From positions 1-48,883 of the forward strand of contig JAGFXO010000002.1 of the NCBI GenBank assembly GCA_017861285.1: a stretch of 48,883 bases of DNA, written 5' to 3'. Positions 1-48,883 of this stretch are shown here, piece by piece; the first letter of the stretch is position 1, and the number at the start of each line of letters is the position of its first letter. Below the pieces are notes generated by a model, which saw only the letters and a list, made by a program, of their open reading frames with translations, had not been told where the DNA came from and did not search any database. The position numbers and the translations under genes are program-made. Source of the stretch: Geobacteraceae bacterium. GTDB taxonomy: Bacteria; Desulfobacterota; Desulfuromonadia; Geobacterales; Geobacteraceae.

Positions 1-191
1 CCGCCGAAACAATTCATTTCCTTCCATTTTCGGCTCATCCTTGTTCTTCCACGAACACGTCGGGAACTTGACCTTTTCCCGCGGGGAGTATACGATTACT
101 TATCTGTTTCGCTTCTTATTTCTCCCCCCGACGCACCGGGTGATACAGATCCGGTACAATGGAAAAAATTATCCCGCCACAAGGAGATGCC

Positions 192-1328
192 ATGAACGAT
201 ATTGTGGAGATACAACCCGACATTTATTGGATAGGAGCCCTGCATCCCGACCTGCGGATTTTCGACGATCTTTTCCCAACGAAAAACGGAACGACCTACA
301 ACTCCTACCTGGTCAGGGGGAAGGAAGTGAAAAGGTTGACCGACCCCGCGATGGTCGACTACATCATCGTCAACCACACCGAACCGGACCATTCTGGAGC
401 GTTGGCCCTGCTCCTGGAGCACTGCCCGAAGGCTGTCGTGGTCTGCACCCAGTCCGCGGCAAATTTTCTGAAGAACCTGATCCATGCACCGGTCACCACT
501 CACGTGGTCAAGGACGGCGAAGTGCTGGACCTGGGGGGGAGACAGCTCCGCTTCTTCATAGCCCCCTTCCTGCACTGGCCCGACACCATGTTCACCCTTC
601 TCGAAGAAGACCGGGTACTGTTCACCTGCGATGCCTTCGGCGCCCATTATTGCGGAACCGGCCTTTTCAACGATGAGATGCCGGACGTTACCGCTGACAT
701 GGAATTCTATTTCGACTGCCTGGTCCGGCCCTTCAAGGACAAGGTACTGTCCGCCATCGACAAGATCCGCGGAGAGCAGATCGACATGATCTGCCCGAGC
801 CACGGCCCCCTGCTCCGCGGCAACCCGCTGCGGGCAGTCGCACTCTATGAACAATGGAGCCGCCCCGCACGTGACGGCAAAAATATCGTGCTCCTGTACC
901 TCTCTCCCCATGGCAACACCGCGAAGATGTCCGAGGCCGTAGCCCGGGGAGCTTCCCTTCCGGGCATCGAGGTCATCCGACGTCACATCAATGACCTCAC
1001 GTCGGGAGAAATACGCAGCCTGATGGAAGAAGCGGACGGTCTCATCTTCGGCATTCCGACCATCAATCGCGATATCCCCAAACCGGTGTGGGACGTTCTC
1101 GCATACCTCTCAACGATCCACCTGAAAACCGCCATTGCCGGCCTGTTCGGCAGCTACGGCTGGAGCGGCGAGGCCTGCAAGATGGCCGAAGACCGGCTGA
1201 AAGGGCTGCGCTTCACTTTCCCCGCTCCTTTTGTCCGCGCCGCCTTCGCGCCACGTGCTGAAGTATTGGCCCAGTGCGAGGACCTGGGCAAGGCCGTTGC
1301 CGAAGCGGTCCTGCACAATAAGCCGTGA
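192..1328 (+). CDS. FprA-family flavodiiron protein (A-type flavoprotein)
   Basis: A soluble flavodiiron protein expected to reduce O2 or NO with electrons from rubredoxin or NADH partners. The N-terminal metallo-beta-lactamase-like domain carries the diiron ligand motif HTEPDHSG (near residues 62-69), further ligands in LHWPDTMF and a CPSHGP segment. A flavodoxin domain begins near residue 230 (LLYLSPHGNTAKM, FMN phosphate loop) and continues to GSYGWSGEA. The 378-residue length fits the minimal FprA architecture without a rubredoxin domain. I chose the ATG at 192 because AAGGAG lies 5 bases upstream; an in-frame ATG at 159 has no such signal. Its TGA overlaps the GTG start of priA. A second, divergent flavodiiron gene lies at 45901. 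Confidence 0.93.
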   Translation: MNDIVEIQPDIYWIGALHPDLRIFDDLFPTKNGTTYNSYLVRGKEVKRLTDPAMVDYIIVNHTEPDHSGALALLLEHCPKAVVVCTQSAANFLKNLIHAPVTTHVVKDGEVLDLGGRQLRFFIAPFLHWPDTMFTLLEEDRVLFTCDAFGAHYCGTGLFNDEMPDVTADMEFYFDCLVRPFKDKVLSAIDKIRGEQIDMICPSHGPLLRGNPLRAVALYEQWSRPARDGKNIVLLYLSPHGNTAKMSEAVARGASLPGIEVIRRHINDLTSGEIRSLMEEADGLIFGIPTINRDIPKPVWDVLAYLSTIHLKTAIAGLFGSYGWSGEACKMAEDRLKGLRFTFPAPFVRAAFAPRAEVLAQCEDLGKAVAEAVLHNKP

Positions 1329-3586
1329 ATACCGGACGAAGCTGCATCGTTGAGGTAGCCGTCCCCCTGCCGCTGGACACCACCTTTCATTACCGGGTCC
1401 CGCAAACACTGCTGGCCGCGGTGGAGCCGGGAAAGAGGGTTTTCGTTCCGTTCGGACGGAGAAAGCTGACCGCCTATGTCCTCTCCTGGGCGGAGGAAAC
1501 GGCCAGCGACCTGAAAGAGATGATCGACGTGCTCGATCGTGAACCGCTCTTCACCCCCGAAGAGCTTGCATTTTACCGCTGGGCCGCATCCTATTACCTG
1601 AAGCCTCTGGGGGAGGTTATCAAGGCCGCTCTGCCCGCGGGCATCAATATCGAAACCCGCAAACGGTTCGTGGAAAGCGGGGACGGAAGCAAGGTAGCGG
1701 AGGAGCAATTGCGGGGGGGTAAGCGGGTCCGGAGCGAAACCATCTACCGGATACTGCCCACTCCGCCTGAGTTGCCGCCGCTAAAGGGCAAGGCAGTACA
1801 AATCCATGAATTCCTCCACAATACCGGGGAGGCGTCGAAGGCCCTCATCTGCAGGAATTTCGGCGATTCTTCCCAACAACTGAAAAAACTCGCCGGGCTC
1901 GGTCTCATCACCGCGGAAAGGCGCGAGGTGTATCGAGACCCTTTCCGGGAAGAGGTTTTCCATCAAGACACCCCGTTGACGCTGAACGAAAACCAGTCTC
2001 TCGCATTCGGCAGGATCGCCGATGCAGTTTCGGCGGGAAAGTTCTCCCCCTTCCTCCTCCATGGCGTCACCGGCAGCGGCAAGACCGAGGTGTATCTGCA
2101 TATTATCGCCCATTGCCTCGGCCTGGGTAAAAACGCCCTTGTGCTGGTGCCGGAAATAGCCCTCACCCCGCAGCTCGTCAGGCGCTTCAAAAGCAGGTTC
2201 CGCTGCGGCATTGCGATACTGCACAGCGGACTCTCGGCAGGGGAACGCTATGATGAATGGAGGCGCATCAGGCGCGGAGAGGCCTGCATCGTCATCGGCG
2301 CCCGTTCGGCGATTTTCGCCCCTTTGGGAAAAATCGGCGTCATCGTGGTCGACGAGGAGCATGAAGCGTCATACAAGCAGTCAGAGGGCTTCACCTACAA
2401 TGCCCGCGACCTGGCGCTGGTCAGGGGTAAAATGGGCAATGCGTCTGTTGTTCTCGGCTCGGCCACACCGCTGATCACCACGTATTATGCTGCGATGGAG
2501 GGAAGGCTCGAATATCTGGAACTTCCCGAACGTGTCCGCAACCTTCCGCTCCCCGATGCCCGGATAATCGACGGCAGGGGACACAAGGGGGAAACATTCC
2601 TCCCCGAACTGGTTGATGCTCTGGCAGACAACCTTTCCCACGGCGGACAGTCGCTCCTTTTCCTCAACCGCCGCGGTTTTGCGACGTTTCTCGTCTGCCA
2701 GGATTGCGGTCATGTCTTCCGCTGCCCCAACTGTTCGGTGACCCTTACCTATCACCGCATCAGGCAGCGGCACTTCTGCCACTTCTGTGATTTTTCATTG
2801 CCGGCGCCGTCCGTCTGTCCCGGTTGCGGAGGTGCGGAAATCGGTCTTCTCGGAAGGGGAACGGAGCGGGTCGAGGAAGAGGTAAAGGCCCTTTTCCCCG
2901 GGGCCAGGGTAGCGCGCATGGACAGCGACACAACCTCCGGAAAGGGGGGACATGCCCGTATTCTGAAGAAACTGGAACAGGGGAGTATCGACATGCTGAT
3001 CGGTACCCAGATGATCGCAAAAGGGCACGACTATCCCGGCGTGACACTCGTAGGGGTTATTTCGGCGGATACGGCCCTGAATCTTCCCGACTTCAAGAGC
3101 GCGGAACGGACGTTCCAGCTTGTCAGCCAGGTTACCGGGCGTGCCGGGAGGGGCGATTCGCCGGGAACGGTGCTTATCCAGAGCCTCTCTCCGGACCATT
3201 ATGCCCTTGTCAGGGCGGCGGACCATGACTACAAGGGGTTTTATGCCGAAGAGATCGAGTTCCGCCGTGAAGCGGGATATCCACCTTTCACCTGTCTCGC
3301 GACCGTGAATCTGTCCGGCGTCTCCGCCGACACAGTGGAAAAAAGCGCCGAGGAAGCCGCCCGGGTTCTGCGCCGGCTGCGACAGGAGTTGAAGCTGCGA
3401 ACGGAGATTCTCGGGCCCGCCCCGGCGCCGATGGCGAAGATTCGCGGAAGATACAGGCGGCAGATCCTGCTGAAAGCTACGACCCGCAGGGAACTGAACC
3501 GTCTCCTCACCCGGTGCGGCATGGAATTCAGACCGCCCCCAGTGGTCAGGATGAACATGGATATGGACCCGGTGGACATGATGTAG
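1325..3586 (+). CDS. priA: Primosomal protein N' (replication restart helicase PriA)
   Basis: A superfamily 2 DNA helicase that recognises stalled forks and reloads the replisome. After an N-terminal DNA-binding region (VEVAVPLPLDTTFHYRVP, about 1-110) come Walker A GVTGSGKTE (near 247), the DEEH box (near 343) followed by the aromatic-rich loop EASYKQ, and GSATP. A zinc-binding cysteine cluster follows (CQDCGH, CPNCS, CHFCD, CPGCGG, about 457-505), then motifs V and VI (GTQMIAKGHD, QVTGRAGRG). The 753-residue length is normal. GTG at 1325 overlaps the stop of the upstream flavodiiron gene, so the two are probably co-transcribed. Confidence 0.96.
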   Translation: MNTGRSCIVEVAVPLPLDTTFHYRVPQTLLAAVEPGKRVFVPFGRRKLTAYVLSWAEETASDLKEMIDVLDREPLFTPEELAFYRWAASYYLKPLGEVIKAALPAGINIETRKRFVESGDGSKVAEEQLRGGKRVRSETIYRILPTPPELPPLKGKAVQIHEFLHNTGEASKALICRNFGDSSQQLKKLAGLGLITAERREVYRDPFREEVFHQDTPLTLNENQSLAFGRIADAVSAGKFSPFLLHGVTGSGKTEVYLHIIAHCLGLGKNALVLVPEIALTPQLVRRFKSRFRCGIAILHSGLSAGERYDEWRRIRRGEACIVIGARSAIFAPLGKIGVIVVDEEHEASYKQSEGFTYNARDLALVRGKMGNASVVLGSATPLITTYYAAMEGRLEYLELPERVRNLPLPDARIIDGRGHKGETFLPELVDALADNLSHGGQSLLFLNRRGFATFLVCQDCGHVFRCPNCSVTLTYHRIRQRHFCHFCDFSLPAPSVCPGCGGAEIGLLGRGTERVEEEVKALFPGARVARMDSDTTSGKGGHARILKKLEQGSIDMLIGTQMIAKGHDYPGVTLVGVISADTALNLPDFKSAERTFQLVSQVTGRAGRGDSPGTVLIQSLSPDHYALVRAADHDYKGFYAEEIEFRREAGYPPFTCLATVNLSGVSADTVEKSAEEAARVLRRLRQELKLRTEILGPAPAPMAKIRGRYRRQILLKATTRRELNRLLTRCGMEFRPPPVVRMNMDMDPVDMM

Positions 3587-3604
3587 CGCTGAAATGTGTT
3601 TCGC

Positions 3605-3633
3605 GCGGGCATGCCATGGAAACGTCTGCCCGC
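3605..3633. terminator. Hairpin between convergent genes
   Basis: GCGGGCA (3605-3611) and TGCCCGC (3627-3633) form a perfect 7-bp stem with a 15-base loop. It lies between the ends of priA and the convergent lipoprotein gene. There is no T-run, so a bidirectional terminator role is only plausible. Confidence 0.35.
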
Positions 3634-3659
3634 CCTACCCGACTGATAACCGCCCCCTC

Positions 3660-4523
3660 CTACTCGAAGGAAACCGTCAGTTCGTCGTTCAAATCGATTC
3701 TCATTCCGGGTATTGCTTTCAATACCTGCTTCGCATCATCGAGGGACTGCATCTGCAGCGCCTTCATACCGGCCAGTTGTTCGGGTTTTCCGAGAAGCTT
3801 GCCGAAATCCAGATCCATGACCGTGATCCGTGAGCCTTCACGGTGGGTCGCATTGGTCTGTGCGACATTTCCCTGGACCTCGATTGCCATGGTCAACTTC
3901 ATCCCTTCGAGCATTTTCAGCAATTTCTCCACATCCACGCCCTTTCCGGCATCGCCCTTGGGAATGTTTTCATTGATCGGCTCTTCATATATCTCGGTCT
4001 GCCGCGGCTTCCCGGTGGTTTTCTCCGCCTGGTGCCTTACTGTCAGGGTTGAAGGAGTGCCTTTGCTGAAGCGAAATATGACCGTTTCTTTGTCCGGCTT
4101 ACTGCCGTCGTCTATTGTTGCCGCGCCCCCGGCCAGATCCCTGCCGGGATTCTGATTCATTACAAGCCGGTTGATATCCTTGAACGCATAAACTGCCCGG
4201 TATCCCTGGAAATCCTTTTCCTCAACCCTCCTGCCGGAAAGGTACGATACCCCTTCCCCCATGCGCGCCGCCCGTGCCTTGAGCTGGGGCGGGTCATACA
4301 GATCGAAGACCGGCTGCTTCTCCTTCGGTTTTTTCCCGTCCTGTCCTGCAAAATCCTGCATCAGACCGGTAAGTTGGGCAATCGCTTTTCTGCTCATCAG
4401 CATGGACTCCTCCACCGTGCCGCTTCCATCACGATTCACCTTGATGACGGTTTCCACCTGAAAGCAGCCCGTCAGGGCCAGAATCACTACCGCTATTCCC
4501 GCATATGACAGGAGATTTCTCAT
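3660..4523 (-). CDS. Predicted lipoprotein of unknown function
   Basis: 287 residues with a lipoprotein signal: a short basic start, a hydrophobic stretch and the lipobox LTGC, with Cys20 as the probable lipidated residue. Aspartate at +2, the inner-membrane retention signal in enterobacteria, is absent (Phe at +2). The mature protein begins with a beta-rich stretch (VETVIKVNRDGSGTV) seen in several uncharacterised bacterial lipoproteins, then a charged, mostly soluble body. No catalytic motif was recognised. It is monocistronic and convergent with priA. Function unknown; the envelope location is supported by the signal. Confidence 0.8.
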   Translation of the reverse strand: MRNLLSYAGIAVVILALTGCFQVETVIKVNRDGSGTVEESMLMSRKAIAQLTGLMQDFAGQDGKKPKEKQPVFDLYDPPQLKARAARMGEGVSYLSGRRVEEKDFQGYRAVYAFKDINRLVMNQNPGRDLAGGAATIDDGSKPDKETVIFRFSKGTPSTLTVRHQAEKTTGKPRQTEIYEEPINENIPKGDAGKGVDVEKLLKMLEGMKLTMAIEVQGNVAQTNATHREGSRITVMDLDFGKLLGKPEQLAGMKALQMQSLDDAKQVLKAIPGMRIDLNDELTVSFE

Positions 4524-4627
4524 ATTCCAGTCCCTTCATGACTTAGATGCATGCAGTACTGCAACTGCAATATATAACCTTTTTACCTCATCCACGCCCT
4601 GCCCCTACCGTGAAAGGGAAGGAATTG

Positions 4628-5494
4628 TCAATCGCTCATCCGTGAGAACCCCTCCGGCAGTGGTTCCCTCCTGCCGATCCATTCAAGAGGGATCCGGCGG
4701 GAAGAAAGGGCGACGATTCCGCCCACTATGGCACACGTCGTATCCCGGTCTCCCAGCCCGCTCACCGTCCACCACATCGCCCCGGTAAAATCATCGAGGT
4801 GGTATGCTGCGCTCCACAGGCAGAAGGGAACCGTATCCGGCGCTGATACGTACGTTCCCGTTCCCAGCCTCCTCACCGCAGTGGATAGGTCTTCCGCCGG
4901 AATATGCAGTGCAGCTTCGATTCGCTGCCGGGTAAGGCTCTCGGGGACAAAGGCCATGACCTCCAGCAAAAAATCGCGGCCGGCCGGCCTTTTATGTCCG
5001 GATGCAATTGCCGCGGCAGCAGCAACAGCCATCGCCCCCGCCTGCCCTTCCGGATGGGCATGGGTTATCATGGCGGAGAGCCTCGCCTCCCTGGCGGCAC
5101 TTGTTGGATCTTCGCTGAAAAAACCGCCGATCGGCGCCGCTCGCATCGCCCCGCCGTTGCCGTACGAACCTCCGCCGAACAGCTCAAGGGCGGCCTTTCG
5201 CCAGTCTTCCCCGCAGGCAATACGTGTCAGCAGTTTCTTCGCACCACCCGCATATCCCCGCCACGGCTGCTGCATGAACCTTTCGGCAAAGGCTTTCGCC
5301 AAGTCATCCTGATTGATATTTCCACAGGTTCTCAGAATTTCGACGATGGATAAAGCCATATGGGTATCGTCAGTCCAACGCCATGGGCCTTCAGGCAATT
5401 CACGCTCAGCCGGCGATTGAAAAAAGAAGAGTTCACCGAACGCATCCCCTACTGACAACCCTTCGAGACTGAGCAAAGCGTCATCGAGAGACAT
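4628..5494 (-). CDS. ADP-ribosylglycohydrolase family protein
   Basis: A DraG/ARH-type hydrolase that would remove ADP-ribose from a protein or small molecule using a dinuclear magnesium or manganese site. Visible signatures are the metal-binding WTDDTHMALS (residues 40-49), GGAMRAAPIG in the middle and GLGDRDTTCAIVGGI near 246-260. The 288-residue length is normal for the family. The best-known member reverses nitrogenase reductase ADP-ribosylation, but no draT or nif gene is visible here, so the substrate cannot be assigned. Confidence 0.9.
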   Translation of the reverse strand: MSLDDALLSLEGLSVGDAFGELFFFQSPAERELPEGPWRWTDDTHMALSIVEILRTCGNINQDDLAKAFAERFMQQPWRGYAGGAKKLLTRIACGEDWRKAALELFGGGSYGNGGAMRAAPIGGFFSEDPTSAAREARLSAMITHAHPEGQAGAMAVAAAAAIASGHKRPAGRDFLLEVMAFVPESLTRQRIEAALHIPAEDLSTAVRRLGTGTYVSAPDTVPFCLWSAAYHLDDFTGAMWWTVSGLGDRDTTCAIVGGIVALSSRRIPLEWIGRREPLPEGFSRMSD

Positions 5495-5818
5495 ATCCCG
5501 GATATCCTTTCAATCCTTGCCGGATCTGTTTTTTTATTGTTCCAAAAATGGTTTTATGCTGTTTACATAGTAGCGTTTTTGCGGTTCATTTCAAGAATAA
5601 ATGCACGGCCGCGCCCTCGCAAACAGGGTTTGCCGAACCGGTGAAGTGGACTGGAGGGACAGAAGCGCTATGGAGATTGGCTGATTCTGGAATTTCCTGG
5701 CTGGAAACGACTTGTAATCCGGGGAAAAAGGGTGAGAATACCTGCTTCCACTAAAAGTGGACATCATGCGCCGGGCACATGTACCGCTCTTGAATCTGAT
5801 GAAGGAGTCGGGGCTGCC
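5495..5818. other. Intergenic stretch without a recognised gene
   Basis: Upstream of the ADP-ribosylglycohydrolase and downstream of the small minus-strand ORF. I see no credible ORF or tRNA. A segment containing ACTTGTAATCCG superficially resembles a tRNA anticodon arm, but no cloverleaf could be drawn. A small perfect hairpin TCCACT-AAA-AGTGGA lies at about 5748-5762. Confidence 0.5.
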
Positions 5819-6007
5819 TTACCGACCCGTTCCGTTCACCTGCCCCTTGCACATTCCGCTGTGCCAAACCTGGGAGAGATCGAGCCATATTCTGCGGCAG
5901 CGGTGGCAGACAACAACCCCGTCACCGTTGTCCTCCAACTGGTGGCTCTGCACCCGGAGTTTCACTTCCTCATAGGAAATCCCTTTTTTCCGCATTGCAG
6001 ATGACAT
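5819..6007 (-). CDS. Small Cys/His-containing hypothetical protein (62 aa)
   Basis: Starts at ATG 6007 with a strong GGAGG 5 bases upstream; a TTG immediately before it is less likely. The 62-residue product has a charged helical N-terminus (ISYEEVKLRVQSHQLEDNG), then CHRC and, about 16 residues later, HSGMC. This pattern could bind one zinc, like a small treble-clef or zinc-ribbon domain. The family was not recognised. The clear ribosome-binding site and the cysteine spacing argue for a real gene, but its small size leaves doubt. Confidence 0.5.
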   Translation of the reverse strand: MSSAMRKKGISYEEVKLRVQSHQLEDNGDGVVVCHRCRRIWLDLSQVWHSGMCKGQVNGTGR

Positions 6008-6236
6008 CAATTCCTCCTTTCCAGATTTGCCTGCATGAATTCACCGTCATCAGTATTCGACCCACCGGAGGAAACCTGGCCCGAAACCTGCGGGAGCCAT
6101 AACTAAAACACTGTATATGGCAGATTATATCGTCATCGCTTTTCTGTCAACCGTAACAATTGACGGCAAGGAATGATTTGATTTTTTTCCCCCGAATTTA
6201 TATATTGGGTAATAAAGTTTTATTCGAAGGGGCTGT

Positions 6237-6752
6237 ATGATCAGAAAAATCCTGACCTGGCCGGACCCCGAGCTGAAGAAAAAATCGGCTCCGGTTACCG
6301 TTATCAACGAAAAAACCAGGGAGATAGTCCGGGACATGGCGGAGACCATGTACGACGCACCCGGTGTCGGCTTGGCCGCACCCCAGGTCGGCATTCACCA
6401 GCGGATCATCGTGATCGATGTTTCCGGCAAGGATGAAATGCCTGACCTGATCGTTGCAATCAATCCGGTAATTATCCATAGCGAAGGCGAAGCATTCGAA
6501 GAAGAAGGGTGCCTTTCCGTTCCCCGGTATGCCGCAAATGTGCGCAGGCACGCCAAAGTGGTTGTCAAGGCCCTCAACCTCGAGGGCGAGGAAACAGCGT
6601 ACAAAGCCGAAGGACTTCTGGCCATCGCCTTCCAGCATGAAATCGACCACCTCGACGGTATCCTCTTCGTCGACCACCTATCCAACCTGAAACGGGAAAT
6701 GTTCCAGAAGAAATACCGCCGCATGCTCGAGGAAGGACGGGAAACGGCCTGA
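6237..6752 (+). CDS. def: Peptide deformylase
   Basis: Removes the N-formyl group from nascent polypeptides using an active-site metal, usually iron. All three family motifs are present: GVGLAAPQVG (about 41-50), EEGCLSVP (cysteine metal ligand) and HEIDHLDG (two histidine ligands and the catalytic glutamate). The 171-residue length is normal. The stop overlaps the ATG of fmt (ATGA), giving the common def-fmt operon of formylation and deformylation enzymes. Confidence 0.97.
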   Translation: MIRKILTWPDPELKKKSAPVTVINEKTREIVRDMAETMYDAPGVGLAAPQVGIHQRIIVIDVSGKDEMPDLIVAINPVIIHSEGEAFEEEGCLSVPRYAANVRRHAKVVVKALNLEGEETAYKAEGLLAIAFQHEIDHLDGILFVDHLSNLKREMFQKKYRRMLEEGRETA

Positions 6753-7705
6753 TGGACAGCCTGCGAGTCGTTTTCATGGGGACACCCGAATTTGCATGTC
6801 CCACCCTGCAAAAACTCATAGACCGCGGTGAACAGGTGATCGCCGTGGTTACTCAACCGGACAGGCCGAAAGGCAGGGGCCAGAAGATGGTGCCGCCTCC
6901 CGTTAAGGTACTGGCGGAGAAAAACGGTATCGGGGTCTTTCAACCGCCGAAGGTACGCGCTCCCGAGTTCATCGACATCGTGAAAGGGATGAACCCTGAC
7001 CTGGTCGTCGTTGTTGCATTCGGACAGATATTGCCCAAGGCGTTGCTGGATATCCCCAGATTCGGCTGCATCAATGTTCATGCCTCCCTGCTCCCCCGCT
7101 ATCGCGGCGCAGCCCCCCTGAACTGGTGCATTATAAACGGGGAAACCGAGACGGGGGTAACGACCATGCTCATGGACCAGGGGCTCGACACCGGCGCGAT
7201 GCTGGTGAAGAAGACCACCCCCATCGATCCCGAGGAGGACACCAAGTCTCTGCATGACCGCCTGTCGGTCCTTGGCGCCGAGACCCTCTCGGAGACACTT
7301 GACTTGCTGGCCTCAGGGCAACTCCATCCGGAAAAACAGGACGATGCACTTTCCTGTTACGCACCCATGCTGAAAAAGGAGTTCGGACTGATCGACTGGA
7401 ACACTGGCCCTCAGACCATCAAGAACATGGTGCGCGGCATGTCGCCCTGGCCGGGCGCATTCACCTGGCTGGACGGAAAGCTGCTCAAAATCTGCAAGGT
7501 GCGGGTAAGCGGCACGGCAGGTGCGGATATGAACGCACCCGGCACAGTTCTGCGGGCGGACAGGGAGGGAATCGAGGTCGCCTGCACCGGGGGCTCCATC
7601 ATCATCGACGAACTCCAGCTGGAAGGCAGGAAACGGCTTTCCGCAGGGGACCTGCTGGCAGGCTGTAAAATCTTACCGGGAACAATTCTCGGCAACAGGG
7701 ACTGA
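6752..7705 (+). CDS. fmt: Methionyl-tRNA formyltransferase
   Basis: Transfers a formyl group from 10-formyl-THF to initiator Met-tRNA. The N-terminal domain shows FMGTPEFA, the folate-site region INVHASLLPRYRGAAPLNW with the catalytic asparagine and histidine, and GVTTMLMDQGLDTG. The C-terminal tRNA-binding domain begins near residue 210. The length of 317 residues is standard. It is translationally coupled to def and followed after 3 bases by the DUF116 gene. Confidence 0.97.
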   Translation: MDSLRVVFMGTPEFACPTLQKLIDRGEQVIAVVTQPDRPKGRGQKMVPPPVKVLAEKNGIGVFQPPKVRAPEFIDIVKGMNPDLVVVVAFGQILPKALLDIPRFGCINVHASLLPRYRGAAPLNWCIINGETETGVTTMLMDQGLDTGAMLVKKTTPIDPEEDTKSLHDRLSVLGAETLSETLDLLASGQLHPEKQDDALSCYAPMLKKEFGLIDWNTGPQTIKNMVRGMSPWPGAFTWLDGKLLKICKVRVSGTAGADMNAPGTVLRADREGIEVACTGGSIIIDELQLEGRKRLSAGDLLAGCKILPGTILGNRD

Positions 7706-7708
7706 CCG

Positions 7709-8479
7709 TTGGGGACTGACGACATTCAAAAAAAGCTTCCGGGCAAACAGCTGTTTGTGGCACTCATGGGGTTTACCTGCCTTCTTATGGCCGGTGTTAT
7801 CCTGCTCCTCTGGTGGGCGCAAAATACCGGCCTGTCCGGCATACACCCCCTGCTTCCCAAAGTAACCGGCATCGTGCTCGGCATCGTTGCAGGCGCAATC
7901 CTGCTCGGCACCTTTTTGCTGGTCATGACCACCATGCTGGGAAAAGACATCCTGTTCACCCGCATCCTGCGTGGAACGGTGATCAAGCTGCTCCTTCCGG
8001 CCATCGAGTTCCTCGGGAAAGTCCTCGGCATCCCCAGAGACACCATCCGCCAGTCATTCATCGCCATGAATAACAGTCTGGTCCTGTCACAGCGGCTTTC
8101 CATCAAGCCCGACCGTCTCCTGATCCTGCTTCCCCACTGCATCCAGCTTTTCGACTGCGAGATCAAGGTCACCGGCGACATCAACAAGTGCCTGCGATGC
8201 GGAAGGTGTGATATCAACGGGTTGGCAGACCTGGCGAAGAAATACGGAATCGACATTTCCGTCGCCACAGGGGGGACCCTGGCAAGGAAGGTCATCACCG
8301 AGAAGCGGCCGAAACTGGTAATCGCCGTGGCCTGTGAAGGCGATCTGACTTCAGGCATCAAGGACTGCTATCCTTTGCCGGTGCTGGGAATCCTCAACGA
8401 ACGCCCTTTCGGTCCATGCTTCAATACCAGGGTTGAAACGCAAAAGATAGACGAAGCACTGAAGGAAGTGATGGGGTAA
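7709..8479 (+). CDS. DUF116 domain membrane protein
   Basis: 256 residues. Two hydrophobic segments at the N-terminus (about 15-40 and 52-75) are followed by a cytosolic region with CLRCGRCDINGL and VACEGDLTSGI. These cysteines are typical of DUF116 and suggest metal or iron-sulfur binding. The biochemical role is unknown. The gene follows fmt by 3 bases and probably belongs to the def-fmt operon. The start at TTG 7709 lacks a good ribosome-binding site; ATG 7766 is an alternative but would remove part of the first membrane segment. Confidence 0.85.
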   Translation: MGTDDIQKKLPGKQLFVALMGFTCLLMAGVILLLWWAQNTGLSGIHPLLPKVTGIVLGIVAGAILLGTFLLVMTTMLGKDILFTRILRGTVIKLLLPAIEFLGKVLGIPRDTIRQSFIAMNNSLVLSQRLSIKPDRLLILLPHCIQLFDCEIKVTGDINKCLRCGRCDINGLADLAKKYGIDISVATGGTLARKVITEKRPKLVIAVACEGDLTSGIKDCYPLPVLGILNERPFGPCFNTRVETQKIDEALKEVMG

Positions 8480-8593
8480 GGTGCTCTCTCTCCCTCTGGC
8501 CTGCTTATCTCAACCCCTTTTTCAGCAAACTTTTCCCCGCAGGATTCCCGTTGTTCAACTCCCCGATATTGCCCCCGCAAAACCATGTCTTTT

Positions 8594-11407
8594 TTACAAC
8601 ATCTTGCGAAGAAACTGGCCCGTATAGGAGCGGGTCACCCTGGCCACATCCTCGGGAGTGCCCGTGGCAATCACCTCGCCGCCGCGCTGTCCGCCTTCGG
8701 GCCCCAGGTCAACGATGTAATCGGCCGTTTTGATCACATCCAGGTTGTGTTCGATAATGACAATGGTATTGCCCGCCTCCACCAGCCGCTGCAGCACCTC
8801 CAGGAGTTTGTGGATGTCCGCGAAATGCAGGCCGGTAGTCGGTTCGTCGAGAATATAAATGGTCCTGCCGGTTGCCCTCCTGGCAAGTTCCTTGGCCAGT
8901 TTCACCCGCTGGGCCTCACCACCGGACAGGGTGGTGGCCGACTGGCCCAGCTTGATATAGCCGAGCCCGACCTCCTCGAGGGTCCTCAGCTTGGTCTTGA
9001 TGCGCGGTACATTCTCCAGGTACTGGGCCGCCTGTGATACCGTCATGTCCAGGACATCGGCGATCGACTTGCCTTTATACCTGACTTCCAGGGTCTCACG
9101 GTTATACCGGGCCCCCTTGCACACCTCGCACTGCACATAGACATCGGGGAGAAAATGCATCTCGATCTTGATGATGCCGTCACCGGAACAGGCCTCGCAC
9201 CGACCGCCCTTGACGTTGAATGAATAGCGGCCCGGCTTGTAGCCCCGCATCTTTGATTCGGGCAACTGGGCGAACAGGTCGCGGATGTCGGTGAAAACCC
9301 CGGTATAGGTGGCCGGATTGGAGCGGGGGGTGCGGCCGATGGGTGACTGGTCGATATTGATGACCTTGTCCAGCGTCTCTATCCCCTTGATTTCACGGTA
9401 TGATCCGGCCCTTTCCCTGCTCCGGTAGAGCCTCTGGCAGAGGGCCCGGTAGAGGGTGTCGATAATCAGGGTCGATTTGCCTGAACCGGAAACGCCGGTG
9501 ACGCAGGTCATCACTCCCAGGGGGATATCCACCTCTACCTGCTTCAGGTTGTTTTCCGCGGCGCCGATAATCTTCAGAAATTTTTCCGGCACCCGGCGCT
9601 GCGTCGGTACCGGAATAGAGAGTGCTCCCGAAAGGTACTGGCCGGTCAGGGAAAGTGGATTTTTCATCACTTCCTCCGGTGTCCCCTGGGCAACCACCTC
9701 GCCGCCGTGCACACCGGCTCCCGGTCCCATGTCTATGACGTGGTCCGCCTCCATGATGGTTTCCTCGTCGTGCTCCACCACCAGCACGGTGTTTCCAAGG
9801 TCGCGCAGGTGCTTGAGGGTTTGCAGCAGCCTGGCATTGTCACGCTGGTGCAGGCCGATGGAAGGTTCGTCGAGAATATAGAGCACCCCCACCAGGCTGG
9901 ATCCGATCTGGGTGGCAAGCCTGATCCGTTGGCCTTCACCGCCGGAGAGTGTCCCCGAGGACCGGTCAAGGGAGAGATAATCGAGGCCCACATTGACCAG
10001 AAAGTTGAGCCTCTCCCTGATCTCCTTCAGGATGCGCCGGGCGATCTCTTCATGTTTTTTCGACAGGGAAAGGGTCGTAAAGAAGTTTAATGCCTCTGTA
10101 ATGGAAAGTGCCGTTACGTCGCAGATATTGCGGCCGGCGATCCTGACGAACAGGGCCTCTCTTTTCAGTCGTGCGCCCTGACAGGTGGGGCAGGGCATGA
10201 CGTTCATGTACTTCTCCAGTTCTTCACGCACCTGCTCGGATTCGGTCTCCCGGTATCGGCGCTCCAGGTTGTTGAGCACACCCTCGAATTCCTTGTAGTA
10301 AAAATGCTTGCGGCCACCGTCCTCTTCCCACCAGAACTCGACCTTCTCCCGGCCCGAACCGCTGAGGATGATGGTCCGGGCCTTTTCCGGCAGATTTTTG
10401 AATGGGGTGCGGATGTCGAAATCATAGGCCCTTGCAAGAGCCTCCAGGGTCTGGTGGAACCATCCCGAAAGCCGTTTTTCCCACGGGGCGATGGCCCCTT
10501 CCCGGAGTGAAAGATCCGGATTGGGAACAACCAGATCGGGGTCGAAATACATGCGCGTGCCGAGCCCCGTGCACTCCGGACAGGCACCGTACGGGTTGTT
10601 GAAGGAAAACATGCGCGGCGTCATCTCGGGATAGGAAATACCGCAATCGATACAGGCAAGGTTTTCAGAGAAGAGAAGGGTTTCGCCGTCAACAATCGCC
10701 ACCCTGACCACCCCTTCGGCGTGGTGGAGGGCCACTTCCAGGGAATCCGCCAGCCGGCGCTGCAGGCCTTCCTTGACCACCAACCGGTCAACAACGATAT
10801 CGATGTCGTGCTTCTTCTTCTTGTCGAGGGTAATGTCTTCGGACAGGTCATGGGGAGTGCCGTCAATGATGACCCGCACGAATCCGTCCTTGCGCAGTTG
10901 GGACAGCTCTTTCCTGTATTCTCCCTTGCGTCCGCGGACCATGGGTGACAGCAGATTCAGCTTCGTTCCCTGCGGCAGTGCCATGATCTGGTCCACCATC
11001 TGGGTCACGGTCTGGGAGGTTATTTCCTTGCCGCAGCTGTAGCAGTGGGGATTGCCGATGCGGGCGAAAAGCAGGCGCAGGTAATCGTAGATTTCGGTGA
11101 CCGTTCCCACCGTTGAGCGGGGATTCCTGCTGGTTGTTTTCTGTTCGATGGAGATGGCGGGGGAAAGCCCCTCGATGGATTCCACGTCGGGCTTTTCCAT
11201 CTGCTCGAGGAACTGACGGGCATAGGCCGACAGCGACTCGACATAGCGTCGCTGCCCCTCCGCATAGATGGTATCGAATGCCAGGGTAGATTTCCCCGAG
11301 CCGGATATGCCGGTGATGACCACCAGCCTGTCGCGGGGAATTTCCACATCGATGCACTTCAGATTGTGCTCGCATGCCCCTTTGATAATGATCTTGTCGC
11401 TTGCCAT
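8594..11407 (-). CDS. uvrA: Excinuclease ABC subunit A
   Basis: Damage-recognition ATPase of nucleotide excision repair, acting with UvrB. It has two ABC modules: Walker [12 protein letters not shown] near residue 33 with signature [12 protein letters not shown], and Walker [11 protein letters not shown] with [12 protein letters not shown] in the second half. Zinc-module cysteines are visible (CIDC and CPEC in the first half, CEAC and CEVC in the second). The 937-residue length is normal. It stands alone and is convergent with DUF116. Confidence 0.98.
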
Positions 11408-11584
11408 GATTTATCACCAGTCTATCAATGTAGTTTTCCGGCAGTCCCGAAGTTTTGGAGCAGTATTTGACATTCACATCCTTCGACTGTACCATGTAAC
11501 TATATGAATTGCATCGAAATTTTACAGCTGTTGCATACTGTACAGAAAACCGGGAAGTCGCATGGGGCGGCACAGAAAGGAAAA

Positions 11585-12049
11585 ATGAAGAAATTCCTTT
11601 TCGCGACAACGTTATTCATTTGTCTCTATGGAGGTACAAGCGGTTCACCGGCCAGCGACACCGATCCTGGAATTCAGCAGGCGGGACAAACCCACAGATG
11701 CCCTGAAAACGGCGGATTCGGTCAGTCTCTATTGATTGCCCCGAGGGTATTTATCAGCTACACAGGAAAGAGCGGCTGCTGGAGCGAGATACGGGATGTC
11801 GAGATACCGGTGGATTTTCTGAAACTGCGGGAGATTGCCCGTGAGGAGGGGGATTCGGCCACGCAAAAATACCTGTCGCACGACAAGCTTCCCGATTTCT
11901 TTACCTGGCTTCTGGAGAGCGACATATATGCGATGCCGGGAGATGCCCTTTCAGGCATTCTCGGATACATGCAAAGCAAGGATTATGACGGGCTGTACAG
12001 ACTGTTCAGATTGTTCACGGAATCACGCGAGAGAGGCGGCAGGAAATAA
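11585..12049 (+). CDS. Small exported hypothetical protein
   Basis: 154 residues from ATG 11585, preceded by AAAGG 6 bases upstream; an earlier in-frame ATG at 11504 would place a hydrophilic extension before the signal peptide. The N-terminus (MKKFLFATTLFICLYGG) is a classical Sec signal peptide, probably cleaved after about residue 23. The mature part has two cysteines (CPENGG, SGCWSE) and a helical acidic C-terminal half. No family was recognised. Periplasmic or secreted location is inferred from the signal. Confidence 0.65.
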   Translation: MKKFLFATTLFICLYGGTSGSPASDTDPGIQQAGQTHRCPENGGFGQSLLIAPRVFISYTGKSGCWSEIRDVEIPVDFLKLREIAREEGDSATQKYLSHDKLPDFFTWLLESDIYAMPGDALSGILGYMQSKDYDGLYRLFRLFTESRERGGRK

Positions 12050-12073
12050 CCGCCCCGAAGAATATGGGCTGCC

Positions 12074-12123
12074 ACCCATGAGATCACCCCTCTTCGAAAA
12101 GGGGGAAAGGGGGATTCAGACCC
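12074..12123. repeat. GC-rich palindromic repeat, short copy
   Basis: An imperfect palindrome (ATCACCCCTCTTCG, AAAAGGGGGAAAGGGGGATT) of the same style as those at 18147 and 19008. It abuts and slightly overlaps the stop codon of the phosphohexomutase gene. It may form a terminator-like hairpin between convergent genes. Confidence 0.5.
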
Positions 12124-13528
12124 CCGCAATTTCCCTGCCCGCCTTGAGCAGCGCATCCACAACCGCCCTGTCATTCGATTCGCTATAGAGGCGCAGTAGG
12201 GGCTCGGTGCCGGATGGCCGGATCAGAAGCCACGACCCATCGGCAAAAATGAACTTGAAACCATCCCTGAAATTCTCCCGGACCACTGGGTATGAGGCAA
12301 TCGTGGTGATTCCGCCGGTCTTCAGACGATCGATCAACCGCTGTTTGCTTGTGTTGTCGATGGGAATATCGTTGCGGCGATAGTGGAAGTGCCCGATCTC
12401 GTCCATGGTTTCATCAAGCAGCCGGCGCAGCCCCTTGCCGGTCATGGCCATAGCCTCCAGAAGCAGCAGTCCCATCAGGATGCCGTCACGCTCGGGGATA
12501 TGTCCCTTGACGCCAAGACCGCCGGACTCCTCTCCACCCATGAGAATGTCGTGGTCAAGCATGAGTTCGCAGATGTGCTTGAAGCCTATCGGGGTTTCAT
12601 ACAGTTCAAGGCCGTATTTTTGACAGAGGAGATCGATCATGCCTGTGGTGGAAACCGTTTTGACCACTCCTCCCCGCAAACCCTTCCTTTCGTACAGATG
12701 ACGCAATATCACGGTGAAGATGCGGTGCGAGGAAAAAAATTCCCCGGTTTCATCAACGGCACCGATCCGGTCGGCATCGCCATCCAGGGCAAGGCCCAGC
12801 CGGTACTGCCCACTTCGCACCATGGCAGACAGTTCTGCGAGATGCTCTTCGGTGGGCTCAGGGGGCTGCCCGCCGAAGCCGGGGTTCTCAATGCCATGGA
12901 TTTCCGCCACTCCCTGCAACAGCTCGGGGAAACAGCCGCAGCCGGCCCCGTACATGGGGTCCGACGCAACCGGTATTCCGGACTTTCGTATCAGATCCAG
13001 GTCCACATATGCGGCAAGCTGTTTGAAATACTCCACTTTCGCATCGATCAGTTCGACCACTCCCTGTGCCAGGGCTTCGGCAAACGGCATCTCCTCTATC
13101 TGCCTGCTATTGGCACTATTGGCCAGCACAATCTCTTCCACCAGCCTGGTAGTGGAAGGCCGGGCCGAGCCCCCGAAATTTTCCTTGATTTTGAAGCCGT
13201 TGTAGACCGGGGGATTATGGCTGGCGGTGATCATGACTCCCGCTCCCGCGTCCAGATGCCGCACCGCCCAGGAAACCGCGGGGGTAGGGGCATAATCGTC
13301 CGTTAAAAACACCCTGATATTGTTCCCGGCCGCAACCTCGACCACCCTTTCCGCAAACTGCCGGGACAGGAACCTGCGGTCATACCCGACTACCAGGCCT
13401 TTTCCGGACAAACCCTCCCGTGTCAGGTAATCCATGGTGGCCTGCGCCACCAGCGAGAGATTTTCAAAAGTAAACTCGCGGGCTATGACACCCCGCCAGC
13501 CGTCAGTTCCGAACTTTATCTGCAACAC
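12116..13528 (-). CDS. Phosphoglucomutase/phosphomannomutase family enzyme
   Basis: An alpha-D-phosphohexomutase that would interconvert sugar 1- and 6-phosphates through a phosphoserine. Diagnostic loops are present in order: FGTDGWRG at the start, the phosphoserine loop TASHNPPVYNG (near 100), the metal loop DGDADRIG (near 250), the sugar loop GGEESGGLG (near 335) and the phosphate loop RPSGTEPLLRLY near the end. The length is 470. Start is GTG 13528 with GGAGG 5 bases upstream; TTG 13525 is possible. Sequence alone does not separate glucose from mannose specificity. Confidence 0.93.
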   Translation of the reverse strand: MLQIKFGTDGWRGVIAREFTFENLSLVAQATMDYLTREGLSGKGLVVGYDRRFLSRQFAERVVEVAAGNNIRVFLTDDYAPTPAVSWAVRHLDAGAGVMITASHNPPVYNGFKIKENFGGSARPSTTRLVEEIVLANSANSRQIEEMPFAEALAQGVVELIDAKVEYFKQLAAYVDLDLIRKSGIPVASDPMYGAGCGCFPELLQGVAEIHGIENPGFGGQPPEPTEEHLAELSAMVRSGQYRLGLALDGDADRIGAVDETGEFFSSHRIFTVILRHLYERKGLRGGVVKTVSTTGMIDLLCQKYGLELYETPIGFKHICELMLDHDILMGGEESGGLGVKGHIPERDGILMGLLLLEAMAMTGKGLRRLLDETMDEIGHFHYRRNDIPIDNTSKQRLIDRLKTGGITTIASYPVVRENFRDGFKFIFADGSWLLIRPSGTEPLLRLYSESNDRAVVDALLKAGREIAGV

Positions 13529-13827
13529 GATTTCCTCCAGTGAATGTGACCGTCAGCCAAACGAAGGATTTTCACCATATCCGGCCTTGTTGTCAACCAT
13601 TTGTTGCACATTGCCGGGCCGGCCGGTGTTCCGCTGGGAAACCCGCGGATTGCTTCTGTTTTCCCCCTTTCAATTTTTTCCGTGCGTTTCAATTCTTCTG
13701 GAATTCATGGCAAAGCCCTGTTATTTCCGAGACTGCTTGACCGTTCCCGTAACTTGACATATAAATGAGAAAAATGTGAATTTCCCGAAGGGTCAGGAAA
13801 CCATTTCCATGGTACAGGGGGATCGTT

Positions 13828-15282
13828 ATGAAAAAGATGCAAGTGATTCGTACCTTGATAACTTTTGTTATTCTGGCAATGAATTTCCATTTCATTGCAT
13901 CTGCTTACGCAGCGGGTGAAAAATCTTCGCCCCGGTCAACCACCCGGCAGGACCGGAAGAACGTCGCTTTGACCATCTATAATGCCAACCTCGGGCTGGT
14001 GAAGGACCAGAGGGAAGTCAGGATGGAAAGGGGAACAGGGGAACTGCTTTTCATGGACGTGGCTTCGGGCATCATCGCCACCAGCGTCTCCATCAAATCG
14101 CTTATCGATCCGAACAGTCTATCAGTGCTGGAGCAGAACTACGAATACGATCTGCTCAACCCGCAGAAACTGCTCGATAAATACGTCGGCCGGAATGTCA
14201 AGCTTTACCAGAAGAATCCGTATACGGAGCGCGAGGAGGTCGTAACCGCCACACTTCTCTCCAACAACGGCGGCCCGATCTTCAAAGTTGGTAACGAGAT
14301 CACCTTCGGTCATCCCGGCAGGATCATCTTTCCGGGGGTACCGGAGAACCTCATCGCCAAACCGACTCTGGTGTGGCTGCTGGAGAACAGCTCCGCGAAA
14401 CCCCAGCGGATCGAGGCATCCTACCTGACGAACGGCATCAACTGGCGCTGCGATTACGTGGTCACCCTGAACGACAAGGACAACCGGGCCGACCTGGCCG
14501 GATGGGTAACCATCGAGAACAAAAGCGGCGCTGTTTATGAGAACGCCTCCCTCAAGCTTGTGGCTGGAGATGTCAACCGGGTGAAGGAAGAGCCCCGGTA
14601 CCGGGACATGATGATGAAGGCGGCACTTTCGGAAATGGCCGCAGCACCCCAGTTCAAGGAAGAGGCGTTCTTCGAATATCACATCTATAGCCTGCAGCGA
14701 CCGGCAACCATCAAGGACAATCAGACCAAGCAGATCCGCCTGGTGCAGGCCGCGGATATCCCGGTCAGCAAGGAGCTCATCTTCCGCGGTGAAAGCTTTT
14801 ACTACTACAATCCCTATAACGAGACCGCGGCGAAGCAGAAAGTCGGGGTATTCGTCGAGATAGTCAACAAAAAGGAGCACAACCTCGGCATTCCTCTTCC
14901 GAAGGGGACCGTCAGGGTATACAAACATGACAGCGACGGCAGCCTGCAGTTTGTCGGAGAAGATGCCATAGACCACACCGCGAAGGACGAGAAGATCAAG
15001 ATCAAACTGGGGGAGGCGTTTGACGTGGTTGGGAGCAGAAAGCAGACCGAATGGAAGAAGATTGCCTCCGACACCTACGAAGCGGCGTTCGAAATATCCC
15101 TGAGAAACCACAAGAAGGAGGATGTCACGGTAAAGGTGGTTGAACCGGTTCCCGGTGACTGGAAGATGCTTGCTTCCTCGCACGAGCACAGGAAAACCGA
15201 CGCCTTCAATGCCGAGTTCTCCATACCCGTGCCGAAGGACAAGGAAGTGAAACTTACGTACCGGGTGAGAATGAGGTACTAA
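13828..15282 (+). CDS. DUF4139-type exported protein
   Basis: 484 residues with a signal peptide (MKKMQVIRTLITFVILAMNFHFIASAYA, cleaved near residue 29). The mature body is beta-rich: VALTIYNANLGLVKDQREV near the N-terminus, then a repetitive C-terminal part containing EFEISLRN-like and KLTYRVRMRY strands. This matches uncharacterised DUF4139 proteins. Location is probably periplasm or outer membrane face. The ribosome-binding site GGGGG is weak. The divergent intergenic region (13529-13827) must hold promoters for this gene and the hexomutase. Confidence 0.82.
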   Translation: MKKMQVIRTLITFVILAMNFHFIASAYAAGEKSSPRSTTRQDRKNVALTIYNANLGLVKDQREVRMERGTGELLFMDVASGIIATSVSIKSLIDPNSLSVLEQNYEYDLLNPQKLLDKYVGRNVKLYQKNPYTEREEVVTATLLSNNGGPIFKVGNEITFGHPGRIIFPGVPENLIAKPTLVWLLENSSAKPQRIEASYLTNGINWRCDYVVTLNDKDNRADLAGWVTIENKSGAVYENASLKLVAGDVNRVKEEPRYRDMMMKAALSEMAAAPQFKEEAFFEYHIYSLQRPATIKDNQTKQIRLVQAADIPVSKELIFRGESFYYYNPYNETAAKQKVGVFVEIVNKKEHNLGIPLPKGTVRVYKHDSDGSLQFVGEDAIDHTAKDEKIKIKLGEAFDVVGSRKQTEWKKIASDTYEAAFEISLRNHKKEDVTVKVVEPVPGDWKMLASSHEHRKTDAFNAEFSIPVPKDKEVKLTYRVRMRY

Positions 15283-15287
15283 AAAAT

Positions 15288-15312
15288 CGGGCACAGGGCA
15301 AAGGGCAGGGGG
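15288..15312. repeat. Heptad repeat GGGCAMA, short tract
   Basis: GGGCACA, GGGCAAA and GGGCAGG follow each other directly after the DUF4139 stop codon. It is the same 7-base repeat as at 27443, 27612 (reverse strand) and 38821. Confidence 0.6.
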
Positions 15313-15368
15313 TTAAGATAGATTATTTTTTCGTGAAGATCACGTGTTGTTTGACCGGGAGTTAACCA

Positions 15369-17108
15369 ATCAGCGAGTATTCCAGACTATACAAGTACAT
15401 CAAGTCATGCCGGTCGAGGTATGCACGGGGATGCCTTTTCCTGCTCGGTGCCAACGGATTCGCGCTCCTTATCCCCTGGCTGATGAAACTGGCAGTGGAA
15501 AGCCTGAAAAAGCCGGCAGCCGCGGGGCATTCTCCCGCTTATTACGCTTCGCTCATAGTCGGAGTCGCCCTTGCCCATGGAGTGGTACGCATTTTCTCCC
15601 GCACACACATACTCCATGCCGGACGCCACATTGAATACGAAATCAGGGAAGACCTCCATGCAAAGATCATCTCCCTGGACATGCCCTACTTTTCGGGGGA
15701 GCGCACCGGTGATATCCTTTCCCGGTTTTCCAACGACCTGACCAACGTGCGCATGCTGCTCGGCTTCGGCGTTCTCAATGTCATCAACACTGCGCTGGTC
15801 TATATTTCCGCAATTTCCCTGATGTTCCGCATCAGTCCCGTGCTGACCCTCTATGCGGTTGTCCCGTATCCGCTGATGATTCTCCTGGTAAAAAGGGTCA
15901 GCCATCACATATTCAACCATTCGAAACGCGCACAGGAAGAACTGGCATCCCTGTCCAGCCAGGTGGAGGAAAATGTATCCGCCGCCATGGTGGTAAAGGC
16001 CTATTGCCGGGAAGATTCCCAGGTGGAAGCGTTCCGGGAGATAGGCACGAAATATCTGTATTACAGCATGAAAATGGCCAACCTGCGGGGAATCCTGATA
16101 CCGTTCATGGCGTCCATAGGCGGACTGGGAACACTCATCGTACTTCTGGCCGGGGGTGCAAGGGTCATTTCGGGTGAGCTCACCCTGGGGGATTTCGTCG
16201 CATTCAACGGCTATCTTGCGATGCTCATCTGGCCCACCGTCGTTCTCGGGTGGATTTTGAATCTGCTGCAGCGGGGAGCAGCCTCCATGTCGCGTTTGAA
16301 CGCCGTTCTTGGAGCACGGCCAAGTATCCGAGAGCCTTCCGACCCGGTTGTCCCGGAAAGAATCTTCGGAGAGATAGAATTCCGCGACCTTTGCTTCGGG
16401 TACAATGGCATTCCGCTTCTGAAAGGGATTTCCCTGCATATCAGGAAAGGAATGCGGACAGGGATTGTCGGGCCGGTAGGCAGTGGCAAGAGCACCCTGA
16501 TGCGGCTCATCGCCAGGCTCTACCCGGTCGGGGACGGACAGTTGTTCATCGACGGCATCGACATCAACCGTATCCCCTTGCGGAAACTGCGGGATACCAT
16601 CGGCTATGTCCCCCAGGAAAGCTTTCTTTTTTCCCGGACCATCGCCGACAATATCGCATACGGCCGCGGCGATGCGGCGGCTGGCGAAATTGAGGCGGCA
16701 GCCCGCCTGGCGCAACTGGATGGGGACGTTGCCGGATTTCCAAACACATACGGGACCATGGTCGGAGAGAGGGGGGTAACCCTGTCCGGCGGCCAGAAAC
16801 AGCGTACCGCCATTGCCAGGGCACTGCTGAAGAATCCGGCCGTACTGATCCTCGACGACCCGCTTTCCGCCGTGGATGCCGGGACAGAAGAGGAGATTCT
16901 CAAGGGGCTTGCCGGCTATTACGGCGACCGGACGGTGCTCATCGTATCGCACCGCCTTTCGGCACTGCGCGACTGCGACCTGATCCTCGTGCTCGATAAC
17001 GGCCGGATCAGGGAACAGGGAACCCACGAACAACTCCTGGCCATGGGCGGCCTGTATGCGGCGATGCACCGCGAACAGCAACTGCGGGATGAAATCGCGG
17101 GGTATTGA
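15369..17108 (+). CDS. ABC exporter subunit with degenerate Walker B; apparent ATC start
   Basis: One half of a heterodimeric ABC exporter: a six-helix membrane domain, then an ATPase domain with Walker A GPVGSGKSTL, consensus signature LSGGQKQRTAIA and Walker B LILDDPLSAVD. Aspartate occupies the catalytic glutamate position. The first in-frame ATG (15483) would delete membrane helix 1. Reading upstream in frame gives SEYSRLYKYIKS and then GCLFLLGANGFALLIPWLMK, a typical exporter N-terminus, reaching a TAA at 15363. The only initiation signal there is GGGAG (15357-15361) 7 bases before ATC at 15369, giving 579 residues, the usual family length. The partner gene follows 27 bases downstream. 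Confidence 0.85.
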   Translation: MSEYSRLYKYIKSCRSRYARGCLFLLGANGFALLIPWLMKLAVESLKKPAAAGHSPAYYASLIVGVALAHGVVRIFSRTHILHAGRHIEYEIREDLHAKIISLDMPYFSGERTGDILSRFSNDLTNVRMLLGFGVLNVINTALVYISAISLMFRISPVLTLYAVVPYPLMILLVKRVSHHIFNHSKRAQEELASLSSQVEENVSAAMVVKAYCREDSQVEAFREIGTKYLYYSMKMANLRGILIPFMASIGGLGTLIVLLAGGARVISGELTLGDFVAFNGYLAMLIWPTVVLGWILNLLQRGAASMSRLNAVLGARPSIREPSDPVVPERIFGEIEFRDLCFGYNGIPLLKGISLHIRKGMRTGIVGPVGSGKSTLMRLIARLYPVGDGQLFIDGIDINRIPLRKLRDTIGYVPQESFLFSRTIADNIAYGRGDAAAGEIEAAARLAQLDGDVAGFPNTYGTMVGERGVTLSGGQKQRTAIARALLKNPAVLILDDPLSAVDAGTEEEILKGLAGYYGDRTVLIVSHRLSALRDCDLILVLDNGRIREQGTHEQLLAMGGLYAAMHREQQLRDEIAGY

Positions 17109-17135
17109 ACGGGTGAGAATCCGGGGGAATATGTA

Positions 17136-18965
17136 ATGACGCATTTTGTCGGCATGCACGAAGACGAAATAGTGGGAAAGGCCTATGACCGGCATCTGAT
17201 GAAGAGATTTCTGGGCTACCTGCTTCCATACCGGGGGATTGCCTTCTGGAGCCTTGTCCTTCTGCCGTTCATTGCCGCAACGAAGCTCGCCCAGCCATAT
17301 ATCTTGAAGGTTGCAATAGACAACCATATCGTTACCGGCAATCTGACGGGCCTTCCGCTCCTTTCATGCTATTTTTTCGTTCTCATCCTGGCTGATGCGC
17401 TTCTGACCTACCTGGAAATTTACCTCCTGCAGTACATGGGGCAAAAGGTCATGTTCGATCTGCGCATGGAACTCTTCTCCCATATACAGAAGCTTCCCGC
17501 TTCTTTCTTTGACCACACCCCGACGGGCAGGCTGGTAACACGGGTTACCAGCGACGTTGAAGTCCTCGGGGAGATGTTCGCCGCCGGGATCATCTCCATC
17601 GTGGGTGATATCCTGGTGCTGGTCGGCATCATCGCCATCATGCTCTGGATGAATGTCAAACTGTCGCTGGTCACTTTTTCCGTGCTCCCGGTCCTCATCT
17701 ACATCGCTTTTACCTTCCGGGTGAAAATGCGCCGGGCCTTTCGCGAAGTCCGCTCGCGCCTGGCCGCGATGAATTCTTTCCTGGCGGAAAACCTCGGGGG
17801 TATGGCAATCGTCCAGCTCTTCAACCAGCAGGAAAACGAGCGGCGCCGGTTCACCGGTTTCAATGCCGCCTACCGGGACGCCAACCTGCCGGTGATAACC
17901 TGGGACGCATCCCTGTTCGCGGCGGTCGAGGCACTGTCATCGGTGGCGGTCGGTCTGATCATCTGGTACGGCGGCGGAGAGATCGTTCGCGGGGCGCTGA
18001 CTTTCGGCGCCCTGGTCGCTTTCATCCAGTACATCGAGAAATTCTTTTCGCCCATCCGCGACCTTTCCGCAAAATATTCCATCATGCAGGGGGCAATGGC
18101 GGCCCTGGAAAGAATATTCCAGTTGCTCGATACGGAAGCTTCCACCTCACCCCGACCCTCTCCCGCCAGGGGAGAGGGAGAGATTTCTTTTTCATCTCCC
18201 ATACCGGGAGGGGTGCGCAGGAAAGGTGAGGCAGGCCCCGTCGAGACCATCGAGTTCCGTGATGTCTGGTTCGCCTACAATGATGATGACTACGTATTGA
18301 AGGGGTTCAACCTGACCATCCGGCGGGGGGAAAAGGTCGCCCTCGTGGGGGAGACCGGCGGCGGCAAGACCACGGTAACCCGGTTGCTCTCGCGGTTTTA
18401 TGACGTGCGCAAGGGCAGCATCCTGATGGACGGGACCGATATACGGCAGATGCCCCTGCCGGACCTCCGCAGACGGATAGGGGTAGTACTGCAGGAGCCA
18501 TTCCTGTTTACCGGAACCATTGCGTACAACATCTGCCTGGGAGATGAACGGGCCCTCGGAAGGATGGAACTGGCCGCGGCCACGGTGGGCGCCGACCGGT
18601 TCATCGGCAATCTTCCCAACGGTTTACAGGAAGAAGTGCGGGAGCGGGGAAACAACCTTTCCGTGGGAGAGCGCCAGCTCCTCTCATTCGCCAGGGCGGT
18701 TGCCTTCGACCCGGAGATCCTGGTACTGGACGAGGCAACCTCCAGTGTCGACACAGCCAGCGAGCGGCTTATCCAGGAGGGCCTACGCGGACTTCTGGCA
18801 GGAAGGACATCACTTGTAGTGGCTCACCGTCTCTCCACCATCCAGGACGCCCACCGGATCGTGGTCATCCACAAGGGGGAAAAGTGCGAAGAGGGGTGCC
18901 ACCTGGAACTGATGGCACAAGGCGGATTATACTGCAAATTGTACCAGTTGCAGTTCAAGGATTGA
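17136..18965 (+). CDS. ABC exporter subunit with consensus Walker B
   Basis: Second half of the exporter, 609 residues. The membrane domain covers about residues 20-320 and the ATPase domain about 370-600, with Walker A GETGGGKTTV, Walker B ILVLDEATSSVD (catalytic glutamate present) and a deviant signature LSVGERQ. Paired with the upstream subunit (LSGGQ but LILDDP), this gives one consensus and one degenerate ATP site, as in heterodimeric exporters of the TM287/288 and LmrCD kind. Between the two domains lies an unusual segment STSPRPSPARGEGE through GGVRRKGEAG, encoded by a palindromic repeat (18147-18235). Substrate unknown. Confidence 0.93.
   Translation: MTHFVGMHEDEIVGKAYDRHLMKRFLGYLLPYRGIAFWSLVLLPFIAATKLAQPYILKVAIDNHIVTGNLTGLPLLSCYFFVLILADALLTYLEIYLLQYMGQKVMFDLRMELFSHIQKLPASFFDHTPTGRLVTRVTSDVEVLGEMFAAGIISIVGDILVLVGIIAIMLWMNVKLSLVTFSVLPVLIYIAFTFRVKMRRAFREVRSRLAAMNSFLAENLGGMAIVQLFNQQENERRRFTGFNAAYRDANLPVITWDASLFAAVEALSSVAVGLIIWYGGGEIVRGALTFGALVAFIQYIEKFFSPIRDLSAKYSIMQGAMAALERIFQLLDTEASTSPRPSPARGEGEISFSSPIPGGVRRKGEAGPVETIEFRDVWFAYNDDDYVLKGFNLTIRRGEKVALVGETGGGKTTVTRLLSRFYDVRKGSILMDGTDIRQMPLPDLRRRIGVVLQEPFLFTGTIAYNICLGDERALGRMELAAATVGADRFIGNLPNGLQEEVRERGNNLSVGERQLLSFARAVAFDPEILVLDEATSSVDTASERLIQEGLRGLLAGRTSLVVAHRLSTIQDAHRIVVIHKGEKCEEGCHLELMAQGGLYCKLYQLQFKD
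18147..18235. repeat. Palindromic repeat inserted in frame in the ABC exporter gene
   Basis: ACCTCACCCCGACCCTCTCC, CCAGGGGAGAGGGAGAG and, after a spacer, ATACCGGGAGGGGTGCG...GGTGAGGC. The outer arms CTCAC and GTGAG and the inner CCCTCTCCC and GGGGAGAGGG are complementary. The sequence is of the dispersed intergenic type but here is translated as about 30 residues between the membrane and ATPase domains, keeping the frame. Confidence 0.75.
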
Positions 18966-19007
18966 TGCAGTTATTATTATCTCGGTACGAGGAAATTTTC
19001 TTCAACT

Positions 19008-19114
19008 CCATCCCCCTCACATCCTCCCCCTTGAAAGGGGAGGTGCCAGATCATTCCAGCCATATGAAAAAGCAATTCCCTCCCCTTCAAGGGGAGGGTT
19101 AGGTGGGGATGGGG
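19008..19114. repeat. Palindromic repeat unit downstream of the ABC exporter
   Basis: A long imperfect palindrome. CATCCCCCTCACATCCTCCC at the left pairs with GGGGAGGGTTAGGTGGGGAT at the right, and each arm contains its own hairpin (CCCCCTTGAAAGGGG; CCCCTTCAAGGGG). It has the form of a small non-autonomous repeat, about 107 bp, between the exporter and selB. Confidence 0.7.
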
Positions 19115-19170
19115 TCTGATGGTATCATGACGAAAGCGAACGAAGAAACGCAAGAAAAAGGAGTACGCAC

Positions 19171-21081
19171 GTGAAACATCTCATTCTCGGCACCGCCGGT
19201 CACATCGACCACGGCAAGACCAGCCTTGTAAAGGCTCTGAGCGGTATAGACACGGACCGTCTGAAAGAGGAAAAAGAACGGGGGATTACCATCGAACTCG
19301 GTTTTGCCCACATGGAACTGCCGGGTGATATCCTGCTGGGGATCGTCGATGTGCCGGGACATGAACGTTTTGTCCGGACCATGGTGGCCGGGGTGGGCGG
19401 CATGGACCTGGTCATGCTGGTGATTGCTGCGGACGAAGGTGTTATGCCGCAGACCCGCGAGCACCTGGAAATATGCCGGCTACTTGGCGTCAGGAAAGGG
19501 CTGGTGGCACTCACCAAATCCGACATGGTCGATAATGACTGGCTGGAAATGGTGGGGGAAGAGGTGCGGGAATACCTTGTCGGAAGTTTCCTGGAAGGAG
19601 CACCGGTCATCCCGGTTTCCTCCAGGACCCTTGCGGGCATTGAGGACCTGAAAGCCGCCCTGGTGCATCTCGTATCAGAAGTGGGGGAAAAGCCGGTCGA
19701 AGGGCCGTTCCGCCTTCCCGTAGACCGTGTCTTCACCGTGCCCGGCTTCGGCACGGTGGTGACCGGGACCCTTTTGTCGGGTACGGTCAAGACTGGTGAT
19801 GAAGTGGAAATCCTCCCCTCGGGAATTACCTCCCGGGTGCGTACCGTCCAGGCCCACGGCAGGAAGGAGGAGAGCGGTTCAGCCGGCCAAAGGCTGGCTA
19901 TCAACCTGCAGGGGGTCGAACATACCGCGATAACGCGCGGTGACGTTGTCGTCCCGAGAAGCGTCTTTCAGAGCACCCGTGCGATAGACGCCCGCTTCAC
20001 CTACCTTCCTTCGGCCCCCCGTGAGCTGAAACATCGTTCCGTGCTCCGCCTCCACTCGGCAACCTACGAGGTGCCGGCCCAGATAATCCTCCTTGAGGGT
20101 GACTCGATGAAGCCCGGTGATACGCAGTGCGTCCAGCTTCGTCTGAAGCATCCGGTGCTGCTCCTTCCCGGTGACCATTTCATCGTGCGTATGTACTCAC
20201 CCCAGACCACCGTCGGAGGGGGGACGGTGCTGGACCCCGCTCCGCCACGGCGGAGGCGGCGCTCGGCAGAAGCGCTGGAACTGATTACGGCATTGCAGGA
20301 AGGCGAAGATGTGGACAAAGTACGCCTCCTCGCCCAGCAAAGTCTCCTTTCCGGCATAACTTTCGAGGAAATCAGAATACGCAGCGGCCTTGCCGCCAGG
20401 CAGCTTGAGGCAGCTGTTTCCGGTCTGCTGTCCAAGGGTACCATTGTACAGATGGTTCGGGACCCGCGCATCTTTCTCGGCAGGGAGGCATTCGACAGCC
20501 TGAAAAGCCTGTTTCTCGGGGAACTGGAAGGGTATCTGCGGAATAACCTCCTGAAAGACGGCATAGGAAAAGAAGAGCTTCGAGCACGCCTTCCCAGAAG
20601 GAGCGACCCCCGATTTTTCGGGCCCGTGCTGGCTGCACTGGAAAAGGATGGAAAGGCACTGGTGGAGCGTGATCTGGTCAAGCAAGCCGGGCACAAGGCA
20701 TCCGTGCAGAAAGAGCGATCGGGAATCCAGGCAAGCATTGAAGCATTGCTGGTCAAGGGCGGATACGAACCTCCGGCGATAAAGGACATGAGCATCTCAC
20801 TCGGGTGCGGGGAAAAGGAGATTCTCGAGCACCTGAATCTCCTTGCGCGTGAAGGAAGGGTGGCAAAAATCAAGGGAGACATCTTTTATGCGCTCCAGCC
20901 TTTGTCGCAGCTGAAGGAAATGCTGGTGGCCCACCTGAAGGAAAAGGGGGAAATCACCCCTCCGGAATTCCGTGAACTGACCGGTCTGTCGAGAAAATAC
21001 ATGATCCCGCTACTGGAATATTTTGACCAGGAGAAAGTCACCATCAGGGTAGGGGACAAGCGTAAGCTGCGGAAGGGATAA
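19171..21081 (+). CDS. selB: Selenocysteine-specific elongation factor SelB
   Basis: GTPase that delivers Sec-tRNA(Sec) to UGA codons marked by a SECIS hairpin. The N-terminal G domain shows GHIDHGKT (residues 10-17), an [10 protein letters not shown] switch region, DVPGHE (about 58-63) and TKSD. Two beta-barrel domains follow, then C-terminal winged-helix repeats (from about 370 to 636) that bind the SECIS. The 636-residue length is normal. Start is GTG 19171 with AAGGAG 7 bases upstream. No selA, selD or tRNA(Sec) is visible in the window. Confidence 0.96.
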
Positions 21082-21111
21082 GCACGGCGTCCGGTGCGAC
21101 GATCCGGCAAA

Positions 21112-23091
21112 TCACCAGATGTAGTCCCGTGCATTGTTTCTCTTGTCATTCCCGAAAAGAACATGGAAGATCCGTATCTTTTTCAGCTTCACCGGGGACA
21201 GGCTGCCCAGGGGGATATGGACAATGCTCTTCCCGAGACGGGCGGCAAGCTGCTTCAGGAAGCTGCGCGGCGGTCGCTGTGCAACATACACCACATGTTT
21301 TTCCCGAGAATAATCGAGGGCCGCAACGAGGAGCAGCTCCGCCTTGCCGCGCGCAAACCGGTAATCCGCGTCCTGCCAGACATCCTGCATCCGGCGGGGT
21401 GGAAAGGAGAGCATCAGTCCGCCGTATTCGCATCGCGTGATACCCGGACCGACGATGTTGTCCGTGGGAACAGTCGCATAGAAGGCCATATCCGACTCCT
21501 GTTCATGCTCACCGAGCCAGGTCATCAGGTATGGGAATTTTTTCATCTCCCTGTCTTCGTCGAATATGACCACCACGCTGCCAACTCCGCCTTTCACGCG
21601 CTGGTTTTCCCGCACATAGATCTTGCCCTCATGGATGTTGCGCAGCGTTTCCCGCATGTCGATGCCATCCAGCATGGAACTGGTGAATTCCGCCACCCGA
21701 CTGTGCTCCTCGGAAAGCTGCTTCGCACCCTTTCTGCGGAGGAATCTGCCATAGTCCTCAATGACTAGGTCTTCCGGCGGATACGAACAGATGGAAGGAT
21801 TATCGAAACCTTCCAGCCACTCACCCGGACGGGATTCACGTTTTCTCTTCAAAAACTGGAGATGGGACAACCCCTTTTCCTTCCGTCTGGTTTTTGGCCG
21901 AAACCGGATTTTCCGGCTTCCACCCCGGAGGTCCTCGGGGGAAAGGCGAACTGTCGGAATCTCGGCAGTCTCCTGCTGCCAGGGATAAAATGTCGCCAGA
22001 CGGTAAAATGCGTAGGCAAAATTGTCGTCGACACACCCGCGCGCCGCCGCCAGCATCTGGTAAAGGTCGGGAAGGAGCATGCCGGAAGTCAGGGCATAAT
22101 TGCGTGAAAAACGAAAAAACGAACGCTTCTGCCAGAGATGGACGGGTTCTCCGGTTTCCTGTTTATAGTGGGATGAAGATTCCTGAAAGAGTCTCAGGAT
22201 GATCCGTTGCCGGTCGGCGCTCTCACCTTGCTTTCCCACATGGTGAGCGCTCCTCAGTATTGCATTACGCAGAATCTCCTCTTCAGGAATATCCTGTTTG
22301 CCGCCCGTGATGAGTTCGAAGGCGTGAAAACTCCTGCGCATGGAATTCCTTTCCCGTACCGGTTCCGGGGGAAGTGTGCGACGCCTGGTTTCGTAAACCG
22401 CCGAAAGGAAGGGAAATTCACCGAGCACTTCCCGGCATGAATCGGGGTGGAGATTGACCAGCCGGATGTTGCTCCGCCTGGTCCGCTCCAGTGGCGGCAC
22501 CTGCAGGCGGGTACATTGCTCCTTGATCCTTTCCAGGTGGGACATACCCGTAACGAAAAGGACCCTTTCATGCTGTTCCGCGAGCTGCCGCACCCGATAC
22601 GCCATGCCCTGCTCGCGGTGCACGTCATGCCGTCCGGGAGAATCATCCCGGCGGCTTTTCAGATATTCATCATAATAAACCTTGAGCCCGATTCTTTGGA
22701 CGGCATAGGAATCGGGGAGCATTTCCTCGTGAGATGGGTAATCGTCCAGATCCACATCGACGCAATGGAGGGGGATATTCCTATCCAGAGAAAGCCTTGC
22801 GGCCTCCACCAACGGGTCAGCCGGTTCGATGATCAGATAGACCGTCTGCGGAGCCTCATTCCTAGTATGGGAAACCGGGGAGACGTGATAGGTAAGAACC
22901 GAAATCTGCGGCAGCCTTTCGATTCCCCTCATAAAAACAGCGTGCAGTGTGGCGGGGAGCTCGATGGCGATGCAGTCGGGATTAACCCGATCAACCGCCT
23001 TCCGCACCAGGGAGGCGAACTCCATACGGTAATGGAGAACGGGGAGGGCGTAGACGTTGCCGAATTTTTCGAGATGGAGTTTATGGGGCAT
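21112..23091 (-). CDS. Large TraB/PrgY-like protein of unknown function
   Basis: 659 residues. The first 210 resemble the TraB/PrgY (TIKI-like) fold: IAIELPA (41-47), a hydrophobic strand ISVLTYHV, a region LSLDRNIPLHCVDVDL, and VLFVTGMSHLERI (177-189) with the conserved histidine after the last strand. The remaining 450 residues are basic, have no membrane segment and were not assigned to a family; a strand-rich block near the end (VVVIFDED, MLSFPPRRM, HVVYVAQRP) may be a second domain. The start lacks a clear ribosome-binding site. It lies 140 bases downstream of hepT in a minus-strand cluster led by a MoxR ATPase. Confidence 0.7.
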   Translation of the reverse strand: MPHKLHLEKFGNVYALPVLHYRMEFASLVRKAVDRVNPDCIAIELPATLHAVFMRGIERLPQISVLTYHVSPVSHTRNEAPQTVYLIIEPADPLVEAARLSLDRNIPLHCVDVDLDDYPSHEEMLPDSYAVQRIGLKVYYDEYLKSRRDDSPGRHDVHREQGMAYRVRQLAEQHERVLFVTGMSHLERIKEQCTRLQVPPLERTRRSNIRLVNLHPDSCREVLGEFPFLSAVYETRRRTLPPEPVRERNSMRRSFHAFELITGGKQDIPEEEILRNAILRSAHHVGKQGESADRQRIILRLFQESSSHYKQETGEPVHLWQKRSFFRFSRNYALTSGMLLPDLYQMLAAARGCVDDNFAYAFYRLATFYPWQQETAEIPTVRLSPEDLRGGSRKIRFRPKTRRKEKGLSHLQFLKRKRESRPGEWLEGFDNPSICSYPPEDLVIEDYGRFLRRKGAKQLSEEHSRVAEFTSSMLDGIDMRETLRNIHEGKIYVRENQRVKGGVGSVVVIFDEDREMKKFPYLMTWLGEHEQESDMAFYATVPTDNIVGPGITRCEYGGLMLSFPPRRMQDVWQDADYRFARGKAELLLVAALDYSREKHVVYVAQRPPRSFLKQLAARLGKSIVHIPLGSLSPVKLKKIRIFHVLFGNDKRNNARDYIW

Positions 23092-23231
23092 GGTTTATTC
23101 TAAATGATTCCCAACCGAGTCCTCGATATTTTCTTGAGGAGCACCGCATTCACCACTTCAGGTAATGCAGCGTCTTTTCCAACTGAGACCGGCGCATTCA
23201 TGAAAGAGAACAACTCGCAGAATTTTTGAAT

Positions 23232-23660
23232 TCACTCCCGGGGTCCACCGCAAAATTCCTTCACGATACAGTCCACAAACAGCAGAAGGTCATCGAGCCG
23301 GTTCTCGATGACATCTATCATAAGCCTGATATCCAGCCGCTGATACTCGTGGACCAGCACGTACCTTAACCCTATCATCCCTTGCAAGCGGCCCGCAAGG
23401 TCTTTGGGGATGATGTGATTTTCCTCCAGCAGCCGGAAACTCTCTTTGCTCTCATTGGGAAGACCGAGTTTTCGCACCCGTATGGTATGGTTCGCCAGGT
23501 CGATGCATTGCTCGCAGGCGCGCTGCAGGTTCAGGGCGATCGCATCCTGCTTCAGGTAATCTTCCTCAAACGGCAAATCACCGGGTAGCCCGTAATAGGT
23601 CCTGACCTGCTTCACACAGCGTTCAATGCTCTCTTTCTTGTTCAGGACGATATCGTTCAT
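23232..23660 (-). CDS. hepT: HepT-like toxin (DUF86)
   Basis: An all-helical 142-residue HEPN protein. The RX4-6Y active-site motif is present as Arg99 to Tyr106 (RYVLVHEY), with His104 inside. In characterised pairs HepT is an RNase inactivated when the MntA partner AMPylates the motif tyrosine. The ATG overlaps the mntA stop codon (ATGA), so the pair is translationally coupled. Confidence 0.9.
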   Translation of the reverse strand: MNDIVLNKKESIERCVKQVRTYYGLPGDLPFEEDYLKQDAIALNLQRACEQCIDLANHTIRVRKLGLPNESKESFRLLEENHIIPKDLAGRLQGMIGLRYVLVHEYQRLDIRLMIDVIENRLDDLLLFVDCIVKEFCGGPRE

Positions 23661-24070
23661 ACTTGATGGAACCTCCCGCCGGCCAAAGCCTCTTCCACAA
23701 TCTCCGCCCGTTCCTCGTTGAGTTTCTGGTATCGGGAGAGGGTCAGCATTTCGAACTCATCCGCGGCATACTCGTCCCCTGTATAAATTCGCAGATCCGC
23801 GGCGATCACCTCTTTCTGCAACACAGTCGAGACCTGACGCAAATTAATCAGGTCCACATCCCTGTTCAGCAGTGATTCCAGAGCGAAACGAAGCTCGCTC
23901 ATTGCGAGTGAAGCGGCTTTCACCGATTCGCCAGGCAGAAGCAGCAGGGCGATGTCCGCATCACTCTCCGGCCGTTCATCCTCAGTGCCGTAGGTACCGA
24001 AAAGATAAACCGCCTGCGCATCGGGGTAGTGCTCCAATACCTTTTGAATAATTGCGTCCCCTTTTATCAT
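23657..24070 (-). CDS. mntA: MntA-like nucleotidyltransferase antitoxin
   Basis: A minimal nucleotidyltransferase of 137 residues from ATG 24070, which has GGGAG 5 bases upstream; in-frame starts further upstream lack this. The active-site signature GS-x10-DxD appears as GT-x10-DAD (Gly25, Thr26, Asp37, Asp39), so serine is replaced by threonine. In known systems this enzyme AMPylates HepT and neutralises it. The pair lies between a MoxR ATPase gene and the TraB-like gene, all on the minus strand. Confidence 0.88.
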   Translation of the reverse strand: MIKGDAIIQKVLEHYPDAQAVYLFGTYGTEDERPESDADIALLLLPGESVKAASLAMSELRFALESLLNRDVDLINLRQVSTVLQKEVIAADLRIYTGDEYAADEFEMLTLSRYQKLNEERAEIVEEALAGGRFHQV

Positions 24071-24283
24071 TAAGTCTCCCATTAACCCTTGCACCGGCAA
24101 AACTGCCCGGTTCCGGTATTAGTTGTCGTTTTCCCGGACCACGTCTTGCATCCCGCGTCCATGACCATAACCTCTTTAATACACCAGGCGATGGTCGGAT
24201 ACAAGGTGAGAAAGCTCCCATCCCCCCTCACGGCGCCAGCAGGAAATCGAAATCCTCCTTTGACAGCGTAAAGACTGTTACTA

Positions 24284-25099
24284 CTACAGATATTCCAGCG
24301 CCTCATCCCCGAGCACCCTGGTAACGGCGAGCAAGAGCAGTTCCTCCGCAGGCCTTCCGGTCGCTTTCATCATTTTCAGGGCATAGCGGGCGACATTGAT
24401 GCCGTCACGCACCGAATAGAGCTCATCGGCGGCATGCGCCCTCTGGAGGAAATCGACCACATACCGGAGAATGGCGGCATCCGCAAAAGGCAGGTTTTCC
24501 TTGAGAATCAGCAGTTCCTCGTCGGCTTCGGGAAAATCGATGTATATCTGCGGCTGGAGACGTGAATGAATGTATTCCGGCACCTCGAAGGTCGATGCAT
24601 CCTCGTTCATGGTCACCACCACGCGAAAATCCCGGTGGGCCGGTATCTTCAGGCCGGTAATGACGGATTCGACGTAGCGGCGGTCATCGAGAAGCGGGGC
24701 GAGCGACGCCCACGATTTTTCGCTCATCCGGTTGCCTTCATCGATGATCAGCGCCCCTCCCTTTATCATCGCCGTGACCAGGGAGGAGGCGGCATACTGG
24801 ATCCTGTTTTCGGGGCCGATCACCGGGGTGATGATGAGATCTTCCGGGCGGGTATCCATGGTGGCCTGAAAAAGATAGACATCCCGGCCAAGCTTCTTTG
24901 CCGCCGCATAGGCGAGGGTGGTCTTGCCGACGCCCGGTTTGCCGATAAGGCGCGGGTTGAAGGGCATATCACGCTCATCTATCACCATCCAGGCCGCAAG
25001 CAGTTGCTGCAATATTTCCTCCTGGCCGATCCATTTCAGGGAAAGTTCCACCGGGTGAGCAAGGGAGAGCGCTATGCCGTTTATCGTTATCCGTTCCAT
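24284..25099 (-). CDS. MoxR-family AAA+ ATPase
   Basis: 271 residues from ATG 25099, chosen because GGAGG lies 5 bases upstream; the open frame extends further but without such a signal. Walker A is GKPGVGKTT (53-61), Walker B GALIIDEGNR (115-124), sensor 1 VVVTMNED, and an arginine-finger region HSRLQ follows. MoxR ATPases usually work with a VWA-domain protein on a client. No VWA gene is adjacent: the next recognised gene downstream, after about 210 bases, is mntA. The context suggests a chaperone-like or conflict-system role. Confidence 0.9.
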   Translation of the reverse strand: MERITINGIALSLAHPVELSLKWIGQEEILQQLLAAWMVIDERDMPFNPRLIGKPGVGKTTLAYAAAKKLGRDVYLFQATMDTRPEDLIITPVIGPENRIQYAASSLVTAMIKGGALIIDEGNRMSEKSWASLAPLLDDRRYVESVITGLKIPAHRDFRVVVTMNEDASTFEVPEYIHSRLQPQIYIDFPEADEELLILKENLPFADAAILRYVVDFLQRAHAADELYSVRDGINVARYALKMMKATGRPAEELLLLAVTRVLGDEALEYL

Positions 25100-25240
25100 T
25101 ATAACCTCCACCGACGTATTTTTATCGGTTCTATAACCCAAAAAACGGTAAATAAGGATTTGCTCAAAGAATTCAATTAATGGGCTATTCAAGCCAAACG
25201 AAACAGCTGCTTCCAAAAAATGCACGAAGCTCTAATACGT

Positions 25241-25262
25241 CATTCCCGGTTTCGCGGGAATG
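25241..25262. repeat. Palindrome of the CATTCCCG...CGGGAATG type
   Basis: CATTCCCG-GTTTCG-CGGGAATG is a perfect 8-bp stem in the intergenic space upstream of the MoxR gene and downstream of hemH. Similar sequences are common dispersed palindromes in proteobacteria. It may act as a terminator for the heme operon. Confidence 0.6.
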
Positions 25263-25392
25263 TCGGCTTCTTAGGTGACCTTCAACCCGGTATACAACTG
25301 GAATCCTTGATTTTTTTTATTACAAATCTGCAAACTTTATTTGGGGGATGTTCCTAAAAATTTCAGTATCAGATATACACGGCTCTGCCTGA

Positions 25393-26361
25393 TCATGCTG
25401 ACCCGAATTCCGCCGCTTTTACCCTCACCAGGTCGGCAAGGCAGTCAATAAAGACCGGAGACGTATTGAGCGACGGAGAGCGATGGAAGGTACCGATTCC
25501 CAGCGAGCGGGCATGTTCCCCATACTCCATATCGATCTCGTAGAGGGTCTCGATGTGATCCGAAACGAAAGAGACCGGCACGATGAGGACATCCCCGCAT
25601 CCCTGAGCAGACAAATCCCGCATGACATCCCTGGTATCCGGCTCCAGCCATTTGACCGGACCTGACCGGGACTGGAACCCCAGCCGGTGCTCCATTCCGC
25701 CGAAATTTTCCATCACCAGCCTGACCGTTTCGCGAACCTGGGAAAGATAGGGATCTCCCGCCTCGATGAACGATTGGGGGAGCGAGTGGGCGGAAAACAG
25801 AATGACCGTACCGCTCCGGCCGGGGAACCAGCCGAGTGCCTCCGTGATCTTTTCCGTCAGAGCCCTTATGTAGAGGGGATGCCTGTAAAAACACTCGACA
25901 ATAGCAAGCTGAAACGGTACGGCGGATTCCCCCAGAACCCTTTTCAGCTCGTTGATGCTGGAGCCGGTCGTTGCCCGGGAATAGTGGGGATAGAGGGATA
26001 GGGCAATAACCCGGGAAATTTCCTCCCGTTTTACGGCAGCCAGGGCTTCGATGGTGGAAGGCCTCCAGTAGCGCATGGCGGAAAAACAGCGGTACCCGCT
26101 CCCCAGTGCATCTTCCAGAGCCCGGGCCTGCGCTTCGGTCAGTTCCCTGATGGGTGATTTGCCACCGATCTTTTCATAGTGAAGCTCGACTTTCGGCGCA
26201 CGCTTGCGGGAGATGCGACGGGCAAGAAAAGGCTGCAGGAAAGCGGGGCCGAGTCGGATAATATCCCGGTCGGAAAACAGGTTGAAAAGAAAAGGTCCGA
26301 CAGCGTCGAGTGAATCGGGCCCCCCCATCTGGAGGAGGAGTACGGCGGTTTTGTCTGACAT
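25393..26361 (-). CDS. hemH: Ferrochelatase
   Basis: Inserts Fe2+ into a porphyrin at the end of heme synthesis. The 322-residue protein starts with [15 protein letters not shown] and contains [20 protein letters not shown], where the histidine is the catalytic metal-chelation residue, plus [16 protein letters not shown] with the conserved acidic cluster. It follows hemE by 26 bases and is the last gene of the heme cluster. Whether the substrate is protoporphyrin or coproporphyrin cannot be decided from this sequence. Confidence 0.95.
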
Positions 26362-26387
26362 ATGCGGCCCTTTCTCTCGTCACCCCA

Positions 26388-27407
26388 TTATCGCTGCGAC
26401 AGCCTGTGGACACATTCAACAAGAAATTTTGCATTGCCGGACGGGGTGGTCGGGAGGATTCCGTGCCCCAGGTTAAAGATATGGCCGGGCCGGCCACCAT
26501 TTTCCCCGATAATCCTTCTGACTTCCGCCTCGATGATCTCCTCCGGAGCATACAGCACGCCCGGATCGAGATTACCCTGCACAGGTGTACTGCCAAGAAT
26601 TTCACGGGCACTGGCCAGGTTCACATGCCAGTCAAGACCCACCACATGAGCGCCCGCCTTTTTCACCGTCTCCAGCATGGTCCCGGCTCCCTTGACGAAA
26701 TGAATGACGGGAGTATCCCGCGCATCGAGGCACCTGATCAGTCGGGAAGTATAGGGAAGAACGTATTTTTCATAATCGGCTGGAGACAGAATGCCCCCCC
26801 ATGTGTCGAAGATCTGGATGGCCTGGGCTCCGGCATGAATCTGCGCATTGAGATACTCGGCAAGCATGGAGGTGAGCTTAACCATAAGTGCCGAGTAGGT
26901 TTCGGGTTCTGCATACATCATCTTTTTGATAGCCATGAAGTCTTTTGAGCCCTTGCCCTCCACCATGTAGCAGGCGAGGGTGAACGGCGCACCTCCGAAG
27001 CCGATCAGGGGAACGCGGCCGGCCAGTTGGCGGCGCAGGATTGCAATGGTTTCCAGGACGAAAGGTACTGCTGTTTCCATCCTGGGAATGCACAACCTTT
27101 CCACATCAGCCATGCTACGGACCGGTTCTGCGAAAACGGGGCCGGGAACAAAATCAAGCTTCATCCCCATCGGTTCGACCGGAATGAGGATGTCGGAAAA
27201 AAGTATGGCAGCATCCACATCGAGGATGTCAACGGGTTGCAGGGTTACTTTGGCGGCCAGTTCCGGAGTCTTGCAAAGCTCGAGGAAGGTACAACTTTTC
27301 CGCACTTCCATGTATTCGGGGAGGTATCTGCCCGCCTGCCGCATCAGCCATACCGGTGTTCTATCAACCGGCAGCCCCTTACAGGCGTCGAGAAATCTTG
27401 TGTTCAT
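26388..27407 (-). CDS. hemE: Uroporphyrinogen decarboxylase
   Basis: Decarboxylates uroporphyrinogen III to coproporphyrinogen III. The 339-residue protein from ATG 27407 (GGGAG 6 bases upstream) begins close to PVDRTPVWLMRQAGRYLPEY, the family signature, and contains GFGGAPFTLACYMVEG and GLDWHVNL. An upstream in-frame extension to 27512 is unlikely because it reads through the repeat-rich intergenic region. It precedes hemH and follows the AhbD-like gene. Confidence 0.96.
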   Translation of the reverse strand: MNTRFLDACKGLPVDRTPVWLMRQAGRYLPEYMEVRKSCTFLELCKTPELAAKVTLQPVDILDVDAAILFSDILIPVEPMGMKLDFVPGPVFAEPVRSMADVERLCIPRMETAVPFVLETIAILRRQLAGRVPLIGFGGAPFTLACYMVEGKGSKDFMAIKKMMYAEPETYSALMVKLTSMLAEYLNAQIHAGAQAIQIFDTWGGILSPADYEKYVLPYTSRLIRCLDARDTPVIHFVKGAGTMLETVKKAGAHVVGLDWHVNLASAREILGSTPVQGNLDPGVLYAPEEIIEAEVRRIIGENGGRPGHIFNLGHGILPTTPSGNAKFLVECVHRLSQR

Positions 27408-27442
27408 GTTATTCTCCCTGTGGAAAGTCATCACGGTGTGAT

Positions 27443-27475
27443 GACTGGCACTAGGCAAAGGGCAAAAGGCAAATG
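27443..27475. repeat. Heptad repeat tract upstream of hemE
   Basis: GGCACTA, GGCAAAG, GGCAAAA, GGCAAAT in tandem, the same 7-base family as at 15288, 27612 and 38821. Confidence 0.6.
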
Positions 27476-27512
27476 GTTTTGTCCCGTCTTTGATCGACGA
27501 GAACACATTCAT

Positions 27513-27556
27513 CCCTATACCCGCCCCCTGACCCCATCCCGTCGATGGAGGGGGGA
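27513..27556. repeat. GC-rich palindromic repeat upstream of hemE
   Basis: CCGCCCCCTGACCCCATCCC, a short loop, then GATGGAGGGGGGAAAT. It is a partial copy of the palindromic repeat family at 18147 and 19008, between the AhbD-like gene and hemE. Confidence 0.5.
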
Positions 27557-27577
27557 AATTATGCGAAACAAATAATG

Positions 27578-28747
27578 TTACAAGGTACTATCCTGTTTTC
27601 CAGCTTTCTTGTTTTCCCTTGTGCCTTGTGCCCTTTGCCCTTTGCCTGCTTCTTGCTCCTTGTGCCCTGTGCCCTGTGCCCCGTGCCTCAGCTTCATAGG
27701 CACATAACTGCAGAACGGTTCTTCCTCCATGTAGTCGCCGTACACCATATTGGCCCTGGCCCGGCAACCGCCGCAGACGTTCAGGTATTCGCACTGGCCG
27801 CATTTGCCCTTGTAGCTGCCAAAGTCCCGCAACTCGTTGAAAAGCTGTGATTTCTCCCATATTTCCCTGATTGGCGTCCGCTTTACATTGCCCGCAATCC
27901 GGGGAAAATAGGAACATGGTTTCACGTTGCCGAAGCAGTCGATCAGGCAGATGCTCTGGGCGGCGATGCAGCCTTTGCCGCCGCCGGTGGAAAAGCTGAG
28001 GGACCTGCGCTCGAAGCTGACGCCTTCAGCCTTCGCTTTCTGCGGTACAATTCGATAGTAATGGGGGGCGCAGGTGGGGCGCATCAGGATATCGCCTTCC
28101 TCCTTTTCCTGGCGATAGTGCCAATCCAGGATTTCCTCATAATCCTCCCGGGAGATGAGTTCTCCCATGATCTCCTCCCCCCTGCCCGTGGGGACGATCA
28201 TGAACATGTACCAGGCAGTTGCGCCAAGCGACCTGGCAAGTTTGAAGACATGGGGAATGTCTGCCTGGTTGCGCTTGGTGAACGAAGAGTTCACCAGGAA
28301 CTTTTGTCCGTTCCTGCGCAAGGTCTCCGCCGCCCGCATGACACCATCGAAGGCGCCGGGGCACTGGCGGAAGTTGTCGTGAATATCCGCCGTGCTTCCA
28401 TCCAGCGACAGGGATACCATTTTGATATCGGCATCCCGCATTTTCCGGCAGATTTCGTCGGTAACCAGCGTTCCGTTTGTCGCCATGCACATGCGCAGGC
28501 CGATTGACGTTCCGTAGGAAGCAAGTTCGAAAATATCCTCACGCAACAGGGGTTCTCCGCCGGACAACACAACGACCGGTTGCGAAAAGCCGGCGATTTC
28601 CTTCAGGAGTTTCTTGCCCTCTCCGGTGGAAAAGTCTCCCTCTGACGAGGTTGAGTCGGAATCACACCGGCAATGGACACACCTGAGGTTGCATCTCTGG
28701 GTAACTTCCCAGGCAAGCCATTTAAGGGTAAATTTTTCTTTTGCCAT
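27578..28747 (-). CDS. ahbD: AhbD-like radical SAM heme biosynthesis protein
   Basis: 389 residues. The radical SAM cluster motif is CNLRCVHC (Cys19, 23, 26), followed by [11 protein letters not shown] and a SAM-binding region [16 protein letters not shown] segment and a SPASM-type C-terminus ([17 protein letters not shown], then [10 protein letters not shown]) match AhbD proteins, which oxidatively decarboxylate Fe-coproporphyrin to heme b. It leads a cluster with hemE and hemH. The last 35 or so residues after YVPMKL are abnormal: Gly/Gln/Lys-rich and encoded by the heptad repeat at 27612-27688. A NirJ-like paralogue role remains possible. Confidence 0.8.
27612..27688. repeat. Heptad repeat GGCAMAR forming the 3' end of the ahbD-like gene
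   Basis: On the minus strand roughly eleven 7-base units run in tandem (GGCACGG, GGCACAG twice, GGCACAA, GGAGCAA, a shorter unit, GGCAAAG twice, GGCACAA twice). Since 7 is not a multiple of 3, the translated product has a 7-residue rather than a constant short period. Confidence 0.8.
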
Positions 28748-28818
28748 ATTTCGATACTACAATGAATAAGGATGGAATTACAAGGAACGGTTCAAGGATA
28801 GCAGCTTTTTCCCCAAGC

Positions 28819-29487
28819 TCAACCGTCCCCGGGGAATTGTATTGCCTGGCTTCCGCTCTGTGTATCTTTTCGGGAAAAAAGAATTCCGTATGTGCAGGCA
28901 TCGACCAGAAACCCGACCAAAGCGCCTGCCAGGACATCGCTGAGGAAGTGATAGGAAGTCACCATCAGGGCGGCGGCCAGCAGCAGCATAAAACCCGCAC
29001 AGGCAAGCCGGTAGCGGGGAAAGAAACGCCCTGCGGCAAGTGCATATACCGTAAACACGGCCATATGGCCGGAAGGAAATCCGCTGAAATCGCTGCCTCC
29101 GTGAAACCAGTGAAAACCATACAGGTCCGGGTTTTTCAACCATGCCCGGGTAGTTATTTTCCCGCACATGGATTTCAGGATCGATTTGGCGAGAAATGAA
29201 AGCGGTATCGTCCAGCCCGACAGGTGAAAAAAGCGTTCATATGCATTGTCGATCCTTCTGCGCATAAACCAGGTATGCGCCGACCAACTGATAATGGTAC
29301 CGATGACGGCGAAAATGAGAAGGAGATCGGGGAGATTGGGGAGATCGGAGAAATACGCGGAGAAGAGGGAATCTTTTCTGAACATGCCGGCAAAGAAACC
29401 GGCAATTCCCTCATCGAGGTACAGATGGCTCATGGCTATACAGGGGATGGTCGATACAAGAATGATTGCAGACTGTCTCAGCTTCAT
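28819..29487 (-). CDS. PAP2-family membrane phosphatase
   Basis: 222 residues with about five hydrophobic segments. The phosphatase motifs are a degenerate first motif around KITTRAWLKN, then FPSGHMA (catalytic histidine) and SYHFLSDVLAG (histidine-aspartate of the third motif). These enzymes dephosphorylate lipid pyrophosphates or phosphatidic acid at the membrane. The conserved RP of motif 1 is not obvious, so activity is less certain. It lies between the AhbD-like gene and an ABC-2 permease gene, all on the minus strand. Confidence 0.82.
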   Translation of the reverse strand: MKLRQSAIILVSTIPCIAMSHLYLDEGIAGFFAGMFRKDSLFSAYFSDLPNLPDLLLIFAVIGTIISWSAHTWFMRRRIDNAYERFFHLSGWTIPLSFLAKSILKSMCGKITTRAWLKNPDLYGFHWFHGGSDFSGFPSGHMAVFTVYALAAGRFFPRYRLACAGFMLLLAAALMVTSYHFLSDVLAGALVGFLVDACTYGILFSRKDTQSGSQAIQFPGDG

Positions 29488-29517
29488 GCAGTTTTGCCAT
29501 CCTTACGAGATATGGTT

Positions 29518-30273
29518 CTACTCTTCAATCTTTCTGTCGAAAATAATGACCGCCAGTGCAAAGACTATCGCGGCTGTAGCAGCAATGGTCAGGGCGTACG
29601 CGTACTCGATACTTCCCGAAAGGAGCGCCCGTCGAGCCCCTTCGAATATGGCAGTGGTGGGCAGGGAGTTGATGAACGGCAGGATTGCGGCGGGGTAGGA
29701 GGAAAGGGGAAAAAATATGCCCGACATGAAGATCAGCGGCACAATCACGACCCCCTGCATTCTTCCGATGTTTTCCGGTTTGTCGATGATGGTTCCGCAG
29801 ATGGTTCCCAGGCAGGAAAAGATCATGGATCCGAAAAAAATGAAAAACAGATATGTCAGTATGTGCAGCAGTTGAAACCGGAAGGGCGTCAGCAGGAAAA
29901 TCACCAGCGCAACCGCTATGCCCTTGATGGCCCCATGGGAAAAACCGCAGAATATTTTGCCGATCACAATATCATAGACGGTAATCGGGGTGACCCGGTA
30001 TTCTTCGATGGTGCGTTGAACTTTTCTGTGAAACCACATGCTCCAGGCGCTCTCGTCAAAAGCCGCATTCACGGCTGTCATGGAAATGAGGCCCGGGGCA
30101 ATGAAAATAGCATACGGTATCCCGTCCACATCGGATATGTATCCCTTGAGACCCACACCGAAGGCAAGATACAGGGTGAGGGGATACGCAATAACCGACA
30201 CAAGTTCGGAGACTATGCTGCGGCGCAGAACGAGCATATCTCTTCGCCAGATTGATATGGCACCTCTAAACAT
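29518..30273 (-). CDS. ABC-2 type transporter permease
   Basis: 251 residues with six predicted membrane helices and the ABC-2/NodJ-like layout (N-terminal FRGAISIWRRDMLVLRRS, later GVVIVPLIFMSGIFFPLSSYP, the typical re-entrant signature before the last helices). It partners the ATPase encoded 69 bases upstream. The substrate is unknown; DrrAB- or NodIJ-like export of a lipid or drug is the family expectation. Confidence 0.9.
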   Translation of the reverse strand: MFRGAISIWRRDMLVLRRSIVSELVSVIAYPLTLYLAFGVGLKGYISDVDGIPYAIFIAPGLISMTAVNAAFDESAWSMWFHRKVQRTIEEYRVTPITVYDIVIGKIFCGFSHGAIKGIAVALVIFLLTPFRFQLLHILTYLFFIFFGSMIFSCLGTICGTIIDKPENIGRMQGVVIVPLIFMSGIFFPLSSYPAAILPFINSLPTTAIFEGARRALLSGSIEYAYALTIAATAAIVFALAVIIFDRKIEE

Positions 30274-30342
30274 GTAACCCTCGCGTCCCGCCCTGGTGGG
30301 CAGCTGGTGTACCCCCGCCTGCGCTTATCTCCCACGATACGG

Positions 30343-31269
30343 TCATTCCCGCACCTTCTTTCCCGTAAGCCCTATGAAGACGTCCTCGAGGGAAGGTTCA
30401 TGCAGGCAGATACCCTTTATATCCGCGCTTCCTATCCTGTCCATCAACGGTTTCAAACTCTCTTCGTCGGCGAGCTCCAGCCTGAAACGGTTACCTTTCC
30501 TGCCGAAATGCGCAACAAACGGAAGCGTGCGGAGAATCTCTTCATACCGGTCAGAATTGGCCCTGAATTCGAGTTCGTACACATGGGCGTGGGCAAATGC
30601 CTCCTTCAGCTGAGCGGCAGTTCCGTCAACCAGCGCTTTGCCGTGATCCATGATAACGATACGGTCGCACAGCGCATCGGCCTCATCCATATAATGCGTG
30701 GTTAGAAATATGGTCATTGTTGTTCTCAGTGATTGAATATAGTCCCACAGAGCCCGGCGTGACTGTGGATCAAGGCCGGTTGTCGGCTCATCCAGAAACA
30801 GCACGAGCGGATTGTGCACCAGTGCCCGTATGGCGACCAGCCGGCGCTGCATCCCCCCGGAAAATGTATCCGGGAAATCGTGTTGCCGTCCGGTGAGCCC
30901 GGTCAGTTCCAGGAGTCGATCGATCCTGGGGTTGTATTCACCGGCACGGATACCGTGCATGCGGGCATGCAGCACCAGGTTTTCCCTGGCGGTAAGATAG
31001 CGGTCCAGGTTGTTTTCCTGCGGCACAACCCCGATAATCCTGCGCACCGACTTGCCTTCGCGGAGAACACTGTACCCCCCAATCACCGCATCTCCGGAAG
31101 TGGGCCGCATCAGCGTTGTCAGAATTTTAATGAGAGTGGTCTTGCCGGCGCCGTTGGGTCCCAGCAGTCCGAAAATTGTCCCCCTCTCGACATCGAGAGA
31201 GAAATCCTTCACCGCTTGCAGGCCATTGAAAAACTTGCTGATGGATTGTAGCGAAATCGCACTGTTCAT
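30343..31269 (-). CDS. ABC transporter ATP-binding protein (DrrA/NodI-like)
   Basis: 308 residues from ATG 31269, where the conserved part MNSAISLQSISKFF begins; ATG 31302 is in frame, and neither has a clear ribosome-binding site. Walker A GPNGAGKTTL, Q-loop PQENN, signature FSGGMQRRL, Walker [14 protein letters not shown] and the H-loop LTTHYMDEAD are all intact. The C-terminal 80 residues are the extension typical of the DrrA/CcmA class. It is adjacent to its permease. Confidence 0.93.
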   Translation of the reverse strand: MNSAISLQSISKFFNGLQAVKDFSLDVERGTIFGLLGPNGAGKTTLIKILTTLMRPTSGDAVIGGYSVLREGKSVRRIIGVVPQENNLDRYLTARENLVLHARMHGIRAGEYNPRIDRLLELTGLTGRQHDFPDTFSGGMQRRLVAIRALVHNPLVLFLDEPTTGLDPQSRRALWDYIQSLRTTMTIFLTTHYMDEADALCDRIVIMDHGKALVDGTAAQLKEAFAHAHVYELEFRANSDRYEEILRTLPFVAHFGRKGNRFRLELADEESLKPLMDRIGSADIKGICLHEPSLEDVFIGLTGKKVRE

Positions 31270-31403
31270 ATGAAAACCATTCGGGAATCTGAAGCAATAC
31301 ATTGCGGAACGAATATCATCAAACCGCTCCCGGTAAACCCGGCCCCCTCCTGTTTCGGATATCGACGAAAACTTGTACAGGCAGGGGGAATTTACGTATC
31401 ATT

Positions 31404-32942
31404 TTACGAGGCTTTATTTTTTCCCCGCGGCGGAAAAAGAACGGTAAAAGTGCTCCCCTTTTCCAAGACGCTGTCAGCCCAGATGAAGCCTCCGTGGGCA
31501 TCCATTACCTTGCGGCAAAATGCCAGCCCGAGACCCGTTCCCTTGTGTTTATAATTTTTGTGGAGCCTTCCCTGGCCAAATTTTTCGAATATTGTGGCCA
31601 ATGCCTCCCTGGGTATCCCGATACCGGTGTCTCTCACTGTTATTTTCAGGAAACGCCCCCCTTCAGGAATATCCGTTTGGGGGTAGTTCTCTCTTGGTAT
31701 GATCCCGGAGACTGCAACGGCCTTTGCCATCTCGGCCCTCACCTCGATCTCCCCTCCATCCGGTGTAAATTTGAAGGCATTGGAGAGAAGATTGCTCACC
31801 ATGCGCAAGAACTTGTTCCTGTCTACACTGACCAGCGGAAGCTGATGCTGGAAGACGGCCGAGAGCCGTATCCGTGAACGCTCGGCAAGGGAGCGGAAAC
31901 CTGAAGTGGCACGCTGGATCAGTACCTGCGGATCTTCGAGGGTGAAGGCAAGCTTCATTTTGTTTGCTTCAAATCGGTAGACATCGAGGAGGGTATCTAT
32001 CATCTCCACAATTTCGGCGCAACTCTCCGTAGCCGATTCCAGATAATCCTTCTGTTCCGCATTTATTGAGCCGAGACGGCCTTCACGCACCAGGTCGATT
32101 GCACCCATCACCGCAGTGAGCGGGGTCTTCAGATCGTGCGTCAGCATGCTGACAAAATCCTCCTTTTCCTGTTCGAGCGCTTTCAATGTGGAAATATCCC
32201 TCATGATCTCGACACATCCGATCAGATTGCCGTGACCGTTGAACAAAGGCGCGGCATTGGAAAGGACGGGAATCGTCCCTTCTTTGACCGTAAGCTGATA
32301 CGTCACATCGAGACAGGAAACCTGGTCGCGAAGCACTCTTTTACAGGGGAGATTTTCCGGCGGCATATCGGTTTTGAGCAGGGATTCAACCGGCATGCCG
32401 CCGCACGACGCCATATCGGTTCCAAGAATGGTCTCTGCTTTCCTGTTCAGGGTCATTATCATGCCGTCCTTGTCGACGGCAATCAATAGATCGGCCATGC
32501 CCTGAAGGATGGCCTCCATCTTTTTTCCCTCTTCTTCCAGTTGCCGCTGAAGCTTTTTGTTTTCCTGCCTTGTCCTGTTCAGCGCCAGAGTGCGCTCGAC
32601 TTTATTCAACAGGTCTTCCGCCGAAAAAGGTTTTGCAATATAGTCCAATGCCCCCTTTTTCATTGTTTCGACAGCAATATCTTCGCTGCCGTGGGCAGTC
32701 ATCATTATGACGGCAATATGGGAGAAACCGTCCTGCATTTTTTCCAGAACTTCAATTCCATCCATGCGCGGCATCTTGATATCCAGAAGGACGAGGGAAA
32801 ATTCCTCACCAGAAAGAGCCTGCAGTGCCTCGAAACCATCGCGGGCACTGACTGATTCATACCCGGCGTCCTCCAGTTGATACTTCAGGACGAGGGCAAT
32901 ATCAGTCTCGTCGTCAACTATGAGAATTTTCTCTTTGTTCAT
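31404..32942 (-). CDS. Response regulator-PAS-histidine kinase hybrid
   Basis: 512 residues from ATG 32942 (GAGG 7 bases upstream; a TTG lies just before it). Order: receiver domain with phosphoacceptor Asp54 (LLDIKMP), a linker coiled coil near 125-145, a PAS domain (about 145-265), a HisKA motif LTHDLKTPLTA with the phosphohistidine, and an ATPase domain with NLLSNAFKFTPDGG (N box), DTGIGIP (G1) and GTGLGLAF (G2). A soluble kinase with an N-terminal receiver, so its input is probably phosphotransfer. It overlaps the upstream HAMP protein gene by 29 bases. Confidence 0.93.
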   Translation of the reverse strand: MNKEKILIVDDETDIALVLKYQLEDAGYESVSARDGFEALQALSGEEFSLVLLDIKMPRMDGIEVLEKMQDGFSHIAVIMMTAHGSEDIAVETMKKGALDYIAKPFSAEDLLNKVERTLALNRTRQENKKLQRQLEEEGKKMEAILQGMADLLIAVDKDGMIMTLNRKAETILGTDMASCGGMPVESLLKTDMPPENLPCKRVLRDQVSCLDVTYQLTVKEGTIPVLSNAAPLFNGHGNLIGCVEIMRDISTLKALEQEKEDFVSMLTHDLKTPLTAVMGAIDLVREGRLGSINAEQKDYLESATESCAEIVEMIDTLLDVYRFEANKMKLAFTLEDPQVLIQRATSGFRSLAERSRIRLSAVFQHQLPLVSVDRNKFLRMVSNLLSNAFKFTPDGGEIEVRAEMAKAVAVSGIIPRENYPQTDIPEGGRFLKITVRDTGIGIPREALATIFEKFGQGRLHKNYKHKGTGLGLAFCRKVMDAHGGFIWADSVLEKGSTFTVLFPPRGKNKAS

Positions 32943-33471
32943 CAATTTCCTCGTAAACCGGCACGGTATAGATGAAGGTGTTACCGCCTGCCATGCTGCT
33001 GTGGTGCCATATCCTGCCGTGATGTTTTTCGATTATTTTGTTGAAGGAAGCCGCAAGTTTCCCGAACTCATCGGAAGCAGCCACGTCAGCTCTGCGGCTT
33101 AAATCGCCGACCTCTATTCTTTGGACTCCAAGAGAAAGCTCCCGCAAGGGAAAAGTCAGCTTGCGGGCAAGGAGATATGCGATTCCGAAAGACATAAATA
33201 TGCCGAGGGCGGCTGACAGCAGAATGTTTTCCAGGTTTCGTTCCCGAATGGAAGAAAGTTGCTCTATGAAAAGGGAAATCGGTGGGGAACCGGGACTGTA
33301 TGCGGAAGGGAAGTGCACGCCCGATTCATGACTCGAGGCCGTCTTTTCTTCCAGGGATGCGTCTATGCTCTTGATGGTAATGTACAGGAGGCCGGAATAT
33401 GAAATTAGAATAATCAGCAGAAAGGAAAGAAAAAGTTTTGTCCGTATACTGACAAGAGGTTTCATACTCAC
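32914..33471 (-). CDS. Collapsed sensor kinase: membrane/HAMP part fused to the ATPase-domain tail
   Basis: 185 residues. Helix 1 (about 10-32), a short periplasmic loop, helix 2 (about 82-102) and a HAMP domain ending at DEFGKLAASFNK. This is followed directly by IIEKHHGRIW, then GGNTFIYTVPV, which is the very end of a histidine-kinase ATPase domain (normally after the G2 box). The dimerisation/phosphohistidine domain and most of the ATPase domain are missing, with the frame kept across about 33030-33045. It can no longer autophosphorylate, but could still be a membrane input subunit for the kinase encoded downstream. Confidence 0.75.
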   Translation of the reverse strand: MSMKPLVSIRTKLFLSFLLIILISYSGLLYITIKSIDASLEEKTASSHESGVHFPSAYSPGSPPISLFIEQLSSIRERNLENILLSAALGIFMSFGIAYLLARKLTFPLRELSLGVQRIEVGDLSRRADVAASDEFGKLAASFNKIIEKHHGRIWHHSSMAGGNTFIYTVPVYEEIDEQRENSHS

Positions 33472-33519
33472 AGGCCCTTATCCGGTGGTACGGGAAGTAC
33501 GACTGCGCCCGGCGGCGCC

Positions 33520-34524
33520 TCAGAGCTGTTCAGATTTGAGATCCCTGGTCATGAGTTCCAATACCGCATGCCGTGCCGGTTTGTCTTCATACAGAATCTG
33601 GTGGACCTTTTCCGTGATAGGCATGTCAACGTTTAAACGCCCTGCCAGGTTGTAGGCCGATTGTGTCGTTTTGACACCTTCAGCCACCATGCGCATTTCG
33701 CCGAGGATTTCACTGAGGCGCATGCCTTCTCCAAGCTTCATACCCACCGTACGGTTTCGTGAAAGATCGCCGGTGCAGGTCAGAACAAGATCCCCCATGC
33801 ATGCCAGTCCCGCGAATGTGGTGGGCCTGGCCCCCAGGGCAGCGCCTAATCTCGCCATTTCCGCCAGGCCCCGGGTTATCAGGGCAGCCCTGGTATTATG
33901 ACCAAGTCCCAGTCCGTCGGATATTCCCGCGGCAATGGATATGACATTTTTTATCGCCCCCCCCAGTTCAACCCCTATCACATCACTGTTGGTATAAACG
34001 CGGAAATAAGAGGTGGAGAAAACATCCTGCACGAAAAGCGATATATTCCTGTCCGCAGATGCCGCCACAATGGCCGTCGGCATCTCCTGCGCCACTTCAC
34101 GGGCAAAACTCGGGCCGGACAGGACACAATACCTGTCGAACAGTTCAGGCGGGAGTATTTCCCTGCATACCTGCGACATGGTCAACAGGGAGTCGAGTTC
34201 AATCCCTTTGGAAGCATTTACGATGACCGAATCCTTGCCGATCCAGGGGAGCGCTTTCCGAAGAACATCCCGCGTGACCTGGGAGGGGGTTACCGAGAGG
34301 AGCAGTTCACTGCCGGAAACAGCCTCTTCCAGGCTTCCGGTAAAATCGAGAGTCGAGGATAGCTGTATCCCGGGCAGATAGACGCTGTTGATGCGGGTCT
34401 TTCTCATCTCATCAACTCCAGACGGTTCATGAACCCAGAGAATAACCTCGTGCCCTTTCTTCGACAGAAGATTCGCCAAAGTTGTTCCCCAGCTTCCCGC
34501 TCCTATTACGCATATCTTTTTCAA
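33520..34524 (-). CDS. gpsA: Glycerol-3-phosphate dehydrogenase [NAD(P)+]
   Basis: Makes sn-glycerol 3-phosphate from dihydroxyacetone phosphate for phospholipids. 334 residues from TTG 34524, chosen because the Rossmann motif (KKICVIGAGSWGTTLA) starts there and GGGAG lies 9 bases upstream. A longer form from ATG 34587 would overlap the upstream gene and add an unrelated leader. GVELGGAIKNVISIAAGISDG contains the catalytic lysine and LACMGDLVLTC follows. The gene sits between the HEAT-repeat gene and the kinase pair. Confidence 0.95.
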   Translation of the reverse strand: MKKICVIGAGSWGTTLANLLSKKGHEVILWVHEPSGVDEMRKTRINSVYLPGIQLSSTLDFTGSLEEAVSGSELLLSVTPSQVTRDVLRKALPWIGKDSVIVNASKGIELDSLLTMSQVCREILPPELFDRYCVLSGPSFAREVAQEMPTAIVAASADRNISLFVQDVFSTSYFRVYTNSDVIGVELGGAIKNVISIAAGISDGLGLGHNTRAALITRGLAEMARLGAALGARPTTFAGLACMGDLVLTCTGDLSRNRTVGMKLGEGMRLSEILGEMRMVAEGVKTTQSAYNLAGRLNVDMPITEKVHQILYEDKPARHAVLELMTRDLKSEQL

Positions 34525-34564
34525 TTGCTGTAACTCCCGTAGACGACTCGTCTGCCCGTCATGA

Positions 34565-36142
34565 TTAATCCCACAGATCGTCGTCATCCCATTCGGTTTG
34601 CAGTCTGGGATCGAAGCCTTCCGCTATCGCATCCCTGATTATTTTCAAACTTTCGACGGCATACTGCCTGAGGAAGGGGATTTTCCGGTATTCGGCCCGC
34701 GGAGTTAAAAGATTCATTGCCACTGCAAGCGTCTTTTCGACAATCGGTCTTTCACTCCCGGTTCTTCCCATCAGGTCGGCAATCATGAAAAGTCGTCTTG
34801 CCATGCTATCGCTATCCCGCTCTACCTTAATCCCTATGAATTTTTCTATGAAATTCTCAACCGCCTGGGCGATACCCCGGCCGGTAAGATTATCTTCCAG
34901 CAGATTAAGATCTTCCGCGAGATCAAAAAGCCTGCTGTCGGCTGTAAACCATCCGTCGAAATATTCTTCCTCAAACAGGCTGCCGCTTTGTTCCAAAAGC
35001 TCACTGCTGTCCGCCAGCCTCTCCAGGTTATAATCGTTAAAAACCGGAGCATAGGAATCGGGAGTGAGGGCTGCGGCTGGCAGGAAGCCCCGCAGCACGT
35101 AAAACTCGGGGGGCAGGTGAGTCTCGTTGCATCTGTTCATGAAGAGGGCATCGCCAATGAGAAGTGCGGCATAATCGGCATCGATTTCCATCAAGACCTC
35201 TTCACCAACCACATCCGACAACAACGAATCATGTTTCTCTCTGGAAATATTGCTGTAACCCAGAGCATCGACCATGCCTTTCATATCATGAAACTGCATG
35301 AAAAGAACATCCAGCCGTCCATCCGCACCCTGACGGGAAACACGGAGAGTTCGGCTCCCTGAGCCATCAACCGAACTGACGGAAGAAGAAAACGTTGCCG
35401 TGCATGCGGCATTTTCAGGGGGCGGCTCCGGGGTAATTCCGAGGAAGGAGAGTCTCCGCAGACTCCTGGCTGCCATCTCCCGAAGTTCGGCATCTTCACC
35501 GCAATGAAAGGAGTTCAGCAATGATGCCGCGCCCCGTTCCCGGACTCTCCCGAGGGTGGCGATAGATTCCAGCACGATTTCCCGGTCATCGAATGTCAGC
35601 AGGATCTCGAACAGGGACAGGACTCGCCGGTCTTTCAACCGTGCAAGATACCGCACAACAGCCGCCTGCGTTTCCTTCGGATAGGAGAGAAAATCCTCCA
35701 TGAAGCGGATTGTCCCCGCTTCACCCTTATCAAAAAGCCTTGGAAGGGTCAATTCGAGCGGTCCGTTCATTCCTTCCAGCAGTTTCGAGAAGGGGGGGAC
35801 GTTGACATCGATCCCGTAATCTTCCAGGACTGAAAGCAGCGCTGCTTTGCCATCCTCTCCCAGATCATTCCGTTTAAGGGCGATCCTGGCAATCTGGTCG
35901 ATCCAGACTTCATCATCAAAGAAATCGAGAAGGTAGACATACCGGCTGATATGGTCGCCGTTTTGTTCACGCCAGAGCCTTCGAATCAACGGCGATAGAG
36001 CCCGCTTTCCGGCTTTTTGCAGTTTTGCGCCGATCCTTTCCATCTCCTCCAGGGTTATGTTTTCCTTCTTCAGGCTTTCAAGGAGGTTTACTATAGTATG
36101 GCGTTCGGTCAGGCTTTTATCTATTTTTTTGCAAAATTCCAT
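34565..36142 (-). CDS. HEAT-repeat-type hypothetical protein
   Basis: 525 residues, acidic, no signal or membrane segment. The first 230 residues contain helical pairs of HEAT style (LSPLIRRLWREQNGD, AAVVRYLARLKDRRV, IATLGRVRERGAASLLNSF, MAARSLRRLSFL). The C-terminal half was not recognised. It lies between gyrA and gpsA, an arrangement I associate with Geobacter. Role unknown; a protein-protein scaffold is the family expectation. Confidence 0.78.
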   Translation of the reverse strand: MEFCKKIDKSLTERHTIVNLLESLKKENITLEEMERIGAKLQKAGKRALSPLIRRLWREQNGDHISRYVYLLDFFDDEVWIDQIARIALKRNDLGEDGKAALLSVLEDYGIDVNVPPFSKLLEGMNGPLELTLPRLFDKGEAGTIRFMEDFLSYPKETQAAVVRYLARLKDRRVLSLFEILLTFDDREIVLESIATLGRVRERGAASLLNSFHCGEDAELREMAARSLRRLSFLGITPEPPPENAACTATFSSSVSSVDGSGSRTLRVSRQGADGRLDVLFMQFHDMKGMVDALGYSNISREKHDSLLSDVVGEEVLMEIDADYAALLIGDALFMNRCNETHLPPEFYVLRGFLPAAALTPDSYAPVFNDYNLERLADSSELLEQSGSLFEEEYFDGWFTADSRLFDLAEDLNLLEDNLTGRGIAQAVENFIEKFIGIKVERDSDSMARRLFMIADLMGRTGSERPIVEKTLAVAMNLLTPRAEYRKIPFLRQYAVESLKIIRDAIAEGFDPRLQTEWDDDDLWD

Positions 36143-36186
36143 TGTATTCTTTTCTCGCTGCGAAATACCGCGTTCCCGCCAGTCGC

Positions 36187-38766
36187 TTACTCGTTATCCG
36201 AATCCATTTCATCGGCCTCATCGGTCACTTCCACGATGAGTTCTTCGGCATCATCACTTTCATCTTTCTCGGCAAGCTTCGCTACGGCAACGATTCTTTC
36301 GTTCTCTTCGGTAACCATGAGCCTGACACCCTGTGTATTCCGTCCAATAACCGAAAAACCCGCCACCGGAATCCTCAGTATCTTCCCGTTGTCGGTGATG
36401 AGCATCAGGTCATTCTCATCGGTTACCTGCTTGATATCCACGACACAACCGTTTCTTTCCGTGGTCTTTATAGTGATGACGCCTTTGCCGCCCCGCGACT
36501 GCAAGCGATATTCTCCCAGGTCCGTCCGTTTGCCGAACCCGTTTTCCGTCACTGTGAAGATAGTGGAATCCGAATAAGCCTCATTGACGATTGCCATCCC
36601 GATCACCACGTCGTCCCCTTCGAGGGTCATACCGCGCACACCCCTGCATATTCGTCCCATGGGTCGGGCATCCTCTTCCCGGAAACGGATCGATTTGCCA
36701 TTCCTTGAGGCAAGAAGCACGTCCCTCTTGCCGTCGGTCAGGGCTACGGAGATCAGTTTGTCACCCGAATCCAGGTTGACGGCGTTGATGCCTCCCGAAC
36801 GGATGTGGGCATATTCCCTGATCGGGCTCTTCTTGACTACACCGAACCGTGTCGCCATCATGAGGTACCAGTCTTCTTCGAAACCCTTGAGCGACAGTAT
36901 CGCGGTCACCATCTCCCCTTCCTGAAGGTTGAGGAGGTTAACAATGGCTTTGCCGCGGGCGGTTCTGCTTCCCTCGGGAATTTCGTAAACCTTCATCTGG
37001 TATACCCGGCCGGAGTCGGTGAAGAAGAGAATGAAGTCCTTGCTGGAGGCAATAAACAACTGTTCGACGAAATCCTCCTCTTTCGTTTTCATGCCGGTCT
37101 TTCCCTTGCCGCCGCGCCGCTGGGCACGGTAGAGGGTCGCCGGGCTCCTCTTGATGTAACCGGTGTGGCTGATGGTGACAACCATGTCCTCTTCGACAAT
37201 GGTATCCTCAAGGGAAATCTCGGCTGTCTTGTCAACGATTTCCGTGCGCCGCTCATCACCGAACTTCTCCCTCAATTCCGTGAGTTCGGTTACGATGATC
37301 TTGAGAATCTCCGACTCGGAGCCCAGAATTTCCTTGAGCCGGGCAATTACTTTGAGGATTTCGGCATACTCCTGAAGGATCTTTTCCCGCTCCAGACCGG
37401 TCAAACGCTGAAGCCGCATCTCAAGGATAGCCTGGGCCTGCTTCTCCGAAAGCTGAACGGACGGCGCATAGGGGGATCTTCTCTCTTCGGGTATCCCCAG
37501 CTTCGCAAGGTAGTCAGGATCCGAGAAGTTGCCTGCCATGAGGCCGGACCTGGCTTCTTCCGGGTTTTTTGCGGCCCGGATCAGTTCAATGACCGCATCC
37601 AGCCAATCAAGGGCAATCTTCAAACCTTCCAGGATATGGGCTCGTGCCTCCGCCTTCTTGAGTTCGAAGATGGTGCGCCGGGTAATGATTTCACGTCGGT
37701 GGTCGACAAACAGGTTAATGGTTTCCCGGAGAGTCAATACTTTCGGCCGGCCGCTGACGATGGCGAGCATGATGATGCCGAAGGAGGACTGCATCTGTGT
37801 CTGCTTGTAGAGATGGTTGAGTATCACCTGGGGATTCTCGTCCCGTTTCAGTTCGACAACGATCCTCATGCCGTCCCGGTCCGATTCATCGCGGATATCG
37901 CTGATGCCCTCGATCTTTTTCTCCCTCACCAGTTCGGCAATCTTTGCCACAAGGTTTGCCTTGTTCACCTGGTAGGGAATCTCGGTGATGATGATCGACT
38001 GGCGTTCGGTCTTCTTTTGCGTTTCCACAAAGGCCCGGGCCCGCATCTGGATAATTCCCCGGCCGGTCCTGTAAGCCTGGATTATCCCTTCCCGGCCGTA
38101 AATGAAACCGCCGGTGGGAAAGTCGGGACCCGGAATCAGGAGCAGAAGTTCTTCGAACGTCAGGTGCGGATTGCCGATGATGGTGATGATTGCGTCGATC
38201 ACCTCCCGCAGGTTGTGGGGCGGAATGTTGGTAGCCATGCCGACGGCGATCCCGGCCGAACCATTGACCAGCAGGTTGGGAAACTTGGCGGGGAGAACCA
38301 GCGGTTCCTGGAGGGAGCCGTCGTAGTTCTGCCCCATGTCCACGGTCTCCTTGTCAAGATCGGCCAGAAGTTCATGTGCAAGCTGCGACATTCGGATCTC
38401 GGTGTAGCGCATGGCCGCGGGCGAATCGCCGTCCACGGAGCCGAAGTTGCCCTGGCCATCCACCAGCGGGTAGCGGAGCGAAAAGTCCTGGGCCATTCTG
38501 ACAATGGTGTCGTAGGCGGCCGTGTCTCCGTGGGGATGATACTTACCGATCACGTCGCCGACCACGCGGGCAGATTTCTTGTACGGCTTGTTCCAGTCGT
38601 TCCCCATATCGTACATCGCATAGAGACAGCGCCGGTGCACCGGCTTCAGCCCGTCCCTGACGTCGGGCAGGGCACGGCCGATGATCACACTCATGGCATA
38701 GTCCATGTAGGAGCGTTTCATCTCGTCTTCGATGTTGATGGAAGTCTTGTTGATGGTTTCGAGCAT
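36187..38766 (-). CDS. gyrA: DNA gyrase subunit A
   Basis: The cleavage-reunion subunit of gyrase. The catalytic tyrosine is Tyr121 ([10 protein letters not shown]). The quinolone-pocket region is [11 protein letters not shown], with threonine 82 at the usual serine position and aspartate 86 present. The GyrA box QRRGGKG lies at the start of the C-terminal DNA-wrapping beta-pinwheel, and the protein ends in a strongly acidic tail (DDAEELIVE to DSDNE). 859 residues, normal. gyrB is not present upstream, where the window instead holds repeats and accessory genes. Confidence 0.98.
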
Positions 38767-38820
38767 TCAAACCTCGTAGAAGGCTACCGGGCCAAAAGCG
38801 CGGGCTAAAGGGATGCGCTT

Positions 38821-38855
38821 CCTCTGCCGTGTGCCCTGTGCCTTTTGCCGTGTAA
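38821..38855. repeat. Heptad repeat tract upstream of gyrA
   Basis: On the minus strand GGCAAAA, GGCACAG, GGCACAC units run in tandem, the fourth copy of the heptad family in this window. It lies at the edge of the accessory region. Confidence 0.6.
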
Positions 38856-38868
38856 GGGTACTAGATTA

Positions 38869-39110
38869 GATTAGTGAAAATTATCCTATATAAAATTCAA
38901 TATCTTACGAATAATTTCGCTCCATAACGCAACCTCTTTGAGCCTCAATTAATGCAAAAATCCCACTTTTGGCCCCATAAAGTGTTTTTTTCTACAAACC
39001 ACCCTAACATATTAAAATAAGAAGAGTATTTCACGCCTGAATTTTATGGGATTTTAGGGGAAATGCGTCAGGAAATCAAGGTTATCAAAGTTACCATACT
39101 TGTCGAGAGA
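38869..39110. repeat. Imperfect direct repeat, copy A
   Basis: About 240 bp, AT-rich, aligning with 42392-42632 over its whole length with scattered substitutions and small gaps. Shared blocks include TATAAAATTCAATAT, GGCCCCATAAA, CTGAATTTTA and AAAGTTACCATACTT. It contains no convincing gene. The DNA beyond it (39111-39358) has only a possible 32-codon remnant ORF (39139-39237, MNNGNFKTVARAAMDGG...) that I cannot identify. Confidence 0.75.
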
Positions 39111-39358
39111 ATAAAAGACCTTTCCGGTAACATGTTCTATGAACAATGGGAATTTCAAGACGGTTGCACGTGCAGCCATGGACGGCGGCTATGCAAAAGC
39201 GATTTGCATGCTCAAGAGGGTGAATCCTCAGGCCTGAATAGAGAGCGCGAAAGTAGTAGGCTCCCATACAATCGCAGGACAAGGTTTGTTTTGGTGCTAC
39301 AGTTACCGTGCGGAGGTAGAAGTCCTTACTTCATAAGGTATCTCCCTGTACCCGTCGA

Positions 39359-39655
39359 TCATGAGCCTGATGTCTTGTGACAACCCACACAGTCAACCGG
39401 GCCGGACTTGTTCTTTTCGTGACAACCTATGCATAGCTTATGTGGACGGAACTGCCCACTTTTCTTTATTGAACCAGGTCCTGTCTTGTGGCAAACCTCA
39501 CAATCTTTAATGGCTTCCTGATGCTTCTTATGAGTAAATATGACCTTCCCGCTTTCGGAAGGAAGTTCGATTATATCTGCAGCAAACCCCGTCCCAACAT
39601 AAAAAAGAATCGAAAGAGCAGCACATGTAAACTGAAGTACTTCCAGAGAGTGCAC
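39359..39655 (-). CDS. PpcA-like periplasmic triheme cytochrome c7
   Basis: 98 residues with three CxxCH heme sites (CEVCH, CIGCH, CVGCH). The mature start ADIIELPSESGKVIFTHKKH aligns well with the PpcA family of Geobacter, which carries electrons through the periplasm to metal-reducing chains. The signal peptide is odd: no basic residue precedes the hydrophobic core. The start is unclear. GTG 39655 lies inside the GAGGAGG signal, while CTG 39646 is 8 bases downstream of it. Mature cleavage after GFA is likely. Divergent from the polyferredoxin gene. Confidence 0.85.
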   Translation of the reverse strand: MHSLEVLQFTCAALSILFYVGTGFAADIIELPSESGKVIFTHKKHQEAIKDCEVCHKTGPGSIKKSGQFRPHKLCIGCHEKNKSGPVDCVGCHKTSGS

Positions 39656-39770
39656 CTCCTCAACGGTAAATGAATTAAACCTTCATGATTATATATCATA
39701 TTTTTTCCCATGCACATCCCGATCTTCAGGCCGCATGGACATAAGAACACGAATGTGGTTAAAAAATTCA

Positions 39771-39799
39771 TTGACAATCTTATATATTATATATATTAC
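39771..39799 (+). promoter_or_regulatory. Candidate promoter of the polyferredoxin gene
   Basis: A perfect TTGACA at 39771-39776, followed by an AT-only tract in which TATATT (39792-39797) or TATTAC (39794-39799) could be the -10 element (15- or 17-base spacer). The polyferredoxin ATG follows at 39826 with AGGAGG. A sigma-70 promoter is a reasonable reading. Confidence 0.5.
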
Positions 39800-39825
39800 T
39801 TTTCATATGTTTCTAGGAGGCATGT

Positions 39826-40473
39826 ATGGCAACAGCGAAAGCAATTTCCCGAAATAACTATAAATGGGGCCTCGCCCTTCTCATGGTCCTGGTGCTGGGA
39901 TTGGGATGGAAATATCCTTATCTCGGATTCATGGTGCCGATCGTCATGATCACTGGCCTTATCGGCTCCTTCCTCAAAGGTCGCGTCGTCTGCGGCAATT
40001 TCTGTCCGCGGGGAAGCTTTTTCGACACCTGGTTCAAGCCACTCGGTGGTTCAACGAAGGTCCCGAAACTGCTTACTACTCCGAAATTACGCTGGAGTTT
40101 GCTGGTGGCGTTGTTTTCCTTCATGATAGTCCAACTGTTGAGCGACATCGGAAGCGCCGCCCACTGGGGCACCGTCTTCTGGCGGGTTTGCATGGTAACG
40201 ACCTTGATTGCCCTGGTTGTGGGAGTTCGCTACCGGTCGCGGGCCTGGTGCGCATTCTGCCCCATGGGAACAATCCAGGGCGCCATTGGCGGCGAAAAAC
40301 ATGCTCTCTCCATTTCGACTTCATGTGCAGGCTGCGGCATCTGCGAAAAGAACTGTCCGATGGGACATGACATCGCGCATTCCAGGGAACGAGATATAGT
40401 CATGAACAGTGACTGCCTTCACTGCGGAGCCTGCGTATCAGCCTGCCCCCGGAATGCGCTCCAGGAAAAATGA
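39826..40473 (+). CDS. Membrane polyferredoxin (NapH/CcoG-like 4Fe-4S protein)
   Basis: 215 residues with about four membrane helices. Two CxxxCP motifs (CGNFCPRG and CAFCPMG) follow helices, as in NapH/NosR-type quinol-linked proteins. Two cytosolic 4Fe-4S motifs complete the C-terminus (CAGCGICEKNCPMG, CLHCGACVSACPRN). It would pass electrons between the quinone pool and a soluble partner. Start ATG 39826 has AGGAGG 5 bases upstream. The flavoprotein gene 71 bases downstream is a likely redox partner; the triheme cytochrome is encoded divergently. Confidence 0.9.
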   Translation: MATAKAISRNNYKWGLALLMVLVLGLGWKYPYLGFMVPIVMITGLIGSFLKGRVVCGNFCPRGSFFDTWFKPLGGSTKVPKLLTTPKLRWSLLVALFSFMIVQLLSDIGSAAHWGTVFWRVCMVTTLIALVVGVRYRSRAWCAFCPMGTIQGAIGGEKHALSISTSCAGCGICEKNCPMGHDIAHSRERDIVMNSDCLHCGACVSACPRNALQEK

Positions 40474-40544
40474 GCGTTTTTCAAGCTGAAGGTTAAATAC
40501 TGAAGGTTATGGAGAAATAATGCAAACAAAGGAGGATTGAAACC

Positions 40545-42239
40545 ATGAGCAAGAAGATCGTCGTTATCGGAGGATCGGCGGCCGGCCCCAAGGCTGCGGC
40601 GCGCGCCAAGCGACTGGACCCCGGCGCCGAGGTCACCATAATCCAGAAAGCGCCGGAGATGTCCATGGCGTCCTGCGGCTATCCCTATTTCGTCGGTGGC
40701 TTATTCAACAACCGTAACGCTCTCCTCAGCACTCCATACGGAGAGGTGCGCGACCCGCACTTCTTCGTGAACACCAAGGGGATAAAAGCCCGCACCGAAA
40801 CCGAAGTGATGTCCATCGACCGGCAGCGCCGGACGGTTCAGTGCCGTGATCTCACAAGCGACGCGCTGGATGAGGTGCCCTACGACAAACTTATCATCGC
40901 CACCGGCGCCAGGGCACGCAAACCGCCGCTGCCGGGCATCGACCTCGACGGCGTTACAACCCTCCAGTCCATGCGCGATGCCGATTTCCTCCGTCGCATA
41001 CGCGACGAGGGCGCCATCAAGAAGGCGGTTGTAATCGGCGGCGGACTGATCGGCATCGAGACATGCGAAGCACTCCAGTTGTCCGGCATCGATATCACGG
41101 TCATCGAAATGCTGCCCCAGATTCTCATGTTCCTGGACTGGGAACTGGCCAAGGTTCTGGAAAACCACGTGCGCAGCAAGGCCGCCAACGTCATTACCGA
41201 TGTCAAGCTGGCCGGATTCATCGGCGAGAACGGCCGTCTGACGGCAGTCAGGCTGGAAAACGGCACCGAGCTCCCCTGTGAGCTGGCGGTTCTGGCCATC
41301 GGTGTCGCTCCCAACACCGACCTTGCCCAGGCCGCGGGACTGGAGATCGGCACCACTGGCGGCATCCTGGTTGATGAGTACATGCAGACTTCCGATCCCG
41401 ATATCTACGCCGTAGGTGACTGCGTGGAGCTTGTGCACCGCATCACGGGAAAGAAGACCCGCGCTCCTTTCGGCGACCTGGCGAATCTGGAAGGCAGGGT
41501 GGCTGGTGAAAACGCTGTGCTCGGCAACAGCGTGACATTCCCCGGGACCTTCCATACCGGCATCTGCAAGGTGTTCGATTTCAATGCGGGCTCCACCGGA
41601 TTGTCCGAAAGCCGCGCCCGTCAAGAGGGATTCGAGAATATCGTCACGGTCATCAACGCAAGCCTCGACAAACCCGAGTTCATGGGCGCCAAGCTGTTGA
41701 TCTCCAAAATGGTTGTTGACGGAACAACGGGCAGGATACTGGGACTCCAGTGCGCAGGGCCCGGGGATGTAGGCAAACAGATATCCATGGCAGCCGTGGC
41801 CCTCCTCGGCAAACTAAAGGTCGCCGACGTGGTGAATGCGGACCTCCCCTATGCGCCACCTTTTTCCCTTGCCATCGATCACTTTATCGCCACCGCCCAT
41901 CTCATGGAGAACAAGCTAAAGGGACTGCTCAAAGGAATCGGCGCTGTGGAGCTCAAAGAGAAGTTGGACAAGGGAGAAACGCCCTTCCTTCTCGACGTAC
42001 GAACACCCGGGGAGTACGATATGATGCGGCTGGGTATCGGCGAGACGCTGATCCCCATCGGAGATTTGCGTCATCGGATGGACGATCTTCCTTCGGACAA
42101 GAACCGGGAGATCATCTGCTACTGCAAGATTTCTCTTCGGGGTTACGAAGCGGCCATTCTGCTGGAGGCGGAAGGCTGGGAAAACGTCAAGGTGCTGGAA
42201 GGCGGCGTCATGGCCTGGCCGTACCGGCGGGAAAAGTAA
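40545..42239 (+). CDS. FAD-dependent CoA-disulfide reductase-like/rhodanese fusion
   Basis: 564 residues. The N-terminal pyridine-nucleotide disulfide oxidoreductase has FAD motif VVIGGSAAGPKAAARAKR, a single redox cysteine Cys44 (MASCGYPYFVGG), an NAD motif VVIGGGLIGIETCEAL and the FAD-ribityl motif DIYAVGDCVE. A rhodanese domain occupies about 465-564 with LDVRTPGEYD and the active loop CKISLRG (Cys527). This architecture is that of CoA-disulfide or NAD(P)H-linked persulfide/polysulfide reductases. It probably acts on sulfane sulfur or CoA persulfide. Ribosome-binding site GGAGG at 40531-40535. Confidence 0.93.
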   Translation: MSKKIVVIGGSAAGPKAAARAKRLDPGAEVTIIQKAPEMSMASCGYPYFVGGLFNNRNALLSTPYGEVRDPHFFVNTKGIKARTETEVMSIDRQRRTVQCRDLTSDALDEVPYDKLIIATGARARKPPLPGIDLDGVTTLQSMRDADFLRRIRDEGAIKKAVVIGGGLIGIETCEALQLSGIDITVIEMLPQILMFLDWELAKVLENHVRSKAANVITDVKLAGFIGENGRLTAVRLENGTELPCELAVLAIGVAPNTDLAQAAGLEIGTTGGILVDEYMQTSDPDIYAVGDCVELVHRITGKKTRAPFGDLANLEGRVAGENAVLGNSVTFPGTFHTGICKVFDFNAGSTGLSESRARQEGFENIVTVINASLDKPEFMGAKLLISKMVVDGTTGRILGLQCAGPGDVGKQISMAAVALLGKLKVADVVNADLPYAPPFSLAIDHFIATAHLMENKLKGLLKGIGAVELKEKLDKGETPFLLDVRTPGEYDMMRLGIGETLIPIGDLRHRMDDLPSDKNREIICYCKISLRGYEAAILLEAEGWENVKVLEGGVMAWPYRREK

Positions 42240-42275
42240 CCATAATACGCTCGCATCTCCATCGCTGATAACAAC

Positions 42276-42314
42276 ACAAACCCCTGCCCGGGAGACTACT
42301 TGACAGGGGTTTGT
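42276..42314 (+). terminator. Strong hairpin after the flavoprotein gene
   Basis: ACAAACCCCTG (42276-42286) and CAGGGGTTTGT (42304-42314) form a perfect 11-bp stem with a 17-base loop, 37 bases after the stop codon. There is no long T-run, so termination is probable but not certain. Confidence 0.65.
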
Positions 42315-42391
42315 GAGTTTCTGAATGATGCTTGGCTTTTCAGCTCTGGACAGACAAGAATATCCTCGCTTGAAAGCAGTGTACGTGTACC

Positions 42392-42632
42392 TGATTAGTA
42401 AAAATTACCTTCTATAAAATTCAATATGTTGCGAGAAAATTGGCCCCATAAAATAATCTAGTTTGGCCCCAATTATTGCAAAAATCCTTCTTTATGGCCC
42501 CATAAAATGATTTTTAAATACAAACTGCCATAACTTATCAGAATAAGTGTTTTTTTCACATCTGAATTTTAAGGAATTTCAGGGGAAATGTGCCAAAAAT
42601 CAAGATTAATAAAGTTACCATACTTACAGAGA
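42392..42632. repeat. Imperfect direct repeat, copy B
   Basis: Second copy of the repeat at 38869. Here the GGCCCCATAAA block appears twice (42442, 42498), with a related TTGGCCCCAATTA between. Together the copies bracket the cytochrome, polyferredoxin and CoA-disulfide reductase-like genes. No ORF is supported in it. Confidence 0.75.
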
Positions 42633-42684
42633 CAAAGTTGGGGCATAGCGCTACAATGGCCACCGGAGAACAGGTAACGCGTAC

Positions 42685-42703
42685 ACGAGACAGTGCGTCT
42701 CGT
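42685..42703. terminator. Small hairpin downstream of the VOC gene
   Basis: ACGAGAC-AGTGC-GTCTCGT is a perfect 7-bp stem located 37 bases beyond the minus-strand VOC gene stop. It may end that transcript; it lacks a T-run. Confidence 0.35.
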
Positions 42704-42739
42704 TAGTGCAGCACAATTCTTCCAGGCACTCGAAAGAAT

Positions 42740-43180
42740 TCAGGTTTCAAGCAAACAACCCGACGATTCGTTTTTCCGTTCGTAATATCGAATCTCGATC
42801 AAATTCTGCTCAGGGTCGCTGAAATAGATCGATACCCCGGTCCCATGTGCGCCCCATCTTTCTACCGGTCCCTGTTCAATTGCTACGTCAAGCTCGACAA
42901 GCCGCTCGCAAAGCCTTTCAAAATCCTCTCTACTTATCGAAAGGCAAAAGTGATTGAGGTTTGGCTCCGTCTTTTCCCCATGATACTTACGATCCCACAT
43001 TTTCCTGGGAAAAAGGTCGATAATGGTATCCGAGTTGATTCGTACAGAGGGAAACGGTACTTTGCCTTCATGGTACAATTCCAGCCGTTCAGGGATAAAC
43101 CCAAAGAGAGAGGCGTAAAATTCCACCTCTTCTTCAACATTAGTTACATTGAGAACAATATGGTCCATCAGAACATCCAT
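42740..43180 (-). CDS. VOC-family (glyoxalase/dioxygenase-like) metalloprotein
   Basis: 146 residues from ATG 43180, with GAGG 6 bases upstream; TTG 43186 is less likely. Two paired beta-alpha-beta-beta-beta modules are visible: MDHIVLNVTNVEEEVEFYASLFGF at the start and NLNHFCLSISREDFERL in the middle, ending in FSDPEQNLIEIRYYE. Putative metal ligands are His7, the histidine of NLNHF and the glutamate of LIEIRY. The substrate cannot be assigned. It follows a DUF488 pseudogene by about 12 bases and was probably its operon partner. Confidence 0.85.
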   Translation of the reverse strand: MDVLMDHIVLNVTNVEEEVEFYASLFGFIPERLELYHEGKVPFPSVRINSDTIIDLFPRKMWDRKYHGEKTEPNLNHFCLSISREDFERLCERLVELDVAIEQGPVERWGAHGTGVSIYFSDPEQNLIEIRYYERKNESSGCLLET

Positions 43181-43192
43181 GGTCAACCTCGC

Positions 43193-43591
43193 TCATAGTA
43201 TGACTGCAATGCGTTTCTGCCCGCCGAGCTGTATCAGTTGCTCGATGGTATCCTCAGAATCACTGGTCAACATGTAATCCGTAAAACCGCGGAATGAATC
43301 ATTGCGCTATCCGCTGTTCGGTGAGTCGTCTCTGGGGTGGCGGAGACCGCCCAGTCCCGGCATATGGGAGTAACCAATGCCTTCCGTCGCAAGAATCTCT
43401 GGGAGAGTGTCACGGTTGAACTGTGGGTTGTGTCGTGGTCTGGGTACTGTTCGTACGCCAACAAGTCTTCGAACACCATTGGTCAGCGGGAGACCGATGA
43501 ATTCATCAACCGGCAGTGTGGAATGTCCGATGGTGAGAATTGTAACTTCCTTGTCAACAGTGACCGATTTCGGTCCGGAAACTCCCGACAT
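43193..43591 (-). pseudogene. DUF488 pseudogene with a TAG nonsense codon
   Basis: The frame starts TVDKEVTILTIGHSTLP and continues with NGVRRLVGVRTVPRPRHNPQ and MPGLGGLRHPRDDSPNSG, the DUF488 signature. Then TAG (43307-43309) stands where the family has tryptophan. Reading through, the same frame continues RNDSFRGFTDYM and then EQLIQLGGQKRIAVIL before TGA at 43193, again typical, but the family C-terminus with CHR-type residues is lost. So one nonsense mutation plus a truncated end. An intact DUF488 member would be a small cytosolic protein of unknown function. Confidence 0.85.
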
Positions 43592-43812
43592 TATTTCCCC
43601 CGCTTATCCTTTGATCAATATCCAAAAAGATCAATGCTGGGATGCTTCCATATTTTATCATTTAATGGCAATGCCACAAAAAAGCCTAAAAAGTGTCCGA
43701 ATCAGGGGCAGAGAGACTGGTCCTGCATGCCGGCTTGTAAGTACGGTAATTTCATCTACTGGGGTTTGCTGCAAAATAGTTGCGGAGCGTCTCCCAGGCT
43801 TCTTGAAACGAG
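43592..43812. other. Possible frameshifted tail of the small membrane protein
   Basis: Immediately after the membrane ORF ends at 43813, another minus-strand frame reads CDSFQEAWETLRNYFAANPSR then stop, which looks like a natural protein end. A one-base shift would join it to the membrane ORF. Apart from this I see nothing coding. Confidence 0.3.
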
Positions 43813-44067
43813 TCACAAAGAACCTTGCATCTTCAAGTTCCGAATCATTCTGATATACTTTTCAATAAGTTTGTGATTTCGTACTTTTAAATTGGACTGA
43901 GTCATATACGCAAAGAAACGGGAAGCTACCGAAGCAAGGCAACAGCAGATAAACAATGCCGCCATGGGTATTATCGGTGTGAAAGGTATCCATGGAGCAA
44001 CGACTGCCGAAACCGAAGCGGCGGCCATTACCACTATGATTATCGGAACCATAAATTTTACGGTCAT
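43813..44067 (-). CDS. Small two-helix membrane protein, possibly frameshifted
   Basis: 84 residues with two hydrophobic segments (MVPIIIVVMAAASVSAVVAPW and MAALFICCCLASVA), then a basic helical tail (YMTQSNLKVRNHKLIEKYIRMIRN). No ribosome-binding site precedes ATG 44067. The frame stays open upstream and reads FQIEFKVALVQRM before it, so the true start may lie further up. No family recognised. A frameshift near the 3' end is suspected. It may be a decaying gene. Confidence 0.4.
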   Translation of the reverse strand: MTVKFMVPIIIVVMAAASVSAVVAPWIPFTPIIPMAALFICCCLASVASRFFAYMTQSNLKVRNHKLIEKYIRMIRNLKMQGSL

Positions 44068-44228
44068 TCGCTGGACAAGAGCAACTTTGAACTCGATCTG
44101 GAAACTGAGGCAAGTATCTCCGGGAGACCTTTGAGAAGTCTATTGCATTAAAAACAAGCCAAGATTAGAGAAGGAATGCAAAAAACATTTAATAACAAAG
44201 CATCTCTATCCAGAAGGAGGCACAGACG

Positions 44229-44867
44229 ATGAAAGCAATCACAGGGTTTTCCAAATCTTTTTGTGTCTTAATCGCAGCGGCGATACTGACTCTCGGCATG
44301 TACAGCTTTTCAGCGGCCCATTGCGACACCTTGGACGGTCCGGTCATACAGGATGCCCGAAAGGCGTTGGATGCCAAAGACGTCACTCCGGTGCTCAAAT
44401 GGGTACGGTCCAAAGACGAGAAAAGCGTGAAGGTTGCGTTCAACAAAGCACTCGCCGCACGTGGCAAGAAACAGCAGAAAACAGCCGAAACGAATTTTTT
44501 CGAGACCCTGGTAAAAATACATCGTGCGGGCGAAGGCGCGCCATTCACCGGGCTGAAGGCTGCCGGCACGGTGGAACCGGTAATTGCCGAGGCAGACAAG
44601 TCATTGGCCGCAGGCTCTGCGGAGGCAGTGGTCAAGCTGGTAACTGATGCGGTTGGTCAAGGTATCCGCCAGCGCTACGAAAAGGCAGCTGAGACGTACA
44701 AGCACAAGGATGAAAGTGTACAGAAGGGACGCGAGTTCGTAGCAGCATATATTGAATACACCCATTACGTGGAGCGACTGCACATTGATGCCAGCAGCGC
44801 AACCGGGCATCACGCGGGGAACTCCCACAAGGAGCATGCAACGCCGGGCCTTAAACATGACCATTAA
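44229..44867 (+). CDS. DUF6448-family exported protein
   Basis: 212 residues with a signal peptide (MKAITGFSKSFCVLIAAAILTLGMYSFSA) followed immediately by AHCDTLDGPV, the hallmark of DUF6448 proteins. The body is helical (VIQDARKALDAKDVTPVLKWV, EFVAAYIEYTHYVERLH) and the C-terminus is histidine-rich (ATGHHAGNSHKEHATPG), suggesting metal binding. Ribosome-binding site AAGGAGG upstream. Function unknown. It lies 54 bases before the iron-sulfur repair gene, so a shared transcript and a role in redox or nitrosative stress are possible. Confidence 0.85.
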   Translation: MKAITGFSKSFCVLIAAAILTLGMYSFSAAHCDTLDGPVIQDARKALDAKDVTPVLKWVRSKDEKSVKVAFNKALAARGKKQQKTAETNFFETLVKIHRAGEGAPFTGLKAAGTVEPVIAEADKSLAAGSAEAVVKLVTDAVGQGIRQRYEKAAETYKHKDESVQKGREFVAAYIEYTHYVERLHIDASSATGHHAGNSHKEHATPGLKHDH

Positions 44868-44921
44868 AACCGGGAAAGCGCAGGCAACATAACAAACCTG
44901 AAACGCAGCAAGGAGTGATCC

Positions 44922-45659
44922 ATGAAAGAATCATCGACACAACAACCGGCAGATATAAGCATCTCAGACAAAACTATCGGCGAAATTGTCGCGGATGATT
45001 ACCGGACAGCAAGTGTCTTCGAAAAACACGGCATCGATTTCTGCTGCGGCGGCAAGGTTGCCCTTTCGGCAATCTGCAGGGAAAAGGGCATCGAGCCTGC
45101 CGTCATACTCCGGGAGATCAAAGCCGTGAAGGAAACGTTGCTTGAGCGCAGTGCAAACTATGCTGCATGGGAGCTTCCATTCCTCGCCGATTTTATTATC
45201 AATACTCATCACGCCTATCTTAAAGAGAATATGGGGCAAATTGCCGTGCATACCGGCAAGATAGCAGACGTCCATGGCGTCAGACATCCCGAGGTGATAG
45301 AAATATCCCAAATCTTCGCCAGGATTGTAACCGACCTGGTGGACCACCTTGGTTATGAGGAAGACGTGTTTTTCCCGGCCATCAAACGTATTGATGGCGC
45401 CAGAAAGTCTGATGCGGTTCCGGAAACCAAAGATTCCGAAACAATCAGCGAAGGCCTTGTAAAGCTCCATCGTGAGCACGAAGAGGTCGGTGACGCAATC
45501 CACAGAATCCGTGATCTTGCAAAGGATTATGAAATTCCTGGCGATGTCTGTAACACCTTCACGGTCACTTATCGGGAACTCAAGGAGTTCGAGGATGACC
45601 TGCACAAACACGTGCATCTCGAAAACAACATTCTCTTCCCAAAAGCTGCGAATCTGTGA
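44922..45659 (+). CDS. ric: Iron-sulfur cluster repair di-iron protein (Ric/ScdA/YtfE)
   Basis: Repairs iron-sulfur clusters damaged by NO or oxidants, using a hemerythrin-like diiron centre. The ScdA N-terminal domain (about 15-70) has the motif HGIDFCCGG. The hemerythrin domain holds ligand candidates INTHHAYL, HLGYEEDVFFP, LHREHEEVG and HVHLENNILFP. The 245-residue length is normal. A rubredoxin-like ORF and a flavodiiron gene follow, giving a coherent NO/O2 detoxification and repair cluster. Confidence 0.94.
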   Translation: MKESSTQQPADISISDKTIGEIVADDYRTASVFEKHGIDFCCGGKVALSAICREKGIEPAVILREIKAVKETLLERSANYAAWELPFLADFIINTHHAYLKENMGQIAVHTGKIADVHGVRHPEVIEISQIFARIVTDLVDHLGYEEDVFFPAIKRIDGARKSDAVPETKDSETISEGLVKLHREHEEVGDAIHRIRDLAKDYEIPGDVCNTFTVTYRELKEFEDDLHKHVHLENNILFPKAANL

Positions 45660-45696
45660 TGAAAGTATCTTGCCGGAAGAATGGAGATAGAAAGCG

Positions 45697-45816
45697 ATGC
45701 TAAAAACCAAAAGATGGCAGTGCCTTGTTTGCGGGTATATACACGACGGCCCTGCACCACCAAAGATATTTCCCAATTGTGGCGTCGACAGTTCCAGGTT
45801 TATTCCCTACAAGTAA
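45697..45816 (+). CDS. 39-residue rubredoxin-like ORF lacking one metal cysteine
   Basis: Too short for most ORF scans. It reads MLKTKRWQCLVCGYIHDGPA and then PPKIFPNCGVDSSRFIPYK, clearly a rubredoxin domain of the rubrerythrin C-terminal kind. The first knuckle CLVC is intact. The second, normally CPNCG, is FPNCG: Phe25 replaces cysteine (TTT for TGT or TGC). GGAG lies 11 bases upstream. It is placed between ric and a flavodiiron gene, where an electron-donor rubredoxin would be expected. It may be a recently inactivated gene or an altered metal site. Confidence 0.7.
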   Translation: MLKTKRWQCLVCGYIHDGPAPPKIFPNCGVDSSRFIPYK

Positions 45817-45900
45817 AGGCAAGAATGCCCGACGACACACCTCAAAGGGTATTTTCCCGAACGTGCGGGATTATCCATGCACTGATGGAGGAGAGTTATT

Positions 45901-47091
45901 ATGGGTTTTCAGGTAAAAGGAAACATATCTTGGGTGGGAAAGATCGATTGGGAACTCCGCAAGTTCCATGGTGAAGAATACTCCACCCACAGGGGCTCGT
46001 CGTATAATTCATATCTTGTCCGAGATGAAAAAACGGCGCTGATCGATACCGTTTGGAAACCGTTTGCAAGGGAATTCATCGAAAACCTTAAAACAGAAAT
46101 TGATCTAAAAAAAATTGACTTCATTATCGCAAATCATGCCGAAAGCGACCACAGCGGCGCCTTGCCGGAACTGATGCGCCTGATCCCCGACACCCCCATC
46201 TACTGTACCGCCAATGCCGTCAAGTCGCTGAAGGGGCACTATCACCAGGACTGGAATTTCAGAACCGTGAAGACCGGCGACCGATTGAATATCGGCTCGA
46301 AGGATTTCATCTTTATCGAAGCGCCGATGCTTCATTGGCCTGACACTATGTTCTGCTACCTGACCGGAGACAATATCCTGTTCAGCAACGATGCGTTCGG
46401 GCAGCACCTTGCCTCGGAACTGATGTTCAACGACCTGGTCGACCAGGCAGAACTGTTCCAGGAATGCATCAAGTACTATGCGAATATCCTGACGCCTTTC
46501 AGCGCAATGGTCGACCGGAAAATCAAGGAAGTCGTCGGATTGGGCCTGCCGGTCGACATGATCTGCACCAGCCACGGCGTCATCTGGCGGGACAACCCGC
46601 TCCAGATCGTATCCAAATACGCGGAATGGGCCGCCAACTACCATGAAAACCAGGTTACGATCATCTATGACACCATGTGGGACGGAACGAGAAGAATGGC
46701 AGAAGCAATCGGGAAAGGCATCCATGATGCGGATAAGGACGTGACTATCAAGATATATAACGCCGCCCGCAGCGACAAGAATGACATCATCACCGAAGTG
46801 TTCAAATCAAAGGCTGTCCTGATTGGCTCCCCAACGGTTAATCGTGGCATTCTCTCGGCAATCGCCGGGATTCTCGAAGAAATCAGAGGGCTGGGGTTCA
46901 AGGACAAGAAAGCTGCGGCATTCGGGACATACGGTTGGAGCGGAGAATCGGTTGCCATGATAACGGATCGGCTGCGTGAGGGCGGTTTCCAGTTGCTTGG
47001 CGACGGGTTGAAAGGGCTCTGGAACCCCGATGAACAGGGCCTTGCGAACTGCGTGGACTTTGGCAGAGACTTTGGTCGGCAGGTGAAATGA
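45901..47091 (+). CDS. FprA-family flavodiiron protein, second copy
   Basis: 396 residues. Diiron motif [11 protein letters not shown] near residue 80, LHWPDTMF and CTSHGVIW follow; the flavodoxin domain starts near 250 ([16 protein letters not shown]) and ends with GTYGWSGES. The C-terminus has no rubredoxin. Start ATG 45901 with GGAGGAG 9 bases upstream. It differs markedly from the copy at 192 and lies in the Ric cluster, so NO or O2 reduction under nitrosative stress is the likely role, with the adjacent rubredoxin-like ORF as possible former donor. Confidence 0.94.
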
Positions 47092-47154
47092 TTATTTTTG
47101 ACGCCATAAAGCGGACTACAGCCTCGGCTAAAGAACTGATATGGCTGTCAGTAG

Positions 47155-47458
47155 TCAACAGGGAAAATAATTCCCCACCCCTCGGATTAAGGGTTTTTTT
47201 AAAAGCATGTCTCCCAGGCTACAGGTAGAGACGGGACCTTGTGGCGACGTGTGATCACTCTGATATACGCGGGTTGGGTACCGCATGGCTTGTCTTCTTC
47301 GCCGAGCTGCCTCGCTCTAAAATCGGAAGTTCGGCAAATGCCTTATTCACATAGTTCCGTCGAGGATTCTCCTGAACGTGATCGCGTCTCTGCCTCTGGC
47401 CTGGGATTTTTGTCGTTTTTTGAGCCTGGTTTCCTCCTTAACGGCGATTGTTGTTCGG
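47155..47458 (-). ncRNA. Candidate bridge-RNA region of the IS1111-like element
   Basis: The noncoding stretch between the transposase stop and the left inverted repeat. In IS1111-type elements the bridge RNA that pairs with target and donor DNA comes from the end downstream of the transposase gene; this placement matches. I could not draw its loops with confidence. Near its outer edge, on the plus strand, a weak hairpin with a T7 run (47179-47200) could end the flavodiiron transcript. Confidence 0.35.
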
Positions 47459-48226
47459 TTACGCCTTTTCCGGTAACCGTGCACAGGCAATGGCCCACAT
47501 GAACGCACATAACTCGCGGGCGATGGCGGTCACAACGCTTTTGCGGTTCTTCCCTCTCGCAATGAGCCTGCGGAAACGGCCACAGAGCCTGACTTGGGCT
47601 TTCCAGGCGATGTTGCGGACCTCTTGCGGCAAGCCGTCAAGTCGGCCAACAAGGCTTCGGCTCTCCCGGGCCGGGTGGCTGTATGTCTGGGCTGCTTCCG
47701 TGAGCACCCGGCGTACATGGCCATTGCCGGTCTTGGTAATGCCTCCCCGTCTTGTTGTCGAGCCGCTGGAGTGCTCACTGGGCACGAGTCCCAGATACGC
47801 CATCAACTGTTTTGGCGAATCAAACCGGGTCAGGTCCCGCATGGCTTCATCATCCGCTGAGGGCACATGGATAGCAGTCAATTATCCCGAGCGGTGCAGA
47901 CGGGCCAGATTTACCGCATCCCGTCGGTCATTCTTGATCCGCTGGCCGCTCTTGCGGGGAATCAGCGACGGGGCGGCAACAACACAATCGAAGCCTTGTC
48001 TTGACAGAAAGCGATAGATGTCGTACCCGCAAGGGCCGGCCTCATACACGAAGCGGAGCGTGACGCCTTTGCCTTGCAGTTTGCGAACGACCTTGTGCAG
48101 CGATTCAAGATCGCCACCGATTGTGCCGTAAAACCTCGCTTCACTAGCCCGGCTCGCATCGGCAAGCGCAACATCAATGGAGTTTTTGTGAACATCAAGA
48201 CCGACAAATATGGTATTCTTATTCAT
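47459..48226 (-). pseudogene. IS110-family transposase pseudogene
   Basis: Starts at ATG 48226 with a perfect GGAGG 6 bases upstream. The DEDD catalytic domain is recognisable: FVGLDVHKNSIDVA, YEAGPCGYDIYRFL and KNDRRDAVNLARLHRSG. TAA at 47882-47884 then interrupts the frame, which continues LTAIHVPSADDEAMRDLTR and passes straight to FDSPKQLMAYLGLVPSE, TTRRGGITKTGNGHVRR, the C-terminal serine domain. About 130 residues normally lie between these two parts. So the gene has one nonsense codon and one in-frame deletion and cannot be active. Confidence 0.9.
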
Positions 48227-48319
48227 GACCTGCCTCCTTGGTTGTGGCTCTGTATTGGTTACTCCCAATATAACCCACGTTTGCAAGGGGCAGGTCTCCT
48301 GTTTTCTACTGACAGCCAT

Positions 48320-48655
48320 TATGTCTAGAATATCGTCTCGAACAACCTCACGTCCAGCGATGCGTTTCTCCACACTTTCACGGATAACCAAAGCACGTGG
48401 GCTGGAAAGATCGCGCAATGCTTCCAAAGCTCGTTCACTCTTTCGTTCTTGATAGAACGTAATGCCCATGACTGCGAATACAAAACCAAGAAGCATCAGT
48501 GCTTCCTCAACATCACCCAATAGAAAGTAGAAAACACCACCTCCGACAAGAAGCAATAACATCGGCTCACGAACAACAGAAAAAGCGATAGCGAATACAC
48601 TACGCCGTTTTGCCGAAGGAAGTTCGTTATAGACTTCTTCCGACAATCTTATCAT
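48320..48655 (-). pseudogene. 5' fragment of a P-type cation ATPase, truncated by the IS element
   Basis: From ATG 48655 the frame reads LSEEVYNELPSAKRRS, a membrane hairpin (LLLLVGGGVFYFLL, ALMLLGFVFAVMGITFYQERK) and the start of the actuator domain (RALVIRESVEKRIAGREVVRDDIL). This is the N-terminus of a Ca2+-type P-type ATPase. It ends at the IS element near 48330. No matching remainder (DKTGT, TGD motifs) is found on the other side of the IS, where the flavodiiron gene lies, so the rest was lost or moved. The AT-rich 48656-48883 stretch upstream has no recognised gene. Confidence 0.85.
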
Positions 48656-48883
48656 TGCTCCCGTTCAAAAAGGCCGTGAAAATATTTGATGTCGAAATTA
48701 CTATGCAAAAAAGATCTCCATTACTGCAATCATGGGATATAATCAACGCCAATGCAGTTCAGTGCTGAATGATTGATACAACAAAAACGATAATTTCTTT
48801 TCTGTGATTTGCTGCAAAGCAATCAAGTTCTTAACAGCAACAACTTGAGTATATGATAGTATTCATAGAGCATGACCAACATC

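Follow-up and report, generated by a model that had tools for sequence, protein, structure and literature searches.

The MoxR-type ATPase encoded in the window (the whole 48,883-nucleotide stretch of DNA analysed here) and the 659-amino-acid protein encoded downstream of it form a genuine two-gene unit, conserved, inherited and lost together and strongly purified by selection, and the MntA-HepT toxin-antitoxin pair that separates them is a passing insertion that does not belong to the MoxR system. We consider it fairly probable that the ATPase and the 659-amino-acid protein make up a dedicated two-component AAA+ machine without a VWA co-chaperone, likely serving the housekeeping maturation or activation of a client. 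MoxR ATPases are generally discussed as needing a VWA co-chaperone. A tightly co-inherited MoxR pair with another kind of partner, found in complete genomes where VWA_CoxE, VWA_2 and VWA proteins go undetected, would break this rule and would offer a clean setting in which to study the function of the co-chaperone.

The sequence-only reading of this DNA had described four minus-strand genes lying together, and all four open reading frames were found where it had placed them (Table 1). They are flanked by selB on the plus strand and by hemH-hemE-ahbD upstream, and a search of the region for RNA families returned none. The MoxR protein belongs to the AAA+ ATPases by its AAA_5 match together with Walker A, Walker B, sensor 1 and arginine-finger segments, and four stretches of it (GKPGVGKT of Walker A, LILDEGN of Walker B, TMNED and HSRLQ) vary little or not at all among 25 orthologues. 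Across the order Geobacterales, identity reaches 77-86% for MoxR and 61-73% for the 659-amino-acid protein, levels at which the cluster is not a chance assembly. The genes for MntA and HepT overlap by 4 bases, and the MntA reading frame more likely starts at an ATG near 24070 than at 24100. Both proteins exceed their equivalog cut-offs and the RYVLVHEY segment read in HepT fits the RX4HXY motif, which identifies them as a type VII toxin-antitoxin pair.

Table 1. Features of the locus, in window coordinates, and sites in related contigs, given by contig
Feature	Position	Strand	Basis or remark
MoxR-type AAA+ ATPase, 271 aa	24284..25099	-	AAA_5 64.8 bits (cut-off 22); ATG at 25099; first gene of the pair
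Inserted stretch with MntA-HepT, between MoxR and the 659-aa gene	23092..24283	-	L027 and L028, the nearest relatives, have gaps of just 12 and 43 bp here
MntA antitoxin (adenylyltransferase), passenger	23657..24100	-	NCBIfam NF047752 95.7 bits (equivalog cut-off 60)
HepT toxin (HEPN RNase), passenger	23232..23660	-	NCBIfam NF047751 136.6 bits (equivalog cut-off 60)
659-aa TraB/DUF5682-N-like protein, dedicated MoxR partner	21112..23091	-	Conserved in 103 of the 141 Geobacterales genomes and in dozens from other parts of the phylum
N-terminal ~245 residues, probable TraB/TIKI-like domain distantly akin to DUF5682 (YehM)	22357..23091	-	hhalign; H20, E24, E44, G182xxH185
C-terminal ~240 residues (420-659), unassigned domain	21115..21834	-	Alignment, entropy; best-conserved part
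Phage-junction and stray 3'-end sites	L159:1362-4583; L070:125-2500; L075:428-517; L058:8468-8662		

The link between the MoxR gene and the TraB-like gene, proposed in the sequence-only reading, holds in a neighbourhood survey of homologues, where the relatives of the 659-amino-acid protein do lie near MoxR genes. In the 62 loci with both genes in reach the two are always on the same strand, separated by no more than 300 bp in 54 and overlapping in 22; the remaining eight, the window included, have longer stretches between them. Most relatives within Geobacterales, and 34 of 38 core-form loci beyond it, have MoxR immediately upstream of the large gene, often overlapping it. The 659-amino-acid protein has full-length or nearly full-length relatives in the majority of Geobacterales genomes and in dozens of genomes from other families of Desulfobacterota; in other orders sampled from the same class none was found except two weak TraB-like matches. 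Where MoxR is not near its partner it is still kept, at another place in the genome (G011, G012, G031, G033, G253, G290 and G325). Clustering of neighbouring genes identified no conserved third gene, only lineage-specific neighbours such as ruvABC/yebC, and the surroundings of the core form are ordinary (selB, hemH or ruvABC, depending on lineage) and show no association with defence genes.

The space between the MoxR and TraB-like genes accepts varied cargo. A pseudopilin-like and a sensor-like gene are found there in L040 and L042, and an SNF2 helicase with a weak SWIM match in G008 (L032:9454-12951). The latter was considered as a yehQ-like component and rejected, being a helicase and present in one genome only. 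The pair also occurs on a plasmid and a viral contig: it is present on the Neochlamydia plasmid pS13, where an AAA ATPase is annotated 5 bp upstream of the partner and a TtcA-family tRNA thiolation gene adjoins (L160:8118-11821), and on one viral contig both genes stand beside a phage integrase. In both viral contigs recovered, phage sequence begins just 3' of the TraB-like gene, the integrase of L159 lying 169 bp past its stop codon, and G204, G507, G004 and G001 carry stray copies of its final ~30 codons. The 3' end of the TraB-like gene may serve as an integration site; a duplicated gene end was looked for inside the two viral contigs and not found.

Among 141 genomes of the order, 102 carry both genes, three the partner only, three MoxR only and about 33 neither, as tallied by hand, so that only six are discordant (Fisher p about 3e-25, uncorrected for relatedness). 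The partner occurs without MoxR in G004, G191 and G211, the last being a fragment at a contig edge, and MoxR without the partner in G018, where it contains an in-frame TGA, and in the incomplete assemblies G627 and G637. Five genera (g1, g14, g17, g18 and g27) include both genomes with the pair and genomes without it, which points to several joint losses. One such loss is seen in the sister species and congener of the window's genome (G001), where hemH and selB now enclose neither gene and all that is left of the large one is its final 29 codons. About a quarter of the order lacks the pair, among them species whose genera otherwise carry it, so it is not essential. Participation in a shared pathway without contact could also explain such co-inheritance.

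The MoxR orthologues of G018 and G088 (L180:8083-8898 and L077:8551-9363) both have the in-frame TGA at a position where an invariant tryptophan is expected, which may be decay, an assembly error or something else. Decay following loss of the partner was considered for G018 and dropped, and its TGA was excluded as evidence, because G088 has a similar TGA with an intact partner. Downstream of MoxR in G018 (L180:9092-17427), an XRE-peptidase/PIN-like pair and apparent restriction-modification genes, as read from the sequence, take the place of the TraB-like gene.

The pair evolves slowly, mostly vertically and under strong purifying selection, with dN/dS between 0.01 and 0.13 (ranges 0.04-0.13 and 0.01-0.08). 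Protein distances of MoxR and its partner are closely correlated (Mantel r 0.92, 0 of 2000 permutations), and the tree of the large protein requires 20 changes of family label, compared with a minimum of 18 and a mean of 42.8 after shuffling. Genuine conflict systems are marked by variable architecture, variable sequence, lateral transfer and patchy presence (Kaur et al., PMC7159879). Set against these marks, the pair is variable in neither architecture nor sequence, its lateral transfer is rare and its presence is patchy only in part, a mode of evolution unlike that of an arms-race system. The proposal that the window locus is itself a conflict system is therefore not upheld, given this slow and mostly vertical evolution, the constant architecture and the ordinary neighbours.

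The absence of a VWA gene, noted in the sequence-only reading, was confirmed: the MoxR cluster of the window contains none, and so the vWA gene beside MoxR that characterizes the MoxR-vWA ternary conflict systems is missing here. No match to PF05762, PF13519 or PF00092 turned up in three single-contig genomes that carry the pair (G028, G541 and G341). In a set of 41 genomes with both genes, VWA_CoxE and VWA_2 matches are located away from the pair, except for one within 10 kb (in G019, on the opposite strand); the single PF00092 match in the genome to which the window belongs lies on a different contig. Judged by these three Pfam models, outside which a VWA protein would be missed, no VWA gene appears to belong to the pair.

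The toxin-antitoxin pair had been proposed to occupy the position of the VWA gene and to guard the system, and this part of the earlier interpretation finds no support. Apart from the intact copy in the window, the only MntA-HepT beside the large gene is a truncated remnant in G626, which consists of the end of MntA and the 34 initial codons of HepT and lies directly upstream of an intact partner gene; the other loci examined have neither a toxin-antitoxin pair at MoxR or its partner nor a VWA gene. A decayed module next to an intact pair counts against a guarding role, and on this and on the comparison of neighbourhoods we reject MntA-HepT as a replacement for the VWA component or as a guard. 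Of 138 genomes of the order, 39 contain HepT relatives, most of them distant, and the close homologues (65-76%) are found at unrelated places. MntA-HepT would be a mobile toxin-antitoxin module that probably landed by chance between MoxR and its partner.

The TraB/PrgY-like character ascribed to the N-terminus of the 659-amino-acid protein finds support in profile comparisons, and its C-terminal part, left without assignment before, has none still. Searched against NCBIfam, PADLOC and PHROGs, the whole protein gives no match; it also has none to TraB/PrgY/gumN (PF01963, cut-off 26.8) and scores 9.9 bits against DUF5682 (PF18934, a model of ~727 positions), below the cut-off of 26. The relatives L124 and L125 exceed that cut-off (27.7 and 31.3 bits), only over about the first 80 model positions, and another relative, L070, reaches 14.7 bits against PF01963. 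Residues 14-221 align with residues 5-241 of E. coli YehM (hhalign probability 88%, E 2.8e-6), and on this basis the N-terminal third (residues 1-245) appears to be distantly related to DUF5682/TraB. In 28 diverse members H20, E24, E44 and G182xxH185 do not vary. These catalytic-like residues are lost in the lineages f52 (L149, L150) and f79 (L151, L152), which keep MoxR and the C-terminal motifs, so one mechanism may not fit all members. The C-terminal 240 residues have an alignment entropy of 0.66 bits, compared with about 1.05 bits for the rest, and contain the motifs ICS[YF]PPED (ICSYPPED in the window), DGxDxRET, TWxGEHxQESDMAFYxT and GPGI. Strikingly conserved as it is, this domain falls outside every family tested in Pfam, NCBIfam, PHROGs and PDB, and PDB profile searches with the whole, N-terminal and C-terminal alignments gave nothing significant. 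Two AlphaFold2 models, built from only 3-4 sequences each, reached pLDDT values of 32 and 39, with a short alternating helix-strand stretch near the end of the protein as the only better part (pLDDT 52-68).

A diverged paralogous pair was found in two of roughly 500 genomes sampled, G193 (L071) and G371 (L154), the former of which carries the core form as well. Its large protein is longer (about 785 amino acids), 21-23% identical to that of the window, and its gene overlaps a MoxR gene of its own and is followed by a TPR gene. A profile made from the two paralogues alone recovers the core form (E 1e-9 to 5e-20), so both forms are homologous. One set of island neighbours consists of a cyclic-phosphate receiver protein and a DUF4062-NTPase-TPR protein, and a second set of RyR-AAA, ThsB-type TIR, SLOG and TIR-NB-ARC-TIR proteins. 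Because this pair sits in defence islands (TIR, NB-ARC, DUF4062-NTPase), the idea of conflict has merit for the paralogous branch, and it is plausible that the conflict reading suits that branch and not the window locus. Just upstream of the diverged pair in L071 (positions 263-1849) lies a tandemly duplicated HEPN/MNT-like gene pair with identical proteins.

How the core pair works can be envisaged as follows. The MoxR ring would use ATP hydrolysis to remodel either the 659-amino-acid protein or a client that this protein holds, the part of adaptor, filled by VWA proteins for other MoxR ATPases, would fall to the N-terminal TraB/DUF5682-like domain, and the C-terminal domain with its nearly invariant polar motifs could be the output module, enzymatic or binding a ligand or cofactor. 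Physical interaction, client and chemistry are in this scheme inferred, and the role of the pair would most likely be a housekeeping one, a maturation or activation step of a client. An ATP-dependent protease-like pair, with the N-terminus an active metallo-hydrolase and MoxR its unfoldase or activator, seems unlikely to us: the invariant N-terminal residues are compatible with the metal-dependent TIKI/TraB superfamily, but they are lost in the two lineages named above, and the C-terminus is better conserved than the N-terminus.

Two defensive readings each appear less likely still. The pair could limit phages or plasmids while behaving as a slow-evolving, vertically inherited core gene, with the toxin-antitoxin pair incidental; the paralogues in defence islands and the patchy loss within some genera would fit, but the core form keeps ordinary company without defence genes, and we regard this explanation as rather improbable. 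Least credible, at a very low probability, is an anti-invader conflict system guarded by MntA-HepT in place of the VWA component. Although the diverged pair with its TPR gene in two defence islands, the HEPN/MNT-type genes near L071 and the MoxR-DUF5682-VWA-SWIM composition of E. coli yehLMPQ speak for it, the restriction of MntA-HepT to the window and one truncated remnant beside an intact partner gene, its close homologues at unrelated places, the other loci without VWA or toxin-antitoxin genes, the constant architecture, the low dN/dS and the mostly vertical tree all speak against it. We thus favour the dedicated two-component machine. More tentatively, a MoxR machine with an obligate TraB/DUF5682-N partner that bears a new C-terminal domain and is not a VWA protein might serve a core process in Desulfobacterota, a diverged MoxR-TraB-TPR module having been recruited to TIR/NB-ARC islands. 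The rare paralogous pair drawn into these islands would then show how such a pair turns to immunity.

Several known systems resemble the locus in part. The MntA-HepT module matches the type VII toxin-antitoxin system (PMC7641770) in its equivalog-level scores and overlapping genes, and its landing site is its sole unusual feature in the window. The MoxR-vWA ternary conflict systems (PMC7159879) likewise combine a MoxR ATPase with a multidomain partner, and the paralogous branch sits in defence islands; the window pair, however, lacks a vWA protein, a VMAP, iSTAND, FtsH or beta-propeller component and a variable effector, and the main paper on those systems never mentions TraB or DUF5682. In E. 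coli K-12 yehL-yehM-yehP-yehQ (MoxR, DUF5682, VWA, SWIM), as in the pair described here, the MoxR gene immediately precedes that of a large protein, and the N-terminal domains of the two large proteins are related. The VWA and SWIM genes that then follow yehM are missing from the window pair, and the C-terminal two thirds of the 659-amino-acid protein are not detectably related to YehM. The literature consulted on the function of DUF5682 or yehLMPQ offered nothing informative; since yehL precedes yehM, the pairing of MoxR with DUF5682-N is wider than either system. Finally, in RavA-ViaA, NorQ-NorD and other MoxR-VWA chaperone pairs, MoxR and a dedicated partner likewise form a slow-evolving two-gene unit, although the partner in the window is, by the models tested, not a VWA protein.

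Follow-up and report, generated by a model that had tools for sequence, protein, structure and literature searches.

Direct repeats bracketing a redox gene module beside gyrA as probable left ends of Tn7-like elements that use gyrB as their attachment site

The window, by which we mean the whole 48,883-nucleotide stretch of DNA analysed here, carries two direct repeats, A and B, which are very likely the left ends of Tn7-like elements with gyrB as their attachment site. The repeats bracket three redox genes, as the preliminary description of this DNA had it; we find that these encode a cytochrome, a NapH-like protein and a CoA-disulfide-reductase-like protein (39359-42239; Table 1). We consider it probable (about 0.65) that the pair goes back to two successive insertions at the same site, whose order, together with a deletion within the older element, we infer. 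More generally, a widespread Tn7-like lineage in the order probably uses the 3' end of gyrB through its own TniQ/TnsD protein and has repeatedly stacked elements there; split gyrBA loci would then be archives of defence and respiratory cargo, and the window would be one such archive, in which two left ends bracket a redox module.

Table 1. Features of the window between gyrA and the end of the contig
Feature	Position	Strand	Basis or remark
gyrA	36187-38766	-	
Spacer from gyrA to terminus A	38767-38850	.	Outer 5 bp CGGCA (gyrB to gyrA direction)
Copy A, Tn7-like left end (very likely)	38851-39000	+	Terminus TGTAAGGGTAC at 38851 faces gyrA
Degenerate TnsB-like sites of copy A	38919 (GCTCCATAACG), 38940 (GAGCCTCAATTAATG), 38971 (GGCCCCATAAA)		Sequence
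End motif of copy A	38992-38996		CTACA
Inner sequence of A, past the last TnsB-like site	39001-39111	+	Common to B
c7-type triheme cytochrome c (cargo)	39359-39655	-	Pfam Cytochrome_C7; NCBIfam cytochrome c7 E = 5e-27, under the curated cut-off
NapH/MauN-like 4Fe-4S membrane protein (cargo)	39826-40473	+	Pfam Fer4_5, Fer4_9; napH subfamily model E = 1.6e-15, under the cut-off
CoA-disulfide-reductase-like flavoprotein with C-terminal rhodanese domain (cargo)	40545-42239	+	Pfam Pyr_redox_2, Pyr_redox_dim, Rhodanese; CoA-disulfide reductase model E = 3e-103, under the cut-off
Inverted repeat 3' of the CoA-disulfide-reductase-like gene	42260-42330	+	Sequence; probably the transcription terminator of that gene
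Copy B, second left end (very likely), same orientation	42380-42522	+	Terminus TGTACGTGTACC at 42380; outer 5 bp CTGCT
TnsB-like sites of copy B	42442 (GGCCCCATAAAA), 42465 (GGCCCCAATTATTG), 42496 (GGCCCCATAAAATG)		Sequence
End motif of copy B	42519-42522		TACA
Inner sequence of B	42523-42635	+	Common to A
Rest of the island to the contig end	42740-48883	.	On the gyrB side of B; glyoxalase-like, DUF488 fragment, DUF6448, iron-sulfur repair protein Ric, flavodiiron NO reductase, IS110 remnant

Copies A and B share an orientation and can be aligned over their full length with 76-78% identity, each spanning about 260 bp at its true edges (BLAST: 233 bp at 78% identity, E = 6e-45). Alignment thus bore out the end-to-end repetition first described and moved its outer edges from 38869 and 42392 to 38851 and 42380: copy A covers 38851-39111 and copy B 42380-42635, with inner edges that are approximate, the likeness fading there. 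Homology begins abruptly at a TGTA terminus in both copies (38851, TGTAAGGGTAC; 42380, TGTACGTGTACC), and the 40 bp outside the two termini bear no likeness to each other. The early impression of AT-rich repeats amid GC-rich DNA agrees with GC contents of 0.337 for A and 0.305 for B against 0.543 for the window. The motif GGCCCCATAAA, already noted as recurring inside the copies, is found in exact form three times in the window, every time within A or B, with a chance expectation of 0.02. Searching the source genome (2.46 Mb in 225 contigs) for the repeat, a check that had been proposed, returned A and B and no further copy. Motif matches elsewhere in this genome do not fit the end profiles described below. 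An inner stretch of about 110 bp (39001-39111 and 42523-42635) is common to A and B and lies outside the region matched by the left ends of other genomes.

We built a left-end profile solely from the left ends of the relatives G073, G080, G106, G067 and G064, with no window sequence in it. Searched with nhmmer, the window gave exactly two matches, both starting at model position 1: B at 42380-42522 (66.8 bits, E = 4.6e-20) and A at 38851-39000 (38.1 bits, E = 3e-11). The next match had an E-value of 0.69, and chance scores for this profile lie below 11 bits. Both copies match known left ends in having a TGT terminus and several TnsB-type sites set apart from one another, and their layout of a terminal site, a gap and three inner sites is that of the left ends in relatives. 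Copy A also lies on the gyrA side, where the left ends of G073, G106 and G067 are found, and starts 84 bp from the gyrA start codon, the usual left-end position. The motifs GGCCCCATAAA and GGCCCCAATTA are the presumed TnsB sites; the initial guess that GGCCCCATAAA is a protein-binding site is very probably right, with TnsB as the protein. The suggestion that the repeats belong to a mobile element is likewise retained, in the form of Tn7-like left ends, whereas an IS-derived segment, a regulatory duplication and the ends of a composite unit are not supported.

In the window, a right-end profile matched the inner sites of A and B alone, and it detected no right end facing the left ends. Neither pattern and profile searches of the source genome nor the 20 of its 225 contigs that were read revealed a right end. 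A relative of TnsA was not found in this fragmented genome, nor was a TniQ, in a search run without a positive control. The right side is unassembled and a right end may lie there, and our claim therefore concerns end remnants and not a complete element.

In the source genome, gyrB is the final gene on a different contig (C79). Just 11 bp of sequence follow the gyrB stop codon there, and the contig breaks off roughly at the point expected for the start of a right end. With gyrA beside A and gyrB terminal on C79, the segment 38851-48883 therefore sits in a gap opened between gyrB and gyrA; the genes at 42740-48883, on the gyrB side of B, therefore also lie inside this gap. Among them, Ric adjoins the flavodiiron NO reductase (44922-47091), forming a nitric-oxide defence pair that is probably island cargo as well. 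At the contig end, an IS110-type transposase in two frames (47459-48655) is fused in frame behind an apparent P-type cation ATPase start.

Between gyrA and terminus A lies a spacer similar to the low-complexity one that separates gyrB from gyrA at unoccupied sites in the same family. The preliminary description had proposed to look in relatives for the module or for an empty site with a single repeat. Unoccupied sites are common: gyrA follows gyrB within 700 bp in 82 of the 129 related genomes in which both genes could be placed. The gap measures 127 bp in a genome of the same genus (G001), with no end-like sequence, and the repeat motif was absent from the 20 empty sites read. One relative (G085, C7, 9529-9590) has about 50 bp of a right end alone separating gyrB from gyrA, seemingly left behind by an element since lost.

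A 261-bp query gave short matches in G073 and G064, both located between gyrB and gyrA, and pattern searches across the order and class found TGTAGGGGGCCCCAATTAATG...GGCCCCAATTAGTG arrays directly behind gyrB in further genomes. The right end begins 5-12 bp past the gyrB stop codon in 19 of 19 genomes, comprising 12 tabulated at first and seven found by profile (G114, G116, G075, G091, G089, G078 and G130), the latter with gyrB and gyrA on different contigs. The related elements in these 19 genomes are therefore fixed and oriented insertions behind one conserved gene. Five weak right-end matches with two mismatches (G193, G197, G231, G039 and G090) were assumed to be chance.

Exact 5-bp target duplications are present on both sides of the insertions in G067 (TGTTG), G106 (TAATT), G073 (GCACG) and G064 (AGGGT), which measure 57.8 kb (in a gap of 57.9 kb), 18.65 kb, 21.7 kb and 3.98 kb, respectively. 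The complete elements found all pair a single left end with a single right end, the two facing each other. According to Pfam, the gap in G067 (C22:155000-214500) contains tnsA (PF08722), tnsB (rve and Mu-transpos_C), tnsC (TniB) and tniQ (TniQ and helix-turn-helix), and the element runs from TGTAGGGGTACCC... behind gyrB to ...CCTACA about 100 bp before gyrA. In G073, a fragment of TnsA (PF08722, E = 1e-9) lies 0.3 kb behind the right-end array. Transposition of the Tn7 type is recognised by just this set of features: a 5-bp duplication, TGT termini, arrays of repeated sites, and insertion at a fixed position and in a fixed orientation behind one gene. The preliminary description would have been overturned by a common upstream element that occurs without gene movement. 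The repeats are not of this kind, because their copies in relatives edge insertions at a single site that have target duplications and vary in cargo.

Elements at this site also occur in tandem. The right end behind gyrB in G080 is preceded by AATTT, and on another contig of the same genome (C122:100-320) a left end is followed by AATTTGT and then by a second right end; here, a later element is inserted between gyrB and an earlier one. On contig C357 of G123, two right ends follow each other in direct orientation at a distance of about 90 bp. These two relatives show how two like ends in a row can arise. G123 also holds a second type of element (L181, C254:1-13897), with tnsA-tnsB-tnsC-tniQ, a TGTAGG terminus 3 bp behind gyrB and other end repeats; the TniQ proteins of L181 and G067 share 21% identity over 538 residues. 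The end repeats of L181 differ, and gyrB may therefore serve more than one Tn7-like lineage.

The cargo of the relatives is varied. Dru/DISARM/Dpd-like helicases, a type IIG-like methyltransferase, a SIR2 protein and Wadjet JetA/JetC (JetC in two frames) were noticed in G067, whose 57.8-kb element apparently carries several defence systems. The insert of G111 seems, from translations only, to carry pyruvate dehydrogenase genes.

By analogy with Tn7, on which the binding roles proposed here for TnsB and TnsD are modelled, a TniQ/TnsD protein would bind the end of gyrB and TnsC would bridge to it there. TnsA and TnsB would excise the element via the site arrays (GGCCCCATAAA / GGCCCCAATTA.TG, 21-31 bp apart) beside the TGTAgg termini and join it 5-12 bp past the gyrB stop codon, with the right end toward gyrB, the left end toward gyrA and 5 bp duplicated. 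In the source genome, at least two related elements would have landed in turn at the gyrB site. The older left end, A, would have stayed beside gyrA, and the left end of the later element, B, would now lie 3.5 kb further in. Deletion of the right end and the tns genes of the older element would have left its cargo, the cytochrome, NapH-like and CoA-disulfide-reductase-like genes, stranded between the two left ends. The 140 bp outside B contain neither a right end nor the gyrB-gyrA spacer, and hence we infer the history of B.

A single Tn7-like insertion, the left end of which was later copied within the island by local duplication or rearrangement, would also leave two left ends in the same orientation, and we regard this as possible, if rather unlikely. 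It would fit an identity between A and B (76%) that exceeds the identity of either to the left ends of other genomes (51-62%), the likeness that continues for about 110 bp past the last binding site, and the lack of a right end adjoining B. A random duplication, however, would not be expected to end exactly at a transposon terminus, as the homology between A and B does, and tandem insertion at this very site is seen in relatives. Two successive insertions remain our preferred reading. Matching repeats on either side of three genes had also suggested a composite unit with A and B as its boundaries that moves the module alone. Such a unit is very improbable, because in all complete elements at this site a single left end faces a single right end, whereas A and B are both left ends pointing in the same direction; moreover, no copy of the three-gene module was seen in the other inserts read, and the genome contains no further copy of the repeats.

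The position of the repeats upstream of gyrA and their repeated binding-site-like motifs could also suggest regulatory elements with no role in transposition, acting on gyrA or the redox genes, perhaps as binding sites of a regulator that responds to supercoiling or redox state. This seems a remote prospect given that 82 relatives lack the repeats between gyrB and gyrA and that, where present, the repeats mark inserts with 5-bp duplications and tns genes. The ends of IS21-type insertion sequences also bear repeated subterminal sites, and the insert of G073 with the matching ends also contains an IS21 copy. The istAB copies seen in the source genome (G000) and in G073 nevertheless have different ends, with no ends of the A/B type flanking istAB, and the matching ends accompany tnsABC-tniQ and a fixed position behind gyrB, so that an IS21 origin is likewise very improbable. 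A replication origin, considered on account of AT-rich repeats near gyrA, was dropped after the right ends and tns genes had been found. A plasmid collection contained no similar DNA that would point to a plasmid origin, and viral contigs gave no exact match to the motif patterns. Of five matches in a wider contig scan, three (cyanobacterial, Desulfovibrio and Bacteroidales) lie in unrelated coding sequence and were judged to be chance.

Elements of this kind explain why two genes that are normally neighbours, gyrB and gyrA, stand apart in a considerable part of the order, and inspecting the interval between the two genes offers a simple way of finding cargo. In the source genome, this interval is a landing site for imported genes: the redox genes of the window are acquired cargo and not core genes, and the nitric-oxide and iron-sulfur-repair genes past B probably are as well. 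Because the G067 and L181 elements possess full tnsABC-tniQ sets and a predicted target, target recognition can be tested directly, and the elements could enlarge the range of safe insertion sites known so far.

Tn7-like transposons with dedicated TniQ/TnsD selectors are already well known. Two large surveys of them (Benler 2021, PMC8649781; Faure 2023, PMC10293859) describe cargo-laden elements, often with defence systems, and dedicated TniQ/TnsD target selectors at safe sites; their main texts mention neither gyrB nor gyrase. The literature on TnsD, TniQ or Tn7-like elements together with gyrB, mostly at the level of titles and abstracts, yielded no report of a gyrB attachment site; one such paper employs gyrB solely as a phylogenetic marker. 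Provisionally, gyrB appears to be an unreported attachment site for Tn7-like elements.

Compared with Tn7 itself (TnsABCD, with attTn7 behind glmS), the gyrB-associated elements of the relatives share TGT...ACA termini and a 5-bp target duplication, as well as arrays of TnsB sites laid out differently at the left and right ends. They insert in one orientation, a few bp past a conserved gene that their right end adjoins, and they also share TnsA, TnsB and TnsC together with a target protein bearing a TniQ domain. They differ from Tn7 in the target gene, gyrB instead of glmS, and in the sequence of the TnsB sites, and the window differs further in keeping left ends only, with neither a TnsA relative nor a TniQ found in the searches of its genome. 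The TnsB of G067 is related to that of Tn6677 and the I-F3 CRISPR-associated Tn7-like transposons (E about 1e-72 to 1e-75). Unlike in those systems, an informal look at the G067 element noticed no Cas genes or CRISPR array, and its TniQ is a long, TnsD-like protein of 659 amino acids with a helix-turn-helix match.
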